The position numbers were made by a program, and so were the translations under genes. Below, in pieces: positions 1 through 64,000 of a stretch of DNA of 64,000 bases. The notes below the pieces were generated by a model. The model did no database searches. It was given only the letters and a program-made list of their open reading frames with translations, and was not told the origin of the DNA. Location: NCBI RefSeq assembly GCF_024704385.1, contig NZ_JAJDFX010000002.1, forward strand, positions 1,178,001 to 1,242,000, given 5' to 3'. How positions within the stretch are numbered: position 1 is the stretch's first letter; every line of letters starts with the position of its first letter. The stretch is from Cellulomonas sp. P24 (GTDB lineage: Bacteria; Actinomycetota; Actinomycetes; Actinomycetales; Cellulomonadaceae).

Positions 1-617
1 AGCCGGACCGTCTCGACCCGTCCGAGCTTCTGGCACAGCCGGGTCAGACCGTTCTCCTCCTTGTCGAACACCGGCATGATGACGACCTCGTTGATCGCAT
101 CCCACACGTCGACCACACCGCGGAAGTCGGTGACGTCACGCACGATCCGGGCGCGCACGGCGGCCTCGACCTCGTCGACGGAAAGATCGCGCAACCAGTG
201 CGGCGCCAGCGTGTGCCACGCCAACGGGTGCCCCTTGACGACGCAGCCGTGGTCGACGAACCACTGTGCCGTGCGCAGCAGCCGTGCCGTGTCCGGGTGC
301 CCACGCTCCGGCTCGAACGCGCCCCAGTAGAACGGCAGCGTCGCGGTGTTGAACAGCTCGAACCACAGCTCGGCCAGGTGTGCACCCTCCGACGGCGCGG
401 CGCCACCGAACGGGCTGTCCGACCGCGCGTCGGTCTCGCCGTTGGCGAACCCGATGAAGTCGAACCCGATGTTCGCGAACGCGAACGCGTGCCGTGTCTG
501 CTCGACCACGACCTCGGTGTCCGCGACCGGGTCCCCGGCCGCGGTGCGCACCACCACGGTCGACCGGCCGACCCGATGGTTCATGACCTCCGGGGTGCTG
601 CGCGATGCCACCTGCAT
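1..617 (-). CDS. GH10 endo-1,4-beta-xylanase, intracellular, 3' part outside window
   Basis: About 205 N-terminal residues of a glycoside hydrolase family 10 protein; the C-terminus with the nucleophile lies beyond the left edge. Recognisable motifs are KGHPLAWH (the family RGHxLxWH substrate-binding strand) and WDAINEV, whose Glu near residue 177 is the acid/base catalyst; FYWGAFEPERG matches the usual ENxxKW..xEPxxG strand. A short beta-rich segment precedes the barrel. There is no signal peptide or lipobox, so it should act in the cytoplasm on imported xylo-oligosaccharides rather than on polymeric xylan. ATG at 617 is preceded by GAGGAG at good spacing. It is the last visible gene of the operon starting at 9295. 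Confidence 0.85.
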   Translation of the reverse strand, partial: MQVASRSTPEVMNHRVGRSTVVVRTAAGDPVADTEVVVEQTRHAFAFANIGFDFIGFANGETDARSDSPFGGAAPSEGAHLAELWFELFNTATLPFYWGAFEPERGHPDTARLLRTAQWFVDHGCVVKGHPLAWHTLAPHWLRDLSVDEVEAAVRARIVRDVTDFRGVVDVWDAINEVVIMPVFDKEENGLTRLCQKLGRVETVR

Positions 618-698
618 GTGACGGCTCCTCTCGTGCTCTGCCCCGCTCGTGGGGTCCCTGTGGGCCCTGCGCCCCGTTCGGTTGCTGAACCGGCCGGT

Positions 699-1448
699 TC
701 AGACCTGACTCATGCCGCCGTCGACCACCAGCTCGGCACCGGCGACGAAGCTGCTCTCGGACGACGCGAGGAACAGCGCGGCCGCGGCGATCTCGTCCGG
801 GCGACCCACGCGGCCGACCGGCACGGCGTCCTCGATACGTCGCAGCACCGTTCCATCCTCGCCGTCCGCACCGACGAACGCCGAGAAACCGACGGACATC
901 GTCGGCCCCGGGCTGAGGGCGTTGACGCGGATCCTCCGGTCGCGGAGCTCGGAGGTCAGTGTCCGGGCCAGCGACCGCACGGCGGCCTTGCTCGCGTTGT
1001 ACACCCCGTGCCCGGGATCCCCGTTGCTGCCGGAGATCGAGGAGATCAGCACCACGGTCGCACCGTCCCGGAGCAGCGGCAGCGCCCGCTGGACGGTGAA
1101 GAACGTCCCCCGCACGTTGAGGTCGGCCACCCGGTCGAACAGGGCGCCGGTCATCTCGCCGAGCGGCGCCTCGCTCCCGCCACCGGCGTTCGCGACCAGC
1201 ACGTCCAGCCGACGACCGGTCGCGCCGATCGTCTGCATCACCCGGTCGAGGTCGTCGAGCGACGCGGCGTCGCCGGCCACCCCGGTCGCATGCGGCCCGA
1301 GCTCCGCCAGCGCGGCGTCGAGGGTCGCCCGCGTGCGGCCGGTCACGACGACGTCCGCACCTTCCGCGACGAAGCGCCGGGCGATCGCCAAGCCGATCCC
1401 CGCCGTCCCGCCGGTCACGAGGGCCAGCATCCCGTCCAGTCGTCCCAT
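699..1448 (-). CDS. SDR family oxidoreductase (copy 1)
   Basis: A classical short-chain dehydrogenase/reductase of 249 residues. Visible are the NAD(P)-binding TGGTAGIG motif (residues 12-19), the NAG motif near 87, catalytic Ser near 137, and the YNASK active site with Tyr150 and Lys154; PG follows the catalytic strand. It is a close paralogue of the SDR at 5294-6037: the C-terminal 15 residues are identical. It lies 6 nt downstream of the GH3 gene and upstream of the GH10 gene in one operon. It probably oxidises or reduces a sugar, sugar lactone or polyol from the same pathway; the substrate cannot be read from sequence. Confidence 0.9.
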   Translation of the reverse strand: MGRLDGMLALVTGGTAGIGLAIARRFVAEGADVVVTGRTRATLDAALAELGPHATGVAGDAASLDDLDRVMQTIGATGRRLDVLVANAGGGSEAPLGEMTGALFDRVADLNVRGTFFTVQRALPLLRDGATVVLISSISGSNGDPGHGVYNASKAAVRSLARTLTSELRDRRIRVNALSPGPTMSVGFSAFVGADGEDGTVLRRIEDAVPVGRVGRPDEIAAAALFLASSESSFVAGAELVVDGGMSQV

Positions 1449-1454
1449 CTCCGG

Positions 1455-3782
1455 TCACCCTCTCGTCTCGGCCGCGGTGACCGCAGGCGGTCGGTCCGCG
1501 GGTACGACCTCGACCGTGACGTCGACCCAGCGGGCGTCGGCGACGGTGATCGGGTGCCGGTCACCGACGAGGTCGACGGTCGCCTCGACCGTCCTCTCGG
1601 CGCACGACGTCCCGACCCACAGCTCGACGATCCCCGGCTCGACCGCACGCACCAGGTCCCGGCCGCTGAAGCCCAGCCGGGTGGTCGGCACCGCGAACCG
1701 CACCGTCGCCGCGGCCCCCGGCTCGAGCTCGACGCGAGCGAAGGCGAGCAGCTGCGCCACCGGCCGCGTGATCGACGCGACGGGGTCGTGGGCGTACAGC
1801 TGCACGACGTCGGCGCCGGACCGGTCACCGGTGTTCGTGACCCTGACCGTCGCCTCGATCGTCCCGTCGGTCGGCACGGTCGACGGGACCTGCAGCCGGT
1901 CGTGGGAGAACGACGTGTAGGACAGCCCGAACCCGAACGGGCGGACCGGCTGCGGGTCGAGGTTCGACACCGACGACGCCCCGCCGAGGGCCGGGTGCAG
2001 GTAGGAGTACGGCTGCGCACCCCCGGAGCCCGGCATGCTGACCGGGAGTCGGCCCGACGGGTTGACCCGTCCGCCGATCACGCCGGCGATCGCCCGCGCA
2101 CCCTCCTCGCCCGGGAAGAACGCCTGCACGACGGCCGCGCACGCGTCGAGGGCCCACGCGACTGCGTAGGGGCGCCCGGTCACGAGCACGAGCACGACGG
2201 GTGTGCCGGTGGCGAGCACGGCCTCGACCAGCTCGCGCTGCACCCCGGGCAGCTCGAGGTCGTCGACGTCGCACCCCTCGCCGGACGTGCCACGACCGAA
2301 CAGCCCGGCGCGGTCCCCGACCACGACGACCGCGAGGTCCGCCCCGGTCGCGGCTGTCACGGCGTCGGCGATGCCGGCACGGTCCTCGCCGTCGACCCCG
2401 CACCCCTCGACGTAGGTGAGCTCGGTTCCGGTCAGCTCGTCACGCAACGCGTCGAGCACGCTGGGCACGTCGAGACCGAGCGGCACGTCCGGATGGAAGT
2501 CGAGGACGTGGTTGGCGAACGAGTAGCAGCCGAACAACGCGGTCGGACGGTGCGCGTTCGGCCCGACGAGGGCCACCCGCGACGGTCCGGACAGCGGCAG
2601 CGTCCCGTCGTTCGACAGGAGCACGATCGCCTCCTCGGCGACCCGCGCGGCGAGCGCCCGGTGCTCGGCGGGATCGAGGTCGATCGCGTCGACCTGGGGT
2701 GCGTCCGCGAGCCCGTCGAGGAGCCCGAGCTCCGCCTTCTGCCGGAGCACCCTGGTGACCGCGCGGTCCACGAGACTCTCGGGCACCGTCCCGGCACGCA
2801 CCGCGTCGGCCAGCGGGCGCCGGTAGGCGTTGCCGGTCGGCAGCTCGACGTCCACGCCGGCGGCCAGGGCCTGGGCAGCGGCGTCACCGAGATCGGCGGC
2901 CACACCGTGCAGCGACGCGAGGAATGCCACCCCGAAGTAGTCGGCGACGACCACGCCGTCGAACCCCCAGCGGTCCCGCAGGACCCCCGTCAGCAGCGAC
3001 GCGTCCGCCGCTGCCGGCAGGCCGTCGACCTCGGCGTACGAGTGCATCACCGAGCGCGCGCCGCCGTCGAGCACGGCCATCTCGAACGGGATCAGCAGGA
3101 CGTCGGCGATCTCGCGGGGCCCTGCGTGCACCGGGGCGAGGTTCCGACCGGCCCGCGACGCCGAGTACCCGACGAAGTGCTTGAGGGTCGCGACGATCCC
3201 GGCCTCCTGCAACCCGCGCACGTAGCTCGTCGCGACGGTGCCGACGACGTACGGGTCCTCCGCGATGCACTCCTCGACGCGCCCCCAACGCGCGTCCCGC
3301 ACCACGTCGAGCACCGGCGCGAGGCCCTGGTGGATGCCCAGGGACCGCATCGTCGTGCCGATCGCCCGCCCCATCTCCTGGACCAGCTGCGGGTCGAACG
3401 ACGCACCCCAGGAGAGTGGGGCCGGGAAGGTCGTCGCCTGCCAGGCCGCCAGCCCGGTCAGGCACTCCTCGTGCACGACGGCCTGGATCCCGGTGCGTGT
3501 GTGCTCGACCAGCCAGCGCTGCCGCTCGCGCAGCGACCTCGCCGCGCTCGCCGGATCCACCGGTGCCGTGCCGTAGAACCGCGTGATCTGACCGATGCCG
3601 TCCCGCGCGAACTCCTCGAACGCCGGCTCCTCGTCGAGCATCGCGTCCTGCAGCGGCGCGACGGCGGCCCCCGAGCCGGCGTCCACCCAGACGCCGACGA
3701 GCTGCGCCAGCTTCTCCTCGAGCGTCATGCCCGCGAGCACCGCCTCGACGCGCTGCGCGACGTCGGGGACCTGCGCTGTCAT
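1455..3782 (-). CDS. GH3 beta-glycosidase (beta-xylosidase/beta-glucosidase)
   Basis: Glycoside hydrolase family 3 exo-enzyme of 775 residues with the usual (beta/alpha)8 domain, alpha/beta sandwich and C-terminal fibronectin-III-like domain (from about residue 650). The catalytic nucleophile is Asp near residue 279 in VVADYFGV; KHFVGYSASRAGRN is the family substrate-binding KHF motif, and GRNLAPV resembles beta-xylosidase-type members. No signal peptide, so cytoplasmic. I chose ATG at 3782, which overlaps the preceding tautomerase stop as ATGA; an upstream in-frame extension would run through that gene. With a GH10 xylanase in the same operon, release of xylose or glucose from imported oligosaccharides is the likely role. 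Confidence 0.9.
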   Translation of the reverse strand: MTAQVPDVAQRVEAVLAGMTLEEKLAQLVGVWVDAGSGAAVAPLQDAMLDEEPAFEEFARDGIGQITRFYGTAPVDPASAARSLRERQRWLVEHTRTGIQAVVHEECLTGLAAWQATTFPAPLSWGASFDPQLVQEMGRAIGTTMRSLGIHQGLAPVLDVVRDARWGRVEECIAEDPYVVGTVATSYVRGLQEAGIVATLKHFVGYSASRAGRNLAPVHAGPREIADVLLIPFEMAVLDGGARSVMHSYAEVDGLPAAADASLLTGVLRDRWGFDGVVVADYFGVAFLASLHGVAADLGDAAAQALAAGVDVELPTGNAYRRPLADAVRAGTVPESLVDRAVTRVLRQKAELGLLDGLADAPQVDAIDLDPAEHRALAARVAEEAIVLLSNDGTLPLSGPSRVALVGPNAHRPTALFGCYSFANHVLDFHPDVPLGLDVPSVLDALRDELTGTELTYVEGCGVDGEDRAGIADAVTAATGADLAVVVVGDRAGLFGRGTSGEGCDVDDLELPGVQRELVEAVLATGTPVVLVLVTGRPYAVAWALDACAAVVQAFFPGEEGARAIAGVIGGRVNPSGRLPVSMPGSGGAQPYSYLHPALGGASSVSNLDPQPVRPFGFGLSYTSFSHDRLQVPSTVPTDGTIEATVRVTNTGDRSGADVVQLYAHDPVASITRPVAQLLAFARVELEPGAAATVRFAVPTTRLGFSGRDLVRAVEPGIVELWVGTSCAERTVEATVDLVGDRHPITVADARWVDVTVEVVPADRPPAVTAAETRG

Positions 3783-4147
3783 CGCAGCCCTCGGGCGCCG
3801 GGGTACCAGTCCTCGAGGGTGTTCTCGTTGACGGCGATGAACACGTCGTCGGGTCGGACGCCCTCGGCCTCGAGCCGCCGCGCGACCGCGTCGAACATGC
3901 GTGCCTTCGTCGCCGCGTCGTACATGCGCACCATGAGGATCCGCACGTAGACCACGTCGCGACGATCCCCACCCAGGTAGTGCGGGTCGGCGATCAGGTG
4001 GTCCGCCGGCAGCGGGTGGATCACCTGGAACCTGTCCTCCGCGTCCATGCCGAGACCCTCGACGAGCCCCGCGTTGACGGCGTCGGCGTAGGCGAGACGG
4101 GTGGCGGCCGGGACGGTGTCCGCGACCTCGATCGTGACCAGTGGCAT
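3779..4147 (-). CDS. Tautomerase_2 family protein
   Basis: A 122-residue tautomerase-superfamily protein. After Met removal the N-terminus is Pro (MPLVTIEV), the catalytic base of this superfamily, and the body (PADH...YLGGDRRDVVYVRI...PDDVFIAVNE) fits the Tautomerase_2 (PF14552) pattern rather than the short 4-oxalocrotonate tautomerases. It overlaps the Gfo/Idh gene by 1 nt (TGATG) and the GH3 gene by 4 nt (ATGA), so translation is probably coupled. Members act on enol/keto substrates; here it may isomerise an oxidised sugar intermediate made by the neighbouring dehydrogenases. That role is inference from context only. Confidence 0.82.
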   Translation of the reverse strand: MPLVTIEVADTVPAATRLAYADAVNAGLVEGLGMDAEDRFQVIHPLPADHLIADPHYLGGDRRDVVYVRILMVRMYDAATKARMFDAVARRLEAEGVRPDDVFIAVNENTLEDWYPGARGLR

Positions 4148-5220
4148 CAGACCCAGACCTCCTTGGTGACGCGCACGTCGGCGCGGGTACGTGCGGACTC
4201 CTCGATGGCCAGGCCGAGCGCGTGGTCCTGGCAGCCTTGCGCGAGCGGGTACGGCGCCGGCCCCTCGTCACGGACCCACCGGCCCATGGCGGCGAGGTGG
4301 GCGGCGACCGCGATGTCGTCCTCGGACAGCCGCGTCCCCACCCAGGGGTTGCGGTAGACGATCCGGCCGTCGAACGACGTGTGGACGACCTCGTTGCCCT
4401 CGAGGTTCATGTCCACCCCGGTGCGTCGGTACACGACCGGCGAGGTGACGACGCCGTCCGCGGTCAGCCGCGTGACCTCGTCGTCGACGATCTCCCCGAG
4501 CGAGCCGCGGATCACGATCCGTCGTGCACGCAGCGGGTTCCACCACTGGTTCTCGACGAAGTCGTACAGCCCCGTGCGCCCGTCGCCGAAGTCGAGCGTG
4601 GCGATCGTCGTCGTGCGCGGGCCCGGCTGCGGGTCGTCGACCCAGCCGTCGAACGTGAGCGGGTCGGCCAACGGTGCGACGAAGGCCCGGGCGCTGACCA
4701 CTGCGTCGTCCAGGTCGACACCGAGGAAGCCGCGCACCAGTGACACCGCGTGATACAGGTGCGTCGAGGCGATCTCGACGGAGGTCGGCGTGCCGATCAC
4801 CCCGTCGCGCACCACGGCGAGCCGTGACGCGTGCCCGGGCATCAGCATGTACTGCTCGCCGACCTGCACACGGCCCGAGCCGCCGACGTCGTGCCACAGC
4901 GCGCGCAGACCGTCGAGGTCCGGCGCCGGTGGCGTCTCGGCCAGGACCTGGGCCCCGGCGGCGACGAGCTCCCGCACGACGTCCGGCATCGCCGGCCACG
5001 AGACCGCCGCCACCACGAACTCGGGGGCGAGGGCGAGGACCTCGTCGATCGTGCGAACCGCACGCACGCCCCAACGGGCGGTGATGCGCTCGGCCTCGGC
5101 CTCGGTCTGGGTGACGACCCCGACCACCTGCAGGCGGTCCGGGGCCGCTTGGGCCATGCGGAGGTGGAACTCGGAGCGCCAACCGCTCCCGATGACTGCG
5201 AATCTCACGGGACCCGACAC
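4147..5220 (-). CDS. Gfo/Idh/MocA family oxidoreductase
   Basis: A 357-residue NAD(P)-dependent sugar or cyclitol dehydrogenase. The Rossmann fold starts at once (RFAVIGSGWRSEFH), followed by the family strand-helix pattern and the ETPPAPD segment in place of the usual EKP motif; the C-terminal half is the alpha/beta substrate domain. I chose GTG at 5220, which has GAGGAAG about 8 nt upstream; an in-frame ATG at 5256 would add 12 residues with no good ribosome site. Lys is absent from the usual EKP position (ETP here), which is seen in some divergent members. It sits between the second SDR and the tautomerase in the operon, pointing to oxidation or epimerisation of an imported sugar. Confidence 0.85.
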   Translation of the reverse strand: MSGPVRFAVIGSGWRSEFHLRMAQAAPDRLQVVGVVTQTEAEAERITARWGVRAVRTIDEVLALAPEFVVAAVSWPAMPDVVRELVAAGAQVLAETPPAPDLDGLRALWHDVGGSGRVQVGEQYMLMPGHASRLAVVRDGVIGTPTSVEIASTHLYHAVSLVRGFLGVDLDDAVVSARAFVAPLADPLTFDGWVDDPQPGPRTTTIATLDFGDGRTGLYDFVENQWWNPLRARRIVIRGSLGEIVDDEVTRLTADGVVTSPVVYRRTGVDMNLEGNEVVHTSFDGRIVYRNPWVGTRLSEDDIAVAAHLAAMGRWVRDEGPAPYPLAQGCQDHALGLAIEESARTRADVRVTKEVWV

Positions 5221-5293
5221 CAGACGTACTTCCTCTCGACTGTCCTGACGCACCACCGGTTCCCGGCGGTGCCCGTTCCCGATCGACGACCGG

Positions 5294-6037
5294 TCAAACC
5301 TGACTCATGCCCCCGTCGACGACCAGCTCGGCGCCGGCGACGAAGCTCGACTCGTCCGAGGCGAGGAACAGCACGGCGGCGGCGACCTCGTCCGGGCGCC
5401 CGACGCGTCCCACCGGGATCGCGGCCACGACCTGCTGCTCGACCGCGTCGTCGCCGCCGGTGAACGCCGCGAACCCGGCGGTCGCCGTCGGGCCGGGGCT
5501 CACGGCGTTCGCACGGATGCGGCGTCCGCGCAGCTCGGCCGTCAGCGTGCGTGCCAGCGAGCGCACCGCGGCCTTGGTCGCGTTGTAGACCGCGTGCCCC
5601 GGTCCCCCGTTGCTCCCCGCGATGGACGACGTGAGCACGATCGTCGCGCCGTCCCGCATGAGCGGCACCACCCGCTGCACCGTGAAGAACGTGCCGCGGA
5701 AGTTCAGGTCCGAGACCAGGTCGAACGCCTCCGGCCGGGTGTCGGCGACCGCTGTCGCGGCGACGTCCCTGCCGGCGTTCGCGACGAGCACGTCGACCGG
5801 GCGGCCACGCTCGCGGAGCGCGTCCGCCAGCCGGTCCAGGTCGGCGAGGTCGCTCGCGTCGCCGAGGACCCCCGTGACGTGCGGTCCGAGCTCGGCGAGG
5901 GTGTCGTCGATCTCGGCCTGGTGCGGCGAGGTCACGACGACGTCGGCCCCCTCCGCCACGAACCGGGTGGCGATGGCTCGCCCGATGCCCGCGGTGCCCG
6001 CCGTGACCACCGCGAGCCGTCCGTCCAGCTGTCCCAT
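5294..6037 (-). CDS. SDR family oxidoreductase (copy 2)
   Basis: Short-chain dehydrogenase/reductase of 247 residues. It has TAGTAGIG (one Gly of the first copy's glycine motif changed to Ala), NAG near residue 88, Ser near 137, and YNATK with Tyr151 and Lys155. It is clearly a paralogue of the protein at 699-1448; the C-terminal blocks GRVGRPDE and [19 protein letters not shown] are shared exactly. It is the first catabolic gene after the permeases (55-nt gap). Two closely related SDRs flanking a Gfo/Idh enzyme suggest successive or parallel oxidation steps on related substrates; the specificities are unknown. Confidence 0.9.
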
Positions 6038-6092
6038 CAGTCCTCCCCGTTCGTGTCGGTCACCGGTCGGACGCCGGCCTGGTAGCGGCGGC

Positions 6093-6881
6093 TCATTTGA
6101 GCGCCCCGGCCGCGAGACCGCGCTCGAAGTACTTCTGCAGCGACAGGTACGCGATGATCTCCGGCACCGCGGTGATGACCGCTGCCGCGAGCACCCCGGT
6201 CTGGTCGTTCGTGTACTGGCTCGTGAAGAACGACGGCAGGAGCGTCACGACCTGCTTGCTCGGGTCGTTGAGCATGAGCATCGGGAGCAGGAACGCGTTC
6301 CAGGAGTTGATCAGCGTCAGCACCACGATCGCCGCGGCGATCGGTCGCGTGAGCGGCAGGACGATGTTCCAGAAGACCTGCACGATGTTCGCGCCGTCGA
6401 CCCGTCCGGCCTCCATGAGCTCGGTCGGGATGCCCGCGAAGTAGTTCCGTGCGAGCAGCACCGTGAACGGCACCTGCAGGGCCGCGAGCGGCAGGATCAC
6501 CGCGATGAGCTCGTTGTACATGTCGAAGGTCGACGCGGTGACGAACAGCGGTGTCAGCAGCACCGCCTCCGGCATGGTGAGCGCGGCGATGAGGATCCAG
6601 AACCAGATCTCCTTGCCGGCGATGCGCAGCTTGGCGAAGCCGAAGGCCGCGAGCATCGTGCAGACGTAGACGATCGCGATCGTCGAGACCGAGATGAGGA
6701 TGCTGTTGCGGAAGTAGGTACCGACCACCCCGGTGTCGAAGACCTTCTGGTAGTTGCCCACGCCACGCCCGGCGAGGGAGCCCTGCACCATGGCGATCAG
6801 GGGCGCGAGGTACGGCAGCGCGATGACCGTGACCAGGATCTGCAGGCCGATGCGGGACGTGCGACTTCGTGACTCGAACAC
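6093..6881 (-). CDS. ABC sugar transporter permease, MalG type
   Basis: Inner-membrane permease of a CUT1-type carbohydrate importer, 262 residues, six predicted membrane segments, beginning with one near residues 10-30. The EAA loop that contacts the ATPase is visible as [20 protein letters not shown]. The C-terminal RGLAAGALK is typical of MalG-like subunits. The start is GTG at 6881 with GGGAGG 7 nt upstream. It is 4 nt downstream of the MalF-type gene. No ATPase gene is in this operon, so a shared MsiK-type ATPase elsewhere probably energises it, as is usual in actinobacteria. Confidence 0.92.
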
Positions 6882-6885
6882 CCGT

Positions 6886-7845
6886 CTACCTCCCTTCGGC
6901 TCTGCGGTTGCGCACGCTCATGAGCACGCCTCCGGCGATGGCCAGCATCAGCAGGGCGACCGAGATGGCGGCCGCGTAGCCGAAGTGCTTCTGCTGCACC
7001 ATCGTTTGATAGATGTAGGTGCCCAAGAACTCGGTCCCGTGGTTGGGCCCACCCTTGGTGACCAGGTACGGGATGTCGAAGGTCTTCAGCGCTCCGATCA
7101 GGCCGAGCATCGCCAGCGCGGATGTCGTCCCGCGGCACATCGGCCAGACGATCGACCACAGGGTGCGGACGCTCCCGGCCCCGTCGATGCGGGCCGCCTC
7201 GAGGATCTCCGGCTCGATCTGGCTCATCGCGGCGTAGAAGAGGATGAACGTCAGCCCCGTCCACTGCCAGATCGTGATCGCCATGACCACGCCCATCGCA
7301 GTGGACGACTCCGCGAGCCAGGGTCGTGTCAGCGCATCGAGGCCGACGTGGCTGAGCAACCAGTTGAACTGCCCGTCCACGTCGAAGATCTGGCGGAACA
7401 CCGGGGCCATCGTGGCCGGGGCAAGCACCGTCGGCACGAAGATGATGACCTTGTAGATCGCTCCGAGCCGGACCCGCGAGTGCATGATCGCGGCGAACAC
7501 GAACCCGATCGCGGTCTGGACCGTGAACGTGATGACGTAGAAGTAGGCCGTGTGCCAGATCGCGTTCCAGAAGACGGTGTCGCCGACCATCTTCGTGAAG
7601 TTGGCGGTGCCGACATGCGTGGGGCTCGACAGGATGAACCCGTTCCAGTCGAGCGTGGCGACGTACCCCGTGAACCCGATCGAGAAGTAGATCAGGCCCA
7701 CGATCAGCACCACGGCGGGGAGGATCCACGGAAGTCCCGCACCCTGCAGGTGGCTGCGTCGCCGTCCGCGCCGGGCCCCGCCGGGGCGGCCGGTCGAGAT
7801 GACCGGCCGTCCCGTCGGGTGTGGCGCCGTTGTCGCTGCGCTCAC
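6886..7845 (-). CDS. ABC sugar transporter permease, MalF type
   Basis: CUT1-type sugar permease of 319 residues with a short cytoplasmic N-terminus rich in Arg and Gly, then about six membrane segments starting with LPWILPAVVLIVGLIYF. The EAA loop reads EAARIDGAGSVRTLWSIVWPM. GTG at 7845 is the chosen start: it is 70 nt downstream of the binding-protein stop, whereas a longer in-frame version from 8004 would overlap the upstream gene by about 90 nt. It pairs with the MalG-type gene 4 nt downstream. Confidence 0.88.
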   Translation of the reverse strand: MSAATTAPHPTGRPVISTGRPGGARRGRRRSHLQGAGLPWILPAVVLIVGLIYFSIGFTGYVATLDWNGFILSSPTHVGTANFTKMVGDTVFWNAIWHTAYFYVITFTVQTAIGFVFAAIMHSRVRLGAIYKVIIFVPTVLAPATMAPVFRQIFDVDGQFNWLLSHVGLDALTRPWLAESSTAMGVVMAITIWQWTGLTFILFYAAMSQIEPEILEAARIDGAGSVRTLWSIVWPMCRGTTSALAMLGLIGALKTFDIPYLVTKGGPNHGTEFLGTYIYQTMVQQKHFGYAAAISVALLMLAIAGGVLMSVRNRRAEGR

Positions 7846-7915
7846 CGCTCGGCCCTCGTTCCGGAGGACCAGGCGGAAGGCACGGACGTCAGAGCGACAC
7901 TCGGGCGGTGCTGCG

Positions 7916-9295
7916 TCACTTCTGTGCCTTCTGGACTGCCTCGAGCCCCTCGAGCGCCTGCATCGACGTCTTGTCTCCCGAGGCGACCCCGATGAGGGCA
8001 TCACGGAACGCGGTGTTGAGGTCGGCGCTCACCGTGGCGAACCGCGGCTCCGTCGCCGCGCCTGCACCCTCGGTGTAGGTCTGCAGCGCGGCCTTCTGCT
8101 TGTCCGAGTTCACCAGGTCGATCTGGTCCCACTGCGGGGTGACGCCCTTGAGCGCGGGGATGTCGTTCAACGTGTTCGCGACCGCCTGCTGGCCGGCCGT
8201 GCTCGTCGTCAGCCACAGGGCGAAGGTGGTCGCCGCCGCCTGCTTGGTCGACTTCGCGCTGACCGCGAGCCCGTAGTCGGCGTCACCGAACATCGATCCG
8301 GTGTTGCCCGTCCCCGCGAGGTCGGGGAACGGGATCGGCGTGATCGTGATCGGCGTCGGGCTGCCGACTCCGGCCGCCTCCATCGCGGCCACCATGCTGT
8401 CCTTGACGGCGTACTGGGTGTACCAGGTGCCCATCATGACCATGGCGTACTTGCCCGACATGAAGGCGTTGTTCGCGTCCGGGTACTGCTGCAGACCGAC
8501 GGCGCCCTCCTGCATGATCCCGTCGGTGAACAGCGACTTCCACAGGTCCATCGCCGTGACGAACTTCGGGTCGGTCCAGGGGACCTCACCCTTCGACGCC
8601 TTGACGTACAGACCCGGCTCGACGTTGTCGGCGATGGCCTCGAACGTGTCCATGTCGAACGCCCACTGCCCGGCGCCCTGCACGAAGCAGCCCTGGCCGT
8701 CCGCGGTGAGCGTCGCGCAGACGCTCTTCCACTCGGCCATCGTCGTCGGCGCCTTCAGGTTGTACTTGTCGAAGATGTCCTGGTTGATCCACAGGCCGCC
8801 GGAGTAGACCGCACCGGCTGACAGCCCGACCAGCTTGTCGCCGACGGAGAGGCCGTCGACACCGGCGGGGGCGAGCTTGGACTTCCAGTCGCTGCCGAGC
8901 GCGCCCTCGACCGCGGAGGTGAGGTCGATCGCGCCGGCCTCGAAGGTCTGGACCCCGCCGTTCGCCGAGCCGGGGGCGACGTTGAACACGTCCGGACCTT
9001 GGCTCGAGGTGATGGCCGGGCTCAGGACCGAGTCGTACGAGTCGATCGGCTTCGACACGAACTCGACCTTGATGTCGGGGTACTCCTTGTTGAACGCGGC
9101 AATGAGCTTGCTCGCGTTGGTGGCGTCGGGCGTCCAGCCCCACCAGGTGATGTCGCCCGACGTGGCCGAGCCCGGGGTCCCCGTTGTCGCGCCAGAGCCG
9201 CCCGAGCAGGCGGTCAGGGCCAACAGCGCGAGACCTGTGACGGCGGCGACCGCACCAAGTCGGCGGCCGCGCAGCGTCCTCATCGACGTCCGCAT
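7916..9295 (-). CDS. ABC sugar transporter substrate-binding lipoprotein
   Basis: Extracellular solute-binding protein family 1, 459 residues, first gene of the nine-gene operon. The N-terminus has a positively charged region, a hydrophobic stretch and a lipobox LTAC followed by SGG, so it should be anchored on the outer face of the membrane by a lipidated Cys near residue 27. ATG at 9295 has AGGAGA upstream; longer in-frame starts run through the regulatory region. The gene is divergent from the LacI regulator and shares the operator region 9498-9546. The ligand is probably a xylan- or glucan-derived oligosaccharide, judged only from the GH10 and GH3 genes downstream. Confidence 0.9.
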   Translation of the reverse strand: MRTSMRTLRGRRLGAVAAVTGLALLALTACSGGSGATTGTPGSATSGDITWWGWTPDATNASKLIAAFNKEYPDIKVEFVSKPIDSYDSVLSPAITSSQGPDVFNVAPGSANGGVQTFEAGAIDLTSAVEGALGSDWKSKLAPAGVDGLSVGDKLVGLSAGAVYSGGLWINQDIFDKYNLKAPTTMAEWKSVCATLTADGQGCFVQGAGQWAFDMDTFEAIADNVEPGLYVKASKGEVPWTDPKFVTAMDLWKSLFTDGIMQEGAVGLQQYPDANNAFMSGKYAMVMMGTWYTQYAVKDSMVAAMEAAGVGSPTPITITPIPFPDLAGTGNTGSMFGDADYGLAVSAKSTKQAAATTFALWLTTSTAGQQAVANTLNDIPALKGVTPQWDQIDLVNSDKQKAALQTYTEGAGAATEPRFATVSADLNTAFRDALIGVASGDKTSMQALEGLEAVQKAQK

Positions 9296-9497
9296 CTGTG
9301 CTTCTCCTGTTCTGCTCGCTCTGCTGTGAACGAGCTCGATACATCCCGTCGGGGTGCCCGGTGGTCCGGGTGCCCGCTCTCCGGTCGGCGGCGCCGTCCG
9401 GTCGTGCACGTCATGTCCGCGCTGCAGTCCGGTCGACCGGGCCGACCGGCACGGAGCGACGGTCGGGGTCTTCGCACGCCATGTCGTCCTCGCCATC

Positions 9498-9546
9498 TCG
9501 TACCCGATAACGAAAGTTGCGTAGAAACTTTCGTTATCGGGTACGA
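9498..9546. promoter_or_regulatory. Long inverted repeat, putative LacI operator between divergent genes
   Basis: A perfect inverted repeat with 21-bp arms (9498-9518 and 9526-9546) around a 7-nt centre, in the 300-bp gap between the binding-protein gene and lacI. Each arm contains ATAACGAAAGTT. The inner parts also read as two near-palindromes, CGAAAGTTGCG (9511-9521) and AGAAACTTTCG (9523-9533), each one base from the CGAAAsTTTCG type of element known upstream of actinobacterial xylanase genes. Placement suggests that it controls both divergent transcripts and is bound by the adjacent LacI protein. Binding is inferred. Confidence 0.7.
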
Positions 9547-9595
9547 TAGACGTGCCGTCGGGTGCCCGTCAACATCAAGCGCAGGAGGAATGCGG

Positions 9596-10606
9596 ATGTC
9601 TGGTCGAACCGTGACCATCGCGGACATCGCTCACGCAGCGGGCGTCTCGGTGCCCACCGTGTCGAAGGTCCTCAACGGGCGACGCGGGGTGTCCGCGGCG
9701 ACGCGACGGCACATCGAGCAGCTCTTGGTCGAGCACGGCTACGAGCGACGCGGACGCACCGGGCAGGGCGCCGGGCTGGTCGACCTCGTCATCAGCGACC
9801 TCGACACCCAGTGGGCCACCGCGCTGCTGCGCGGGGCACAGGCCGAAGCGGCACGTCTCGGGGCCGACCTCGTCATCACGACCACCCACGGCAGCCCGGT
9901 CGGCACCCCGGACTGGCTCGACCACCTCGCCGAGCGGGGCTCCGACGGCGTCGTGCTGATCGTCTCCGAGCTCCTCCCTGCCGGCCGCGAGGAGCTCGCC
10001 CGCCTCCGCATGCCCGTCGTGCTCGTCGACCCGGTCGGCAGCAGCGACCAGGCGCTGCCCACCGTCGCCGCGACCGACTGGGCCGGCGGCCGCGACGCCA
10101 CCGACCACCTCATCCGCCTGGGGCACCGCCGGATCGGCTTCATCACCGGGCCGATCGAGCAGATCTGCCACCGCGACCGGCTCGACGGCTACCGTGCGGC
10201 CCTGCGACGTGCCGGCATCGAGTTCGACCCGGAGCTCGTCCGCCACGGCGACTCCCTCGTCAGCGGCGGCCGGACCAGGGGTGCGGAGCTCCTCGGCATC
10301 GCGCAGCGGCCGACGGCGATCATCAGCGGCTCCGACGAACAGGCCTACGGGGTGTACCAGGCGGCGCGCGACCGCGGGCTGCGCATCCCCGAGGACCTGT
10401 CCGTCGTCGGCTTCGACGACGTCGAGCTCTGCCAGTGGGTCTCTCCGCAGCTCACCACGGTGCGGCAGCCGCTCGCCGAGATGGCACGTGAGGCGACCCG
10501 CATGGTGATCGAGCTGGCGCGCGACGGCGCCCGCGCCACCCCACGCGTCGAGCTCGCCACCACCGTGATCGAGCGCGAGTCGACCGCTCCGCCTGCGAGG
10601 TCATGA
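9596..10606 (+). CDS. LacI family transcriptional regulator (xylan-type operon)
   Basis: DNA-binding repressor of 336 residues: an N-terminal HTH with the LacI signature VTIADIAHAAGVSVPTVSKVLNG (residues about 6-28), the hinge region, then a periplasmic-binding-like effector domain ending in the family TTVRQP strand. ATG at 9596 is preferred over the ATG at 9590 because AGGAGG ends at 9588 and gives 7-nt spacing. It is divergent from the sugar-uptake operon and sits 49 nt after the large inverted repeat, so it probably represses that operon and itself until an oligosaccharide inducer binds. Confidence 0.92.
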   Translation: MSGRTVTIADIAHAAGVSVPTVSKVLNGRRGVSAATRRHIEQLLVEHGYERRGRTGQGAGLVDLVISDLDTQWATALLRGAQAEAARLGADLVITTTHGSPVGTPDWLDHLAERGSDGVVLIVSELLPAGREELARLRMPVVLVDPVGSSDQALPTVAATDWAGGRDATDHLIRLGHRRIGFITGPIEQICHRDRLDGYRAALRRAGIEFDPELVRHGDSLVSGGRTRGAELLGIAQRPTAIISGSDEQAYGVYQAARDRGLRIPEDLSVVGFDDVELCQWVSPQLTTVRQPLAEMAREATRMVIELARDGARATPRVELATTVIERESTAPPARS

Positions 10607-10637
10607 CCTCCGCAGGGGCCCACACGAGGGACCCTCG
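10597..10637. terminator. Possible bidirectional terminator between convergent lacI and GH3 genes
   Basis: Two small inverted repeats lie between the convergent genes: GAGGTCATGACCTC (10597-10610), which includes the lacI stop codon and is flanked by further pairing bases, and CGAGGG-A-CCCTCG (10625-10637). There is no T-run. The position suits termination of one or both transcripts, but the support is weak. Confidence 0.35.
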
Positions 10638-10666
10638 ATGACAGGGACGGCCGACCCGCGCATCCC

Positions 10667-12826
10667 TCACCCCACGATGTGCAGGTGGTGCGCCTCCGGG
10701 TCGTGCGCGTGCGCGCCGACCTCGAGGACGACGGCGTCCGCCGCGGGGGTGTCCAGCGCACGGACCTCCGGCACCCACGCACCCAGGGCGCCCAGGTGCA
10801 CCGGGACCGTGATCTCGACCGTCTCCCCGGCCGCCACCGGCACGCTCCGGAACCCGACCAGGAGGGTCTCGCCGGCGCGACGACCGTCGGTGCGCCGCCC
10901 GTACACCTGGACGACGTGGCGGCCGTCGCGGTCGCCCGAGTTGCGGACCTGGGCACGGACCGCGAGCGCGCCGTCCACCGACCGGTCGACGCCCGCTCCG
11001 ACGATCGAGAACGTCGTGTACGACATCCCGAACCCGTGCGGGAAAGCCGCGGGCGCCCCGAGGCGGTCGAGCAGCCGTTGCCCGTGCCACCGGTCGTACG
11101 TGACCGCGTGCGCGTCCTTGTCGAACGAGGGCAGGTGCTCCTCGCTCGTCGGGATCGAGTAGGGCAACCGGCCCGCAGGGTTCTGGACGCCCGTGAGGAC
11201 GTCGGCCAGGGCGTGACCGCCCTCCATGCCCGCGTACCACATCATCACCAGGGCCGGGACGTCGTGCCGCCACTCCTCGCACACGACCGCGCCGGCCGCC
11301 ACGACGCTGACGACGGTCCGCGGGTTCGCCGCCGCGACCGCACGGATGATCTCGACGTCGACGGGGCGCAGCCGCAGGGAGTCCCGGTCGCCGCCGAACC
11401 CGGCGGTCATGATCGACTCGCCGAGCTGCGGCACACCCGCCCCTGCCGGCGCCGGCGGGAACAGCGCCAGCAACGTGGGGTCGGCGAAGGTGTCCCCGCC
11501 GACGTACTCGCCCTCGTCCCGCCCGTCGAACCCGGCGACGACCAGGGCGACGTCGGCCTCGGCCGCAGCCTGCGCGGCGGCCTGCGGGTCGTCCTGGTCG
11601 ACGAGCACGACCTCGGCGCCCGGGAAGGCCGCCCGGATGCCGTCGAGCGGTGAGACGTGGCTCGGCGCGTGCACCCACGACGACCCGAGGTCGCCTTCGT
11701 TGGGCGTGACGGCCAGGCGACCGATCACCGCGATACGTCGGATCAGTCCCGGGTCCAGCGGGAGCACCGGTGCGCCGTCGACCGGGTCGTTCTGGAGCAG
11801 GACCATGGCACGCGCGGCGACCTCGCGTGCGAGCGCGCGGTGCTCCTCGCACGCCATCACCGCGGGGGCCGGGTCCTCGACCTCCCGGTCCGCGAACGAC
11901 CGGAGCTGTGCGGCGACCAGGCGCACGCCGGCACGCTCGGCCAGGGCCCAGGACGTCTCACCGGCCGTGAGCTGCGCCGGCAGGTCCCGGGCGCGGAGCT
12001 GCCGGAAGGGTTCCTCCAGGTCGAGCCCCGCGTTGAGGGACGCCGCGGCGTCGCGCAGACCCCAGATGAAGTCGCTGACCGTGACGCCGTCCCAGCCCCA
12101 CTGGTCGCGGAGCACCTCCGTGAGCAGGTAGCGGTTCTGGCCGGCCCACTCGCCGTTCACCGAGTTGTACGCGGACATGATCGCTGCCACGCCCTCGTCG
12201 ACGACGCGGCGGAAGTGCGGCAGGTAGACCTCGTGCAGCGTCGCCTCGTCGATGGTCACGTCGACGTGGAAGCGTGCGTTCTCCATCGAGTTCAGCGCGA
12301 AGTGCTTCGCGCAGGCCATCGCGTAGCGCTGCACGCCGCGGGTCAGCGCCGCACCGAGCTCGCCGAGGTGGAACGGGTCGTCGCCGTACGTCTCCTGGAT
12401 GCGCCCCCAGGCCGGGTGCCGCGGCAGGTTGACGCAGACCCCGCCGAAGAAGTTGCCCCCCTGCGCGCGCACCTCGCGTCCGATCGCCGCGCCGACGCGT
12501 TCCTCGAGCTCGACGTCCCAGGTGGCGCCTCTCGCCATGGAGACGGGGAAGGCCGTTCCCTCACCGGCGACGCACCCGCGCGGTCCGTCGACGAACCTGG
12601 TTCCCGGGATGCCCAGCCGTGCCACCTCGCCGTGCACGTACGGCCGGGCGTTGTAGATCCGGCCCATCTCGTCCAGCCCCGGCCAGAACGGGGTGTCGCC
12701 GTCCAGCAGCCCGAGCATCTCCTCCGGGCCCAGCCGGCGGACGAGCGCCGTCGCCTCGGCGAACGGGTCGGCGCCCGCCCGTACCGCGTCGACCGCCCGG
12801 GTGTACGCGTTGACGTCGTCGTCCAT
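10667..12826 (-). CDS. GH3 beta-glucosidase
   Basis: Glycoside hydrolase family 3 enzyme of 719 residues. The nucleophile is Asp near residue 252 in VTVSDFIWG; KHFALNSMENARF is the substrate-binding motif; the C-terminal third holds the alpha/beta sandwich and a fibronectin-III-like domain (VRAQVRNSGDRDG...). No signal peptide. ATG at 12826 is chosen because an open frame continues far upstream through unrelated genes. It is convergent with lacI and 59 nt downstream of a membrane-protein gene on the same strand. It is distant in sequence from the GH3 protein at 1455-3782, so the two likely differ in substrate or linkage. Confidence 0.9.
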   Translation of the reverse strand: MDDDVNAYTRAVDAVRAGADPFAEATALVRRLGPEEMLGLLDGDTPFWPGLDEMGRIYNARPYVHGEVARLGIPGTRFVDGPRGCVAGEGTAFPVSMARGATWDVELEERVGAAIGREVRAQGGNFFGGVCVNLPRHPAWGRIQETYGDDPFHLGELGAALTRGVQRYAMACAKHFALNSMENARFHVDVTIDEATLHEVYLPHFRRVVDEGVAAIMSAYNSVNGEWAGQNRYLLTEVLRDQWGWDGVTVSDFIWGLRDAAASLNAGLDLEEPFRQLRARDLPAQLTAGETSWALAERAGVRLVAAQLRSFADREVEDPAPAVMACEEHRALAREVAARAMVLLQNDPVDGAPVLPLDPGLIRRIAVIGRLAVTPNEGDLGSSWVHAPSHVSPLDGIRAAFPGAEVVLVDQDDPQAAAQAAAEADVALVVAGFDGRDEGEYVGGDTFADPTLLALFPPAPAGAGVPQLGESIMTAGFGGDRDSLRLRPVDVEIIRAVAAANPRTVVSVVAAGAVVCEEWRHDVPALVMMWYAGMEGGHALADVLTGVQNPAGRLPYSIPTSEEHLPSFDKDAHAVTYDRWHGQRLLDRLGAPAAFPHGFGMSYTTFSIVGAGVDRSVDGALAVRAQVRNSGDRDGRHVVQVYGRRTDGRRAGETLLVGFRSVPVAAGETVEITVPVHLGALGAWVPEVRALDTPAADAVVLEVGAHAHDPEAHHLHIVG

Positions 12827-12885
12827 CGTCCTCACCTCGTCGAAGAGCCCACTGCATCTGTGCCGTCCGGCATCAGGACCGCGGC

Positions 12886-13395
12886 CTACCGGCGGCGGAA
12901 GAACTCCGCACTCGGGCGCTGAGCGAGCAGCACGATGATGGCCGCGGCGAGGCCGACGTCGATCACACCCATGACCAGGCTGAGAACGCCGGAGGGTCGC
13001 AGGAGCGAGATCAGCCCGAAGAGCAGGGTCAGCCCGGCGAAGACCCAGATGACGATGCGCGCCCAGTTCTTCCCCTTGACGATCAGCCAGGCGAGCACGC
13101 CCCACAGGATCGCGAAGACGATGGCGGACACCACGCTGACGGTGACCGCCACGCGCGTCGCGGTGTCGAGAGTGTTCTGGTCCATCGTCGGCGAGGCCTT
13201 CGCCAGGGCGGACCTGACAGAGTCCTGGGTCGTCAGCGTCACGATCACGCCGAGCAGCGCCAGGACGATGCGCACAACGATCAGCCTCGCAGCGTTGACC
13301 ACGGACGCCGGGGCCGGGCCCTGGACGGTCGGTCCACCCCAGGCCGCCTCCGGCATCGACGGGTAGTTGCCGGGGGGCTGGATCGGGTTGCTCAT
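12886..13395 (-). CDS. Small integral membrane protein of unknown function
   Basis: 169 residues with a Pro/Gly-rich cytoplasmic N-terminus (about 35 residues) and four hydrophobic segments near residues 38-55, 85-105, 112-132 and 138-158, ending FFRRR. The arrangement is common in small actinobacterial membrane proteins with no assigned role. The start is ATG at 13395 with GAGGA upstream. It is divergent from the methyltransferase at 13535. I do not recognise a specific family. Confidence 0.75.
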   Translation of the reverse strand: MSNPIQPPGNYPSMPEAAWGGPTVQGPAPASVVNAARLIVVRIVLALLGVIVTLTTQDSVRSALAKASPTMDQNTLDTATRVAVTVSVVSAIVFAILWGVLAWLIVKGKNWARIVIWVFAGLTLLFGLISLLRPSGVLSLVMGVIDVGLAAAIIVLLAQRPSAEFFRRR

Positions 13396-13534
13396 GGAGT
13401 CCTCGCGTGCGGTTGCGTGGTCCGGACGGTGCGGTGCTGCCGGGAACCACGCCGTTCAGCACCGTCGCCAGGGTAACGAGGCGACGACGCCACCGGGGCC
13501 GTTTCGGGACAGCCGACGTGGCAGAGTGCAAGCC

Positions 13535-14227
13535 GTGCGCACGGTCCTCCTCTCGATGCTCGACCGCGTCAACGCCGCGCACCCCTGGAGCCACAACGAC
13601 GCCTACCACCGCTGGATCCTCCGGCAGGTGCCCAACCATGCGACGACGTCGCTCGACGTCGGCTGCGGCACGGGGAACCTGGTGCGTGCGCTGGCGGGGC
13701 GCGTCGATCGCGCGACCGGCATCGACACCGACCGTGCGGTCGTCGACCTCGCGCGGAGCAGGTCGACCGCCCTCCCGACCGTCACCTTCGAGGTGCGCGA
13801 CCTGCGCGACCCACCGGACGGGAGCGTGTTCGACGTCGTGACGGCGGTTGCCGTCGTCCACCACCTGCCGCTGCCCACCGCCCTGGCCCGGCTCCGTTCT
13901 CTGGTCGCGCCCGGTGGACGGGTCGTGGTCGTCGGCTGCTACCGGGCGGCGACCCGCGGAGACCGGCTCCTCGACCTCGTGGCCGTCCCTGCGAACCTGG
14001 TCATGGGTCTGCTCCTGTCGGCCCGCTCGTCCGAGGCGCGCGTCGCCATGAGCGCGCCGACCGCGCCCCCGACGACGACGCTGGCCGAGGTCAGGGCCGT
14101 GGCGGCGCAGCTCCTGCCCGGTGCGCGCGTGCGACGGCGACTGTTCTGGCGGTACTCGCTCGTCTACTCGGCCCCGGAACGCCTCGCCCCCGGTCAGAAG
14201 CCGAACGTCACGATCGGGTCGAGGTGA
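13535..14227 (+). CDS. Class I SAM-dependent methyltransferase
   Basis: About 230 residues with the SAM-binding motif I LDVGCGTGNL, motif II acidic residue in GIDTDRAVV, and the motif DVVTAVAVVHHLPL typical of Methyltransf_11/25 proteins. GTG at 13535 is chosen as the start of continuous similarity-like sequence (VRTVLLSMLDRVNAAHPW); ATG at 13556 is the alternative. The 3' end overlaps the convergent NUDIX gene by 34 nt. The methyl acceptor is unknown. Confidence 0.78.
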   Translation: MRTVLLSMLDRVNAAHPWSHNDAYHRWILRQVPNHATTSLDVGCGTGNLVRALAGRVDRATGIDTDRAVVDLARSRSTALPTVTFEVRDLRDPPDGSVFDVVTAVAVVHHLPLPTALARLRSLVAPGGRVVVVGCYRAATRGDRLLDLVAVPANLVMGLLLSARSSEARVAMSAPTAPPTTTLAEVRAVAAQLLPGARVRRRLFWRYSLVYSAPERLAPGQKPNVTIGSR

Positions 14228-14676
14228 CCGGAGCGCAGCGCCTCGAAGACGGCGCGCTCGTGGGGGACCACCGGGTCCGGCAGCCGGTCCAGGTCGTACC
14301 ACCGCAGGTCGACGGCCTTGTCGGGCTCGACCAGTCGCGGGTCGCCGACCCACCGTCGGCACTCGAAGAAGAAGTCGACCCGCTGGTCCACCGGCGCCTC
14401 GCCCGACGTGCGGTGCATCGCGACGACCGGTGTGAGGTCCGCCGGGTCCACCGTGATGCCGAGCTCCTCGCGGGCCTCCCGGCACGCCGTCGCACGCACC
14501 GACTCGCCCGGCTCGACGTGCCCGGCCGCGGCGCAGGCCCAGTGCCCGTCCATGTAGCCGGTGCCTTCCCGCAGCTGGAGGAGCACCTGCTCACCGTCGC
14601 CGGTCGTGCCGGACGTGCCGGTCGTGCGACGGAACACCACATAGGCGGCCGGGACCACGCGGAATCGTTCGCTCAC
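14194..14676 (-). CDS. NUDIX hydrolase
   Basis: 160 residues with a complete Nudix box at about residues 52-74: GHVEPGE, then seven residues, REAREELGI, matching Gx5Ex7REUxEExGU. The box coordinates divalent metal for hydrolysis of nucleoside diphosphate derivatives linked to X. GTG at 14676 is the chosen start because upstream in-frame sequence lies across the divergent methyltransferase gene. It overlaps the 3' end of the plus-strand methyltransferase. The substrate cannot be predicted; a sanitising or nucleotide-sugar role is usual. Confidence 0.85.
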   Translation of the reverse strand: MSERFRVVPAAYVVFRRTTGTSGTTGDGEQVLLQLREGTGYMDGHWACAAAGHVEPGESVRATACREAREELGITVDPADLTPVVAMHRTSGEAPVDQRVDFFFECRRWVGDPRLVEPDKAVDLRWYDLDRLPDPVVPHERAVFEALRSGHLDPIVTFGF

Positions 14677-14736
14677 GCCCCGTGACTCTGCCACAGCCGG
14701 GCAGAGCAGGGAGATGACCGTCGATAGGCTCGCGCC

Positions 14737-15483
14737 ATGGAGCCGACGACGGACACGAACGCCGCGATCTGGAAGTCCGAGGAGCACGTGCGGAGCCGTG
14801 CGGCGCGCGCCGCCGAGCGTGAGCGCGAGAACGCGGCGCGGTGGCGGCTCCTCGGCGAGCTCCTTCCGTTCGACGAGCAGGACGCCTTCACGTTCCTCGA
14901 CCTCGGTGCAGGGACGGGCTCGGCCGCGCGCACCATCCTCGACCTGTACCCGCGGAGCACCGCGATCCTCAGCGACTTCTCGCCGCAGATGATCGCGGTC
15001 GGCGAGGAGGAGATGGCCGCGTACGCCGGGCGTTACCGCTACGTCGAGTTCGACATGTCGACGAGCGCGTGGCCGGACGAGATCCCGGCCGTCCTCGACG
15101 CCGTCGTGAGCTCGATGTGCATCCACCACATGCCGGACCACCGCAAGGCGGGTCTGTTCGCGGAGATCTTCGCGCGGCTGGCCCCGGGTGGCTGGTACCT
15201 CAACTACGACGCGGTGAGCTCGGCGGATGCCGTCGTCGCGGCGGCGTGGGAGCGGACCGCCGACCGGCAGGACCCGGACGCGGCCGACAAGCGCCGGCAT
15301 CGCACGCCGGAGGAGCAGGCCCGCCACGAGAACCACGTGCGCTACCTGATCCCGCTCCCCCAGCAGCTCGAGTACCTGGCAGCGGCGGGCTTCGCCGGGA
15401 TCGACGTCTACTGGAAGCACCTCGACGACGTCATCTACGGCGGGCAGCGGCCGGAAGAGCCGTCCTCTACGCTCGCACCGTGA
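14737..15483 (+). CDS. Class I SAM-dependent methyltransferase
   Basis: 248 residues; motif I is FLDLGAGTGSAA, followed by an acidic residue in ILSDFSPQM and the post-I block DAVVSSMCIHHM. The central TRP/His-rich region (ADKRRHRTPEEQARHENHVRYL) resembles methyltransferases acting on small molecules. A TAGGCT hexamer ends 6 nt before the ATG, so the transcript may be leaderless. Its stop codon overlaps the GTG start of the YbaK-type gene (GTGA), implying coupled translation. The substrate is unknown. Confidence 0.82.
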   Translation: MEPTTDTNAAIWKSEEHVRSRAARAAERERENAARWRLLGELLPFDEQDAFTFLDLGAGTGSAARTILDLYPRSTAILSDFSPQMIAVGEEEMAAYAGRYRYVEFDMSTSAWPDEIPAVLDAVVSSMCIHHMPDHRKAGLFAEIFARLAPGGWYLNYDAVSSADAVVAAAWERTADRQDPDAADKRRHRTPEEQARHENHVRYLIPLPQQLEYLAAAGFAGIDVYWKHLDDVIYGGQRPEEPSSTLAP

Positions 15484-15977
15484 CGATCCTCGAGCATCCG
15501 GCCGTCGCCCGGGTCCGCGCCGCGCTCTCCGCAGCCGGTGCCCGCGGAGAGGTCGTCGTGCTCGACGACCACGCCCGCACGGCCGTCGCCGCGGCGGAGC
15601 AGCTCGGGGTGTCGGTCGCCCAGATCGCGAACTCGCTGGTGTTCGCGATCCCGGACCGCCCGATCCCGGGCGAGCGGGACGTCGTGCTCGTGATGACCTC
15701 GGGCGCCCATCGGGTGGACACCCAGCAGGTCGCGACCTTCCTGGGGGTCGACCGCCTGGAGCGTGCCGACGCGGACCTGGTCCGCGAGCGCACCGGGTTC
15801 GCGATCGGCGGTGTCGCTCCCGTGGGTCATGTCACGACGCTCACGACCCTGGTCGACGTCGCGCTCGCGGACCACGACGTGGTCTGGGCGGCTGCCGGCC
15901 ATCCGCGGACGGTCTTCCCGGCGACGTTCGACGAGCTCGTCCGGATCACCGGAGGACGGGCCGCCTCGGTCGCCTGA
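15480..15977 (+). CDS. YbaK/EbsC family aminoacyl-tRNA deacylase
   Basis: 165 residues of the YbaK/ProRS-editing fold: AEQLGVSVAQIANSLVF carries the conserved Lys-independent N-terminal pattern, followed by VVLVMTSGAHRVDTQQVATFLG and the GFAIGGVAPVGH motif that forms the substrate pocket. Such proteins hydrolyse mischarged tRNA, often Cys- or Ala-tRNAPro. The start is GTG at 15480, overlapping the preceding stop as GTGA. The last 32 nt overlap the convergent MATE gene. Confidence 0.88.
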   Translation: MTILEHPAVARVRAALSAAGARGEVVVLDDHARTAVAAAEQLGVSVAQIANSLVFAIPDRPIPGERDVVLVMTSGAHRVDTQQVATFLGVDRLERADADLVRERTGFAIGGVAPVGHVTTLTTLVDVALADHDVVWAAAGHPRTVFPATFDELVRITGGRAASVA

Positions 15978-17541
15978 CGCGCGCGACGACACCGACGCCC
16001 GAGCCGGTCGGGGCGCCCAGGCCGGCCGACTCACCGGGATCAGTCGACATGCTCAGGTCGGTCGGGACGCCCAGGTCGGGCACGGTGGCGAGCACGGAGT
16101 GGTGGTCGTGCTCGGGGGCGCGCACCGAGACGACGGCATCCATGACCGCCGACCCCTCGGCCGGGCCCTCGATCACGACGAGGTCGGGGTCCAGGTCGAC
16201 CGGGAGGTCCGACACGTCCGCGAGGCGGCGTCGCGCCCGGCGGTACGCCGGGACGAGCACCGCGACCGCGCCGATCCAGGCGAGCGGGTTCCCCCAGACG
16301 ACACCCGTGAAGCCGAACGCCGCACCGAGGACCACGGCTGCGCCGACGCGCATGATGAGCTCGATGGTGCCGGTGAGGGTCGGGACGAACGTGTACCCGA
16401 GGCCCTGCAACGCCCCGCGGGTCACGAAGAGCACGCCGAGGACGGCGTAGAGGGACCCGTTGACGTGCAGCAGGTACGCCGCCATGGTGGCGACCTGCTC
16501 CTCTCCGGGGCCGACGAACAGCTCGACGATCGACCGCCCGGCGGTGATGAGCACGGCGCCGAGGAGCACCGCACCGCCGATGGACATCCACACGCCCTGG
16601 ACGACGCCGAGCCTGATGCGGTCGGGTCGCCGCGCGCCGTAGTTCTGCGCGACGAAGGTCGACACGGAGAGCCCGAGCGACTGGAGCAGGGCGACCGCGA
16701 GCCCGTCGACACGCGCGGCGGTCGTGTAGGCGGCGACGGCCTCGGCGCCGAGGCTGTTGAGCCGCACCTGCACCGCGAGCGCGCCGATCGCGATGATCGA
16801 CATCTGGAACCCCATCGGCAGGCCCAGTCGGAGGTGCCGGGCGAGGTCGTCGCGGCCGACCCGCCAGTCGCCGCGGTGCAGGTGGAGCACGGGGACCCGG
16901 CGCCGGACGTACACCAGGCAGAGCGCGACGGACGTGGCCTGCGAGCAGACGGTCGCGAGCGCCGCACCGGCGACCCCGAGGCCGAGGACCGCGACGAACG
17001 TCACGACGAGCCCGATGTTGAGCAGGCAGCTGATGGTGAGGAAGACGAGCGGCGTGCGGGAGTCGCCGATCGCGCGGATGATCGCCGCGAGGAAGTTGAA
17101 GGCCATCACCGTGCTCGCCCCGAGGAAGCTGACGACCGCGAAGGTCGTCGCCTGGGGCAGCAGCTCGGCCGGGGTGCGCAGCAGGCGCAGGGCCGGGCCG
17201 GCGAGCAGCGGCGCGCCGACGGTGAGCAGGATGCTTGTCGCCCCGGTGAGCATCGCACCGGTCGCCACGGAGCGGCGCACGGCGGCGGCGTCGCGTGCGC
17301 CGTACGCCTGCGCGGTCGGGATCGCGAACCCGGACGTCATGCCCCACGCGAAGCCGAGGAGGAGGAAGAGCAGGCTCCCGGTCGTCCCGACGGCGGCGAG
17401 CGCGTCGACGCCGAGCACACGCCCGACGACGATCGCGTCGGCGAACTGGTAGAGCTGCTGGACGACGTTGCCGATGAGGAGCGGGACGGCGAACGCGAGG
17501 ATGACGCGCCAGGGAGGACCGGCGGTCAGAACCTTGGACAT
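15946..17541 (-). CDS. MATE family multidrug/solute efflux transporter
   Basis: 531 residues with about twelve membrane segments in two homologous halves, starting PWRVILAFAVPLLIGNVVQQLYQFADAIVVG, the MATE N-terminal signature. It uses a proton or sodium gradient to export cationic drugs or metabolites. The first ~455 residues are the full transporter; a further ~75-residue hydrophilic, Asp/Pro/Gly-rich tail is unusual and overlaps the neighbouring yba-type gene on the other strand. An 8-bp-arm palindrome at 17606-17625 lies upstream and may be the site of an unlinked repressor. Confidence 0.92.
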   Translation of the reverse strand: MSKVLTAGPPWRVILAFAVPLLIGNVVQQLYQFADAIVVGRVLGVDALAAVGTTGSLLFLLLGFAWGMTSGFAIPTAQAYGARDAAAVRRSVATGAMLTGATSILLTVGAPLLAGPALRLLRTPAELLPQATTFAVVSFLGASTVMAFNFLAAIIRAIGDSRTPLVFLTISCLLNIGLVVTFVAVLGLGVAGAALATVCSQATSVALCLVYVRRRVPVLHLHRGDWRVGRDDLARHLRLGLPMGFQMSIIAIGALAVQVRLNSLGAEAVAAYTTAARVDGLAVALLQSLGLSVSTFVAQNYGARRPDRIRLGVVQGVWMSIGGAVLLGAVLITAGRSIVELFVGPGEEQVATMAAYLLHVNGSLYAVLGVLFVTRGALQGLGYTFVPTLTGTIELIMRVGAAVVLGAAFGFTGVVWGNPLAWIGAVAVLVPAYRRARRRLADVSDLPVDLDPDLVVIEGPAEGSAVMDAVVSVRAPEHDHHSVLATVPDLGVPTDLSMSTDPGESAGLGAPTGSGVGVVARVRRPRRPVLR

Positions 17542-17605
17542 GGAGGTGCAGGTCCTCAGGACGAGACGGGTGAGAGGAGCGGTGACGCGTGGAACGGGCT
17601 CCCGC

Positions 17606-17625
17606 CGATCGTATCGTTACGATCG
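17606..17625. promoter_or_regulatory. Palindrome upstream of MATE gene, putative repressor operator
   Basis: CGATCGTA-TCGT-TACGATCG: perfect 8-bp arms around 4 nt, 65 nt upstream of the MATE start codon. On the minus strand it overlaps a TACGAT -10-like hexamer. TetR- or MarR-type repressors often bind such sites ahead of drug exporters; no such regulator is adjacent here. Confidence 0.5.
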
Positions 17626-17704
17626 CCTCTGACCAGAGAATATGTCCGCGGGTTGAGCACGTCGGCCCTGCCGTGCGGACACCCCTCGACGGACCGGTGT
17701 CCGG

Positions 17705-18142
17705 TCAGGAGCGGCGGTCCACCACGACGAACGCGGCCGCCATCGTGAGGACCAGCACGAACGGCATCGTGCGCACCATCGCGGTGGCGTCGACGTCGAG
17801 GAAGGTGGCGGCGCTCGCGAGCCCGCTGACGCCGAGAGCGACCTTGCCGACGACCGCGAGCGCACCCTGACGCACCCGGAGGTCACGCTCGTCGGCGCGA
17901 CCGGCGGCGAGCCGCGCGGCGGGTCCGGCGGCGTCGGCCGCGCGGGCGCTGCGCCAGCGGCCGACCGCGGCGAGCGCCACGACCACCATGCCGCCGACGG
18001 CGACGCCCGCCGCGGCGTCCGGGTGCCCGGCGGAGTCGACCACCAGGGCCAGCCCGAGGTCGACGACCACGGCGGCGGCGATCCGGAGGTACCAGGTCGC
18101 GGTGGTCTTGGGTGCGGCGATGGGGCGGTCAGGCGTCGACAT
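17705..18142 (-). CDS. Small membrane protein paired with XRE regulator
   Basis: 145 residues with four hydrophobic segments (about 18-38, 44-62, 96-112 and 122-142) and a charged DERDLRVRQGALA loop before the third, reminiscent of DUF2178-like proteins. Its start overlaps the XRE gene by 14 nt, so the two are one transcriptional and translational unit. Such XRE/membrane pairs are widespread; the membrane partner's role is unknown. Confidence 0.78.
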   Translation of the reverse strand: MSTPDRPIAAPKTTATWYLRIAAAVVVDLGLALVVDSAGHPDAAAGVAVGGMVVVALAAVGRWRSARAADAAGPAARLAAGRADERDLRVRQGALAVVGKVALGVSGLASAATFLDVDATAMVRTMPFVLVLTMAAAFVVVDRRS

Positions 18143-18323
18143 GGAAGATCTCCTCGATGCTCAGCCCGAAGTACCGGGCGACGGTGAAGGCCAACGGGAG
18201 GGACGGGTCGTACTTCCCGGTCTCCAGGGAGTTGACGGTCTGCCGGGAGACGCCGAGCTCGGCACCGAGTGCGGCCTGCGAGAGGCTGCGCTCCTCGCGG
18301 AGCCGTCGGATCTCGTTCCTCAT
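18129..18323 (-). CDS. XRE family transcriptional regulator, minimal HTH
   Basis: 64 residues forming one Cro/CI-type helix-turn-helix: RRLREERSLSQAALGAELGVSRQTVNSLETGKYDPS, ending FGLSIEEIFHVDA, the typical small YozG-like repressor. ATG at 18323 follows a TTGACAC stretch with no ribosome-binding sequence, suggesting a leaderless or weakly translated message. Two copies of a TGTCAAGG-type palindrome lie immediately upstream (18325-18370), which fits autorepression. It is cotranscribed with the membrane protein. Confidence 0.9.
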   Translation of the reverse strand: MRNEIRRLREERSLSQAALGAELGVSRQTVNSLETGKYDPSLPLAFTVARYFGLSIEEIFHVDA

Positions 18324-18324
18324 G

Positions 18325-18370
18325 TGTCAAGGATGCTTGTCATCCCTTGCGGTGTCAAGGACCCTTGACA
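18325..18370. promoter_or_regulatory. Paired palindromes, putative autoregulatory XRE operators
   Basis: A perfect palindrome TGTCAAGG-AC-CCTTGACA at 18353-18370 and a second copy TGTCAAG-GATG-CTTGTCA with one mismatch at 18325-18342 sit directly before the XRE start codon. The outer copy supplies a TTGACA -35 element on the minus strand. Centre-to-centre distance is 28 bp, just under three helical turns, compatible with cooperative repressor binding. Confidence 0.65.
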
Positions 18371-18409
18371 CTCGCCCGTCGCGCCACCGGCGCGCGCCGC
18401 ACTCCGGGC

Positions 18410-19138
18410 TCAGTCGGCCGTGGTGAGCCGCAGCGTCTGCAGCCGCCGCACGGCCAGCACGATCGCCCCCACCGTCGTCACCGCGAGCAGCACGAGGCCC
18501 GCGGTGAGGCCGACGGCCGAGGTCACACCCATCGCGGACGCCCGGTCGCCGAGCAGGTGCTCCGCCGCCGACAACGCCCACTGCCGCACGCTCACGTCGC
18601 GGACCCCGGGCACGTACCCGCCCAGCACCGTCTCCCACAGCAGCGCGTAGAGCAGGCCGACGATCACCGCGTTCCGCGTGACGACCGACAACGCGACGAA
18701 CAGCGCCGTGTACGCGCCGGCCGCCAGCGCCGCCGCAGCGGCGAACGCCCAGCCCAGGCGCCCCGCCTCGTCGCCCGCGATCTCGACCGTGGCGACGACC
18801 GGCAGGACCGCGAAGACCAGGGCCGCGCCCCACGCGACGAGCAGCTTCGACCACACGATGGTGCGCCGCGGCACGGGCTTCGCCAGCAGGTAGACGATCG
18901 ACCCGTCGTCGATCTCGGTCCCGATCACGCCGGTGCCGATCAGCAGGCACATGAGCGGCAGGAACGTCCCCAGTGCGAACCCGTTCGCCAGGTTCACCGT
19001 GTACTGCACGTCCCCGCCCGACCCCCATCGGACGAGGCCCGCCAGGGCGAGCAGGATGACGGGGATGAGCACGAGCAGGACGGCCCGACGCCGGCCGAGC
19101 AGCCCCCGCCGGGTCAGCTGCATGACGACGGTGCTCAT
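18410..19138 (-). CDS. ABC-2 type transporter permease
   Basis: 242 residues with six hydrophobic segments and the ABC-2 pattern ...IGTEIDDGSIVYLLAKPVPRRTIVWSKLL, the loop in which permeases of the NosY/YhaP type contact the ATPase. It starts with ATG overlapping the upstream ATPase stop by 4 nt. It is the last gene of the four-gene export unit 18410-21963. The exported substrate (peptide, antibiotic or lipid) is unknown. Confidence 0.85.
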   Translation of the reverse strand: MSTVVMQLTRRGLLGRRRAVLLVLIPVILLALAGLVRWGSGGDVQYTVNLANGFALGTFLPLMCLLIGTGVIGTEIDDGSIVYLLAKPVPRRTIVWSKLLVAWGAALVFAVLPVVATVEIAGDEAGRLGWAFAAAAALAAGAYTALFVALSVVTRNAVIVGLLYALLWETVLGGYVPGVRDVSVRQWALSAAEHLLGDRASAMGVTSAVGLTAGLVLLAVTTVGAIVLAVRRLQTLRLTTAD

Positions 19139-20046
19139 CGGGCCACCAGGTAGGCGAACACGCTCTCGAGGGACTCGTCCGCCGGCGAGACGTCGAGCAG
19201 GCGGATCCCGTGGTCACGGGCCAGTCGGGGCAGCGCGTGCACGAACACTCCCAGGTCCGGGGCCTGCACGGCGAGCGTCCCCGAGGTCAGGTCGACGGTG
19301 TCGGCTGACCCGTCGGCGATGATGGCGGCCGCGAGGCGACGGTCGTCGCTCGAGCTGATCGAGTACTGGTGCGGCCGCTCGGTCATGAGCCGACGGATCC
19401 GGCGGAAGTCCCCGGAGGCGGCGTGCCGCCCGGCCACGATCACCTCGATCGTGCCGGCGATCTCCTCGACCTCCTCGAGGATGTGGCTGCTGAACAGCAC
19501 CGTGCGGCCCTCGTCGCCGAGCCGGCGGAGCAGGTCCATCAGGTGCAGCCGCTGACGCGGGTCCATCCCGTTGAACGGCTCGTCGAGCAGGAGCACCGAC
19601 GGGTCGTGCACCAGGGCGGTCGCCATCTTCACCCGCTGCTTCATGCCCTTGGAGTACGTGCTGATGTCGCGGTCCTTCGCGTCCATCATCTCCACGGCCT
19701 CCAACGCCGCCCGGGCCGCCCCCTCGGCGTCGGGCAGGCGGTGCAGCCGCGCGTTGGCGAGCACGAACTGCCAGCCGGTGACCATGTCGTACATGGCCTC
19801 GGCCTCCGGCACCAGGCCGATCGTGCGGTAGATCTCGGGGTGACGCCACACCGAGGTCCCGTCGAGGGTGACCGTGCCGGCCGAGGGCGCCAGGAACCCG
19901 CCCATCATCGCAATGAGGGTCGACTTCCCCGCGCCGTTCGGGCCGAGCAGCCCGGTGACGCCCGGGCCGATCGTCATCGTGACGTCGTTGGCGGCGACGA
20001 CGTTCCCGTACCAGCGCGAGACGCCGTCCAGGACCAGGGTGCTCAC
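19135..20046 (-). CDS. ABC exporter ATP-binding protein
   Basis: 303 residues; Walker A GPNGAGKST, signature loop degenerate (TYSKGMKQRV in place of LSGGQ), Walker B VLLLDEPFNGMD, and H-loop SSHI. The degenerate YSKGM signature is usual in ABC-2 exporters. A ~90-residue C-terminal domain follows the nucleotide-binding domain. Four-nt ATGA overlaps link it to both flanking permease genes. Confidence 0.92.
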   Translation of the reverse strand: MSTLVLDGVSRWYGNVVAANDVTMTIGPGVTGLLGPNGAGKSTLIAMMGGFLAPSAGTVTLDGTSVWRHPEIYRTIGLVPEAEAMYDMVTGWQFVLANARLHRLPDAEGAARAALEAVEMMDAKDRDISTYSKGMKQRVKMATALVHDPSVLLLDEPFNGMDPRQRLHLMDLLRRLGDEGRTVLFSSHILEEVEEIAGTIEVIVAGRHAASGDFRRIRRLMTERPHQYSISSSDDRRLAAAIIADGSADTVDLTSGTLAVQAPDLGVFVHALPRLARDHGIRLLDVSPADESLESVFAYLVAR

Positions 20047-21008
20047 ACGCCACCGCCCTTCCGGTACCGCCTGGCCAGGATCGCGACGCTCGCCCCGATC
20101 GTGGCGATCGCGATCGCGGAGTACACGACGAGCCCCGCTGCGCCGTCGGGATACGCCGTGCCGTTGGTCGGGGCGACGCCGAGCACCCGCACGGCGATCC
20201 CGTCGACGAGGGTGAACGGGTCGAGCACGGGCAGGTACGAGGCGACCGTCGGGTAGCCCTTCTCCGTCGTGACCGCGATCAGCAGCTGCACGATCCCGCT
20301 GACCATCAGCAGACCGGTGACGATCGCCGCGACACCCAGGCCACGGCGCGGGGTGAACGCCGCGATCACCAGGCTGATCCCGCTGAGCACGAGTGCCAGG
20401 ACGGCCGCCACGAGGAGGCCACCCGCCCAGCCGGCGAGCTGGTGGCCGACCGACAGCTTCGTCAGCAGCGCGCCCACGAGGAGCAGCGTGTCGGCCAGGG
20501 CGAGCACGCCGAACAGCGCGATCGCGAGACCGCCGAACTTCGCGAGCACGTAGTCGCTGCGGTTCAGCGGCCGCGACAGGTACAGCGGCATCACGCCGTG
20601 CCGCAGGTCGCGGGAGACGCAGTACGGCGCGGCGCCGGCCACGAACAGCACGATCACCAGCTGCATCGTCCCGGGGTACTGGGTGTAGGAGATCGGCAGC
20701 TCGGTGCTGTGGGTCAGCAGGAGCGAGAGCGCGATGATCACCGGCGGGACCAGCAGGATGCCGATCAGCGTCCAGGGCATGACCTTCGACCGGGCCGGGC
20801 GACCGAGCCCGAACACCCCGCGCACCGTCTCGACCAGGAGCGACCGCACGATCCAGCCGCGGCCGAACCGGGGCCCGTCGTAGTGCCGGAAGCCGATGTC
20901 GTGGATGACGTCGTCGGTCCGGGCAGGCCCGCCGGGAGCGGCCGCTCCCCCGGGCGCGGCGGCCCCCACCGGTGCGCCGGCGCCGGGGCCGTGCTCAGTG
21001 CCGGGCAT
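20043..21008 (-). CDS. ABC-2 type transporter permease with Ala/Gly/Pro-rich N-terminus
   Basis: 321 residues: a ~30-residue low-complexity N-terminus (GAAAPGGAAAPGG), then FRHYDGPRFGRGWIVRSLLVET and six membrane segments with the ABC-2 loop YCVSRDLRHGVMPLYLSRPLNRSDYVLAK. The start overlaps the preceding ATPase gene by 14 nt. It partners one or both ATPases in this unit. Confidence 0.85.
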   Translation of the reverse strand: MPGTEHGPGAGAPVGAAAPGGAAAPGGPARTDDVIHDIGFRHYDGPRFGRGWIVRSLLVETVRGVFGLGRPARSKVMPWTLIGILLVPPVIIALSLLLTHSTELPISYTQYPGTMQLVIVLFVAGAAPYCVSRDLRHGVMPLYLSRPLNRSDYVLAKFGGLAIALFGVLALADTLLLVGALLTKLSVGHQLAGWAGGLLVAAVLALVLSGISLVIAAFTPRRGLGVAAIVTGLLMVSGIVQLLIAVTTEKGYPTVASYLPVLDPFTLVDGIAVRVLGVAPTNGTAYPDGAAGLVVYSAIAIATIGASVAILARRYRKGGGV

Positions 21009-21963
21009 GCGCGCCCTCCTGCTCGGGTCGGAAGATCTCGGTCAGGTGATGACGACGACGCTGCATGCGGACCAGCCCGACGCCGAGGTCGGCCGCGCCG
21101 TCCTGGATCGCGTCGAGCACCCACTCGCCGGCCAGCTCGACCGAGAAGACCTGCGCACCGCTGCCGTCGGCCACCTGGGCGCCGGCCGCACGCAGCCGCG
21201 CGGCGAGCTCCGGACCGCCGTCGGTGAGCTCGACGAGCACCACCCCGCTGAGCTGCGTGGCGTCCGCCGTGGACGTCGACCGCTGCAGCACGCCCTCCTC
21301 GATCACGACGAGGTGGTCGGAGATCCGTTCGAGCTCGCCGAGCAGGTGCGACGTCACGAGGACCGAGATCGAGAAGTCCGCGCTGATCCGCTGGATCAGG
21401 CCGAGCATCTCGTCGCGCCCTGCCGGGTCGAGCCCGTTGGTGGGCTCGTCGAGCAGCACGAGCCGCGGGTCGTGGACGATCGCCTGGGCGAGCTTCACCC
21501 GCTGCTTCATCCCGGTGGAGTACCCGCCGATCGGCCGGTACCGCTCCTCGTACAGCCCGACGTGCCGGAGCGTGTCCGCCGTGCGCTCGCGCGCGACGGC
21601 GGACGGCAACCCGGACATCCGCGCCAGGTGCACGACGAGCTCGGTCGCCGACACGTCCGGAGGCAGGCACTCGCTCTCCGGCATGTACCCGACGACCTGG
21701 CGGATCGCCAGACCCTCCGTGGCACAGTCCAGGCCGAGCACCTGCGCGCGACCCGACGTCGGCGGCAGCAGGCCGAGCAGGATCTTGATCAGCGTCGACT
21801 TGCCCGCACCGTTCGCGCCCACCAGGCCGACGACGCCGTGGGGCATCTCGACGCTGAGCTGCGACAGCGCCGTGACCGGCCCGAACGTGCGGGTCAGCCC
21901 TTCGGCCACGACGGCGGGACCGGTCGACGGCACGTCATCCCTGACGCGGGCGAGGAGGTCCAT
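20995..21963 (-). CDS. ABC exporter ATP-binding protein
   Basis: 322 residues; Walker A GANGAGKST, signature STGMKQRV, Walker B LVLLDEPTNGLDP, H-loop TSHLL, then a C-terminal regulatory domain. ATG at 21963 is preferred over an in-frame start at 22071 because similarity to the ABC fold begins only after it. It is the first gene of the unit ATPase-permease-ATPase-permease; both ATPases have the same degenerate signature, so they may form a heterodimer. Confidence 0.9.
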   Translation of the reverse strand: MDLLARVRDDVPSTGPAVVAEGLTRTFGPVTALSQLSVEMPHGVVGLVGANGAGKSTLIKILLGLLPPTSGRAQVLGLDCATEGLAIRQVVGYMPESECLPPDVSATELVVHLARMSGLPSAVARERTADTLRHVGLYEERYRPIGGYSTGMKQRVKLAQAIVHDPRLVLLDEPTNGLDPAGRDEMLGLIQRISADFSISVLVTSHLLGELERISDHLVVIEEGVLQRSTSTADATQLSGVVLVELTDGGPELAARLRAAGAQVADGSGAQVFSVELAGEWVLDAIQDGAADLGVGLVRMQRRRHHLTEIFRPEQEGAHARH

Positions 21964-22047
21964 GCCTGCGATCGTGCCGTGCCGACCGCCCGGGTGCCAT
22001 CCGGTACCCCCCTGAGACGACCCTGAGTCGGTGCCGGACCCGCTCCA

Positions 22048-22078
22048 CCGGGAGGTGGACGTGGGATCCACCTCCCGG
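22048..22078 (-). terminator. Strong hairpin after ABC exporter permease gene
   Basis: Perfect 12-bp arms (CCGGGAGGTGGA and its complement) around a 7-nt loop, 17 nt past the stop codon of the 22096-23739 permease. There is no U-tract, as is common for GC-rich actinobacterial terminators. It separates the TetR/ABC unit upstream from the four-gene ABC unit downstream. Confidence 0.65.
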
Positions 22079-22095
22079 CGCGTCGACCGCGGTGG

Positions 22096-23739
22096 TCACC
22101 CCGGCTGGACGTCCCGACGGGCGAAGCGGTCGAGACCGACCCAGACCAGCGCGGCCGCGACGAGCGTCATCACGACGAGCGGCGTCCAGGTCAGCGACGC
22201 GAGCGGCAGATGCGGCGTCGCGGAGAACGGCAGCAGGTTGAGCAACCAGTCCGGCAGGTGGAGAGCGTCGCCGATGATCACGACGAAGAACATCGCCGAC
22301 AGCACACCCCAGGTCAGCGGGATCGCGAGGCGCGGCAGCCAGCCGAACAGCGCCACCGCGACGCCGACGAGCACCATCGTGGCCGGCCAGTACGCGAGGC
22401 CCGCGAGCGCGAGCCGGCCCGTCTGGCCCGGGTCGTGGACGAGGGAGCCGTAGCTCGCACCGATGCCGGCGCCTCCGACGAGGAGCAGCACCGCGGCCCC
22501 GACGGCCGGGATCAGCAGCCGCTGGAGGGCCCAGGACCTCCGCGACACGGCTCCGGCGAGCTGGGGCTCGAGGATCCCGCCGGCCTCGTCGGACCGCAGG
22601 GAGACTGCCGACTGGAGCGCGAAGACCGCCGCGACCAGGGAGATCATCATCGCGAGCATCGACAGGAGGGCGTCCACGCTCGTCCCGCCGATGATCGCCG
22701 TCATCGGCGAGCCGGAGTCGGTCAGCAGGTTGGTCATCGCCTGGACGACCGATCCGAACATCAGGGCGCTCAGCACGATCGTGATGCTCCAGCCGATGAT
22801 GGGTCCGCGCTGGAGCCGCAGCGCGAGACCGAGCGGCGCACCGTACCGCGACGGCGCACCGGCGGGACCCGGACGGTCCGGCATGAGGCCGGCGCCGAGG
22901 TCGCGCCGGGCCTCGAGCCGCGCGGCCACCGCGAGGAGCACGGCGGCGAGTGCGACGAGCAGCACGAGCGGCCACCACCGGTTCGCTCCCCACGGCTGCA
23001 TCTGCTCGCCCCACCCGACGGGCGAGACCCAGCTCAGGCGACCGTCGCCGAGGTCGCCGATCATCCGCAGCAGGTAGAACGCCCCGAGGACCGCCGACCC
23101 GAGCGCGTTCGCACCGCGTGACGTGGCCGTCACCTGACCGGCGAGCGCACCGACCCCGAGCGCGACCAGCCCGATCCCGGCGACCGACGCGCCGACGACG
23201 AGCGACCCGGTGACCCCGGTGCCGTCAGGGTCCAGCCCGACGGCGGCCGAGGCGGCCGCGACACCGATGCCGATGGCGACGCACAGGGCCGCGTCCACCA
23301 GCCACGACGCCGCGGAGTAGGCGTGGCGCCCGAGGACCCGGGAGCGGAGCAGCTCGGTGCGTCCGAGCTCCTCGTCGGCACGCCCGCTGCGGGTGACGAG
23401 GAACACGACGCCGAACGCGAGCGAGAGCGCGCACGTCATCCAGATCTTGGTCCAGACCGCCCCGCCGAGCGTGTTCGGGTTCGCCGCCAGACCGGTCAGC
23501 GCCTTGATGGACGGGGTGTTGCTCAGGGCAGCGAAGTCGTCCAGGGCGGCCTGGGTCGTGAAGAGACCCTTGTAGAAGGCACCGACGTACGCGAACAGGC
23601 CGGCGACCACGACCCACCACACGACCAGGCGGACCCGGTTGCGGCGGAGCACGAGGTGCAGCATCGACCCGAGGCCGACGAACGAGTCGGCGGACGACAG
23701 CCGGACGTCCGGCACGGGGCGCGTCACGGTCGCGGTCAT
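22096..23739 (-). CDS. ABC exporter permease, large (polyketide-antibiotic exporter type)
   Basis: 547 residues with about twelve membrane segments, i.e. two fused ABC-2 permease halves. The family pattern is visible in FLVTRSGRADEELGRTELLRSRVLGR near residue 120 and again in LRSDEAGGILEPQLAGAVSRRSWALQRLL near 390. Proteins of this size and layout partner a single ATPase and export antibiotics or lipids. The ATG overlaps the stop of the ATPase gene (ATGA). A terminator-like hairpin follows. Confidence 0.9.
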   Translation of the reverse strand: MTATVTRPVPDVRLSSADSFVGLGSMLHLVLRRNRVRLVVWWVVVAGLFAYVGAFYKGLFTTQAALDDFAALSNTPSIKALTGLAANPNTLGGAVWTKIWMTCALSLAFGVVFLVTRSGRADEELGRTELLRSRVLGRHAYSAASWLVDAALCVAIGIGVAAASAAVGLDPDGTGVTGSLVVGASVAGIGLVALGVGALAGQVTATSRGANALGSAVLGAFYLLRMIGDLGDGRLSWVSPVGWGEQMQPWGANRWWPLVLLVALAAVLLAVAARLEARRDLGAGLMPDRPGPAGAPSRYGAPLGLALRLQRGPIIGWSITIVLSALMFGSVVQAMTNLLTDSGSPMTAIIGGTSVDALLSMLAMMISLVAAVFALQSAVSLRSDEAGGILEPQLAGAVSRRSWALQRLLIPAVGAAVLLLVGGAGIGASYGSLVHDPGQTGRLALAGLAYWPATMVLVGVAVALFGWLPRLAIPLTWGVLSAMFFVVIIGDALHLPDWLLNLLPFSATPHLPLASLTWTPLVVMTLVAAALVWVGLDRFARRDVQPG

Positions 23740-24656
23740 CGCTCGGCCCCGTTCAGCGTCGCGAGCTCGTCGCCGTAGTGGCGGAGGAACAGCTCCTCGA
23801 GCGAGGGCGGGTTCGCGACGATCGACCGCGGCTGCAGCCGGGCGACCGCGGCAAGGACAGCCGGCAGCTCGGCCTCGTCGACCGCGAAGGTCACGTGCCC
23901 GTCGAGCTTCCGGAGGTCGTGCACGCCCGGCAGCGCGGCGAGGCCGTCGGCGCCCCCGTCGAGCGCGACGGTCATCTGCGACCGGGTGAGGTGACGGAGC
24001 TGGGCGATCGTGCCGGCCTCGACGGTCGCGCCGTCGCGGATGATCGTCACGCGGTCGGCCAGCTTCTCGACCTCGGCGAAGATGTGGCTCGACAGCAGCA
24101 CCGAGCGTCCGGCGGCCTTGACCTCGCGGATGGACTCGGTGAACGCCGCCTCCATCAGCGGGTCGAGCCCCGACGTCGGCTCGTCGAGCAGCAGCAGCTC
24201 GGCGTCCGAGGCGAGTGCGGCGACCAGGGCGACCTTCTGCCGGTTGCCCTTCGAGTACGTCCGGGCCTTCTTGGTCGGGTCGAGCTCGAACCGGTCGAGC
24301 ATGAGCTTCCGGCGCGCCGGGTCGAGGGGGCTGGACAGCCGGGACAGGATGTCGATCGCCTCACCTCCGGTGAGGTTGGGCCACAGCGAGACGTCGCCGG
24401 GCACGTAGGCGATCGACCGGTGCAGCCGGACCGCGTCGGACCACGGGTCGCCGCCGAGGACGGTCGCCCGGCCGCCGTCGGCGCGCAGCAGGCCGAGCAG
24501 GACCCGGATCGTGGTGGACTTCCCCGAGCCGTTCGGCCCGAGGAACCCGGTGACCTGCCCCGTGGGGACGGTCAGATCAAGACCTCGCAGGGCGTGGACG
24601 TTGCCGAAGCTCTTCGTGAGTCCCTCGACCTGGATGGCCATCTCGTGTGCGGGCAT
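23736..24656 (-). CDS. ABC exporter ATP-binding protein (drug-resistance type)
   Basis: 306 residues; Walker A GPNGSGKST, signature YSKGNRQKV, Walker B LLLLDEPTSGLDP, H-loop SSHIFAEVE. Of three possible starts I chose ATG at 24656, which has AAGGGA 6 nt upstream. It forms an ATPase-permease pair with the following gene and lies 112 nt downstream of a TetR gene on the same strand, the usual layout of an inducible efflux system. Confidence 0.92.
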   Translation of the reverse strand: MPAHEMAIQVEGLTKSFGNVHALRGLDLTVPTGQVTGFLGPNGSGKSTTIRVLLGLLRADGGRATVLGGDPWSDAVRLHRSIAYVPGDVSLWPNLTGGEAIDILSRLSSPLDPARRKLMLDRFELDPTKKARTYSKGNRQKVALVAALASDAELLLLDEPTSGLDPLMEAAFTESIREVKAAGRSVLLSSHIFAEVEKLADRVTIIRDGATVEAGTIAQLRHLTRSQMTVALDGGADGLAALPGVHDLRKLDGHVTFAVDEAELPAVLAAVARLQPRSIVANPPSLEELFLRHYGDELATLNGAER

Positions 24657-24768
24657 GGCGGGTCCCTTCGTGTGCATCGGTGGATCGACAAGGGTGGTGG
24701 AGCCGTCGCGCGGTCGACGGTGTCGACGCGCGCGGTCCGGTGGGACCGGCGACGGGTCCGGGTGACGA

Positions 24769-25515
24769 TCAGCGTTCGGGTTCGAGATCGGGTTCGGAGG
24801 TCGATCCCGGTGCGGGATCGCGGGCGGACCCAGGTGCGGATCCGGGATCGGACCCGGTGCTCGGCGGTTCCCACAGGTACCTCACGTAGTCGTCGAGCAT
24901 CGTGCGGCTCGTGAGCAGGCCCTCGGTGTAGAGCTCGAGCGCGGGCAGGACGGCGTCGTTGCGGCTGTCCCGCAGCGACGCGACGAACTCCTCGGGGGTG
25001 AGGTCGGGCGTCGTGAGGAACCGCACGAGGAGCGCCCCCATCGCCTGGTAGGTGAGGTAGCGCAGGCGTCCCTCCTCGTCGCGCGACGGACGGATCAGCC
25101 CACTGGCGATCCCCTCGGCCATCACGGCTCGGGCCTCGTCCATGAGGCTCTCGAGGAACGTCTGCGCCGGCCGACCGCCGGCGTGGATCGCGCGGAGGAT
25201 GTAGACGAGGATCGACTGGGCGGTGCCCGGTGCCGTCAATCTCGCGAGCAGGTACCCGCTCGGATCGGCGATCGCCTCGGACTTCAGCGCGTGGTAGCGG
25301 CGCAGGACCTCGGCGTCGCACTCGGAGCGCAGCGCGGACTTCGAGCCGAAGTGGTGCGTGATGAGCCCGAGCGAGACGTCGGCGCGTGCGGCGATCGTCC
25401 GCATCGAGACTCCGAACCCGTCCTCCGCGAAGCAGTCGATCGCAACCTCACGGATCCTCGCCCGGGCGGTGAGGTCGGAGGGCGAGGGTCCGCCGACGTC
25501 CGCGACTGTACGCAT
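24769..25515 (-). CDS. TetR family transcriptional regulator
   Basis: 248 residues with an N-terminal HTH (IREVAIDCFAEDGFGVSMRTIAARADVSLGLITHHFGSKSAL) and an alpha-helical ligand-binding domain. The last ~30 residues are a low-complexity Asp/Pro/Gly/Ser/Ala tail encoded by short GGATC-rich repeats. ATG at 25515 lies 7 nt after a TAGCAT -10 element, so the mRNA is probably leaderless; a longer frame upstream runs into the pentanucleotide repeat. It likely controls the ABC exporter pair downstream. Confidence 0.88.
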   Translation of the reverse strand: MRTVADVGGPSPSDLTARARIREVAIDCFAEDGFGVSMRTIAARADVSLGLITHHFGSKSALRSECDAEVLRRYHALKSEAIADPSGYLLARLTAPGTAQSILVYILRAIHAGGRPAQTFLESLMDEARAVMAEGIASGLIRPSRDEEGRLRYLTYQAMGALLVRFLTTPDLTPEEFVASLRDSRNDAVLPALELYTEGLLTSRTMLDDYVRYLWEPPSTGSDPGSAPGSARDPAPGSTSEPDLEPER

Positions 25516-25522
25516 GTACGGG

Positions 25523-25551
25523 ATGCTATACACGCGACCAGTGGTTCGCAA
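25523..25551 (-). promoter_or_regulatory. Leaderless promoter of the TetR gene
   Basis: On the minus strand TTGCGA (25546-25551), a 17-bp spacer and TAGCAT (25523-25528) are followed after 7 nt by the TetR start codon. Each hexamer matches four of six consensus positions, and the distance places the transcription start at or next to the A of ATG. Confidence 0.55.
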
Positions 25552-25615
25552 GAGGTGCGACGACGGAGTCCCGCGTCGCCCCGACGGGCACGCGCGGCGT
25601 CCGCGCCCACACACC

Positions 25616-25695
25616 GCACGGCACGGCACGACACGGCACGGCACGTCACGGCACGGCACGGCACGTCACGGCACGGCACGGCACGGCACGGCACG
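25616..25695. repeat. Pentanucleotide tandem repeat (GCACG)16
   Basis: Sixteen consecutive 5-bp units over 80 bp: thirteen are GCACG; the variants are one ACACG (unit 4) and two TCACG (units 7 and 11). It occupies the gap between the divergent TetR and aldo/keto reductase genes, about 65 bp before the latter's start codon. A 5-bp unit in a non-coding promoter region could vary in copy number. Confidence 0.9.
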
Positions 25696-25760
25696 GGGAG
25701 AATGGCACCGCACCAGCCACGCCACCGACGTCCGAGCCGCACCCACCCGGAGGACCCCGC

Positions 25761-26741
25761 ATGCCGATCTCGACGCCCCGCCCCGGAACACCGGCCTGGA
25801 CCCGACCGCTGGGCGCGACCGGCATCGACGTCACCGCGGTCTGCGCCGGCGGGAGCCCGCTGGGCAGCATGCCGCTGCTGTACGGGCGCGACGTGAGCCG
25901 TGACGAGGGGGTCGCGACGGTCGCCGCCCTGCTCGACAGCCCGATCAGGACGATCGACACCTCGAACGGGTACAGCGACGGCGAGAGCGAGCGCCGCATC
26001 GGGGCTGCCCTCGCGGCGGCAGGCGGCAAGCCGGACGACGTCGTCGTCATCACCAAGGTCGACGCGCGTGGTCGTGACTACTCCGGTGACCGCGTGCGCG
26101 CGTCGGTGCTCGAGAGCAAGGAGAGGCTCGGGCTGGACCAGCTCCCCCTGGTCCACCTGCACGACCCCGAGGCCTTCGACTTCACCGAGCTGACGGCTCC
26201 CGGCGGGGCGGTCGACGCCCTCGTCGCGCTCAAGGAGTCCGGCGCCGTCGGGTCGATCGGCCTCGCCGGTGGCCGGGTGCAGGAGATCGCGCGCTACCTC
26301 GCCCTCGACGTGTTCGACGTCCTGCTCGTGCACAACCGCTGGACGCTGCTGGACCGCAGCGCCGGCGACCTCCTCGCCGACGCCGCCGAGCGTGGCCTGG
26401 GCCTGATCAACGCCGCGGTCTACGGCGGCGGGATCCTGGCCGGCGACGGCACGAGCGGTGGCACCGCCCGCTACGGGTACCGTCCCGCACCCCCGGAGGT
26501 GCTCCAGGCCGTCGACCGCATGCGCCAGGTCTGCACGGCGCACGGCACGGACCTGCGGACGGCCGCGCTGCAGTTCTCGCTGCGCGACCCCCGCTTCGCG
26601 ACGACCGTGGTGGGGATGAGTCGCCCGTCGCGCATCGCCGCAACAGTCGAGGCAGCCGCACAGGAGCTGCCCGACGGGCTGTGGGACGAGCTCGCGGAGC
26701 TGCTGCCGCCCGCACGCGTCTGGCTCGACGCTCCCCTCTGA
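25761..26741 (+). CDS. Aldo/keto reductase
   Basis: 326 residues of the AKR (TIM-barrel) family, similar in style to D-threo-aldose 1-dehydrogenase and pyridoxal 4-dehydrogenase members. The catalytic tetrad is visible as Asp66 and Tyr71 (TIDTSNGYSDG), Lys99 (VITKVD) and His134 (LVHLHDP). It would carry out NAD(P)-dependent oxidation of a sugar or aldehyde in the cytoplasm. The ATG has GGAGG 7 nt upstream. It stands alone, divergent from TetR and convergent with parA. Confidence 0.9.
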   Translation: MPISTPRPGTPAWTRPLGATGIDVTAVCAGGSPLGSMPLLYGRDVSRDEGVATVAALLDSPIRTIDTSNGYSDGESERRIGAALAAAGGKPDDVVVITKVDARGRDYSGDRVRASVLESKERLGLDQLPLVHLHDPEAFDFTELTAPGGAVDALVALKESGAVGSIGLAGGRVQEIARYLALDVFDVLLVHNRWTLLDRSAGDLLADAAERGLGLINAAVYGGGILAGDGTSGGTARYGYRPAPPEVLQAVDRMRQVCTAHGTDLRTAALQFSLRDPRFATTVVGMSRPSRIAATVEAAAQELPDGLWDELAELLPPARVWLDAPL

Positions 26742-26801
26742 CCCCGGCCGCGCCGCCCAGTCGAACGGCGCCGGTCAGCCGTCCCACCTCGGAGACGACT
26801 G

Positions 26802-27557
26802 CTAGGCCGTCCGGGCCCGCCCGGCCGGCCGGACCTCGGCCCACAACCGCTCGTAGCAGAGGGCGGCACGGCTGGAGGGCGCAGAAGCCGTCACGGGTGC
26901 CCGCTCCTCGGCCATCTGCTCGATGATCGACAGCGCCGGGATCTCGGTCGCCGCGATCCGGGTGCCGTCGCGCGGGAGGTTCTCGATGACCTCGCGGTGC
27001 AGACGCTTGCGCCGGTCGACCATCGAGAAGAACGCGACGAGCTCCGGGCGCGGCTTGTCGGATCCGGCGACGAACTGCCGGAGCTGGTCGAACGTGCGCA
27101 GCGACAGGGTGGCGGGGATCACGGGCACCAGCAGGGTGTCGGCCGCGTGCAGCACGTTCTCCGACGTCAGGGAGATGCCCGGTGGGCAGTCCAGGAAGAC
27201 GACGTCGTAGTCGTGCTTCAGGCCGTCGAGCAGCCGACCCAGGCGTCGCGTCCGCTGCTTGCCGTCGTCGAGGTCGAGGTCCAGGTTGCGGTAGCTGAAG
27301 TCCGCGGGCAGCAGGTCCAGGTCGGCGAACTCGGTCGCCTTGACGGCGTCCTCGAGCGGGCGCCGCCCGGTCACGAGCCCGCGTCCGCCGCCCTTGACCC
27401 GCGAGCGCACCTGGTAGATGTACGTCGCCGCGCCCTGCGGGTCCAGGTCCCACAGCAGGGTCCGGTTCCCGTCGCGTGCGCACAGGTGGGCGAGGTTCAC
27501 CGCGGCGGACGTCTTTCCCACCCCGCCCTTGATGGTGTAGGTCGCGACGACCTTCAT
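26802..27557 (-). CDS. ParA/MinD-type ATPase (orphan)
   Basis: 251 residues of the ParA family. The deviant Walker A motif KGGVGKT is at residues 10-16, with the signature Lys; Walker A' is in LLWDLDPQG and Walker B in VVFLDCPPG. No ParB gene or parS-like cluster is next to it, so it is not obviously the chromosome-partition ParA. Orphan ParA proteins position chemosensory, carboxysome, conjugation or other cargo. It is divergent from prpD. Confidence 0.9.
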
Positions 27558-27682
27558 CGGACTCCTCCCCGCGCTGCCGGCTGCCGTCCCCCGCCATCAT
27601 CCTCGGCATCGGCACCGATGCGTCGCCTGCCCGGCACCTGGATGCGTACTCTGCGATGAGCCAACCACGCTGGAGGCCGCCG

Positions 27683-29200
27683 ATGATGTCGCACGCCGTA
27701 CGCACCCGTCCGTCTGCCGACCGGCTCCCGCGCGAGGAGCAGCTTGCCTGGCTGCTCGCGACCGTCGCGGTCGACCCCGTCGAGGTCGAGCCGGCCGTCG
27801 CCGAGATGATCGGCAACCGGATCATCGACAACGCCGCCGTCGCGGCGGCGTCCGTCGCACGGCACCCGGCGGTCGTCGCCCGGGCGCAGGCCGTTGCCCA
27901 CCCGCCGGCACCGGGAGCCGTCGGCGCTCCTGTCGTCGGTCTGGACCCCGGTCGCCGGTTCTCCCCCGAGTGGGCGGCGTGGGCGAACGGCGTCGCCGTC
28001 CGGGAGCTCGACTTCCACGACACGTTCCTGGCCGCGGAGTACTCCCACCCGGGCGACAACATCCCGCCGGTGCTCGCGGTCGCCCAGCACCTGCGGCGCA
28101 GCGGCCGCGACCTCGTCCGGGGCGTCGCCACGGCCTACGAGGTCCAGGTCGACCTCGCCACGGGCATGTGCCTGCACGAGCACAAGATCGACCACATCGC
28201 CCACCTCGGCGTGTCCGCAGCCGCGGGGATCGGCACGACGCTCGGCCTGGCGCCCGACGTGGTCTTCCACGCGATCGGCCAGGCCCTGCACACGACCACG
28301 ACGACCCGGCAGTCCCGCAAGGGCGAGATCTCGTCGTGGAAGGCCTTCGCGCCGGCCTTCGCCGGGAAGGCGGCGATCGAGGCGGTCGACCGGGCCATGC
28401 GCGGTGAGACGTCGCCGACGCCGATCTACGAGGGCGAGGACGGCGTCATCGCCTGGCTGCTGTCCGGGCCGGACCACGTCTACCAGGTCCCGCTCCCCGA
28501 GCCGGGCGAGCCCAAGCGGGCGATCCTCCAGACGTACACCAAGGAGCACTCGGCCGAGTACCAGTCCCAGGCGCTGATCGACCTCGCCCGGCGGATGGCG
28601 CCCCGCGTCGGGGACACCGCACGGGTGGCGAGCATCGTCATCCACACGAGCCACCACACGCACACCGTCATCGGCACCGGCGCCAACGACCCGCAGAAGT
28701 CCGACCCGCGGGCGTCCCGGGAGACCCTCGACCACTCGATCACGTACGTCTTCGCGGTCGCGCTCCAGGACCGTACGTGGCACCACGTCCGGTCCTACGC
28801 CCCGGACCGCGCCTCCCGCCCCGACACCGTCGCGCTGTGGCACAGGATCACGACGGTCGAGGACCCGGAGTGGACGCGCCGCTACCACGCCACCGACCCG
28901 GCCGAGAGGGCGTTCGGGGGTCGCGTCGTCGTGACGCTCGACGACGGCACCGTGATCGAGGACGAGATCGCCGTGGCCGACGCGCACCCGCTCGGTGCGC
29001 GCCCGTTCGCCCGCCCGCAGTACGTCGAGAAGTTCCGCACCCTGGCCGCCGGGGTGATCGAGGACGACGAGCAGGACCGGTTCCTGCAGGCCGTCGACGA
29101 GCTGCCGGACCTTCCCGCCGGTGAGCTGCACCGGTTGACGTTCACCGTCCCCGCCGACCGGCTCGGGGACGGACCGCAGACGAGCAGGGGGATCTTCTGA
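27683..29200 (+). CDS. prpD: 2-methylcitrate dehydratase (MmgE/PrpD family)
   Basis: 505 residues of the MmgE/PrpD family, which dehydrates 2-methylcitrate to 2-methyl-cis-aconitate in the methylcitrate cycle for propionyl-CoA. The diagnostic blocks are [21 protein letters not shown], and [20 protein letters not shown] at 27683 has GGAGG 6 nt upstream and is preferred over ATG at 27656. The stop overlaps the prpB start (TGATG). Confidence 0.93.
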
Positions 29201-30108
29201 TGCTGGGCTCGACCGTCACCGCCGCGGCCAAGCGCGCGAGGTTCCGTGCCGACCTCGCCTCGGGCCGGCTGCTGCGCCTGCCGGGTGCGTTCTCCCCGCT
29301 GGTCGCCCGCCTGGTCCAGGAGACCGGCTTCGACGGCGTCTACGTCTCCGGCGCCGCACTGTCCGCCGACCTGGCGCTGCCCGACATCGGCCTGACGACC
29401 CTCACCGAGGTCGCCGAGCGAGGCGGGGCGATCGCGCAGGCGACCGACCTCCCTGCGCTCATCGACGCCGACACCGGGTTCGGGGAGCCGCTCAACGCGG
29501 CCCGCACGACCCGGGTCCTCGAGCAGGCCGGTCTCGCCGGTCTGCACCTCGAGGACCAGGTCAACCCGAAGCGGTGCGGGCACCTCGACCACAAGTCCGT
29601 CGTGAGCGTCGCGGAGATGACCGGTCGCCTCCGTGCGGCCGTCGACGCCCGCACGGATCCCGACTTCGTCATCTGCGCCCGCACGGACGCCCGCACCGTC
29701 GAGGGGCTGCGCGCGTCGATCGACCGGGCGAAGGCCTACGTCGACGCGGGCGCGGACATGATCTTCGCCGAGGCCCTCGCGGACGAGTCCGAGTTCGAGG
29801 CGTTCCGCGCCGGGGTCGACGTCCCGCTGCTCGCCAACATGACCGAGTTCGGCAAGAGCAGGCTGCTCGACGCCGCGACGCTCGAGCGGCTCGGCGTCAA
29901 CGTGGTCATCTACCCGGTCACCACGCTGCGCCTCGCGATGGGCGCGGTCGAGGCTGGGCTGCGCACGATCGCCACCGAGGGGACGCAGGCCTCGCTCGTC
30001 CCGGCGATGCAGACCCGCGCCCGCCTGTACGAGCTGCTCGACTACGCCGCCTACACCCAGTTCGACGCGTCCGTCTTCAACTTCACCGTGGGAGGTGCTG
30101 AGCAATGA
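29200..30108 (+). CDS. prpB: Methylisocitrate lyase
   Basis: 302 residues of the ICL/PEPM superfamily. KRCGH near residue 123 carries the catalytic Cys; the DADTGFGEP and LEDQVNPKRCGH blocks that bind Mg2+ and substrate are intact. It cleaves 2-methylisocitrate to pyruvate and succinate. It overlaps prpD by 1 nt and prpC by 4 nt. Confidence 0.94.
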   Translation: MLGSTVTAAAKRARFRADLASGRLLRLPGAFSPLVARLVQETGFDGVYVSGAALSADLALPDIGLTTLTEVAERGGAIAQATDLPALIDADTGFGEPLNAARTTRVLEQAGLAGLHLEDQVNPKRCGHLDHKSVVSVAEMTGRLRAAVDARTDPDFVICARTDARTVEGLRASIDRAKAYVDAGADMIFAEALADESEFEAFRAGVDVPLLANMTEFGKSRLLDAATLERLGVNVVIYPVTTLRLAMGAVEAGLRTIATEGTQASLVPAMQTRARLYELLDYAAYTQFDASVFNFTVGGAEQ

Positions 30109-31253
30109 CGCCGGCAGCAGACGTACCCGAGGTCCACCGCGGGCTCGCGGGGGTGGTCGCGGACTCGACGAGCATCTCGAACGTCGTGCCGGAGACGAAC
30201 TCGCTGACCTACCGGGGCTACGCGGTCCAGGACCTCGCCGCCCACTGCAGCATCGAGCAGGTGGCGCACCTGCTGTGGCGGGGCGAGCTCCCGACACCGG
30301 CCGGGCTCACCGCGTTCGAGTCCGCCCTGCGGCCTCGCCGGGTGCTCTCGCCGGGGCTGGTCGAGGCGCTGTGGTCGCTCCCGACGACGTGCCACCCGAT
30401 GGACACGATGCGCACCGCCGTGAGCTGGATGGGCGCGGAGGACCCCGACGCGTGGTCGACCGACCCGGCCACGAACCTCGTCCAGGCGGAGACCCTCTTC
30501 GCGCAGCTCGCGACCGTCGTGGCGATCGACTTCCGGCGGCGTCGCGACCTGCCCGTGATCGCCCCGGACCTGTCGCTCGGGTACGTGCAGAACTTCTTCC
30601 AGATGTGCTTCGGCGCCGTGCCCGAGCCGGAGATCGCGCGCGCGTTCGAGATCTCGCTGATCCTGTACGCCGAGCACTCCTTCAACGCGTCGACCTTCAC
30701 CGCGCGCGTGGTCGCCTCGACGATGGCGGACCAGTACAGCGCCGTCACCGCCGCGATCGGCGCGCTCAAGGGGCCGTTGCACGGCGGTGCGAACGAGGCC
30801 GTCATGCAGGCGATGCTCGAGATCGGGGACCCGGCCGCGGCCGCCGACTGGGTGCGGGCGAGGCTCGCGGCCCACGAGAAGGTGATGGGGTTCGGTCACC
30901 GCGTCTACAAGAACCAGGACTCGCGCGTGCCGACCATGAAGGACGCGCTGTGGCGCACGGCCGCGAGCGTGGCCGGCGGCGAACGCTGGACGGCGATGTA
31001 CGAGGAGATGGAGCGGACCATGCTCGCCGAGCGGGGGATCTGGCCGAACCTCGACTTCCCCGCCGGGCCGGCGTACTACCTCATGGGCTTCGACACCGCG
31101 ATGTTCACCCCGATCTTCGTGATGGCCCGCGTCATCGGCTGGACGGCGCACATCGCGGAGCAGGCGGCGGACAACGCCCTGATCCGACCGCTGAGCCGGT
31201 ACGTGGGAGTGCCGCAGCGCCCGGTCCCGACGGAGCTCGCGACCCGCGGGTGA
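30105..31253 (+). CDS. prpC: 2-methylcitrate synthase / citrate synthase
   Basis: 382 residues of the citrate synthase family. The catalytic triad is visible as His near 225 (PLHGGANEAV), His near 262 (GFGHRVYK) and Asp near 315 (NLDFPAGPAYY). It condenses propionyl-CoA with oxaloacetate. The gene order prpD-prpB-prpC with overlapping starts makes one translational unit. It ends 17 nt before the convergent Lrp gene. No dedicated PrpR regulator is adjacent. Confidence 0.93.
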   Translation: MTPAADVPEVHRGLAGVVADSTSISNVVPETNSLTYRGYAVQDLAAHCSIEQVAHLLWRGELPTPAGLTAFESALRPRRVLSPGLVEALWSLPTTCHPMDTMRTAVSWMGAEDPDAWSTDPATNLVQAETLFAQLATVVAIDFRRRRDLPVIAPDLSLGYVQNFFQMCFGAVPEPEIARAFEISLILYAEHSFNASTFTARVVASTMADQYSAVTAAIGALKGPLHGGANEAVMQAMLEIGDPAAAADWVRARLAAHEKVMGFGHRVYKNQDSRVPTMKDALWRTAASVAGGERWTAMYEEMERTMLAERGIWPNLDFPAGPAYYLMGFDTAMFTPIFVMARVIGWTAHIAEQAADNALIRPLSRYVGVPQRPVPTELATRG

Positions 31254-31270
31254 GCCGAAGGTGAGCGGCG

Positions 31271-31702
31271 TCAGTCGATGACCGAGCTCAGCAGCAGGCT
31301 GGTCTCGCTGTTGACCACGCCGTCGATCGAACGGATCTGCGCGAGCAGCCGGTCGAAGTGGCTCAGCGTGTCGGTGCGGAGCTCGGCCACGAGGTCCCAG
31401 CCGCCGTTCGTCGTGTGCAGGGCCCTGACCTCGGGCAGTCCACGCAGCTGGCTGATGGCCTGGTCGGTCGAGCGACCTTCGACCTCGATGAGCGTGATCG
31501 CCCGGATCGAGTCGGGGTCCTGCTCCTCGTGGACCCGGACGGAGAACCCGAGGATCGTCCCGTCGACCTGGAGCCGGGCGAGGCGGGCGGTGACGGTGGC
31601 ACGGGTCACCCCGAGCTGCCGCGCGAGCGCCGTCACGGGGGCGCGGCCGTCGGCCCGGAGCGCGGAGATCAGCCGGCGATCGAGGTCGTCCAGGGGCAGC
31701 AT
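31271..31702 (-). CDS. Lrp/AsnC family transcriptional regulator
   Basis: 143 residues: an N-terminal winged HTH (LDDLDRRLISALRADGRAPVTALARQLGVTRATVTARLARL) and a C-terminal RAM ligand-binding domain (SIRAITLIEVEGR...). It is divergent from the ornithine cyclodeaminase-arginine deiminase pair, with several inverted repeats between them, so it likely senses an amino acid such as arginine or ornithine and controls that pair and itself. Confidence 0.92.
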   Translation of the reverse strand: MLPLDDLDRRLISALRADGRAPVTALARQLGVTRATVTARLARLQVDGTILGFSVRVHEEQDPDSIRAITLIEVEGRSTDQAISQLRGLPEVRALHTTNGGWDLVAELRTDTLSHFDRLLAQIRSIDGVVNSETSLLLSSVID

Positions 31703-31712
31703 GCCTCACAGT

Positions 31713-31816
31713 GTCAATCGAACTCCTCCATGTTGTCCAGATCGTTAGGCAGATTGACGCCCCCTGACCATTGCATGTGCACATTGCTCATCCGTAGGGT
31801 CTCTCGTAACGAGAGA
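31713..31816. promoter_or_regulatory. Lrp-type control region and RBS-proximal hairpin
   Basis: In the gap between lrp and the cyclodeaminase gene: inverted heptamers GTCAATC (31713-31719) and GATTGAC (31752-31758), a perfect 10-bp palindrome ATGTGCACAT (31775-31784), and TCTCTCG-TAA-CGAGAGA (31801 minus one to 31816), a 7-bp-stem, 3-nt-loop hairpin that runs straight into the AAGGAG ribosome-binding site. The first two sites are candidate Lrp-type operators; the third could influence translation. Confidence 0.55.
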
Positions 31817-31827
31817 AGGAGCCGTCG

Positions 31828-32880
31828 ATGGTGAGCTTCGTCAACGTCCGGAACGTCACCCGCTGGGTCGCCTCGCGGGGTGTGGAGTCGATCGTCTCCG
31901 GCATGATCGACTACCTGGAGCACGACTTCCGCCGCTGGCCGAGCTTCGAGACGTCGCCACGCGTGGCCAGCCACTCGCGGCTCGGCGTGATCGAGCTGAT
32001 GCCCACGAGCGACGGTGAGACGTACGGCTTCAAGTACGTGAACGGCCACCCTGCGAACCCCCGCACCGGGCACCAGACGGTCACCGCCTTCGGCGTGCTC
32101 GCCGACGTCGACACCGGGTACCCGACGTTCTGGTCCGAGATGACCATCCTCACGGCGCTGCGGACGGCCGCGACCTCGGCCATGGCCGCCAAGGCGCTCG
32201 CACGCCCGGACTCGCGCACGATGGCGCTGATCGGCACCGGCAGCCAGTCGGAGTTCCAGGCACTGGGGTTCCGTGCTGCGCTGGGCATCGACCGGCTGCG
32301 CATCTGGGACACCGACCCCGCGGCGATGGACAAGTTCGTCCGCAACACGGCTCCGCTCGGGTTCGACGTCGTCGTCGCCACCGACGCCCACGACGCCGTG
32401 CGGGGTGCGGACATCGTCACGACCTGCACGGCCGACAAGACCAACGCGACGGTGCTCACGAGCCGCATGGTCGGACCCGGCGTGCACCTCAACGCCATCG
32501 GCGGCGACTGCCCCGGCAAGACCGAGCTCGAGGCGGAGATCCTGCGCCGTGGCAACGTGTTCGTCGAGCTCCCCGAGCAGACCAGGGTCGAGGGCGAGAT
32601 CCAGCAGCTCGCGCCGGACTTCCCGGTCACCGAGCTCTGGCGGGTCCTGGCCGGCCTCGCCCCGGGGCGCACCTCGCCGGCACAGATCACGATCTTCGAC
32701 TCGGTCGGCTTCGCGATCGAGGACTTCTCGGCGCTGCGCTACCTGCGTGACACGGTCGCCGGGACGGACTTCGTCGAGGACGTCGACCTGATCGCCGAGC
32801 CGGCCGATCCCAAGGACCTCTTCGGCCTCGTGAGCGACGCCGTCCCCGTCGCCGTCGGCAGCGTGCTCGGGACGCCGTGA
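31828..32880 (+). CDS. Ornithine cyclodeaminase family protein
   Basis: 350 residues of the ornithine cyclodeaminase/mu-crystallin family, which converts ornithine to proline and ammonia using bound NAD. The Rossmann motif is [14 protein letters not shown]; the active-site Lys lies in GFKYVNGHP; the [16 protein letters not shown] block is typical of true cyclodeaminases. AAGGAG precedes ATG at 31828. Its stop overlaps the arginine deiminase GTG start (GTGA). Confidence 0.9.
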
Positions 32881-34127
32881 CCGCCGCGTCGGGCACCTCG
32901 CCGTTCCACGTCGACTCCGAGGTCGGCGCGCTGCGTCAGGTGATCGTCCACCGTCCCGGCCTCGAGCTGACCCGGCTCACCCCGGACAACGTCACCGACC
33001 TCCTGTTCGACGACGTGATGTGGGCGGACCGGGCACGCGAGGAGCACGACGCGTTCGTCGGACAGCTGCGCGAGCGCGACGTGACGGTCCACCACTTCCA
33101 CGACCTGCTCACCACGGCGCTCGACGCACCCGGCGCCCGGCAGTTCCTGCAGGAACGGCTGACCACGACGACCCGGTTCGGGCCCGGTCTCGACGAGCCG
33201 CTCGAGCGGCTCGTCTCCCTGACCCCTGCCGAGACGCTCGCGTCGCTGCTGGTCGGCGGCGTGCTCAAGCGCGACGTCCTCCCGTGGATCCGCACCCCGA
33301 GCCTGCTGCTCGAGTCGCTCGCACCCGACGACTTCCTGCTGCCGCCGCTCCCGAACCACCTCTACCAGCGCGACAACTCGGCCTGGATCCACCGCGCCCT
33401 GAGCATCAACCCGATGGCCAAGCCGGCCCGCACGCGCGAGACGATCAACTCCCAGCTCGTCTACAACTTCCACCCCATGTTCCGCGACGCCGGGCTGGAC
33501 ATCGTCTACGGCAACGACGCGCTCGCGCACGAGCCCGCGACCGTCGAGGGCGGTGACGTGCTGGTGATCGGCAACGGCGTCGTCATGATCGGCATGGGCG
33601 AGCGCACCTCGCCGCAGGGCGTCGAGATGCTGACCCGGCTGCTCTTCTCGGGGGGTCACGCCCGGCAGGTGATCGTCGTCGAGCTGCCGAAGGCGCGCGC
33701 GTTCATGCACCTGGACACCGCCATGACGATGGTCGACCGCGACGCGTTCTCGGTGTACCCGTACCTGCCCGAGTCGCTGCGGTCGTTCACCCTTGACGCC
33801 ACCGGGGACGACGGCAACTACTCCATCCGCGAGAACTCGGACCTGTTCGGCGTCGTGGCCGAGGGCCTCGGGGTGGACACGCTGCGGGTGCTGCGCGCAC
33901 CGATCGACCGGATGGGTGCGCAGCGCGAGCAGTGGGACGACGGCAACAACTACCTCGCGGTCTCCCCCGGCGTGGTCCTCGGCTACGAGCGCAACACGAT
34001 CGCCAACCAGTACCTGGCCGACCAGGGCATCGAGGTCGTGCCCGTCGTCGGCTCCGAGCTCGGACGCGGCCGGGGCGGGCCACGGTGCATGACCTGCCCG
34101 ATCGAGAGGGGCGCGGTGACCCCGTGA
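32877..34127 (+). CDS. arcA: Arginine deiminase
   Basis: 416 residues of the guanidine-group-modifying superfamily; it hydrolyses arginine to citrulline and ammonia. The catalytic Cys is near residue 404 in [11 protein letters not shown], and [14 protein letters not shown] and [10 protein letters not shown] carry the other conserved Glu, His and Asp. GTG at 32877 overlaps the cyclodeaminase stop. Neither ornithine carbamoyltransferase nor carbamate kinase is nearby, so a standard ADI operon is not present. Confidence 0.92.
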
Positions 34128-34168
34128 ACTCCCCGACGCCAGCTGCTGGCCGCCCCGGCCGCCAGCCG

Positions 34169-35659
34169 CTAGACGGAACGGTCGGTGAGGATGACGTCGG
34201 TGCCCGTCCGGTCGGTCGCAGTCAGCTCGAACGTCGCGTCGCGCACGTCGAGCACGAGGGCGACGTGGTTCTCGCCGTTGCTCCACCTCAGCTCGGCACA
34301 GGCGCCGTTGAGGCGTGACGTGAACTGCCCGCCGAACGCGGGGTGCTCGCGGCGAAGACGGCATGCCGCGAGCTGCGCGCGCACGACGGGCCGGGTGAGC
34401 TCACGGTCGACCTCGTCGGGCGTGTAGCGGTGGCGGTTCACGTCGCGTCCGACGCCCGTGTCCGCGAGCAGGTCCATGTCGTTGCCGCCCGCCAGCAGAC
34501 CGACGTAGTACACCTGGGGCGTCCCGGGGAGGACGAGCTGGATCAGCCGCGCGAGGAGGTAGCGCCGGTCGTCCCGGGCCAGCGCGTCGTAGAACGTGCA
34601 GTTCACCTGGTAGAGGTCGAGGTTCGACGCGGCCGCGCCGGTCGCCTGACGGCTGGTGCCTCGGCTGCCGGCGTGGATCGCCTCGACCAGGGCGTCGATC
34701 TGCTCGGGCGCCATCAGCCCCGGCACGCCGGGGACGAGGTCGCTCGAGCCGACGTCGACCACGCCGATGCCGTCGTGCGTGTCGAGGACCGTGAGGCAGT
34801 TGCGCGGTCGCACCTCCAGCCAGCGCCCCAACGGCTCCAGGTCGGCAGCGGTCAGGGCGTGCAGGACCAGCGGGGGCAGCGCGAAGTCGTAGACGAGGTC
34901 GACGTGCTGGGCGATCTCGAGCTGCTGCCGGTAGTGCCCGTGGACCTCCACGAGCACCTGCGCCCCACGGGCGTGCGCGTACGCGCTGATCCGTTCGGTG
35001 AGGGCGTGCGCGGAGGCCGTCATGAAGCAGTCCGTGCCCGGCTCCTTGCCGGTGTACCCGACGGCGTCGAGCCGCAGCATCCGGACCCCCGCCGAGGTGA
35101 GCGCGTCGATGACGGACGTCAGGTACTCCCACCCGACCGCCGACCGGACGTCGAGGTCGACCTGGTCCGCGGTGAACGTCGTCCACACCAGGCGCCGCTG
35201 CCCGCCGAGCGTCATGGCGGTGAACGGCAGACCGGGTCGCGGCCGGTAGATGCGCGCGAGGTCGGCCTCGGTGGCGCCGTCGGGGAACACCGAGGACAGG
35301 GTGAGGAACATGCCCGCCCAGGGGGACTCCTCGCCGCGCGCCCGGACGTCGGCGAACCGTGCGGAGTCGACGGACACGTGGTTGACGATGACGTCGGCCA
35401 TGACGGTCCGGCCCTCGCTCAGGGCGCGGACGTCGTCCCAGGTGCCCAGGCGCGGGTCGACCGCGGCGTGGTCGCGGGGGTCGAACCCGGCGTCGGCACC
35501 GTCGAACGGGTCGTAGAACGGCAGCACGTGCACGCCGTCGAACGCACCGGAGAGCGGTCCGTCGAGCAACGCCCCGAGGGCGGCGATGTCACCGCCGAGA
35601 CGATCGGCGTAGGCGATCAGCTGGGGACCGGGAGACGACTCCGGTGCGGCCTGGGGCAT
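34169..35659 (-). CDS. Sucrose phosphorylase (GH13_18)
   Basis: 496 residues closely following the bifidobacterial enzyme pattern: LIAYADRLGG at the start, FYDPFDGADAGFDP, IYRPRPGLPF, nucleophile Asp near 198 in RLDAVGY, acid/base Glu near 237 in EVHGHY, transition-state Asp near 294 in DTHDGIG, and NLDLYQVN in the loop that shapes the fructose site. It phosphorolyses sucrose to glucose-1-phosphate and fructose, saving one ATP. No signal peptide. It ends the operon of binding protein, permeases and esterase; a 17-bp tandem repeat lies just before its start codon. Related phosphorylases (glucosylglycerol, glucosylglycerate) are less likely given the conserved loop. Confidence 0.92.
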   Translation of the reverse strand: MPQAAPESSPGPQLIAYADRLGGDIAALGALLDGPLSGAFDGVHVLPFYDPFDGADAGFDPRDHAAVDPRLGTWDDVRALSEGRTVMADVIVNHVSVDSARFADVRARGEESPWAGMFLTLSSVFPDGATEADLARIYRPRPGLPFTAMTLGGQRRLVWTTFTADQVDLDVRSAVGWEYLTSVIDALTSAGVRMLRLDAVGYTGKEPGTDCFMTASAHALTERISAYAHARGAQVLVEVHGHYRQQLEIAQHVDLVYDFALPPLVLHALTAADLEPLGRWLEVRPRNCLTVLDTHDGIGVVDVGSSDLVPGVPGLMAPEQIDALVEAIHAGSRGTSRQATGAAASNLDLYQVNCTFYDALARDDRRYLLARLIQLVLPGTPQVYYVGLLAGGNDMDLLADTGVGRDVNRHRYTPDEVDRELTRPVVRAQLAACRLRREHPAFGGQFTSRLNGACAELRWSNGENHVALVLDVRDATFELTATDRTGTDVILTDRSV

Positions 35660-35673
35660 GAGGGGACCTCCGA

Positions 35674-35775
35674 TGCAGGTGGTGCGTGGGTACGGGTGGT
35701 GCGTGGGTACGGGTGGTGCGTGGGTGCAGGTGGTGCGTGGGTGCAGGCGGTGCGTGGGTGCAGGCGGTGCGTGGG
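35674..35775. repeat. 17-bp tandem repeat, six copies
   Basis: Six copies of a 17-bp unit (core GTGCGTGGG starting at 35682, 35699, 35716, 35733, 35750 and 35767) with small changes between copies. It fills most of the 147-bp gap between the esterase and sucrose phosphorylase genes. The period is not a multiple of three and there is no gene, so it is a non-coding VNTR-like array inside an operon. Confidence 0.9.
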
Positions 35776-35806
35776 CACAGCCCGGTGGCGTCCGGTCTGA
35801 GCGACG

Positions 35807-36831
35807 TCAGGGGCTCACGGTGGACGCGACCGCCGACGCGTCGTCGTCCCGAGGGCGCCCGGCCGTCCGGGCGAGCAACCGGGTCAACCAGTGCACCCGG
35901 GCGGCGCGCGCGTCCGTCGACACCCTTGCCTCGGGGGCCAGGAGGTCGAACGCGTGGCAGCCCCCGGGCCAGACGTGCAGCTCCGCGTCCGCGCCGCACT
36001 GCCACAGCCGCGAGGCGTAGGCGATGTCCTCGTCACGGAACGTCTCGGCCGACCCGACGTCGAGGAACGTCGGGGGCAGCCCGCTGAGGTCGTCGGCCCG
36101 CGCCGGCGCCGCGTACCCGGGGACGTCCGGGCCTCCGGCGCGGTCACCGAGGTAGGCGCTCCATCCGGTCGCGTTCGCCGTGCGGTCCCACGACCCCACG
36201 CCGGCCATCTGCACGGCCGACGCGGAGTCGTTGCGGTCGTCGAGCATCGGGTAGACGAGCAGCTGGCCCAGGAGGGCAGGTCCCCCGCGGTCACGCGCCA
36301 GGAGGGCCGTGGCGGCGGCGATCCCTCCGCCGGCGCTCACGCCGGAGATGACGACGCGCGCGGGGTCGACCCCGTGCTCCGCGCCGTGCTCGACGAGCCA
36401 CCCGAGTCCGGCGAAGGCGTCCTCGACGGCGGCGGGGTACCGATGCTCGGGTGCGAGCCGGTACTCGACCGCCGCGACGGCGGCGCCGACCTGTGCCGCG
36501 ATCTCGAGCAGCCAGGGGAGGTCGTCGAGCGCGGAGCCGGTCACCAGGCCGCCGCCGTGCAGGTGGTACAGCACCGGCACCGGGTCGCGGTGCGCGGACG
36601 GCCGGGCCAGGACGAGCGTCACCTCGGCCTGGTCCCACGGGACCGTGACACGGTGGACGGTGACGTCGTGCGTGCCGCCGAGGGTGAGCGCCGCCGGGTC
36701 CGGGGGTGGACCCGGCGACGCAGCTCATGGATGCCCTCCGGTGCGAGGCTCGTGACGACCTCGTCGCCCAGCGCCGTCAGCACCTCCTCGATCTCGGGGT
36801 CGAACGGGGGTCGCAGTGGTGTGGCCGTCAT
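35807..36831 (-). pseudogene. HSL-type alpha/beta hydrolase (esterase), frameshifted
   Basis: The reading frame is split. From ATG at 36831 (overlapping the permease stop as ATGA) the protein begins TATPLRPPFDPEIEEVLTAL as expected for an Abhydrolase_3/HSL esterase, but a run of five G at 36702-36706 puts it out of frame and it stops at 36619 after about 71 residues. Adding one G restores reading into VTLVLARPSAH...YHLHGGG (oxyanion hole), GVSAGGG (nucleophile elbow) and the catalytic Asp and His (CHAFD) to 35807, about 341 residues in all. The function would be hydrolysis of acyl esters, perhaps from acylated sugars. It could be a sequencing error, a phase-variable run or a true pseudogene. 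Confidence 0.8.
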
Positions 36832-37652
36832 CCCTTGAGCGATCCCTGCAGGAGAGCCGAGACGAACCGGCGCTGGAAGACCAGGAAGATGATCAGCGTC
36901 GGGGTGAGGATCAGCAGCGACCCCGCGCACAGCAGCGGGATGTCCGTGCCCCACTGGCCCTGGAACGCGCCGAGCGCCCCGGCCATCGTGCGCTGCAGCG
37001 GGTCGGACACGAGGACGACGGCGAGCAGGAACTGGTTCCAGGTCCAGAGGAACAGCAGGATCGCCAGGGACGACAGCGCGGGCATCGACAGCGGCACGTG
37101 GATGCGCCAGAACAGCTGCCAGGTGGTCGCGCCGTCGATGCGCGCGGCCTCCGAGATGTCGTCCGGCATGTTGATGAAGTGCGCGCGCATCCAGAACACC
37201 GCGAAGGGCATGTACAGCCCGATGAGCGGAAGGATGATGGCCCAGCGGGTGTTGAGCAGCCCGAAGTCGCGCATCTGGTAGTAGAGCGGGATCACGATGC
37301 CCTCGAACGGCAGTGTCAGCCCGAGCAGGAAGCCGATGAACACCGCGCGCCCCCCGGGTGGCCGCAGGTGGCCGAGAGCGAACCCGGCCAGGGTGCTGAT
37401 CAGCATCGAGACCGGCACCACGCCGATCTCGATCAGCACGCTGGACCACAGCAGATGCCCCATGTCGGCGGCCTTGAAGGCCTCGACGAAGTTTGACCAG
37501 TGGGGCGTCGCGGGCCACGACAGGCCCGACGGGTAGGTCCCGGACTGGTGCAGCGCGGTGACGAACAGGCTGACGAACGGCATGACCGTCACGAGCATGA
37601 GCAGGACGAGCAGGATGCGGCCGAGCCACTCCTCTCGGCGGGAGACGATCAC
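36828..37652 (-). CDS. ABC sugar transporter permease, MalG type
   Basis: 274 residues, six membrane segments, EAA loop EAARIDGATTWQLFWRIHVPL, C-terminal ALLQGSLKG. GTG at 37652 has GGAAGG 6 nt upstream and overlaps the MalF-type stop (GTGA). It is part of the sucrose-type importer; the ATPase is not encoded here. Confidence 0.92.
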   Translation of the reverse strand: MIVSRREEWLGRILLVLLMLVTVMPFVSLFVTALHQSGTYPSGLSWPATPHWSNFVEAFKAADMGHLLWSSVLIEIGVVPVSMLISTLAGFALGHLRPPGGRAVFIGFLLGLTLPFEGIVIPLYYQMRDFGLLNTRWAIILPLIGLYMPFAVFWMRAHFINMPDDISEAARIDGATTWQLFWRIHVPLSMPALSSLAILLFLWTWNQFLLAVVLVSDPLQRTMAGALGAFQGQWGTDIPLLCAGSLLILTPTLIIFLVFQRRFVSALLQGSLKG

Positions 37653-38614
37653 GACGTACCTTCCCGGTTGATCCACTGCAGCGGCAGGACGACCGCCAGG
37701 ACGAGCACCATCAGGGCCACGGCGAGCGCCGACGCCATGCCGACCTCCCGCTGGAAGAACGCGAGGTAGTAGATCTCCAGCCCGGGGACGAGCGTGCTGT
37801 TGCCCGGACCGCCCTGCGTCGCGATGTAGACGATGTCGAAGCTGGCCAGCGCCGAGATCACGGTCACGGTCAGGCACACGACGATCTCCTGCCGCAGGCT
37901 CGGCAGCGTGATGGCGAAGAACTCCCGGAACGGACCGGCCCCGTCGACGCGCGCCGCCTCGTAGAGCGACGGGTCGATCTTCGTCATCCCCGCCAGAAGG
38001 AGGAGCATGCACAGCCCGAACAGCACCCAGGCGCCGATCACCCCGACGGCGGGCAGAGCGGTGGAGAAGTCGCCGAGCCATGCGCGGGCGACCCCGCCGA
38101 GCCCGACGAGCCGCAACAGCTGGTTGACCATGCCGTCGGTGGACAGCTGCCAGCTCCACATGATGCCGGCCGCGACGAGCGGGATGATCTGCGGCAGGAA
38201 CAGCACCGTGCGGGAGACCACGGCGAGCTTGCTCGTCGCGAAGCCCCGGATCGCGTTCGCGGTGAACAGGCCGAGCGCCACCGGGAAGAGGCTGAAGAAG
38301 ACGATGAGCTCGAAGGCGTTGATGATCGAGCCGGAGAGCTCCGGGTTGTGGAAGATCTCCACGTAGTTGGACAGTCCCACCCAGGTGGACGGGGTGATGC
38401 CGTCCCACTTGTAGAACGAGTACTGCACCGTCATGGCGATGGGGCGGATCACGAAGATCACGTACGCCAGGACCGCCGGCGCCACGAGGGCCAGTGCCAG
38501 CCCGCCACGGCGCAGGCGCCGCGCGCTGAGTGCGCGGCGCCTGCTCTCCGTGGTGAATCGAGCAACGACGTCTTCCTCGCGGCGACCCCGGATCAGTGTC
38601 GACCGCTTCTGCAT
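37649..38614 (-). CDS. ABC sugar transporter permease, MalF type
   Basis: 321 residues; an Arg-rich cytoplasmic N-terminus, then LALALVAPAVLAYVIFVIRPI and five further membrane segments; EAA loop EAARVDGAGPFREFFAITLPS. Nine nt downstream of the binding-protein gene. Confidence 0.92.
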   Translation of the reverse strand: MQKRSTLIRGRREEDVVARFTTESRRRALSARRLRRGGLALALVAPAVLAYVIFVIRPIAMTVQYSFYKWDGITPSTWVGLSNYVEIFHNPELSGSIINAFELIVFFSLFPVALGLFTANAIRGFATSKLAVVSRTVLFLPQIIPLVAAGIMWSWQLSTDGMVNQLLRLVGLGGVARAWLGDFSTALPAVGVIGAWVLFGLCMLLLLAGMTKIDPSLYEAARVDGAGPFREFFAITLPSLRQEIVVCLTVTVISALASFDIVYIATQGGPGNSTLVPGLEIYYLAFFQREVGMASALAVALMVLVLAVVLPLQWINREGTS

Positions 38615-38623
38615 GAGGGTTCC

Positions 38624-39994
38624 TCAGCCACCGATCTCGCTCGTGTAGTCCGCCTGGACCGCTGACAGCAGCCCCTTGGCGTCGAGCTGGCCGGCGACCA
38701 TCTTCTGCAGGTTGGGGGTCCAGCTCTTGGCGTAGATCGCGCCGGTGGCGTTGGCGATGAAGTCCATCGCCCCGTTGTCCGCGCCGATCTGGGCGCCGGC
38801 GGCGAGGGTCTGCGCCGTCACGGTGTTGGCGTCGACGCTCGGCATGAACGCGTCAGCCGGGCCCATCGGGTGCGAGCCGCCGATCTTGACGTCGATCGTC
38901 CGGGCCTTGTCGTTCGTCGCGACCCAGTTGAGGAAGAACGCCGCGCAGTCCGGGTGCTTGGCCTTGGCCGAGATCCCGTAGGTGAGCGGCGCCGACATCG
39001 CGCCGTACTTGCCACCGGCGGTGGCCGGTGGCATCAGGAAGAAGCCCACGTTGCCGGCCATCTTCGAGTCGAGGTTCCCCGACTCCCAGTCGCCGTCGAA
39101 GATGAACACGCTCTTGCCGTCGATGAACCGGCTCATCATCGTCGCGTAGTCGATCGAGTTGATGTCGTTCGCGAAGTAGCCCGCGTCGATCCACGACTTC
39201 AGGTGCTCGGCGGCCTGGAGGTTGGTCGGCGTGTCGATCGTGGCGCCCGGCTTCTGGTAGATCCAGGCGTTGATCGCCGCCGGGTCCCCGTAGGAGGCCA
39301 TGAGGCCCTGCAGCGGGAACGCGAGCCCGCCGGTCGCGCCACCGTTGAACTGCGCGACGGGCGTGAGGCCGGCGGCCTTGGCCTTCTTGAGGTCGTCGTC
39401 GAGCTCGGCCAGCGTCGTCGGGGCGGTCGTCATGCCGAACTTCGCGGCGAGCGCCTTGTTGTAGAACACGCCGGTCATCGAGAAGTTGAGGCCCATCGCG
39501 TAGAGCGGGCCATCACCCCGACGGCCGCTCGAGTCGACCCGCATCTGCTCGAGCTGCGAGGCAGGCCACTTGTCCCAGCCGAACGCCTTCGCGTACGGGT
39601 CGAGGTTGAGCAGCAGGCCGTCCTTCACGAGTCCGGAGACCTGGGGAAGCCGCATGAGGTCCGGCGGGTCGTCCACGAGGACCCGCGGCGCGTTCTGGGT
39701 GATCACCGCGAACTGGTCCTCGCGGATGTTGAACGTGACGTTCGGGTACTGCTTGGTGAACTCGTCGGTGAGATCCTTCGGGAGCGGGAAGCCCGTCTCG
39801 ATGTACGTGCTCAGGGTCACGGGTGCCGTGCCGCACGTCGGCGCGCCTCCTGCGAACGTCGCCGAGGTGGTCGAGGCGGGGGTCGAGGTGGCCGCGACGC
39901 CGCCGGGGCTGCTGCAGGCGGCGAGGGCCAGCACACTCCCCACGAGCACGGTCGCGGTGAGGGCCGTGCGTTGAGCGAATCCAGGTCGAGACAC
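38624..39994 (-). CDS. ABC sugar transporter substrate-binding lipoprotein
   Basis: 456 residues, solute-binding family 1, with lipobox LAAC near residue 27 after a hydrophobic stretch. It heads the operon with MalF, MalG, esterase and sucrose phosphorylase, so sucrose or a related glucoside is the likely ligand. The gene is divergent from the LacI regulator; the operator at 40051-40068 lies in between. Confidence 0.9.
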   Translation of the reverse strand: MSRPGFAQRTALTATVLVGSVLALAACSSPGGVAATSTPASTTSATFAGGAPTCGTAPVTLSTYIETGFPLPKDLTDEFTKQYPNVTFNIREDQFAVITQNAPRVLVDDPPDLMRLPQVSGLVKDGLLLNLDPYAKAFGWDKWPASQLEQMRVDSSGRRGDGPLYAMGLNFSMTGVFYNKALAAKFGMTTAPTTLAELDDDLKKAKAAGLTPVAQFNGGATGGLAFPLQGLMASYGDPAAINAWIYQKPGATIDTPTNLQAAEHLKSWIDAGYFANDINSIDYATMMSRFIDGKSVFIFDGDWESGNLDSKMAGNVGFFLMPPATAGGKYGAMSAPLTYGISAKAKHPDCAAFFLNWVATNDKARTIDVKIGGSHPMGPADAFMPSVDANTVTAQTLAAGAQIGADNGAMDFIANATGAIYAKSWTPNLQKMVAGQLDAKGLLSAVQADYTSEIGG

Positions 39995-40050
39995 CGGTGT
40001 CTCCCTTCGTCGAGCGAGTCAAGGTCGTCGGGCGTCGCGCGCCGGACGGG

Positions 40051-40068
40051 TGCTAAATCGGCTTAGCA
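40051..40068. promoter_or_regulatory. LacI-type operator TGCTAA-N6-TTAGCA
   Basis: TGCTAAATCGGCTTAGCA has perfect 6-bp arms and a central CG, the classical layout of LacI-family operators. A further half-like GGCTAAAC follows at 40070. It is 57 nt upstream of the binding-protein start codon and 159 nt upstream of lacI, well placed to block the operon promoter. Confidence 0.75.
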
Positions 40069-40226
40069 CGGCTAAACTGCCGTACGGACGCACCGCTGTC
40101 AAGGTCCTGCACCGCCGAAGGGCACTCCGCCGACGGTGCGCTGCCGGCTGCGCTGCGAGCGACGAGCGCACGGCGAGCGACCGGATCGACCCGGCCACTA
40201 CGATGCGCGTGACACGAGGAGCTGAG

Positions 40227-41285
40227 TTGGGTCGAACGAGAGTGACTCTCGCGGACGTCGCGCGAGCCGCCGGGGTCTCGCCGACCACGGCCTCGCTGGT
40301 GCTGTCCGGGCGCGGCGACGAGCTGCGCATCTCCTCGACGGTCCAGCAACGGGTCCGCGAGGCCTCCGACACCCTCGGCTACCGGCCCAACATCGTCTCG
40401 ATCGGGCTGCGGAACGGGTCGAGCCGCACCCTGGGCTTCGTCTCCGACACGGTGGCCACGTCCCAGCTCGCCGGCGACATGATCCGCGGCGCCCTCGAGA
40501 CCGCACGCGCCCATGGGTTCATGCTCTTCATCGGTGAGACCGAGGGAGACCCGAAGCTCGAACGGCGCCTCCTCGACGCGATGCTCGACCGTCAGGTGGA
40601 CGGCATCATCCTGGCCTCGATGTTCACCCGGACCCGGCCCGTGCCGTCGGGCCTCGACCAGGTCCCTGCGATCCTGCTCAACGCCCTGCCGCAGCAGCGC
40701 AACGCGTCGATCTGCGCCGTCATCCCGGACGAGCTCGCCGCCGGGCGCGCAGCGGCGCAGCTCCTCCTCGACGCCGGGCACCGCTCGATCCACCTCGTCG
40801 GCGCCGGGCCGGGTGCCGACGACGTCCCGCCCGGGACCGTCGCGGGCGTCGAGCGCCTTGCCGGGATCCGCGAGACGCTCCACGGCGCCGGGCTCGAGCT
40901 GGCGAGCGGTCACCTGCTCACCGAGTGGTTGCCACCGGACGGCTGGCGCGCCACCCGGCGCATCATCGACGAGTGGGGGGCGGGCCACGCGATCATCACG
41001 CTCAACGACCGCCTCGCCTTCGGCGCCTACCAGGCGCTCCAGGAGGCGGGGCTCTCGGTGCCCGGCGACGCGTCGATCGTCTCGTTCGACGACAACACGC
41101 TCGCCGACTGGCTGCGCCCGGGTCTGACCACGTTCGCGATACCCCACCACGATCTCGGTCGGCGGGCCGTCGAGCTGCTCGTCGGGAGCATCACGGCCGA
41201 TGACGCGTCGCCGGCGTGCGAGTCCGCCGTGCACCGCGTGAGCATGCCGCTGCGCCTGCGGGGGTCCGTCCTGGCGCGGTCGTAG
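40227..41285 (+). CDS. LacI family transcriptional regulator (sucrose-type operon)
   Basis: 352 residues; HTH signature VTLADVARAAGVSPTTASLVLSG near the N-terminus, effector domain after it. I chose TTG at 40227 because GAGGAG ends 5 nt before it and the HTH then starts at the usual distance; ATG at 40203 would add eight residues and has no ribosome site. It is divergent from the operon it probably represses. Confidence 0.88.
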   Translation: MGRTRVTLADVARAAGVSPTTASLVLSGRGDELRISSTVQQRVREASDTLGYRPNIVSIGLRNGSSRTLGFVSDTVATSQLAGDMIRGALETARAHGFMLFIGETEGDPKLERRLLDAMLDRQVDGIILASMFTRTRPVPSGLDQVPAILLNALPQQRNASICAVIPDELAAGRAAAQLLLDAGHRSIHLVGAGPGADDVPPGTVAGVERLAGIRETLHGAGLELASGHLLTEWLPPDGWRATRRIIDEWGAGHAIITLNDRLAFGAYQALQEAGLSVPGDASIVSFDDNTLADWLRPGLTTFAIPHHDLGRRAVELLVGSITADDASPACESAVHRVSMPLRLRGSVLARS

Positions 41286-41362
41286 CGGTTGCGGCGGACG
41301 GGCTGGCGGACCCGGGCATCGAACGGGATCCGTCGCCGTCACTGCCGCCGGAGCACAGTCCG

Positions 41363-41721
41363 TCAGGGGCGACCTCCACGATGCGCCGCGTCGCGCGTGA
41401 GCGCATGACCGGACACCATGACGTCGGCGGCGGGCACGAGACCTGCGAACCTCTCTCCCATCTCCTCGCCGATCGACCCGTCCGCGCGGAGGCCATCGGG
41501 CAGCGGCGATCGAGCAGCGCCATCCGGTCCGCAGAGCTCGGGCCCGGGATGTCCTCGTTGTCGGCCCTCAGGATGACCGAGGACCGCACGATCGGTGTGT
41601 CGAGGCGACCCGCACGAATGCGGTCGAGGAAGCCGTGCACAGATGGGGCGAACGTATGCCGATCCATCGCCCGGGCCCCGACGATGCTGAAGCCGACTCT
41701 GAGCGAGATGACGTCGGACTC
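41363..41721 (-). pseudogene. Remnant of a GDSL/SGNH-type hydrolase
   Basis: Reading from about 41721, SDVISLRVGFSIVGARAM, HTFAPSVHGFLDRIR, DTPIV and NEDIPGP match the middle of actinobacterial SGNH lipases, where the last block normally surrounds the oxyanion and substrate residues. The frame then breaks near 41503; in another frame LPDGLRADGSIGEEMGERFAG matches the C-terminal LPDGLHPDG...GERF block but the catalytic His is Arg. The N-terminal GDS motif is missing. It is a decayed, non-functional gene. It fills most of the 41286-41768 gap. Confidence 0.65.
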
Positions 41722-41768
41722 GGCCGCGGCGGCGCGCCGTCGGCCCCCTCGACGACGCGCCGGTCCCG

Positions 41769-42314
41769 TCAGGACATCAGGCCGTACTCCGTGAGCAGCT
41801 CGCTGATCTCGGTGTCCGTGATCCGCTTCTTCAGGAGGTGGCGGACCAGGGCCGAACCACGCCGCTCGATCTCCGTGCCGTCATGCAGCCGGGCCAGGGC
41901 GGCCAGGATCGTGCGCACGTCGTAGGTGGAGCTGACGACCTCCGGCACGCCACGGTCGACGCCGAGCAGCTGGTAGGCGGCCTCCATCCCGGTGCTGACC
42001 GAGTGCTCGATGGTGAGGATCGTGTCCCGGGTGGACTCGGCGAACGGCCCGAGGAACGCGAGAATGACGGCACCGGCCGGGACGACGTCGGGCCGGTCGC
42101 CCACCTTCCGGGGCACGAAGAACGACGTGACGTGCGGCATCATCACGGGCACGCACCGGGCGCCGTTCGCAGCCAGCTCGGGGATGTCGGCCACGGGGAC
42201 ACCGAGGCGGTGGAGCCACTCCTGGGTGATCTCCTCGCCGGCGCGCTCCCGCATCGGCTTCTTCACGTAGTCGCCGGGGACGTCGACGAGCAGCGAGTTC
42301 ACGCAGGCGACGAT
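41769..42314 (-). pseudogene. 5'-truncated oleate hydratase remnant
   Basis: An open frame of about 180 residues matching only the C-terminal third of oleate hydratases (myosin-cross-reactive antigen family, usually 550-650 residues): GDYVKKPM, GEEITQEWLHRLGVP, MPHVTSFFVPRK, TGMEAAYQLLGVDRGVPEV and STYDVR. The FAD-binding N-terminus is absent; similarity begins right after an in-frame TGA near 42314, and the atypical SDR ends 40 nt further upstream. Without the flavin domain it cannot be an active hydratase. A GTG at 42302 could start a short protein, but truncation by deletion is the simplest reading. Confidence 0.75.
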
Positions 42315-42353
42315 TCAGCACGCCGCTGAGGTAGCGCGGACGGCTCCCGAGCC

Positions 42354-43028
42354 TTACTCCCGGCCGTCCTCCAGCGGGATGAGCATCGTCCGGAACGGGC
42401 CCCGCGCACCGTGGAGCTCCCAGATGCGCTCAGCCACGTCGTCGATGCCGTTCTCGAGGCGGAGCTTCGGGATGCCGCCCGGGATGACGAGCTGGACGAC
42501 GCGGATGCCCTCGCCCTCGAGTGCGTCGTGGAGCATCTCGCCGTACGCGCTCTCGGCAGGGAACGCGATCGACGTTCCCGCGAAGTCGCTCCGTGCCTTC
42601 ACGGACGTGCCGCCGTTGACGAGGATGATGCTGCCGTCGCCCGCCGTGCGCATCGCCGGCAGCACCGAACGAACCGCGTGGACGAGACCCAGGGCCGAGA
42701 AGCGCAGCGCCTCCAGCGCCAGCTCGGGCGTCATCTCGAGCACCGGCCTGAGGTACTCCCGCGAGGGCAACGGGCTGTACTGCAGCACGGCGACGGGCCC
42801 GAGCTCGTCCGCGGCACGCGCGAGGGCGGCCTCGAGAGAGGCAGGGTCCAGGACGTCCGCCGCGTAGCCGCGGGCGAGCACACCACCCTCTCGGAGCTCG
42901 GCCGCCAGTCCGTCCAGCTTCACCTGGTCCCGAGAGATCAGTGCGATCGAGAAGCCCTCGGCGCCGAACCTGCGCGCGACGGCAGCCCCGAGGCCCGGTC
43001 CCGCTCCGACGATCGCGATGGTGGGCAT
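42354..43028 (-). CDS. Atypical SDR family protein lacking the YxxxK motif
   Basis: 224 residues with the nucleotide-binding start IAIVGAGPGLGAAVARRFG and a Rossmann fold, ending in a short C-terminus. The expected catalytic Tyr-x3-Lys is missing: the position reads FPAESAYGEMLHDAL. It may bind NAD(P) without SDR catalysis or use another mechanism. It lies downstream of the two-component genes on the same strand (145-nt gap) and next to the oleate hydratase remnant. Confidence 0.78.
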   Translation of the reverse strand: MPTIAIVGAGPGLGAAVARRFGAEGFSIALISRDQVKLDGLAAELREGGVLARGYAADVLDPASLEAALARAADELGPVAVLQYSPLPSREYLRPVLEMTPELALEALRFSALGLVHAVRSVLPAMRTAGDGSIILVNGGTSVKARSDFAGTSIAFPAESAYGEMLHDALEGEGIRVVQLVIPGGIPKLRLENGIDDVAERIWELHGARGPFRTMLIPLEDGRE

Positions 43029-43173
43029 GACCGGTTCCTTCCGTTCGGGGGTGACGGATCGACCATAGTCGGAGCCTCAGGGGGCAGGCCCGGTCGGCCG
43101 CACACCGGAGGGAGGAGCACGAGCTCGACCTTGCCGACGACGGACCTCGTGCAGCAGGTGGCCTCGCCGCCGC

Positions 43174-43830
43174 TCACGCGTCGAGCCAGGCGAGGACGGC
43201 CAGCACCCGGCGGTGGTCCTCCTCCGCCGGCGGCAGGTCGAGCTTCATCAGGACGCTCCGGATGTGCTTCTCGACCGCGCCGGCGCTCACCACGAGCTGG
43301 CGGGCGATCCCCGCGTTGGACCGACCCTCAGCCATGAGTGCGAGGACCGCCCGCTCGCGCGGGGTCAGCGACTCGATCGGATCGGCGGTGCGACGCCGCG
43401 CGAAGAGCTGCGCGACCACCTCCGGGTCGATCACGGAGCCGCCGCTCGCCACACGATCGAGGGCGTCCTCGAGCGCCTCGAGATCCTGGATCCGGTCCTT
43501 CAGCAGATACCCCACGCCGCCTCGGCCGTCCGCGAGAAGGTCGCGCGCGTAGGACTCCTCGACGTACTGGGAGAGGACGAGGACGCCCAGGCCACCCAGG
43601 ACGCTGCGGGCCTCGACCGCAGCCCGGAGTCCGTCGTCGGTGAAGGTCGGCGGCATCCGCACGTCCACCACCGCGACGTCGGGCCGGTGCTCCAGGACGG
43701 CCGGCACCAGGGCGAGGGCGTCGTCGACCGCTGCGACGACGGAGTGTCCGGCCTCCTCCAGGAGACGGACCAGCCCTTCGCGCAGCAAGACGGAGTCTTC
43801 AGCCAGGACGATCCGCAGCGGGCGGCTCAT
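43174..43830 (-). CDS. NarL/LuxR-type response regulator
   Basis: 218 residues: a receiver domain with the acidic pocket AED and phospho-acceptor Asp56 (VAVVDVRMPP), Lys in YLLKD, and a C-terminal LuxR HTH (LTPRERAVLALMAEGRSNAGIARQLVVSAGAVEKHI). ATG at 43830 is preferred over a longer start. It is 16 nt downstream of the sensor kinase and is its cognate regulator. Confidence 0.93.
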   Translation of the reverse strand: MSRPLRIVLAEDSVLLREGLVRLLEEAGHSVVAAVDDALALVPAVLEHRPDVAVVDVRMPPTFTDDGLRAAVEARSVLGGLGVLVLSQYVEESYARDLLADGRGGVGYLLKDRIQDLEALEDALDRVASGGSVIDPEVVAQLFARRRTADPIESLTPRERAVLALMAEGRSNAGIARQLVVSAGAVEKHIRSVLMKLDLPPAEEDHRRVLAVLAWLDA

Positions 43831-43846
43831 CGTCGTCGCGCGCGTC

Positions 43847-45175
43847 TCAGCACGGAAGCTCCGCGACGACGCGCGTCGGGCCACCCACCGGGCTGTGGAC
43901 CGTCAGGGTGCCGTCGAGACCGGACACCCGGTCGGACAGACCGGCGAGCCCGTGGCCTTTCGCGAGGTCCGCACCGCCCACGCCGTCGTCCTCGATCTCC
44001 ACGCGCAGCATCCTCGCACCATCGCCGTCCGGGCGAGCGCTCAGCCGGATGACGATCGACGACGCGGCGGCGTGCTTCGCCGTGTTCGTCAGGGCCTCGC
44101 AGACCACGAAGTACGCGGCGTTCTCGACCGCGGCCGTCGGACGCCCACCCTCACCGAGGTCGATCTCCAGGATGGTCGGCGCCGAGGAACGGGCCGCGAT
44201 CGCCGCCAGCGCGGCCTCGAGCCCGCGATCCGCCAGGATCGGCGGGGCGATGCCGCGGGACAACGCCCTGAGCTCGGCGAGGGCCTCCGCCGCCTGGGCA
44301 CGCGCCTGGCCGAGGAGCTCGCGCGCCGCCGCAGGGTCGTCGTCCAGACGACGTTCGGCGACTGACAGGTCCATCCCCAACCTGACGAGCCGCTGCTGGG
44401 GTCCGTCATGGATGTCGCGCTCGAACCGGCGCAGCGACTGCGCCTCGGCGGACGCGGCCGCGTCCCGCCGCACGGTCAGGTCCTCGACGCGCTCCGCGAG
44501 CGCTCGGCGGGACGTCCCGGAGAGCAGGGTCCGGGCCCACGCCTCGTGCAGGTTCGCGCAACCACGCACCACCGGGACGAGCGTCGCGGCGAAGACGACG
44601 CCGACCAAGAGGTTGAACACCGAGTCGGAGACCGGCAGGTTCAGCAGCTCAGGGAGAGTCGTGTCGGCCGCGTTCGTCGAGACCGGGAGCAGCGGCGACC
44701 ACGCCCAGTACGTCAGCCCCGCGAGCGCGCCGACCCACCAGACGACCACGACGGACCACGTCACGATCGCCAGCGGGAGCACCGAGATGCCGTGCAGGAC
44801 CTCGGCCCACCGGTCCCGCTCGGCCAGCGGCGAGATCATCCCCCGCAACCCGCGCTCGCGCTCGGCGCGCCCGCGCCGCGACACCGGCGCCAGCGGCGTG
44901 CCACGGACCGCGAGGCGCCACCGCTCACCTGCGGCGAGTCCCCCGGCAGCCGCGAGCGTCGCCACCGCGACGGGAACGCCGATCAGCGTGATGAGCAGTC
45001 CCACGGCCAGTGACAACCCCGTGACCAGGACCGTGAACGAGACGATCGCCCAGGGCAGGGACACCAGCACGTAGGCCGTGTCGCGAAGGAGACGTGCCAC
45101 CACGTCCGACGCCCGGCCCGCGATGGGCTGGTCCGCACCGACAAGCGAGGCAGGCATTGCCAGGTTCTCTCTCAT
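43847..45175 (-). CDS. Sensor histidine kinase (HisKA_3 type)
   Basis: 442 residues: an N-terminal membrane sensor with four segments (like the PF13796 sensor domain), a dimerisation helix RRFERDIHDGPQQRL with the phospho-acceptor His near residue 254, and a C-terminal ATPase domain (NTAKHAAAS, DDGVGG, GHGLAGLSDRV). NarL-family kinases of this sort often sense membrane or cell-wall stress. It is the first gene of the pair with the response regulator. Confidence 0.92.
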   Translation of the reverse strand: MRENLAMPASLVGADQPIAGRASDVVARLLRDTAYVLVSLPWAIVSFTVLVTGLSLAVGLLITLIGVPVAVATLAAAGGLAAGERWRLAVRGTPLAPVSRRGRAERERGLRGMISPLAERDRWAEVLHGISVLPLAIVTWSVVVVWWVGALAGLTYWAWSPLLPVSTNAADTTLPELLNLPVSDSVFNLLVGVVFAATLVPVVRGCANLHEAWARTLLSGTSRRALAERVEDLTVRRDAAASAEAQSLRRFERDIHDGPQQRLVRLGMDLSVAERRLDDDPAAARELLGQARAQAAEALAELRALSRGIAPPILADRGLEAALAAIAARSSAPTILEIDLGEGGRPTAAVENAAYFVVCEALTNTAKHAAASSIVIRLSARPDGDGARMLRVEIEDDGVGGADLAKGHGLAGLSDRVSGLDGTLTVHSPVGGPTRVVAELPC

Positions 45176-45555
45176 GTCAGCAATCCTCGGGCCCCGGCCG
45201 ACTCCGATCGATCCGGTCAGCGGGCCTTCTCAGGGTAGTGCCAGCCCCCCGCTCGTCGACTCGGTCGAGGTCGCCCGCCGCCTCCTCGACGCCTACCGCG
45301 AGAACACCCCGGAGCTCCTCCGCGTCGGTGCGACCGCGGCCCGATGACGGGGTCCCGCAGGGCAGCTGCCCCGGGGCCGTGTGGTCGCCCTCAGGATGCA
45401 CCACGACCACGGCACCGTTCTCCGCCACGATCACGTCGACGTCAGGGTGGGCGCCTCCTCCTGCCACGTGACCGGACGAACGGCATCCAGTCGTGCTCGC
45501 GGGGCGGCGCGGCGCGCCTACCCGTGGGCCGGGAGCCGACGAGCACCCCTGTCGG
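45176..45555. other. Intergenic region without a convincing gene
   Basis: 380 bp between the sensor kinase start and the GH94-like stop. A plus-strand frame from ATG at 45174 encodes about 57 residues ending VEVARRLLDAYRENTPELLRVGATAAR, which looks somewhat protein-like but has no ribosome site or recognisable family. The rest shows no conserved motif. It must contain the kinase promoter. Confidence 0.4.
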
Positions 45556-48500
45556 TCACCCGTGGAGCGTGCTGCGATCGTCGCCCACGTAGACCTCGAT
45601 GACACCTGACGCCCCGTCACCCGAGCCCCGAAGGTCGACGGCAGCCACCCGGAGCCCTCCGCGCCGGTACACGGCGGCGACCTCGACGCCCGGGACCGGA
45701 ACGCCGTCGACCTCGACGCGCACCGGGGCGTTGCCGGCCTCGATGTGGTAGCGAATGGTCCGGCGGACCCCGCCGAGATCGATGCGGATCGTCGTGCCGT
45801 CGTCCTCGCGCGAGAGCACGGGGTCGAAGAGGACCGCACCCGGACTCTCGACGATCCCGAACGCACCCTGGACGACCTGCCGGAGGTAGATGCCGGGGCC
45901 GCTCGAGTACACGCGCCAGCCGCCCCTGACCGCGACGGTCCCGTCCCGCAGCCGGTCGAAGTGAGCCGCGGCGTCGTAGCGGTCGGCGAAGGCCGCGTCC
46001 GACGACGAGAAGTAGCAGTTGCGCTGGCGCGGCGCGCTCGTCGCGAGCCGGTCGTGCTGCCCGACCGGGCTGATCCTCAGCAGCTCGGCGACGAGCCGAT
46101 CCCGACCGAGTGTCGCGAGCGCCTGCGTGTAGCGGACGTGCGCGTGCGTGTACATGAGCCCGACCTCGCGGCCGAAGCTCGCCGCCTGTTCCCCGCGCCG
46201 GAAGAACCGCGTGATCCCGTCGTGGAACGGTGCGGGTCGGTCCATCAGCCGGACGCCGTCCGGGAAGTGCAGGTGCTCCTCGACGAGCTGCTCGTGACGC
46301 AGCGCCTGGTCGGGAGTGAACAGGCCGGCGATGATCGACCGCGTCATGGGGATGAGTCGGTAGTGCAACCCGGTGCGGTCGTCCCTCGGGTGGATGACCG
46401 GCCACGGACCCTCGGGCGCGAACACCACGTAGCCCGCGAGCACGTCGTCGATCACGAGCCGGTCGGTGAACTCCGCCACGATCGTGTCCGCCTCGGCGCC
46501 CAGCTCGGCGGCGAGGTCGGCGTGCGCCGTGCCGCGAAGCAGGTCCCCGAGCGTCCGCGTCGCCTGGTAGAGCAGCGCGACCGTCCACGCCGAGGCCATC
46601 TCCTCCTTCATCGAGGACTGCGCCGGCTGCAGCGTGTCGTCCCAGTCGCCCTCGCCGTACGAGAGCAGCCCGGTGCCCGGTGCGCGGTGGGTGCGGATGT
46701 GGTCGAGCGACCGACGCACGTGCTCGGCGACCGGGACCGGGACGGTTCCCGCACACCGATGGGCACCGTCCCAGAACGGGATCGCGACGTCGAGGACTGC
46801 GGTGTCGCCCGTTGCCGCGAGGTACTCCCCCAGCGCGACGAGGGGCCACACGACGACGTCGCCGTGCGCATCGTCCTGGTAGCGCTCGGCGTAGGAGTCG
46901 AGCATGAACCACTGGGGCAGGGTGCCGTCGTCGACCTGGTGGGCGAAGACGCGCAGCACGATGTCCCGCACCGTGTCGTGGTGCCCGAACGCCAGGTTGA
47001 GCTCGAGCGGGCCCTGGCACACGTCGCGCGTCCCCCACGCCGCACCGGAGTACTGCTCGAGCCCGTGCGGGACGAGGAAGTGCACGAGCGCGTTCTGGGT
47101 GAACCAGGGCAGCAGGAGGTTGAGCTCGGCGAGCCTGCCGTCGCCGTCGACGTGCAGATGACGCGTGACTGCGGCGACGTAGGCGCGGTGCGCGGCGAGC
47201 TCGGCCTCGACGGCGACGGGGTGGTCAAGGCACTCGCGGGCGACCTGGAGCGCAGCCGGTGTGCCGTCGAGATCTCCGGTCAGGACGACCGATGCGCGCG
47301 ACGCCGCGTCGAACCGCACGGTGACCACCGGGGTCTCGCGCGAACGGCCATCGGAGAACAGCACGGCGTCGTCGCCGAGCCGGCCCGTGGCGGTCGCGAT
47401 CACGTAGGCCAGGTCGGGGCAGTGCTCGGCGACGTCGGTCCCCGCGTCGGCCGTGAACGCGAGTGCGCGGCCGTCGAGCTCGCTCGTCGCGGACCAGCGG
47501 CCGGCGCCGAGCTCGACGTCGACGGTCACCAGCAGGTCGAGCGCCTGCTCGGTCTCGACGCGCAGCTCGAGGCCCCGCGCGTCGGACAGCACGATCGTCC
47601 GCACGTCGATGCGACCTGCCTCGGTCGCGTAGACCCAGTGCAGGCCGCCGAGGTCCATGACCAGGGCGGACGGGACGCCGAGCAGCCGCCACTCGCCGTC
47701 GATGCGGGCGAGCACGCGCACCCCGCTCGACCGCAGCAGGTTGAGGTGGTTGCGCTGCACCGACACGAACCGGTTGGCGGAGGTGTTCCCGACCACGACG
47801 TGCGACGCGAAGACGCCGTACGCGTACGCCGTCGCCGACAGCACGTTGGCGTTCGGGGTCACGTCGGCGCCGGCCTTGAGCACGTGACCGTGCGCGCGCT
47901 CGACGAGGAGCTCCTTGGCCCGGCTCACGACGTGGGTCGCCTCGGGCGTGAAGTAGGAGAGCAACGTTCCGTCGGACGCGGTCTCGGGACGCAGCACGCG
48001 CGCGGTTCTCGGATCCGCCGCCGTCGTCTCCGTCGTCTCCGTCATCTCCGTCATCACGGGCGTCGCTGGCGTCGCCGTGAGACCGACGAGCTCGTCGTCG
48101 GTCAGGTCCCGACCGGCGAGCAGTCGGGCCGAGACGAGCAGTGACCGTACCGAGCGTGCCGACGGGACCGAGTCTGCCGGCTCTGCCGAATCTGCCGTCG
48201 GTGCGGTCGTGGCGGCGAGCGCGACGGCGCGGTCGAACAGGTGCGGCACGGCGTCCAGCGCGTCGTCGAGCTCGCCGCGGTAGTCCGGCACGAACGCCGT
48301 CACGGCGTGCACGGTGCGCGGCGCACTCAGGTCGAGACGCGGCCCGAGCAGGGTCGGCATCGCGAACTCGTACTGGTAGACCAGCGACTCCCAGGGCGCG
48401 GAGTCGAGCGCCGCCGCGTGGCCGTCGGCCTTCGCACCGAGACCGTAGAACGAGAACCCGTCGGTGAGGTAGGCCTGCGCGCCCTCGACCACGGCTGTCA

Positions 48501-49065
48501 GCGCGAGCGGGAGGTCGGGGGCGGTCGCCATCGTCTGGCGGCTGGCGATGACCGGCCCGGCCTGCTCGGCGTCGATCACGTGGTGCACGACGTACTGGCT
48601 CACGTACGGCTCGTTGCTCATGGACATCGCCTCGGGGGCGAGTGCGACGTCCTGCGCGAGGACGACGTCGTACGTCGAGCCGTCGTCGGGTCCGGGAGCT
48701 GCTCCGGTGGGCGCGGCGGAGAGGTCGACACGCCACACCCAGAACACTCCGTCGGGGTCGAGGGTGAGCGTCACGGAGTACTGCGCGCCGAGCGCGCGAC
48801 CCGCCCATCGAGCGCACCGGTCGTCGAGCGTGAACGTGCCGTCTGCGCGTCCGCCCACCAGGACGACGGACGCGACCGTCCCGTCCGCCTCATGGCGACG
48901 CAGGAACACCCCACCCACCATCGCGTCGTGCGGCGTGGGGACGTACTGGTTCACCAGGGTCGAGGAGCCGTGGTGGATCGCCTGGACGTCTCCTGCGGCG
49001 GAGAGCTCGATGCGCGTGCTCGCGCCGAGGAGGGTGCCCGCGAGCCGGACCGTCGTGACGCTCAC
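45556..49065 (-). CDS. GH94-like glycoside phosphorylase, probable 1,2-beta-oligoglucan phosphorylase
   Basis: 1169 residues: N-terminal beta-sandwich domains (about 1-600) and an (alpha/alpha)6 barrel. HGLEQYSGAAWGTRDVCQGP (about 665-685) and GDWDDTLQPA with the putative general-acid Asp near 808 are the GH94 signatures; this length and motif set resemble sophoro-oligosaccharide phosphorylases (around 1100 residues) rather than the ~800-residue cellobiose phosphorylases. It would release glucose-1-phosphate from imported beta-1,2-glucans in the cytoplasm. GTG at 49065 overlaps the GH1 stop (GTGA). A Thr/Glu-rich linker (near residue 340) is encoded by a 9-bp tandem repeat at 48023-48055. Linkage specificity is inferred from family and context. 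Confidence 0.75.
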   Translation of the reverse strand: MSVTTVRLAGTLLGASTRIELSAAGDVQAIHHGSSTLVNQYVPTPHDAMVGGVFLRRHEADGTVASVVLVGGRADGTFTLDDRCARWAGRALGAQYSVTLTLDPDGVFWVWRVDLSAAPTGAAPGPDDGSTYDVVLAQDVALAPEAMSMSNEPYVSQYVVHHVIDAEQAGPVIASRQTMATAPDLPLALTAVVEGAQAYLTDGFSFYGLGAKADGHAAALDSAPWESLVYQYEFAMPTLLGPRLDLSAPRTVHAVTAFVPDYRGELDDALDAVPHLFDRAVALAATTAPTADSAEPADSVPSARSVRSLLVSARLLAGRDLTDDELVGLTATPATPVMTEMTETTETTAADPRTARVLRPETASDGTLLSYFTPEATHVVSRAKELLVERAHGHVLKAGADVTPNANVLSATAYAYGVFASHVVVGNTSANRFVSVQRNHLNLLRSSGVRVLARIDGEWRLLGVPSALVMDLGGLHWVYATEAGRIDVRTIVLSDARGLELRVETEQALDLLVTVDVELGAGRWSATSELDGRALAFTADAGTDVAEHCPDLAYVIATATGRLGDDAVLFSDGRSRETPVVTVRFDAASRASVVLTGDLDGTPAALQVARECLDHPVAVEAELAAHRAYVAAVTRHLHVDGDGRLAELNLLLPWFTQNALVHFLVPHGLEQYSGAAWGTRDVCQGPLELNLAFGHHDTVRDIVLRVFAHQVDDGTLPQWFMLDSYAERYQDDAHGDVVVWPLVALGEYLAATGDTAVLDVAIPFWDGAHRCAGTVPVPVAEHVRRSLDHIRTHRAPGTGLLSYGEGDWDDTLQPAQSSMKEEMASAWTVALLYQATRTLGDLLRGTAHADLAAELGAEADTIVAEFTDRLVIDDVLAGYVVFAPEGPWPVIHPRDDRTGLHYRLIPMTRSIIAGLFTPDQALRHEQLVEEHLHFPDGVRLMDRPAPFHDGITRFFRRGEQAASFGREVGLMYTHAHVRYTQALATLGRDRLVAELLRISPVGQHDRLATSAPRQRNCYFSSSDAAFADRYDAAAHFDRLRDGTVAVRGGWRVYSSGPGIYLRQVVQGAFGIVESPGAVLFDPVLSREDDGTTIRIDLGGVRRTIRYHIEAGNAPVRVEVDGVPVPGVEVAAVYRRGGLRVAAVDLRGSGDGASGVIEVYVGDDRSTLHG

Positions 49066-50249
49066 GCGGAGCTCTCGAGCGCATTGGCGCGCGCGACCTC
49101 GCCGAGCCAGCGGCTGCTCGGCTTCGCCGTACGCAGGAAGGTCCGACGGTCGACCGCCACGAGCCCGAAGGTCGGCGCGAACGAGCCCCACTCGTAGTTG
49201 TCGAGCAGGCTCCAGTAGAGGTATCCCTCGACCTGGATCCCGTCGGCCATCGCCGCGTGCAGGCCGGTGAGCGCACCGCGCGTGTAGGCGATCCGGCGGG
49301 AGTCGTCGGCGGTCGCGATGCCGTTCTCGGTGACGAAGACCGGGACACCGGGCGCCATCGCGTGGGCGAGCCGGACACCGTCCTCGAGCGCACGCGGGTA
49401 GTACTCCCACCCGGTGAGCGTCTTCTCCGCGTCGGCCGGGATGGGCAGCGGACCGTCGGGTCCGATCTTGGTCCGCGTGTAGGCCTGCACACCGACCCAG
49501 TCGTCGCCGCGGGCGGCCTCGAGGAACCACGCGTCGCGCGGGTAGCCGTAGGCGCGGGTGAGCTCCTCACAGCCGGGCTCCGGCTGGAAGTCCTGCGTCG
49601 CGACGGTCCAGCCTGAGCGGAACGGGCCCGCGGCGGCGAGCACCTCGCGCGCGGACCGGTGGGCGGCGAGCAGCACGTCGGCGACGCGAGGGTTCGGCGC
49701 GGGCTGGCCGAATGCCTGCAGCGTCGCCGGCTCGGTGGGCGCGGAGTCGTCGCCCGCGAACATCGCGACCATGTTGGGCTCGTTGATCGTGCAGATCAGC
49801 TCGACGCCGTCGAGCACGGGCAGCACGGACTCGGTGAAGCGTGTGAACCTGTCGACCGCGTCGGGCGCGAACCAGCCACCCTCGGCATCGAACCAGCGCG
49901 GGATCGTGAAGTGGTGCAGCGTGACCATCGGCTCGATGCCGAGCTCACGCGCGGTGTCGACCATCCGCCGGTAGTGGTCGAGCTCGGCGCGGGACACGAA
50001 GCCCTTCTCGGGCTCGATCCGCGCCCACTCGAGTGAGAACCGGTACGTGCCGAGTCCGACGTCGGCCAGGATCTGCATGTCCTCACGGAAGCGGTGGTAG
50101 CTGTCGCACGCGTCGCCGCTCGGCTCCGCGATCGTCGTGCCGGGGGCGTGCTCACGCGCCCACCAGTCGGTGTTGACGTTGTTGCCCTCGATCTGGTGGG
50201 CCGCTGTCGCGGACCCCCACCGGAACCCCTCGGGGAAGTGCAGCATCAT
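49062..50249 (-). CDS. GH1 beta-glucosidase
   Basis: 395 residues, a little shorter than the usual 440-480. The acid/base Glu is near residue 156 in TINEPN and the nucleophile Glu near 307 in FVTENGIA; FRWGSATAAHQIEG is the family N-terminus. No signal peptide. ATG at 50249 has GGAGG 5 nt upstream and overlaps the ATPase stop (ATGA). Between an importer and a phosphorylase, it probably splits the disaccharide left by phosphorolysis (sophorose, if the beta-1,2 reading is right) into glucose. Confidence 0.92.
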   Translation of the reverse strand: MMLHFPEGFRWGSATAAHQIEGNNVNTDWWAREHAPGTTIAEPSGDACDSYHRFREDMQILADVGLGTYRFSLEWARIEPEKGFVSRAELDHYRRMVDTARELGIEPMVTLHHFTIPRWFDAEGGWFAPDAVDRFTRFTESVLPVLDGVELICTINEPNMVAMFAGDDSAPTEPATLQAFGQPAPNPRVADVLLAAHRSAREVLAAAGPFRSGWTVATQDFQPEPGCEELTRAYGYPRDAWFLEAARGDDWVGVQAYTRTKIGPDGPLPIPADAEKTLTGWEYYPRALEDGVRLAHAMAPGVPVFVTENGIATADDSRRIAYTRGALTGLHAAMADGIQVEGYLYWSLLDNYEWGSFAPTFGLVAVDRRTFLRTAKPSSRWLGEVARANALESSA

Positions 50250-51932
50250 GCGGCACCTCCGGCCCGGGCCGGCTGCGGGATCGCGTCGAGCAGCTCGACC
50301 GTGTACGCGTCCTGCGGGAACCGCAGCACCTGCGCGGTCACGCCCGACTCCACGACGCGCCCGCGGTTGAGCACCATGATCTGGTCGGTCACGAGGCGCG
50401 CAGAGAGCAGGTCGTGCGTGATGTACAGCATCGAGACCCCGAACTGCAGGCGAAGGTCGTCGAGCAGCGCGAGCACCCCGGCCCGGAGCGAGACGTCGAG
50501 CATCGAGACGGGCTCGTCGGCGATGAGGACCTGCGGGTCGCACGCGAGCGCCCGGGCGATGACGACGCGCTGCCGCTGGCCCCCCGAGAGCTGGTGCGGG
50601 AGCTTCGCGGCGAACTGCTCGACGGGGGTCAGCCCGACGGTGTCGAGCAGCTCGAGCACCCGGCGCCGTGCGTCGACGCCGCGCAGCGCGGTGTAGTTCA
50701 CCACGGGTCGCGTGAGCGTGTACTCGACGGTGTGCAGCGGGTTGAGCGCGGAGTACGGGTCCTGGAAGACCATCTGCATCTCGCGGCGCAGGTCACGCAG
50801 GCCGCGGCGACCGAGCGTCTCGACCCGCGCGTCGCCGAACTGCACGCTGCCCGACGTGGGCCGCTCGACCCCGGTGATGAGCTTCGCGATCGTGCTCTTG
50901 CCCGATCCGCTCGCCCCCACGAGCGCCATCGCCTGGCCGGGTTCGAGCGTGAACGACACGTGGTCGACCGCTGTCACCGGGTCCTGGCCGCGGCGCGGCG
51001 GCGGGTACACCTTGCTGACGTCGTCGACGACGATCGGCGAGTGGGCCAGTCGCGGGGCCGAGGTACCGCCGGACGGAGCCGCGACGGACCGGCCCGAGGT
51101 CTCGATCGTCCCTCCGCGAACCGCCAGGCCGGGCAGCTCGACGACCTCGGCGCGGGGGTCGGCGTAGTGACTGAGCAGCATGCGCGTGTACTCGTGCTGC
51201 GGTGCGTGCAGGATCTGCGCGGCGGGGGCGTCCTCGACGATCACGCCGTCGTGCATGACCATGACGCGCGACGTCGACTCGAGCACGACGCCGAGGTCGT
51301 GGCTCACGAGCAGCGCCGTGAAGTTCTCCGAGCGCTGCAGCTCGCGAATGGTGTTCATGACGGCGTGCTGGACGAGCACGTCGAGCGCGGTCGTCGGCTC
51401 GTCGAACACCATGAGCTGCGGTTCGAGCGAGAGCGCGAGCGCGATCGAGACGCGCTGGCGCATCCCGCCCGAGAGCTCCCCGGGGTAACGGTCCAGCACC
51501 GATGCGGGCAGCTCGACCTTGTCGACGAGCTCGCGAGCCCGGGCGAGCCGACTCTCACGTGGCACATGGCCGTGCGCCGCGAAGATGTCGCCGAAGTGGT
51601 GGCGGATCGAGCGCACCGGGTTGAGGGCGTTCATACCCGACTGCAGCACCATCGCGAACCCGCCTTGGCGCTGACGTCGGAGCTCCTCGTGCTCGAGGCC
51701 GGCGATGTCCCGGCCGTCGAACAGGATGCGCCCCGCCGAGATGCGGGCGGGGGGGCTTGGACAGGCGCGTGATCGCGAAGCCGAGGGTGGACTTCCCGGA
51801 TCCCGACTCCCCCACCAGGCCGACGAACTCGCCCCGCTCGAGCGCGAACGTGGCGCCGGAGACGGCGTAGGTGGGCTCGGCTCCGCGCGGCTCGTACACG
51901 ACCGACAGGTCGGTGACCTCCAGCAGGCTCAT
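50246..51932 (-). CDS. Fused Opp/Dpp-type ABC ATPase (DppD-DppF), frameshifted as given
   Basis: Two ATPase domains in tandem. From ATG at 51932 the first domain starts SLLEVTDLSVVYEP with Walker A GESGSGKST, but a run of seven G at 51750-51756 shifts the frame; with six G the sequence continues ARISAGRILFDGRDIAGLE into MVLQSGMNALNPV, LSGGMRQRV and VFDEPTTALD. The second domain has GASGSGKST, LSGGQRQRV and IADEPVSMLD. The corrected length is about 561 residues. It energises the DppB/DppC permeases; it overlaps dppC (ATGA). As given, a start inside the second frame would lose the first Walker A. Confidence 0.8.
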
Positions 51933-52882
51933 CGACCCGCTCCTTCCCGCAGTCGAGGGTTCGACAGTCCGTCGACCCCGAAGTTGATGAGGGTGAGTGA
52001 GGTCGCGAGCAGCGCGATGCACAGCCCGGGCGCGAAGAGCAGCACCCACTGACCGGTCAGGATCGCGTTGGAGTTCTGGGCCCAGAAGAGCATCGAGCCC
52101 CAGCTCACCATCGTGGTGTCCCCGATCCCGAGGAACGACAGCCCGGCCTCGGCGAGGATCGCGGCGGTCGCGGCACCGAAGAAGCTCCCGGCGATGAGGG
52201 AGGTCATGTTCGGCAGGATCTCGCGGAAGACGATCCGCCAGGAGCCCTCACCGGCGAACTGCGCGGCGGTCACGAAGTCACGTCCGCGCAGCGACTGGGT
52301 CTGCGAGCGCAGGACGCGCGCACCCCAGGCCCAGCCGGTGATGACGACGACGAAGATGATCATCGCCAACCCGCCGCCTTGCAGGTAGGCCGCGACGACG
52401 ATCATGAGCGGCAGCCCCGGGATCACCAGGAAGAGGTTGACGACGAAGTTGATGACATCGGCGAGCGGCCCGCGGACGTAGCCCCACGAGAGCCCGACGA
52501 GCACCGCGACGAGGGTCGACAGCGCTCCCGCGAGGAAGCCGACGACCACCGAGATCCGCGCGCCGAAGATGACCTGGGACAGCACGTCCTCGCCCGCCGC
52601 GGTCGTCCCGAACCAGTGCGCAGCGCTGCCTGGCTCGTTGCGCCCGAAGCCGTTCTGGGACGCACCGTAGGGGGCGATGAGCGGCGCGAACACCGCGAGC
52701 AGGACGAAGACGCCGAGGACCACGACCCCGAGGCGAGCCTTCTTGTTGCTCCAGATGGTCGCGACGGCCCGGGTGAGGACGCGCCACGGGGACGCCGGGC
52801 CCTTCAGCGCAGGGACGTCGGTCGATCCGATGTCGCGTCGGGGGCCACCGGTCGGTTCGGGAAGCATCGCTTGCGTCGTCAT
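51929..52882 (-). CDS. Opp/Dpp-type ABC permease, DppC
   Basis: 317 residues with a cytoplasmic N-terminus, a membrane segment near 50-70, the HWFGTTAAGEDVLSQVIFGARISVVVG block typical of DppC/OppC and an EAA-like loop (AAQFAGEGSWRIVFREILPNM). It overlaps dppB by 4 nt. Importers of this type in soil actinobacteria carry oligosaccharides as well as peptides. Confidence 0.92.
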   Translation of the reverse strand: MTTQAMLPEPTGGPRRDIGSTDVPALKGPASPWRVLTRAVATIWSNKKARLGVVVLGVFVLLAVFAPLIAPYGASQNGFGRNEPGSAAHWFGTTAAGEDVLSQVIFGARISVVVGFLAGALSTLVAVLVGLSWGYVRGPLADVINFVVNLFLVIPGLPLMIVVAAYLQGGGLAMIIFVVVITGWAWGARVLRSQTQSLRGRDFVTAAQFAGEGSWRIVFREILPNMTSLIAGSFFGAATAAILAEAGLSFLGIGDTTMVSWGSMLFWAQNSNAILTGQWVLLFAPGLCIALLATSLTLINFGVDGLSNPRLREGAGR

Positions 52883-53859
52883 CGCCGTGTCCTCGGGTCC
52901 AGGAAGCCGTACAGGATGTCGACGATGAAGTTCGCCATCAGGACGCTGATGGTGATCATCAGGAACAGGGCTTGCATCAAGGGGTAGTCCTGGTTGGTCA
53001 CGGCGTTGTAGAGCAGGTAGCCCACCCCGGGGTAGTTGAAGACCCGCTCGACGAGCAGCGACCCGCCCACGACGCCACCGAGCGCGAGGCCGAAGCCGGT
53101 CAGGCTCGGCAGGATCGCGTTGCGCGCGGCGTACCGCAGGGCGACGGTGCGGCTTCGCAGGCCGTTGGCCTCCGCGAACGTCACGTAGTCGTCACCGAGC
53201 GTGTTGATCATGGTGTTGCGCATCCCGAGGATCCAGCCCCCGAGCGACGTGATGAGGATCGTCAGCGCCGGCAGGATCGCGTGGTAGGCCGCGTCGAGGA
53301 AGAACGAGCCGCTGAGGTTCGGCGAGGCCGACGCGCCGTAGGCGCCGGACGTCGGGAACCACCTCAGCACGTAGCCGAGGAAGAACACGAGCAGCAGCGC
53401 GGTCCAGAAGTACGGGAACGCCGAGGTGAACGTCCCACTGAGGGTGGGCAGCGCATCGAGCCACGTGCCGCGCTTCCAGGCGGCGAGCACCCCGACGAGC
53501 GTCCCGATGACGAACGCGAGGATCGTGACGAGGCCGACCATGACGAGCGTCCAGGGCAGCGCCGAGGTCACGAGTGACGAGACGCTCTGGGGGAAGAACG
53601 TGTAGGAGACCCCGAAGTCGAGGTGAACGACGTTGCCCAGGTACTGCATGTACTGGGACCAGATGTTGCCGGTCGGCACGCCGAGCTGGGCCTCGATCGC
53701 GGCCCTCGTCGCGGGGCTCACGGGCCCTGCCTGGGAGAGCTTCGCGAGGGCCGCGTCGGCCGGCGAACCCGGCATGAGTCGAGGGAGCAGGAAGTTCAGG
53801 GTGATCGCGGCCCACGCCGTGAGGACCAGCAGACCGAGCTTGCGCAGGATGTACCGCAC
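52879..53859 (-). CDS. Opp/Dpp-type ABC permease, DppB
   Basis: 326 residues, starting MRYILRKLGLLVLTAWAAITLNFLLPRLMPG, the DppB/OppB signature, with six membrane segments and the EAA loop EANGLRSRTVALRYAARNAILPS. It is preceded by the 36-bp palindrome between it and the binding-protein gene. Confidence 0.93.
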   Translation of the reverse strand: MRYILRKLGLLVLTAWAAITLNFLLPRLMPGSPADAALAKLSQAGPVSPATRAAIEAQLGVPTGNIWSQYMQYLGNVVHLDFGVSYTFFPQSVSSLVTSALPWTLVMVGLVTILAFVIGTLVGVLAAWKRGTWLDALPTLSGTFTSAFPYFWTALLLVFFLGYVLRWFPTSGAYGASASPNLSGSFFLDAAYHAILPALTILITSLGGWILGMRNTMINTLGDDYVTFAEANGLRSRTVALRYAARNAILPSLTGFGLALGGVVGGSLLVERVFNYPGVGYLLYNAVTNQDYPLMQALFLMITISVLMANFIVDILYGFLDPRTRR

Positions 53860-53929
53860 GATCTGCTCGCCTTCGTCGGAGGTGGGGTACGGGGACCGGG
53901 GTGGCGGCCCGGGCAGGAGGGCGACCGAC

Positions 53930-53965
53930 TCGCGGGTGGGACCGCACGTGCGGTCCCACCCGCGA
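53930..53965 (-). terminator. 36-bp perfect palindrome between binding-protein and permease genes
   Basis: Perfect 18-bp arms with no spacer (53930-53947 and 53948-53965); the inner arm reads GGGACCGCAC. It forms a very strong hairpin 13 nt past the binding-protein stop codon. Such intercistronic hairpins commonly stop part of the transcription or protect the upstream mRNA, giving more binding protein than permease. Confidence 0.8.
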
Positions 53966-53978
53966 ACGGGCCAGGAGA

Positions 53979-55640
53979 TCAGCTACCGGCGCGCTTGATG
54001 TTCGTCAGGACGAGCAGCGGGTTGTTGCCCCAGGTCGCCGGCGTTGCGTAGGGGTTGTCCTTGCTCGGCCAGTTGGTGAAGCTCTTGTCGGAGAACAGGC
54101 CCCACAAGCCGCCGTAGAACATGGAGATCACGGGCACCTGGTCGTACATCGTCTGCTCGAGCTGGTGTGCGATGTCCTTCTGCTTGGCAGGGTCGATCGT
54201 CACCTTGAGCTCGGCGAGCAGAGCGTCGACCTTCGGGTCGGAGAACCGCTGGAAGTTCGCGGTCGTGCTCGTGCCGACGGGCTTGAGGAACTCGCTGCTC
54301 AGCAGGTTGTTGAAGTCCTGGTAGACCGAGCCGGTCCCACCGAACGACCCCATGGCGAGGTCGAAGTCACCGTTCTGGATCGCCTGCTGGTAGGCCGCGG
54401 GTTGCGGCTGGTTGATCGTCACCGCGATGCCGACAGCCTGGAGCTCCTTCTGCACCTCCTGGACGCCGCGCAGCCAGTCGGTCCACCCGTTGGCCGTCGT
54501 GATCGTGACCGCGAGCTGCTTTCCGCTCGAGTCGACGAGCTTGTCACCCGACTTGGTGTACCCGGCCTTCGCGAAGAAGCTGACCGCGGTCGCGGTGTCC
54601 TGCGTGATCGCTCCGCCGTTCGGAAGGGCGGGGTTGAGCCAGGCCTTCTGGTTCGGCAGGAGCAGGCCCGACTGGCCGGCGGCCTGCACGTACCCCTCTT
54701 CGGCGACGTTGGCGATCGCGCTCCGGTCGAGCGCCGCTGACAGACCCTTGCGGAAGTTCACGTCGTTGTACGGCGCCTTGGTCAGGTTCGGCAGCAGGCT
54801 GATCGTGCCGCCCGGCGGGAACCAGTACGTGTTGCCCTTGCCGGCCTTGACCCACGTGTTCTGGACGTCCGACATGAAGGCGTACGCCCAGTCGTAGCCG
54901 TTGTTCACGACGTCGAGCTGCGTGTTCGACGCGGGCAGGACGAGCTCGGTCGCGGCGACCTTGTCGGCCTGCCAGTAGGTGGGGTTCTTCTCGAGCTTGT
55001 ACTCGTTCGGTCCGAACGTGCCGAGCGTGTACGGGCCCGTGCCGACCGGCTTCTCGTCCGTCGCGGTGACCGGGTCGGCCACGTCCTTCCACAGGTGCTG
55101 GGAGACGATCGGGATCTCCAGGACGATGCCGGTGGCCGGGACGTCGTCGGCCGTGAGGTGCATCGTGACCTTCGAGCCGCTGGCCTCGATGCTCGCGAGG
55201 TGCTGCCACACACCGGTCGTGTCGAGCGCGGGGAACTTCTTGAGCAGCTCGTAGGTGAACACGACGTCGGCGGCACTGAAGGCCTGACCGTCGGACCACT
55301 TCACGCCCTGGCGGATGTCGACGACGATCGTCTTCGCGTCCGGCTGCGTGTAGCCGGTCCCCAAGAAGGGGACGAGCTTGCCGTCGAGCGAGTTCATCAC
55401 GAACAGCGGTTCGTAGATGATGTTCGCCGTCGTGCGCTTGCTCGGTGAGAACGGGTTGAAGTTGCGCGTGAACGTGGGTGAGCCGTTGTCGGCGGCGAGC
55501 AGCAGCGACCCGGTACCGCTCGCGGCGGCGCCCGTCGGCTGGACGGAGGCCGAGCATCCACTGATCACGAGGGCGGCCGCAAGGCCTGCCCCGATGATCG
55601 TGGCCAGGCGCATTGGCGCCCGCCTGGAGCCATGTGTCAT
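53979..55640 (-). CDS. Family 5 extracellular solute-binding lipoprotein (oligosaccharide type)
   Basis: 553 residues of solute-binding family 5 (OppA/DppA-like) with signal and lipobox VISGC near residue 29, so membrane-anchored outside. NFNPFSP and the VKWSDGQAFSAADVVFTYELL block are family features; NFNPF is common in sugar-binding members. ATG at 55640 has AAGGAG upstream; the in-frame start at 55760 would place the operator inside the coding region. It heads the importer operon and has a LacI-type operator (55731-55748). Confidence 0.92.
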   Translation of the reverse strand: MTHGSRRAPMRLATIIGAGLAAALVISGCSASVQPTGAAASGTGSLLLAADNGSPTFTRNFNPFSPSKRTTANIIYEPLFVMNSLDGKLVPFLGTGYTQPDAKTIVVDIRQGVKWSDGQAFSAADVVFTYELLKKFPALDTTGVWQHLASIEASGSKVTMHLTADDVPATGIVLEIPIVSQHLWKDVADPVTATDEKPVGTGPYTLGTFGPNEYKLEKNPTYWQADKVAATELVLPASNTQLDVVNNGYDWAYAFMSDVQNTWVKAGKGNTYWFPPGGTISLLPNLTKAPYNDVNFRKGLSAALDRSAIANVAEEGYVQAAGQSGLLLPNQKAWLNPALPNGGAITQDTATAVSFFAKAGYTKSGDKLVDSSGKQLAVTITTANGWTDWLRGVQEVQKELQAVGIAVTINQPQPAAYQQAIQNGDFDLAMGSFGGTGSVYQDFNNLLSSEFLKPVGTSTTANFQRFSDPKVDALLAELKVTIDPAKQKDIAHQLEQTMYDQVPVISMFYGGLWGLFSDKSFTNWPSKDNPYATPATWGNNPLLVLTNIKRAGS

Positions 55641-55730
55641 GGCGTCCTTCTCCTTTGTGTCGTCTTCGTCACGGGAGTCGCGCGAGGCGCCGCTCCGGCG
55701 CACGAGCTGCAGTGCTCCGCGCTTCGGCCC

Positions 55731-55748
55731 AATGTATGCGCATACATT
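55731..55748. promoter_or_regulatory. LacI-type operator upstream of the importer operon
   Basis: AATGTATGCGCATACATT is a perfect 18-bp palindrome with central CG, 90 nt upstream of the binding-protein start codon and 82 nt from the end of lacI. The core TGTATGCGCATACA recurs at 58797-58810, upstream of the secreted enzyme gene. Confidence 0.82.
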
Positions 55749-55829
55749 CGAGATGCGCAACTTCGAGGGGGACGCGTGTGCCCGACGGACCGCCGGCGCA
55801 CGAGCCTCAGGGGCCCGCTGACGTCGGCC

Positions 55830-56930
55830 TCAGGATGCGGCAGGAAGACACCCGCAGCTCTCGCGGAGCAGGATCTGCACCGGCAACGTGCGCGACTCGG
55901 GAGGCAGCCCGGGTTCGCCCAGCCGGCGCAGCAGGGTGTCCACCGCGGCGCGCCCCAGCTCGAGCATCGGCTGTCGCACCGTCGTCACGCGCGGGATGGA
56001 GAGCTGCGTCGCGTCGATCCCGTCGAAACCCGTGAGCACGACGTCCTCGGGAACCCGCACGCCCGCCTGGGAGAGCGCGTCGAGGACGCCCAGCGCCGTC
56101 TGGTCGTTCGCGCACACGAGCGCACGCGGCAGGCGCCCCTCGGCGAGCAGGGCGCGGCCGATCGCGCGGCCCTGCGACCGGGTGAAGTCACCCCGCATCT
56201 TCGGTGCCCGCGGTACGCGCAGACCGGCGGAGCGCAGCGCCTCGCGGTGCCCGTCGAAGCGGTCCTTGGCATCGGGCGAGTCCGACGGCCCACCGATGAA
56301 GGCCAGGTCGGTGATGCCGTGCACAGTGATCACGTGCTCGGTCATGGCCCGCATCCCGGCGCTTCCGTCGGTGCTGATGTGGTCGTACTCGTCGCCCGCG
56401 CGCGGCCCTGCGATCACGACGACCGGGATCCGCCGCGCGATCCGCGCGAGCAGGTCGTCGGGGATCGTGCGCGCGAGCGTCACGATCCCGTCAACCCGGC
56501 CCGCGAGGTTCTCGAAGATCGCCGGCCCACGCGAGCCGCGCGCGACTGCGATCGTCACGGCCACGCCATGTCGCCAGGCCTCGATCTCGGTACCGCGCAT
56601 CACCTCGCTCGTGTACAGGTCGCCGGTCGGTTCGAAGTCGGCAGCGGGGTCGAGCGAAACGGAGACGGGCCCCGTCGAGAACTGCAGCGGGTCGAACTCG
56701 TCGATCCCGTCGAAGTCCGGGAAGCACAGCCCGATGGCCCCGGAACGGCGCGCCGCGAGTGCGCGCGCGCTCGCGCTCGGTACGTACCCGAGCTCGCGCA
56801 CGGCGGACTGGACGACGTTCTTGGTCGCCTCGGTCACCTCGTCAGGTCGTCTGAAGACGCGCGACACCGTGGCGATCGAGACCCCCGCACGTGCAGCGAC
56901 GTCGTAGACGGTGGGCAGCCCCTTGGTCAT
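55830..56930 (-). CDS. LacI family transcriptional regulator (beta-glucan locus)
   Basis: 366 residues; HTH LPTVYDVAARAGVSIATVSRVF at the N-terminus, effector-binding domain after it (VRQPMLELGRAAVDTLLRRL near the end). ATG at 56930 is preferred over an extension to 56993. It lies upstream of the importer operon on the same strand and between the two copies of the TGTATGCGCATACA palindrome, so it probably controls both. Confidence 0.93.
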   Translation of the reverse strand: MTKGLPTVYDVAARAGVSIATVSRVFRRPDEVTEATKNVVQSAVRELGYVPSASARALAARRSGAIGLCFPDFDGIDEFDPLQFSTGPVSVSLDPAADFEPTGDLYTSEVMRGTEIEAWRHGVAVTIAVARGSRGPAIFENLAGRVDGIVTLARTIPDDLLARIARRIPVVVIAGPRAGDEYDHISTDGSAGMRAMTEHVITVHGITDLAFIGGPSDSPDAKDRFDGHREALRSAGLRVPRAPKMRGDFTRSQGRAIGRALLAEGRLPRALVCANDQTALGVLDALSQAGVRVPEDVVLTGFDGIDATQLSIPRVTTVRQPMLELGRAAVDTLLRRLGEPGLPPESRTLPVQILLRESCGCLPAAS

Positions 56931-57090
56931 CAGCCCCGCTTCCGTGTCACGTCGGGATCCTATGCCCGGGCGACCGACGACCACCTGCAACACCCTCCGC
57001 CCCGCCGCGCCGAGGGACCACGGTCACCACTCCGCGATCGGGATCGGCGCCGACCGCCGGCGCCGTCGATTCGGCGGCGCCGGCGGTCGA

Positions 57091-58716
57091 TCAACGAAGC
57101 GACATCGTCTCCGCGCCGAGGTAGACGCGAGCCGCCCACGAGGCGGGGTCGGCGGCGAAGTGCCTGCGGAGCGCGTTGTTCTCGAGTGCGTTGTCGAGCG
57201 ACATCATGATCATCGACTGGTCGAGCACGAGCCGCCGGTGACCGACCGCGCCCGTCGTCGGGTTGACCGCGTCGTAGAACCCGCCGTCAGCGCTGTACAC
57301 GTCCGGGTAGAGGGTGCGCAGCCTCTCGATGTTCGCGTACGCCTCGTGCGGGATCACGCCAAGGGCGAGGAAGGAGGCGTGCGGCGTCACCGTCGTCTCG
57401 GTTGCACTGTTCGCACAGCCTGCACCGCACTGCGACAGCGCGTTGCCCGGGCCGAAGGCCTGGCCGACGGCGCCGAAGATGCCGTAGTCGCCGGTGTCGT
57501 CCGCGGTGCTCGAGGGCGACATCCCCCACACCGGCAACTTGAGCTGCTCGGTCGCGTACCTCATCTGAACCTGAGCGAGCCGGACATCGGCCAGACCGAA
57601 CCCGCGAGGTCCCCACGTGGTCTCGGGCACGATCTCATTCGCCATGAGGCCCTCGAACATGCCGCCACCCCAGGTCGGGATGAACCTGAGGGTCGTGCCC
57701 GGGTACGTGTAGTGCCCCTCCCAGACTCGGAACGGCTTGCCGGTCTGTGGATCGCTGATCGTCGTCCAGTACCCGGCGGGAATCTGGCCCTGCCAGGAGA
57801 AGTCCGGATCGGTGGCGCATTGTTTCGGCGGAAGCGTGCGCCAGGTGCGCCACCAGACGTCACCCGGCATCTGGTGCAGGCCCATGCCCACGTACATCGC
57901 GATGCGCGGATCGCTGTACAACGCACCATTGTGGTAACCGGCCGGGCCCTGGCCCGTGTAATAGCCTCCGTACATCTGGCCCGTCGGCTGGTTCCCCGGG
58001 ACGTCCGGGTTGGTGTTGCAGCTCGTCTGCGCCCGGTCGTCATAGAAGATGGAGAAATCCATCGGTGCGATCAGCGCGTTCACCATGGGCCTCAGCTCCG
58101 GCAGCGCCGACCGAACGACCAGGAGGCCTGCGGCGTACCATCCGTTGTCCACGGCGGAGAGGAAGGAACAGTTGTCCTGAGCGGGAGTGGTCTGCGTCGA
58201 GCAGTCGACGTCGCCCGGGTTGAGAATCGCGTGCCCGGTGGCGGTGCTGTACCACTGGTGAAGGAACCCGTGATCCCGCTGCATCGTGCCGACCGTCGTG
58301 AGAGTCGCCGATATCAGCGAACGCGCCTCGGACCGACTGATGAGCTTGAGGTCGTTCGCCGCCACCACCGACTCGAGGTAGACGCCGATGTTGGCGGCGG
58401 AGGTGTAGGCACCCCGCGTCGGACCCGGCCCGATGTTGTCGAGCGGCAGGTGAGTGACCGGGTCGACGTCATTCTCGAAGAACGTCCACGTGTCCTTCGC
58501 GATGCCGAGCAGGGTCGCTCTCTGCTCATCAGTCAGCCGCGAGTGGGATGCGTCATTCACGTACCTCGCACTCGCGACGTTCGGCAGCGCCAGCCCCCCG
58601 ACCACCATCGCTCCCGCGCCCACGACGGACGCTATTGTCCTCCTGAATCGACGTCGCCGGCGTGGCTGAGAATGTTTGTCGATGACGCGCGGCTTCGCAT
58701 GTCGCTGATTCTTCAT
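57091..58716 (-). CDS. Secreted PF10091 (GH144-like) enzyme, probable endo-beta-1,2-glucanase
   Basis: 541 residues: an Arg-rich start, a hydrophobic core and an ALPNVASA cleavage site near residue 49, so exported (RRRRRFRRT could serve as a Tat motif, not certain). The mature part fits the glycoamylase-like PF10091 family of GH144 and the middle domain of cyclic beta-1,2-glucan synthases: TSAANIGVYLESVVAA, NGWYAAGLLVV, GGGMFEGLMANE, QMRYA...LPVWGMSPS, TPHASFLALGVIPHEAYANIERL, and QSMIMMSLDNAL. It likely cuts polymer outside the cell, producing the oligosaccharides taken up by the Dpp-type importer. An operator copy lies 81 nt before the start. Confidence 0.78.
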   Translation of the reverse strand: MKNQRHAKPRVIDKHSQPRRRRRFRRTIASVVGAGAMVVGGLALPNVASARYVNDASHSRLTDEQRATLLGIAKDTWTFFENDVDPVTHLPLDNIGPGPTRGAYTSAANIGVYLESVVAANDLKLISRSEARSLISATLTTVGTMQRDHGFLHQWYSTATGHAILNPGDVDCSTQTTPAQDNCSFLSAVDNGWYAAGLLVVRSALPELRPMVNALIAPMDFSIFYDDRAQTSCNTNPDVPGNQPTGQMYGGYYTGQGPAGYHNGALYSDPRIAMYVGMGLHQMPGDVWWRTWRTLPPKQCATDPDFSWQGQIPAGYWTTISDPQTGKPFRVWEGHYTYPGTTLRFIPTWGGGMFEGLMANEIVPETTWGPRGFGLADVRLAQVQMRYATEQLKLPVWGMSPSSTADDTGDYGIFGAVGQAFGPGNALSQCGAGCANSATETTVTPHASFLALGVIPHEAYANIERLRTLYPDVYSADGGFYDAVNPTTGAVGHRRLVLDQSMIMMSLDNALENNALRRHFAADPASWAARVYLGAETMSLR

Positions 58717-58796
58717 GGTTCAGATGATCCTTCGTGTCGTCGTCGACAGTTCCGGACATGCCGGCGCGGTGATATCTGACGTCATCGTCGACCGAG

Positions 58797-58810
58797 TGTA
58801 TGCGCATACA
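58797..58810. promoter_or_regulatory. Second copy of the LacI-type operator
   Basis: TGTATGCGCATACA, a perfect 14-bp palindrome identical to the core of the site at 55731-55748. It lies 81 nt upstream of the secreted PF10091 gene in the 310-bp gap before the small plus-strand gene at 59027. No other strong element was found in this gap. Confidence 0.82.
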
Positions 58811-59026
58811 GTGTCGAACGCAATGCCCTGGGCAATCGTTGGTCGGCAATCGTGAAGCGGCAAGCGACGGTTCGATCCGCGCGATCTGCTCACTGCGTCG
58901 TCCGTAGCCGTCCAGCCCGGTTGACACCACGCCGTGGTGGATGCGGAGTCCCATCCGGACCTGGCCACGGTGGACCGTCGCGACATCACCTCCACGGGGT
59001 CACCCGACCGTCAGGAGACGACACCG

Positions 59027-59272
59027 ATGGGAACTCCGCAGACGCTCAGCGAGGCCGATCCACGGCGCATCGCCGCGTCGTCGGCCGACTGCGCGGAGCG
59101 GGTTCTCGGAGCATTCGACGCCGCCCTGCGATCCCTGCCTCCCGTCGGCGAGAACGCGTCGGACCCGCTCGGCCCCGGCCTGCTCGCATCGGGTCCAGGG
59201 CTCACGATCATCCGGGAGCTGCACGCCCGCATGGCCCACGCCCCCTCGCAGCGGCACCCGCGGGCCCTGTAG
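59027..59272 (+). CDS. Small hypothetical protein
   Basis: 81 residues, ATG at 59027 with GGAG about 9 nt upstream. The sequence (ADPRRIAASSADCAERVLGAFDAALRSLPP...) is helical in character with no recognised domain. It ends 65 nt before the HTH gene. The gene call rests on codon usage and position only. Confidence 0.45.
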   Translation: MGTPQTLSEADPRRIAASSADCAERVLGAFDAALRSLPPVGENASDPLGPGLLASGPGLTIIRELHARMAHAPSQRHPRAL

Positions 59273-59288
59273 ATGGCCCGTTCCACTG

Positions 59289-59331
59289 ACCGTCAATTTT
59301 TCTTGACGGTGATTGCTCGTCAAGCTAGCCT
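59289..59331 (+). promoter_or_regulatory. Promoter with operator-like inverted repeat, leaderless
   Basis: ACCGTCAA-N6-TTGACGGT (59289-59310) has perfect 8-bp arms; its right arm gives a TTGACG -35 (59303-59308), followed by a 17-bp spacer and TAGCCT (59326-59331). The HTH ATG starts 6 nt later, so the transcript should begin at or beside the start codon. A repressor bound to the repeat would occlude the -35 box. Confidence 0.6.
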
Positions 59332-59337
59332 GCCGTC

Positions 59338-59571
59338 ATGACGTCAGACGCTCTCGCGCACAGCGCCGCTAGCGGCGACCCTGCCATCGGACTCCGTGCC
59401 GTCGCCTCGCTGCGGCAGCTCGCCGAGCAGCTGGAATCGCTGCAGGTCGACCGCGCGCGGGACCAGGGGTGGTCGTGGGCGCAGATCGCCGCCGAGCTCG
59501 GCGTCTCCAAACAGGCCGTCCACCAGAAGCACGGCGTCCGCGCCGTCGTCGACACCTCGAAAGGCCACTGA
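59338..59571 (+). CDS. Small HTH protein linked to a Clp-N protein
   Basis: 77 residues: a helical N-terminus (VASLRQLAEQLESLQVDRARDQGWSWAQIAAELGVSKQAVHQKH) ending in a helix-turn-helix. It is probably a DNA-binding regulator that acts on the inverted repeat at its own promoter. It stops 2 nt before the Clp-N gene. ATG at 59338 has no ribosome site but suits leaderless initiation. Confidence 0.82.
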   Translation: MTSDALAHSAASGDPAIGLRAVASLRQLAEQLESLQVDRARDQGWSWAQIAAELGVSKQAVHQKHGVRAVVDTSKGH

Positions 59572-59573
59572 CC

Positions 59574-60131
59574 ATGTTCGAGCACTTCACCGAACCGTCC
59601 CGCGCCGTCCTCGCCGAGGCCCAAGAGGTGGCCGTCGAGCTCGGCTCGCGACATCTCGACGTCGGTCACCTGCTGTATGGCTGCGCCGACGCGCGCGAGG
59701 AGACGGCCGGACGGCCGCTCCGCGATGCCGGCATCACCAGCACCTTCATCAGGCAGGCCCTGCCGCACGGCGAGGAACCGCACCCCGGGCAGATCGACCC
59801 TGCCGCGCTGCGCGCCCTCGGCATCGACTACGACGGAGTCCGCGAGGCCGTCGAGCAGACATTCGGGCCCGGCGCGCTCGAGTCCGCGCCGGATCGTCGT
59901 GCCTCGTCGGGCCGCGGACGCGGACCTCGGTTCACGCCGGACGCGAAGCGGTCGCTCGAGCAGGCGCTGCGCGTCGCCCGCGAGCTCCACCACAAACGCA
60001 TCGAGCCAGGTCATCTGTTGCTCGGACTGCTACGCCTGGACGACGCATTCGTGTCCGCGACCGTCGAACGTTCCGGCACCACCGTTGCCGCGCTGTCCGC
60101 TGCGGTCCTCGCCCGCCTCTCGGCGGCCTAG
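59574..60131 (+). CDS. Clp N-terminal (Clp_N) domain protein without ATPase domain
   Basis: 185 residues with two Clp_N repeats: FTEPSRAVLAEAQEVAVELGSRHLDVGHLLYG (about 4-40) and FTPDAKRSLEQALRVARELHHKRIEPGHLLLGLLR (about 118-155). ClpA/ClpC proteins normally carry these ahead of AAA+ modules; here only the N domain is present, so it may act as an adaptor or competitor for Clp substrates. The HTH gene 2 nt upstream makes an operon. It ends about 130 bp before the convergent aldolase gene. Confidence 0.9.
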   Translation: MFEHFTEPSRAVLAEAQEVAVELGSRHLDVGHLLYGCADAREETAGRPLRDAGITSTFIRQALPHGEEPHPGQIDPAALRALGIDYDGVREAVEQTFGPGALESAPDRRASSGRGRGPRFTPDAKRSLEQALRVARELHHKRIEPGHLLLGLLRLDDAFVSATVERSGTTVAALSAAVLARLSAA

Positions 60132-60258
60132 GACCGCGGCGTGGAACCTGGACCTCCGTCGAGGGCCATCACCGACACCGTGATCCTGATGACCGTCGCC
60201 GTGGTGCTCACCCGCACCACCCGCACAGCGGTGCGCGTCCGCGGGCACCGTCGACCCG

Positions 60259-61092
60259 TCAGTCGTTCGCGAGGAGCCGCAGGATTCGCTCGACCTCAGC
60301 CGCAACCGCCTCGCGACCCGCTGCGACGTACCGCCGGGGGTCGACCGGTGGTCGCGGTGCCTCGAGCACCTCGCGCACCGCGTCGGTGAACAGCACGTTG
60401 AGGTGCGTCGAGATGTTGATCTTGGTCATGCCCGCGGTCACTGCGCGGCGCAGCTCGGCGTCCGAGAGTCCGGACGACCCGTGCAGGACCAGAGGAACGT
60501 CGAGCGCATCCGCGAGCGACGCGATGAGGTCCACGTCCACACGTGCGACGCGTTCGGTCATCGCATGCGAGGTGCCGACGGCGACCGCGAGGGAGTCCAC
60601 GCCGGTGGCGGCGACGAACGCCGCCGCCTCGACGGGGTCCGTGCGGACGCCGGGAGCGTGCACGCCGTCCTTGCCTCCCACCTCGCCCAGCTCGGCCTCC
60701 ACCACGACGCCGCGCTCGTGGCAGTGCTCGACGACGGCTCGCGTGACCGCGACGTTCTCGTCGTAGGGAAGGCGCGAGCCGTCGTACATGACGCTGTGCG
60801 CCCCCGCGGCCACGGCCTCGTGCACGAGGGCGACGTCCTCCGCATGATCGAGGTGGACCGCGACCGGGACGGTGGCGCGCCGCGCGATGCTCAACGTGGC
60901 CAGCCCGATCGGCTCGAACGCGCCGTGGTAGGCGACGCAGTTCTGACTGATCTGCAGGATCACCGGCCGACCGGCGCGTTCCGCACCGGCGACGATCGCC
61001 TCCGCGTGCTCGAGCAGCACCACGTTGAACGCGCCGATCCCCCGTCCGGCGTCGCGGGCCTGGCGCACGACGTCGACCGCCGCTCGGTTCAT
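60259..61092 (-). CDS. Class II aldolase (KbaY/GatY/Fba type)
   Basis: 277 residues; the zinc and catalytic block is VAVHLDHAED near residue 80, then EAELGEVGGKDG, DSLAVAVGTSHA and LVLHGSSGLSD with the second His, and MTKINISTHLN, all typical of ketose-bisphosphate aldolases. With AgaS and KbaZ homologues upstream, tagatose-1,6-bisphosphate is the probable substrate. ATG at 61092 is preferred over a frame start at 61347 that crosses into the kinase gene region. Confidence 0.9.
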   Translation of the reverse strand: MNRAAVDVVRQARDAGRGIGAFNVVLLEHAEAIVAGAERAGRPVILQISQNCVAYHGAFEPIGLATLSIARRATVPVAVHLDHAEDVALVHEAVAAGAHSVMYDGSRLPYDENVAVTRAVVEHCHERGVVVEAELGEVGGKDGVHAPGVRTDPVEAAAFVAATGVDSLAVAVGTSHAMTERVARVDVDLIASLADALDVPLVLHGSSGLSDAELRRAVTAGMTKINISTHLNVLFTDAVREVLEAPRPPVDPRRYVAAGREAVAAEVERILRLLAND

Positions 61093-61168
61093 CACGTCTC
61101 CACTCTCCCAGGCCCGGCGGGCGGGGTACCGCCACGACCGTCCGACGGTCGGTAGAGCCACACCGGTC

Positions 61169-62209
61169 TCACGAGGCGACACCGGCCGATCCGCGTCGCC
61201 GAACGCCGCCGGTCGCCGTCGGCGCGTCGGAGCCGGTGGCCGCGAGCTGCTCCCGGAGACGTGCCAGTGCGGCCGGCGTGAGCGGCGCGCCAGAGAGCCT
61301 GGCCGCATACAGGGCCGCGCCCACGACGGGCGGGTAGAGGGGTTCACGGAACTCCCAGTCCACGCTGGCCCGCGCGAGGAGCCGGACGAACGTGTCCTTC
61401 ACCACCGGTGCGGAGAACACCCCGCCCGAGGAGGAGACCGGAACCGGCTCCGACTCCGTGAAGCCGAGCCGACGCCTGGCGGTGTCGACGAGGGACACCA
61501 GCTCCGCTGCCGCCTCCTCGAGGATCGTGCGTGCCTGCTCGTCCCCGCGGTCCGCCGCCTCCGCGACCAGCGTGGACAGTGCGGCGACGCGACGGCGATC
61601 ACGCCGCCACCGCAGGAGGGTCACCGCGACGAGGTCGAGGTCGGCGGCCAGCCCGAGGCGCTCACGCATGAGCTCGAGGAGCGGACCCGCGTCCAGGCGC
61701 CCGTCGCTCATCTGGGAGAACGCCTGGAGGCCCCGCATGCCGATCCAGTGCCCGGAGCCCTCGTCGCCGAACAGCTCGCCCCAACCCCCGACCCTCACCC
61801 GCTCCCCGGCGCGCTCTCCGTAGCAGATCGACCCGGTGCCGCTGACGACGTTGATGCCGTCGAGGGCCCCGAGCGACCCGGCCCACCCGGCCACCATGTC
61901 GTTGCCGCAATCGACGCGGTCGTGCCCGAGCGCGGCGCGCGCAGCGGCGTCGAGGGCGGGGAGGTCGGCGCTCACCTCGCCGTAGGCGGGAAGACCGAAG
62001 AAGCCGTGCGCGACCTCGGCGGGGGTGATCCCGGCGCGTTCGCACACCTCGGCCACGCCGTCGCGCAGCACCCGCGCGGTCAGCGCCAGTCCCTCGCGCT
62101 TGCCGAGGTAGTAGCAGCTCGGCGCCTCGATCCTCGCCGCGACGAGACCCTCCTCCGTCACGACGCACAGGGCGGTCTTGGTCCCCCCGCCGTCGACCCC
62201 GAGGAACAC
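61169..62209 (-). CDS. BadF/BcrA-type sugar kinase (N-acetylhexosamine kinase-like)
   Basis: 346 residues of the ASKHA fold: phosphate-1 motif VDGGGTKTAL at the N-terminus, adenosine motif SGTGSICYG, and GGWGELFGDEGSGHWIG as in N-acetylglucosamine kinases. GTG at 62209 has GGGAG 6 nt upstream and lies 2 nt after the AgaS-like gene. It probably phosphorylates an imported amino sugar. The C-terminal ~20 residues are Ala/Gly/Arg-rich. Confidence 0.88.
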   Translation of the reverse strand: MFLGVDGGGTKTALCVVTEEGLVAARIEAPSCYYLGKREGLALTARVLRDGVAEVCERAGITPAEVAHGFFGLPAYGEVSADLPALDAAARAALGHDRVDCGNDMVAGWAGSLGALDGINVVSGTGSICYGERAGERVRVGGWGELFGDEGSGHWIGMRGLQAFSQMSDGRLDAGPLLELMRERLGLAADLDLVAVTLLRWRRDRRRVAALSTLVAEAADRGDEQARTILEEAAAELVSLVDTARRRLGFTESEPVPVSSSGGVFSAPVVKDTFVRLLARASVDWEFREPLYPPVVGAALYAARLSGAPLTPAALARLREQLAATGSDAPTATGGVRRRGSAGVAS

Positions 62210-62211
62210 GG

Positions 62212-63405
62212 CTATCTCCCGTCGTAGGGGTGCACCGTCACGCCCTTGACCACGCGGTTGACCTGCCCCGACGGCGACGGGGTGTCCGGGGTGAGCCCGA
62301 GCGCCAGGGACGCGCCGAGCGCGAACAGCTGCGCCACCAGCACGAACGGCAGTGCCACGAGGACGTCCGGGGCGTCCTCGACCCCGGGGAGCGTCCACAC
62401 GGAGTCGAGGCGCTCGCTCGGCCTCGACCCGAGGACGATCACGTTCTCCTTGCCCATCTGGTCGCCCAGCTCGACGGCGATGTCCTCGTCGTACTGACGG
62501 GTGTACGGATCGGTCGACAGGTAGACGATCGCGAGGCTCGCCCCGTCGACCACGGACTTCGGCCCGTGCCGGAACCCCAGCGAGGAGTCGAAGTAGCTGA
62601 CGACGTCCCCGGCACTGAGCTCGAGGACCTTGAGCGCAGACTCGCGCGCCAGGCCGGTGAGTGATCCGCTCCCGAGGTAGACGACCCGCTTGTAGCCGCG
62701 CGACGCGAGCTCGGCCACGGTGTCGGCACGCTCCCGCAGCACCGTCGCGCCGGCCTCCGCCACGCGTTCGACCATCGCGACGTCCTGCTCGCCGGCGTTC
62801 AGCACCAGCCAGGTCGCCAGCACCATCGAGGTGAAGCTCGAGGTCATCGCGAAGCCTTCGTCGTTGGTCTCCGGGGGCATGAGAAGGACGAGCGAACGCT
62901 CGTCCGTCCCGTGGACCCGCGCGAGCTCGCCCTCAGGGTTGCACGTGACGATGAGGTGGTGGACCGAGTCCAGCGACCTGTCGGCGAGGACCGTCGCCGC
63001 GACGCTCTCCGGGCTGTCCCCCGAACGGGCGAACGAGACAAGCAGCGTCGGGAGGTTCTCCGCGAAGACCTCCTGGGGGTTGGAGACGATGTCGGTCGTC
63101 GGGACCGCGTCCACCCGGCGACGCAGCTGGCGGGTCAGCGCCGGCGCGAGGATCTCGCCGACGAAGGCGGACGTGCCTGCGCCCGTCAGCACGATGCGCA
63201 GGTCGTCGAGAGCGAGCAGCGGCCCGAGGAACCTCTGCACCTCGTCCTGCCGCGCGGTGACGTCGGCGGCGACCCGCCGCCACATCGTCGGCTGGTGGGC
63301 GATCTCGCGACCCGTCGCCCCGGCCCGGGGGTCGGTGAGGTGGGCCGACCGCTCGACGGCGACGCGGTCGCCCTCGGATGCGGTGGTGCGCGAGGTCGTG
63401 GTCAT
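62212..63405 (-). CDS. agaS: SIS-domain sugar isomerase/deaminase, AgaS-like
   Basis: 397 residues with two SIS domains: VLTGAGTSAFVGE and LVSFARSGDSPESVA in the first, VYLGSGSLTGLARESALKVLELSAG, HGPKSVV in the second. This is the AgaS pattern, converting galactosamine-6-phosphate to tagatose-6-phosphate and ammonia. ATG at 63405 overlaps the KbaZ-like stop (ATGA). The symbol is given by family resemblance. Confidence 0.8.
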   Translation of the reverse strand: MTTTSRTTASEGDRVAVERSAHLTDPRAGATGREIAHQPTMWRRVAADVTARQDEVQRFLGPLLALDDLRIVLTGAGTSAFVGEILAPALTRQLRRRVDAVPTTDIVSNPQEVFAENLPTLLVSFARSGDSPESVAATVLADRSLDSVHHLIVTCNPEGELARVHGTDERSLVLLMPPETNDEGFAMTSSFTSMVLATWLVLNAGEQDVAMVERVAEAGATVLRERADTVAELASRGYKRVVYLGSGSLTGLARESALKVLELSAGDVVSYFDSSLGFRHGPKSVVDGASLAIVYLSTDPYTRQYDEDIAVELGDQMGKENVIVLGSRPSERLDSVWTLPGVEDAPDVLVALPFVLVAQLFALGASLALGLTPDTPSPSGQVNRVVKGVTVHPYDGR

Positions 63406-64000
63406 GACTGGCTCCTTGACGGTTCGGGTGTGCAGGCGGTCGAGTAGGCGCGAAGGACGTCACGGACGTGGTCCAGCGCCAGGGCGGTCGGCTCGGGGGC
63501 GAGGACGCCGGAGCGGACACGCTCGTACTGAGCGGGCAGGTGCGCGCTGATCAGCGGCAACGGCGGCGGGACAGCGCGCAGGTTGCTCATCAGCCGCTCG
63601 ACGGCGGCCTCCACCCGGGGGTCCGGCCAGTAGTAGCGCAGCCGGTCGGAGTAGCTGTACCTCCGCGCGACGCGCTGAGCGGTCTCGTCGCCCTCGTAGT
63701 AGCCCTGCCACCACTCGGGCCGGTGCACCATGACGTCGTCGACGACCTCCGGGAGCCGCGAGCACTCACCCGCGGGCACGATCTCGGCCTCGATGGCCGC
63801 GAGCGCGAAGAGCGCCTCCCGCAGCGCGAACGTCAGGCCCGGGCCGACCTTGAGGATCGCCCAGTGGTCCTGGACGAGAGCCGCGAGGTTGGTCGTCGTC
63901 TGGTAGTCGGTGGAATGGGCCTCGAAGACCAGCGGCCGGCCCTCGATCGTCCGGCTCAGCGCCTGGGCGCGCGGGCGGTCGTAGTCGATCACCCGGAGCG
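63402..64000 (-). CDS. Tagatose-bisphosphate aldolase non-catalytic subunit (KbaZ/GatZ-like), 5' end outside window
   Basis: The C-terminal ~199 residues of a KbaZ/GatZ protein: VIDYDRPRAQAL, FEAHSTDYQT, DHWAILKVGPGLTFALREALFAL and the C-terminal SDRLRYYWPDPRVEAAVERL blocks. The start lies beyond the right edge. In this family the subunit stabilises the class II aldolase; the partner is the gene at 60259. The order KbaZ-AgaS-kinase-aldolase is that of an amino-sugar (galactosamine-type) operon. Confidence 0.85.
   Translation of the reverse strand, partial: LRVIDYDRPRAQALSRTIEGRPLVFEAHSTDYQTTTNLAALVQDHWAILKVGPGLTFALREALFALAAIEAEIVPAGECSRLPEVVDDVMVHRPEWWQGYYEGDETAQRVARRYSYSDRLRYYWPDPRVEAAVERLMSNLRAVPPPLPLISAHLPAQYERVRSGVLAPEPTALALDHVRDVLRAYSTACTPEPSRSQS

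Follow-up and report, generated by a model that had tools for sequence, protein, structure and literature searches.

The nine-gene operon at the start of the window (the whole 64,000-nucleotide stretch of Cellulomonas sp. P24 DNA that was analysed; positions before its first letter are given as negative numbers) is best read, with a probability of roughly 55%, as a module for the uptake and oxidation of xylo-oligosaccharides under the control of a LacI-type regulator. The module as such is real and recurrent, its parts belong to known families and, in general terms, its purpose is probably a known one. The host has an actinobacterial genome of 4.4 Mb, and among the named relatives the operon is common to Cellulomonas and allied genera.

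The nine genes are arranged head to tail on the minus strand from 9295 to -669. The gene for a sugar ABC solute-binding lipoprotein of the SBP_bac_1 type (SBP, 7916..9295; PF01547, 94 bits) comes first, as it does in the operons of relatives. It is followed by the genes of two sugar ABC permeases matching PF00528, permease 1 being of the CUT1 type with a GTG start (6886..7845) and permease 2 lying at 6093..6881. An ABC ATPase gene was not present in the operon. Next are a classical short-chain dehydrogenase, SDR-A (5294..6037; PF13561, 209 bits), a Gfo/Idh/MocA-fold protein in which the lysine of the EKP motif is absent (ETPPAP; 4147..5220; PF01408, 49 bits), referred to below as Gfo, and a Tautomerase_2 protein with Pro-1 (3779..4147; PF14552, 61 bits). 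A GH3 beta-xylosidase/alpha-L-arabinosidase (1455..3782), a second short-chain dehydrogenase, SDR-B (699..1448; PF13561, 195 bits), and a GH10 xylanase of the intracellular type complete the series. The whole GH10 gene extends from 617 to -669, its 5' half (1..617) being inside the window. Its stop is overlapped by 4 nt by a tenth gene (-1277 to -666), which encodes a LacI-type protein of 203 aa. A full-length LacI-family regulator with NCBIfam LacI/CytR/RbsR-type matches is encoded divergently on the plus strand (9590..10606). The first-pass annotation had given the gene list, order and coordinates of the nine genes correctly. It described them as all tightly overlapping, but of the eight junctions only two are overlaps: the Gfo gene shares 1 nt with the tautomerase gene, and the latter 4 nt with the GH3 gene. 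The others are gaps of 4-81 nt.

The SBP gene is preceded by a promoter, TTGACG-18-TATCGT (9543..9572, minus strand), and a promoter scan of 11.5 kb of the locus revealed no other sigma-70-like promoter. Just downstream of it lies the palindrome GAAAGTT-N7-AACTTTC (9512..9532), flanked by a perfect 21-nt inverted repeat (9498-9518/9526-9546). Both the promoter and its arrangement with the palindrome are conserved in relatives, which have similar sites and where the divergent LacI regulator also partners the importer. One weak terminator-like site was detected on the minus strand, within chance expectation, and no RNA element matched Rfam in window positions 1-13000. The nine genes are likely to form one transcription unit, and the module is likely to be under LacI control with the palindrome as the predicted operator. 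A regulon reaching beyond this locus was rejected because the operator occurs only once in the whole 4.4 Mb genome when up to 2 mismatches are allowed.

The link between the importer and the redox genes was examined in 222 genomes of the host family, in which close relatives of the importer were defined by a permease 2 of at least 74% identity. Of the 11 genomes with such relatives, every one had them beside a Gfo gene with an SDR gene; the importer was never found without redox genes. The presence of the redox genes beside the importer is not accidental, and the view that they belong functionally with it is borne out by this count. The order SBP-permease-permease-SDR-Gfo recurs across many genera, far beyond chance, with loci in, among others, Microbacterium, Agreia, Rathayibacter, Nesterenkonia and Promicromonospora. 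Importers that belong to the same clade but are less similar (52-63%) are likewise accompanied by genes for a tautomerase, VOC protein, aldo-keto reductase or Gfo protein, and GH1- or GH78-looking genes are among their neighbours.

The GH10 gene is only loosely linked to the module. Its relatives occur in 140 of the 222 family genomes, mostly away from the module and in about ten of these near it. In two congeners (G156 and G157) GH10 is found at the same chromosomal place without the block of about 10 kb that carries the module. G157 matches the window from -212 to 635, then has about 81 bp in place of the block (636..10681), and matches again at 10682-13668. G156 lacks the block and, in addition, both the short LacI gene and the second GH3 gene. 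What the first-pass annotation had named as refuting it, close relatives with glycosidase genes but no redox genes, was thus found for GH10 but not for the importer. A member of a related genus (G107) has the block together with GH10 and the short LacI gene, so the block may either have been gained in the host or lost in its relatives.

The GH3 protein scored 1270 bits against NCBIfam NF052329 (beta-xylosidase/alpha-L-arabinosidase), which passes the curated cut-off of 1050, and matched the beta-xylosidases 7zb3/8c7f in the PDB. The GH10 protein scored 116 bits against PF00331 (threshold 22 bits) and 483 bits against 8b73, a characterised endo-xylanase (PMC12485897), and its catalytic glutamate pair could be read in the motifs WDAINEV and LHMTETT. 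No signal peptide was seen on reading the GH3 and GH10 sequences. In relatives the module accompanies GH10, GH120 (in Cellulomonadaceae) or GH3, and at one locus (L061) a xylose isomerase; a few genomes have just the Gfo gene together with GH3, GH10 and GH43-like or esterase-like genes. Judged by the GH3 and GH10 matches and by these glycosidase neighbours, xylo-oligosaccharides are most likely what is imported. The need for an unusual or decorated sugar, as supposed in the first-pass annotation, found no support: GH10, GH3 and the GH120 and xylose isomerase of relatives point to ordinary xylo-oligosaccharides and xylose. Elsewhere the host genome contains an ordinary xylose isomerase gene with a kinase-like gene adjacent to it, and a second GH3 operon (L146) without redox genes. 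This implies that oxidation of xylose is not required for growth on xylan.

What the redox genes might feed is indicated by related operons. In Microbacteriaceae and others the SDR-Gfo-tautomerase core continues into genes for GH10, an aldehyde dehydrogenase, an IlvD-type dehydratase, a zinc alcohol dehydrogenase and a XylB-like SDR, in most cases with a lactonase-type protein of the SMP-30 kind as well; full operons of this kind are present in Microbacterium, Agreia, Rathayibacter, Nesterenkonia and Cellulomonas. The IlvD proteins are closest to solved pentonate-type dehydratases (729 bits to 8ej0, 669 to the 5j83/5j84 dehydratase and 666 to 9evv, an L-arabinonate dehydratase). Against the D-xylose 1-dehydrogenase model, whose cut-off is 400, the XylB-like SDR reached 328 bits, and the aldehyde dehydrogenase is near 3v4c. 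Among the matches of the SMP-30 protein is 7plb, a xylonolactonase (PMC9795676). In Cellulomonas variants the tautomerase gives way to a VOC-fold protein together with an amidohydrolase that is a distant relative of L-fuconolactonase. In known oxidative routes for xylose and arabinose the dehydrogenases are of the SDR, MDR or Gfo/Idh type, the lactonases of the SMP-30 type and the dehydratases of the IlvD/EDD type (PMC9795676). Because the Microbacteriaceae core runs into GH10, IlvD, XylB-like, SMP-30 and aldehyde dehydrogenase genes, the module probably feeds oxidative pentose catabolism. The sugar oxidation suggested earlier is very plausible by way of a lactone, given the lactonase, IlvD dehydratase and XylB-like dehydrogenase of related operons. 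The operon described here contains no gene for a lactonase, pentonate dehydratase, KGSADH or aldolase, and the lack of lactonase, dehydratase and KGSADH at the locus counts against our best explanation. An IlvD-SMP30-FAH cluster is located elsewhere in the host genome. In the open-licence literature nothing was found on the Weimberg pathway in Microbacterium.

SDR-A, which has the Ser and Tyr-x-x-x-Lys residues, and SDR-B are 69% identical. Called twins in the first-pass annotation, they fall into separate groups in the tree. SDR-B is placed with the single SDR that Cellulomonas variants encode after Gfo (support 89/89), and SDR-A with SDRs that precede Gfo. The pair has the look of two ancient lineages that were joined, not of a recent duplication. 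In Kineococcus operons SDR-A is replaced by an aldo-keto reductase. Neither the two SDRs nor Gfo reached the curated cut-off of any NCBIfam model.

The tautomerase has the FG41 malonate semialdehyde decarboxylase (MSAD) as its nearest PDB relative in sequence and in fold, the single-sequence model being of low confidence (pLDDT 68.6) and used for the fold class only. Alignment of orthologs showed that Pro-1 and Asp-37, which FG41 MSAD shares, are present. The window protein has Arg-73, Tyr-75 and Asp-76; its close orthologs have Arg, Ser or Lys at position 73. The MSAD signatures are Arg-73/Arg-75 in the Pseudomonas enzyme and Gln-73/Arg-76 in FG41 (PMC10606566). Since neither Arg-76 of FG41 nor the Pseudomonas pair is kept, a function as malonate semialdehyde decarboxylase was rejected. 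Across importer operons of several genera the tautomerase is about 80-90% identical to the window protein, and this very high conservation suggests a specific role. In importer-SDR-Gfo operons either a tautomerase or a VOC-fold protein, never both, is encoded beside Gfo or one gene away from it, and the tautomerase adjoins Gfo in several other genera as well. That they are simple stand-ins for one another was not borne out, as the aldo-keto reductase-GH1 operons of two genomes (G081/G102) encode a diverged tautomerase next to a VOC protein. A related importer with a diverged tautomerase is accompanied by a GH78-looking gene and by GH1, which argues that parts of the toolkit are not specific for xylose. 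As to the keto-enol step proposed from the sequence, the Pro-1 tautomerase is indeed there, and it is this presence alone that implies the step. The open-licence literature yielded no account of tautomerases in operons for xylan or for oxidative xylose use, and the word has 0 occurrences in the oxidative-pentose review PMC9795676.

The Gfo protein consists of a Rossmann domain and an alpha/beta C-terminal domain (PF01408, AlphaFold model with pLDDT 90.7, Foldseek). The EKP lysine is replaced by Thr in 97 of 97 homologues (ETPPA aligned to EKP), all of which also contain the motif STHxYHA. With the lysine missing from every homologue, ordinary dehydrogenase chemistry is doubtful for Gfo. In one genome (G067) an operon with SDR-A, tautomerase, GH3 and GH10 has a different Gfo-fold protein before the SDR and lacks the ETPPAP protein. 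A paralogous cluster in the host genome (L060) encodes a canonical Gfo and two sugar-isomerase-like proteins.

Taken together, the following course is proposed. The ABC importer would bring in xylo-oligosaccharides with an ATPase from elsewhere, and GH10 and GH3 would cut them in the cytoplasm; both steps are assigned from the protein families. The aldose set free in this way, xylose and perhaps arabinose, would then most likely be converted by SDR-A and SDR-B to its lactone or to a keto-sugar, an oxidation suggested by the neighbouring genes and by the aldo-keto reductase that replaces SDR-A in Kineococcus. The oxidised sugar would be converted by Gfo and by the Pro-1 tautomerase, which would abstract a proton beside the carbonyl. 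The product could enter central metabolism through a pentonate route or return to the isomerase route. In relatives the pathway would run on in a Weimberg/Dahms-like manner; here another locus would have to supply the lower steps, unless the module stops earlier. Gene order, family assignments and the conservation of regulation and neighbourhoods are established by the data; the substrate of the module is something that we infer, and the reactions of Gfo and the tautomerase are put forward more tentatively.

Related operons possess their own XylB-like SDR, and SDR-A and Gfo may therefore act on something other than free xylose. As the main alternative, it is conceivable, though unlikely, that the SDRs, Gfo and tautomerase work on decorated or already oxidised xylo-oligosaccharides. 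A xylose unit would be oxidised and its side group (for example 2-linked methylglucuronate or 3-linked arabinose) would leave by keto-enol elimination, or else keto-sugars would be repaired. The separate SDR for free xylose in relatives agrees with this, as do the hexuronate pathway near the window in the host genome and the closeness of tautomerase or VOC to Gfo, which would fit the abstraction of a proton beside a newly formed carbonyl. No alpha-glucuronidase of families GH67 and GH115 was found in the host genome; this favours the decorated substrates a little, but is not telling by itself. Against them speaks that an elimination enzyme, an AP_endonuc_2 lyase and a ThuA-type hydrolase are all missing from the operon.

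Gfo itself could be a third, redox-assisted glycosidase of the operon, an NAD-dependent enzyme of the GH109/GH188 type. Its top Foldseek matches are the GH188-type sulfoquinovosidases 8qc5/8qc2, and in Tessaracoccus, Actinomyces and Schaalia the gene is immediately flanked by glycosidase or esterase-like genes on one side and by GH10 on the other, with no SDR. However, the structure search gave only about 19% identity, ordinary Gfo/Idh dehydrogenases score about equally well, and 8qc2 retains in the alignment the EKP lysine that Gfo lacks. A function as GH188 sulfoquinovosidase was rejected on the grounds of the lysine and the identity, and the wider glycosidase proposal is quite improbable. 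It is very unlikely that the redox genes belong to a different pathway and came into the operon merely through a chance insertion near GH10. In favour of this, the whole importer-redox-GH3 block is missing at the same locus in the two congeners that keep GH10, and GH10 is usually elsewhere. Against it, the redox genes stay with the importer in every one of the 11 family genomes, and several genera have them together with GH10, GH3 or GH120.

If the preferred uptake and oxidation reading is right, a recurring actinobacterial unit combines the import of sugars with their oxidation and with the hydrolysis of xylan inside the cell. Two of its parts, the lysine-less Gfo subfamily and its conserved tautomerase partner, deserve laboratory work. 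There is a small chance that SDR, lysine-less Gfo and Pro-1 tautomerase (or VOC-fold protein) make up a new redox-plus-enolisation toolkit, tied to one importer clade, which rearranges or strips sugars non-hydrolytically and involves a new Gfo mechanism. Such a toolkit would usefully extend the range of biomass enzymes if it strips xylan decorations or re-routes pentoses.

Among known systems, the oxidation-elimination routes for 3-keto-glycosides use Gfo/Idh and AP_endonuc_2 proteins. The likeness to the operon lies in a Gfo/Idh-fold protein encoded among glycoside genes; the differences are the missing lysine of Gfo and the absence from the operon of an AP_endonuc_2-type lyase/hydratase or DUF1080 protein. 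Intracellular xylan operons of the host family (L176/L179) and the GH3 operon L146 of the same genome likewise join a CUT1 importer to GH10 and/or a GH3 xylosidase, in L176/L179 with a LacI-type regulator as here. Unlike the present operon they contain no SDR, Gfo or tautomerase genes, and their importer differs, its permeases being about 26-34% identical to those described here. The Weimberg/Dahms pathways of Caulobacter and Azospirillum comprise an SDR or Gfo/Idh dehydrogenase, a lactonase, an IlvD/EDD dehydratase and an aldehyde dehydrogenase (PMC9795676), gene types that are found in the operons of relatives. The operon of Cellulomonas sp. P24 corresponds to their upper part only, and adds to it an importer, intracellular GH10 and GH3 enzymes, a lysine-less Gfo-fold protein and a tautomerase.

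Directly outside the module, a second GH3 protein of 719 aa is encoded on the minus strand (window 10667-12826); it scored far under all curated GH3 cut-offs. In G157, a congener that keeps GH10 at the same locus without the ~10 kb block, the second GH3 gene adjoins GH10. At the other end, the GH10 stop is overlapped by a gene for a short LacI-type protein of 203 aa (L009, window coordinates -1277 to -666), in which an HTH is combined with a truncated sensor. A counterpart (58% identity) is present in G107, a block-bearing genome of a related genus, and same-locus comparison revealed the absence of this gene from the corresponding locus of the congener G156. A hexuronate catabolic cluster is located on the minus strand at L009:179-7159 (window -19821 to -12841), comprising UxuA, a mannitol-dehydrogenase-like protein (UxuB type), UxaC, altronate dehydratase and an enolase-superfamily protein.

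Modules closely resembling the actinobacterial versions were borne by L061 and L070, from records titled Chloroflexi and Planococcus, which are possibly misbinned or misnamed. Same-clade importers occur together with a diverged tautomerase and a NAD-epimerase-like gene in L158, L159 and L155, followed in the first two by a GH78-looking protein.

The source genome also contains a paralogous cluster (L060, G000:C2:2530001-2550000) with a related importer, an ETPPAP-type Gfo (52%) and an SDR, besides two VOC proteins, an aldo-keto reductase, a GH1-like gene, a beta-propeller protein, a canonical Gfo and two sugar-isomerase-like genes. A further cluster (L145:9199-14720, G000:C2:817-823 kb) encodes IlvD, SDR, SMP-30, FAH and a zinc dehydrogenase and probably represents a non-phosphorylating sugar-acid pathway; next to it lie a gene of GH42-like type and a sugar importer.
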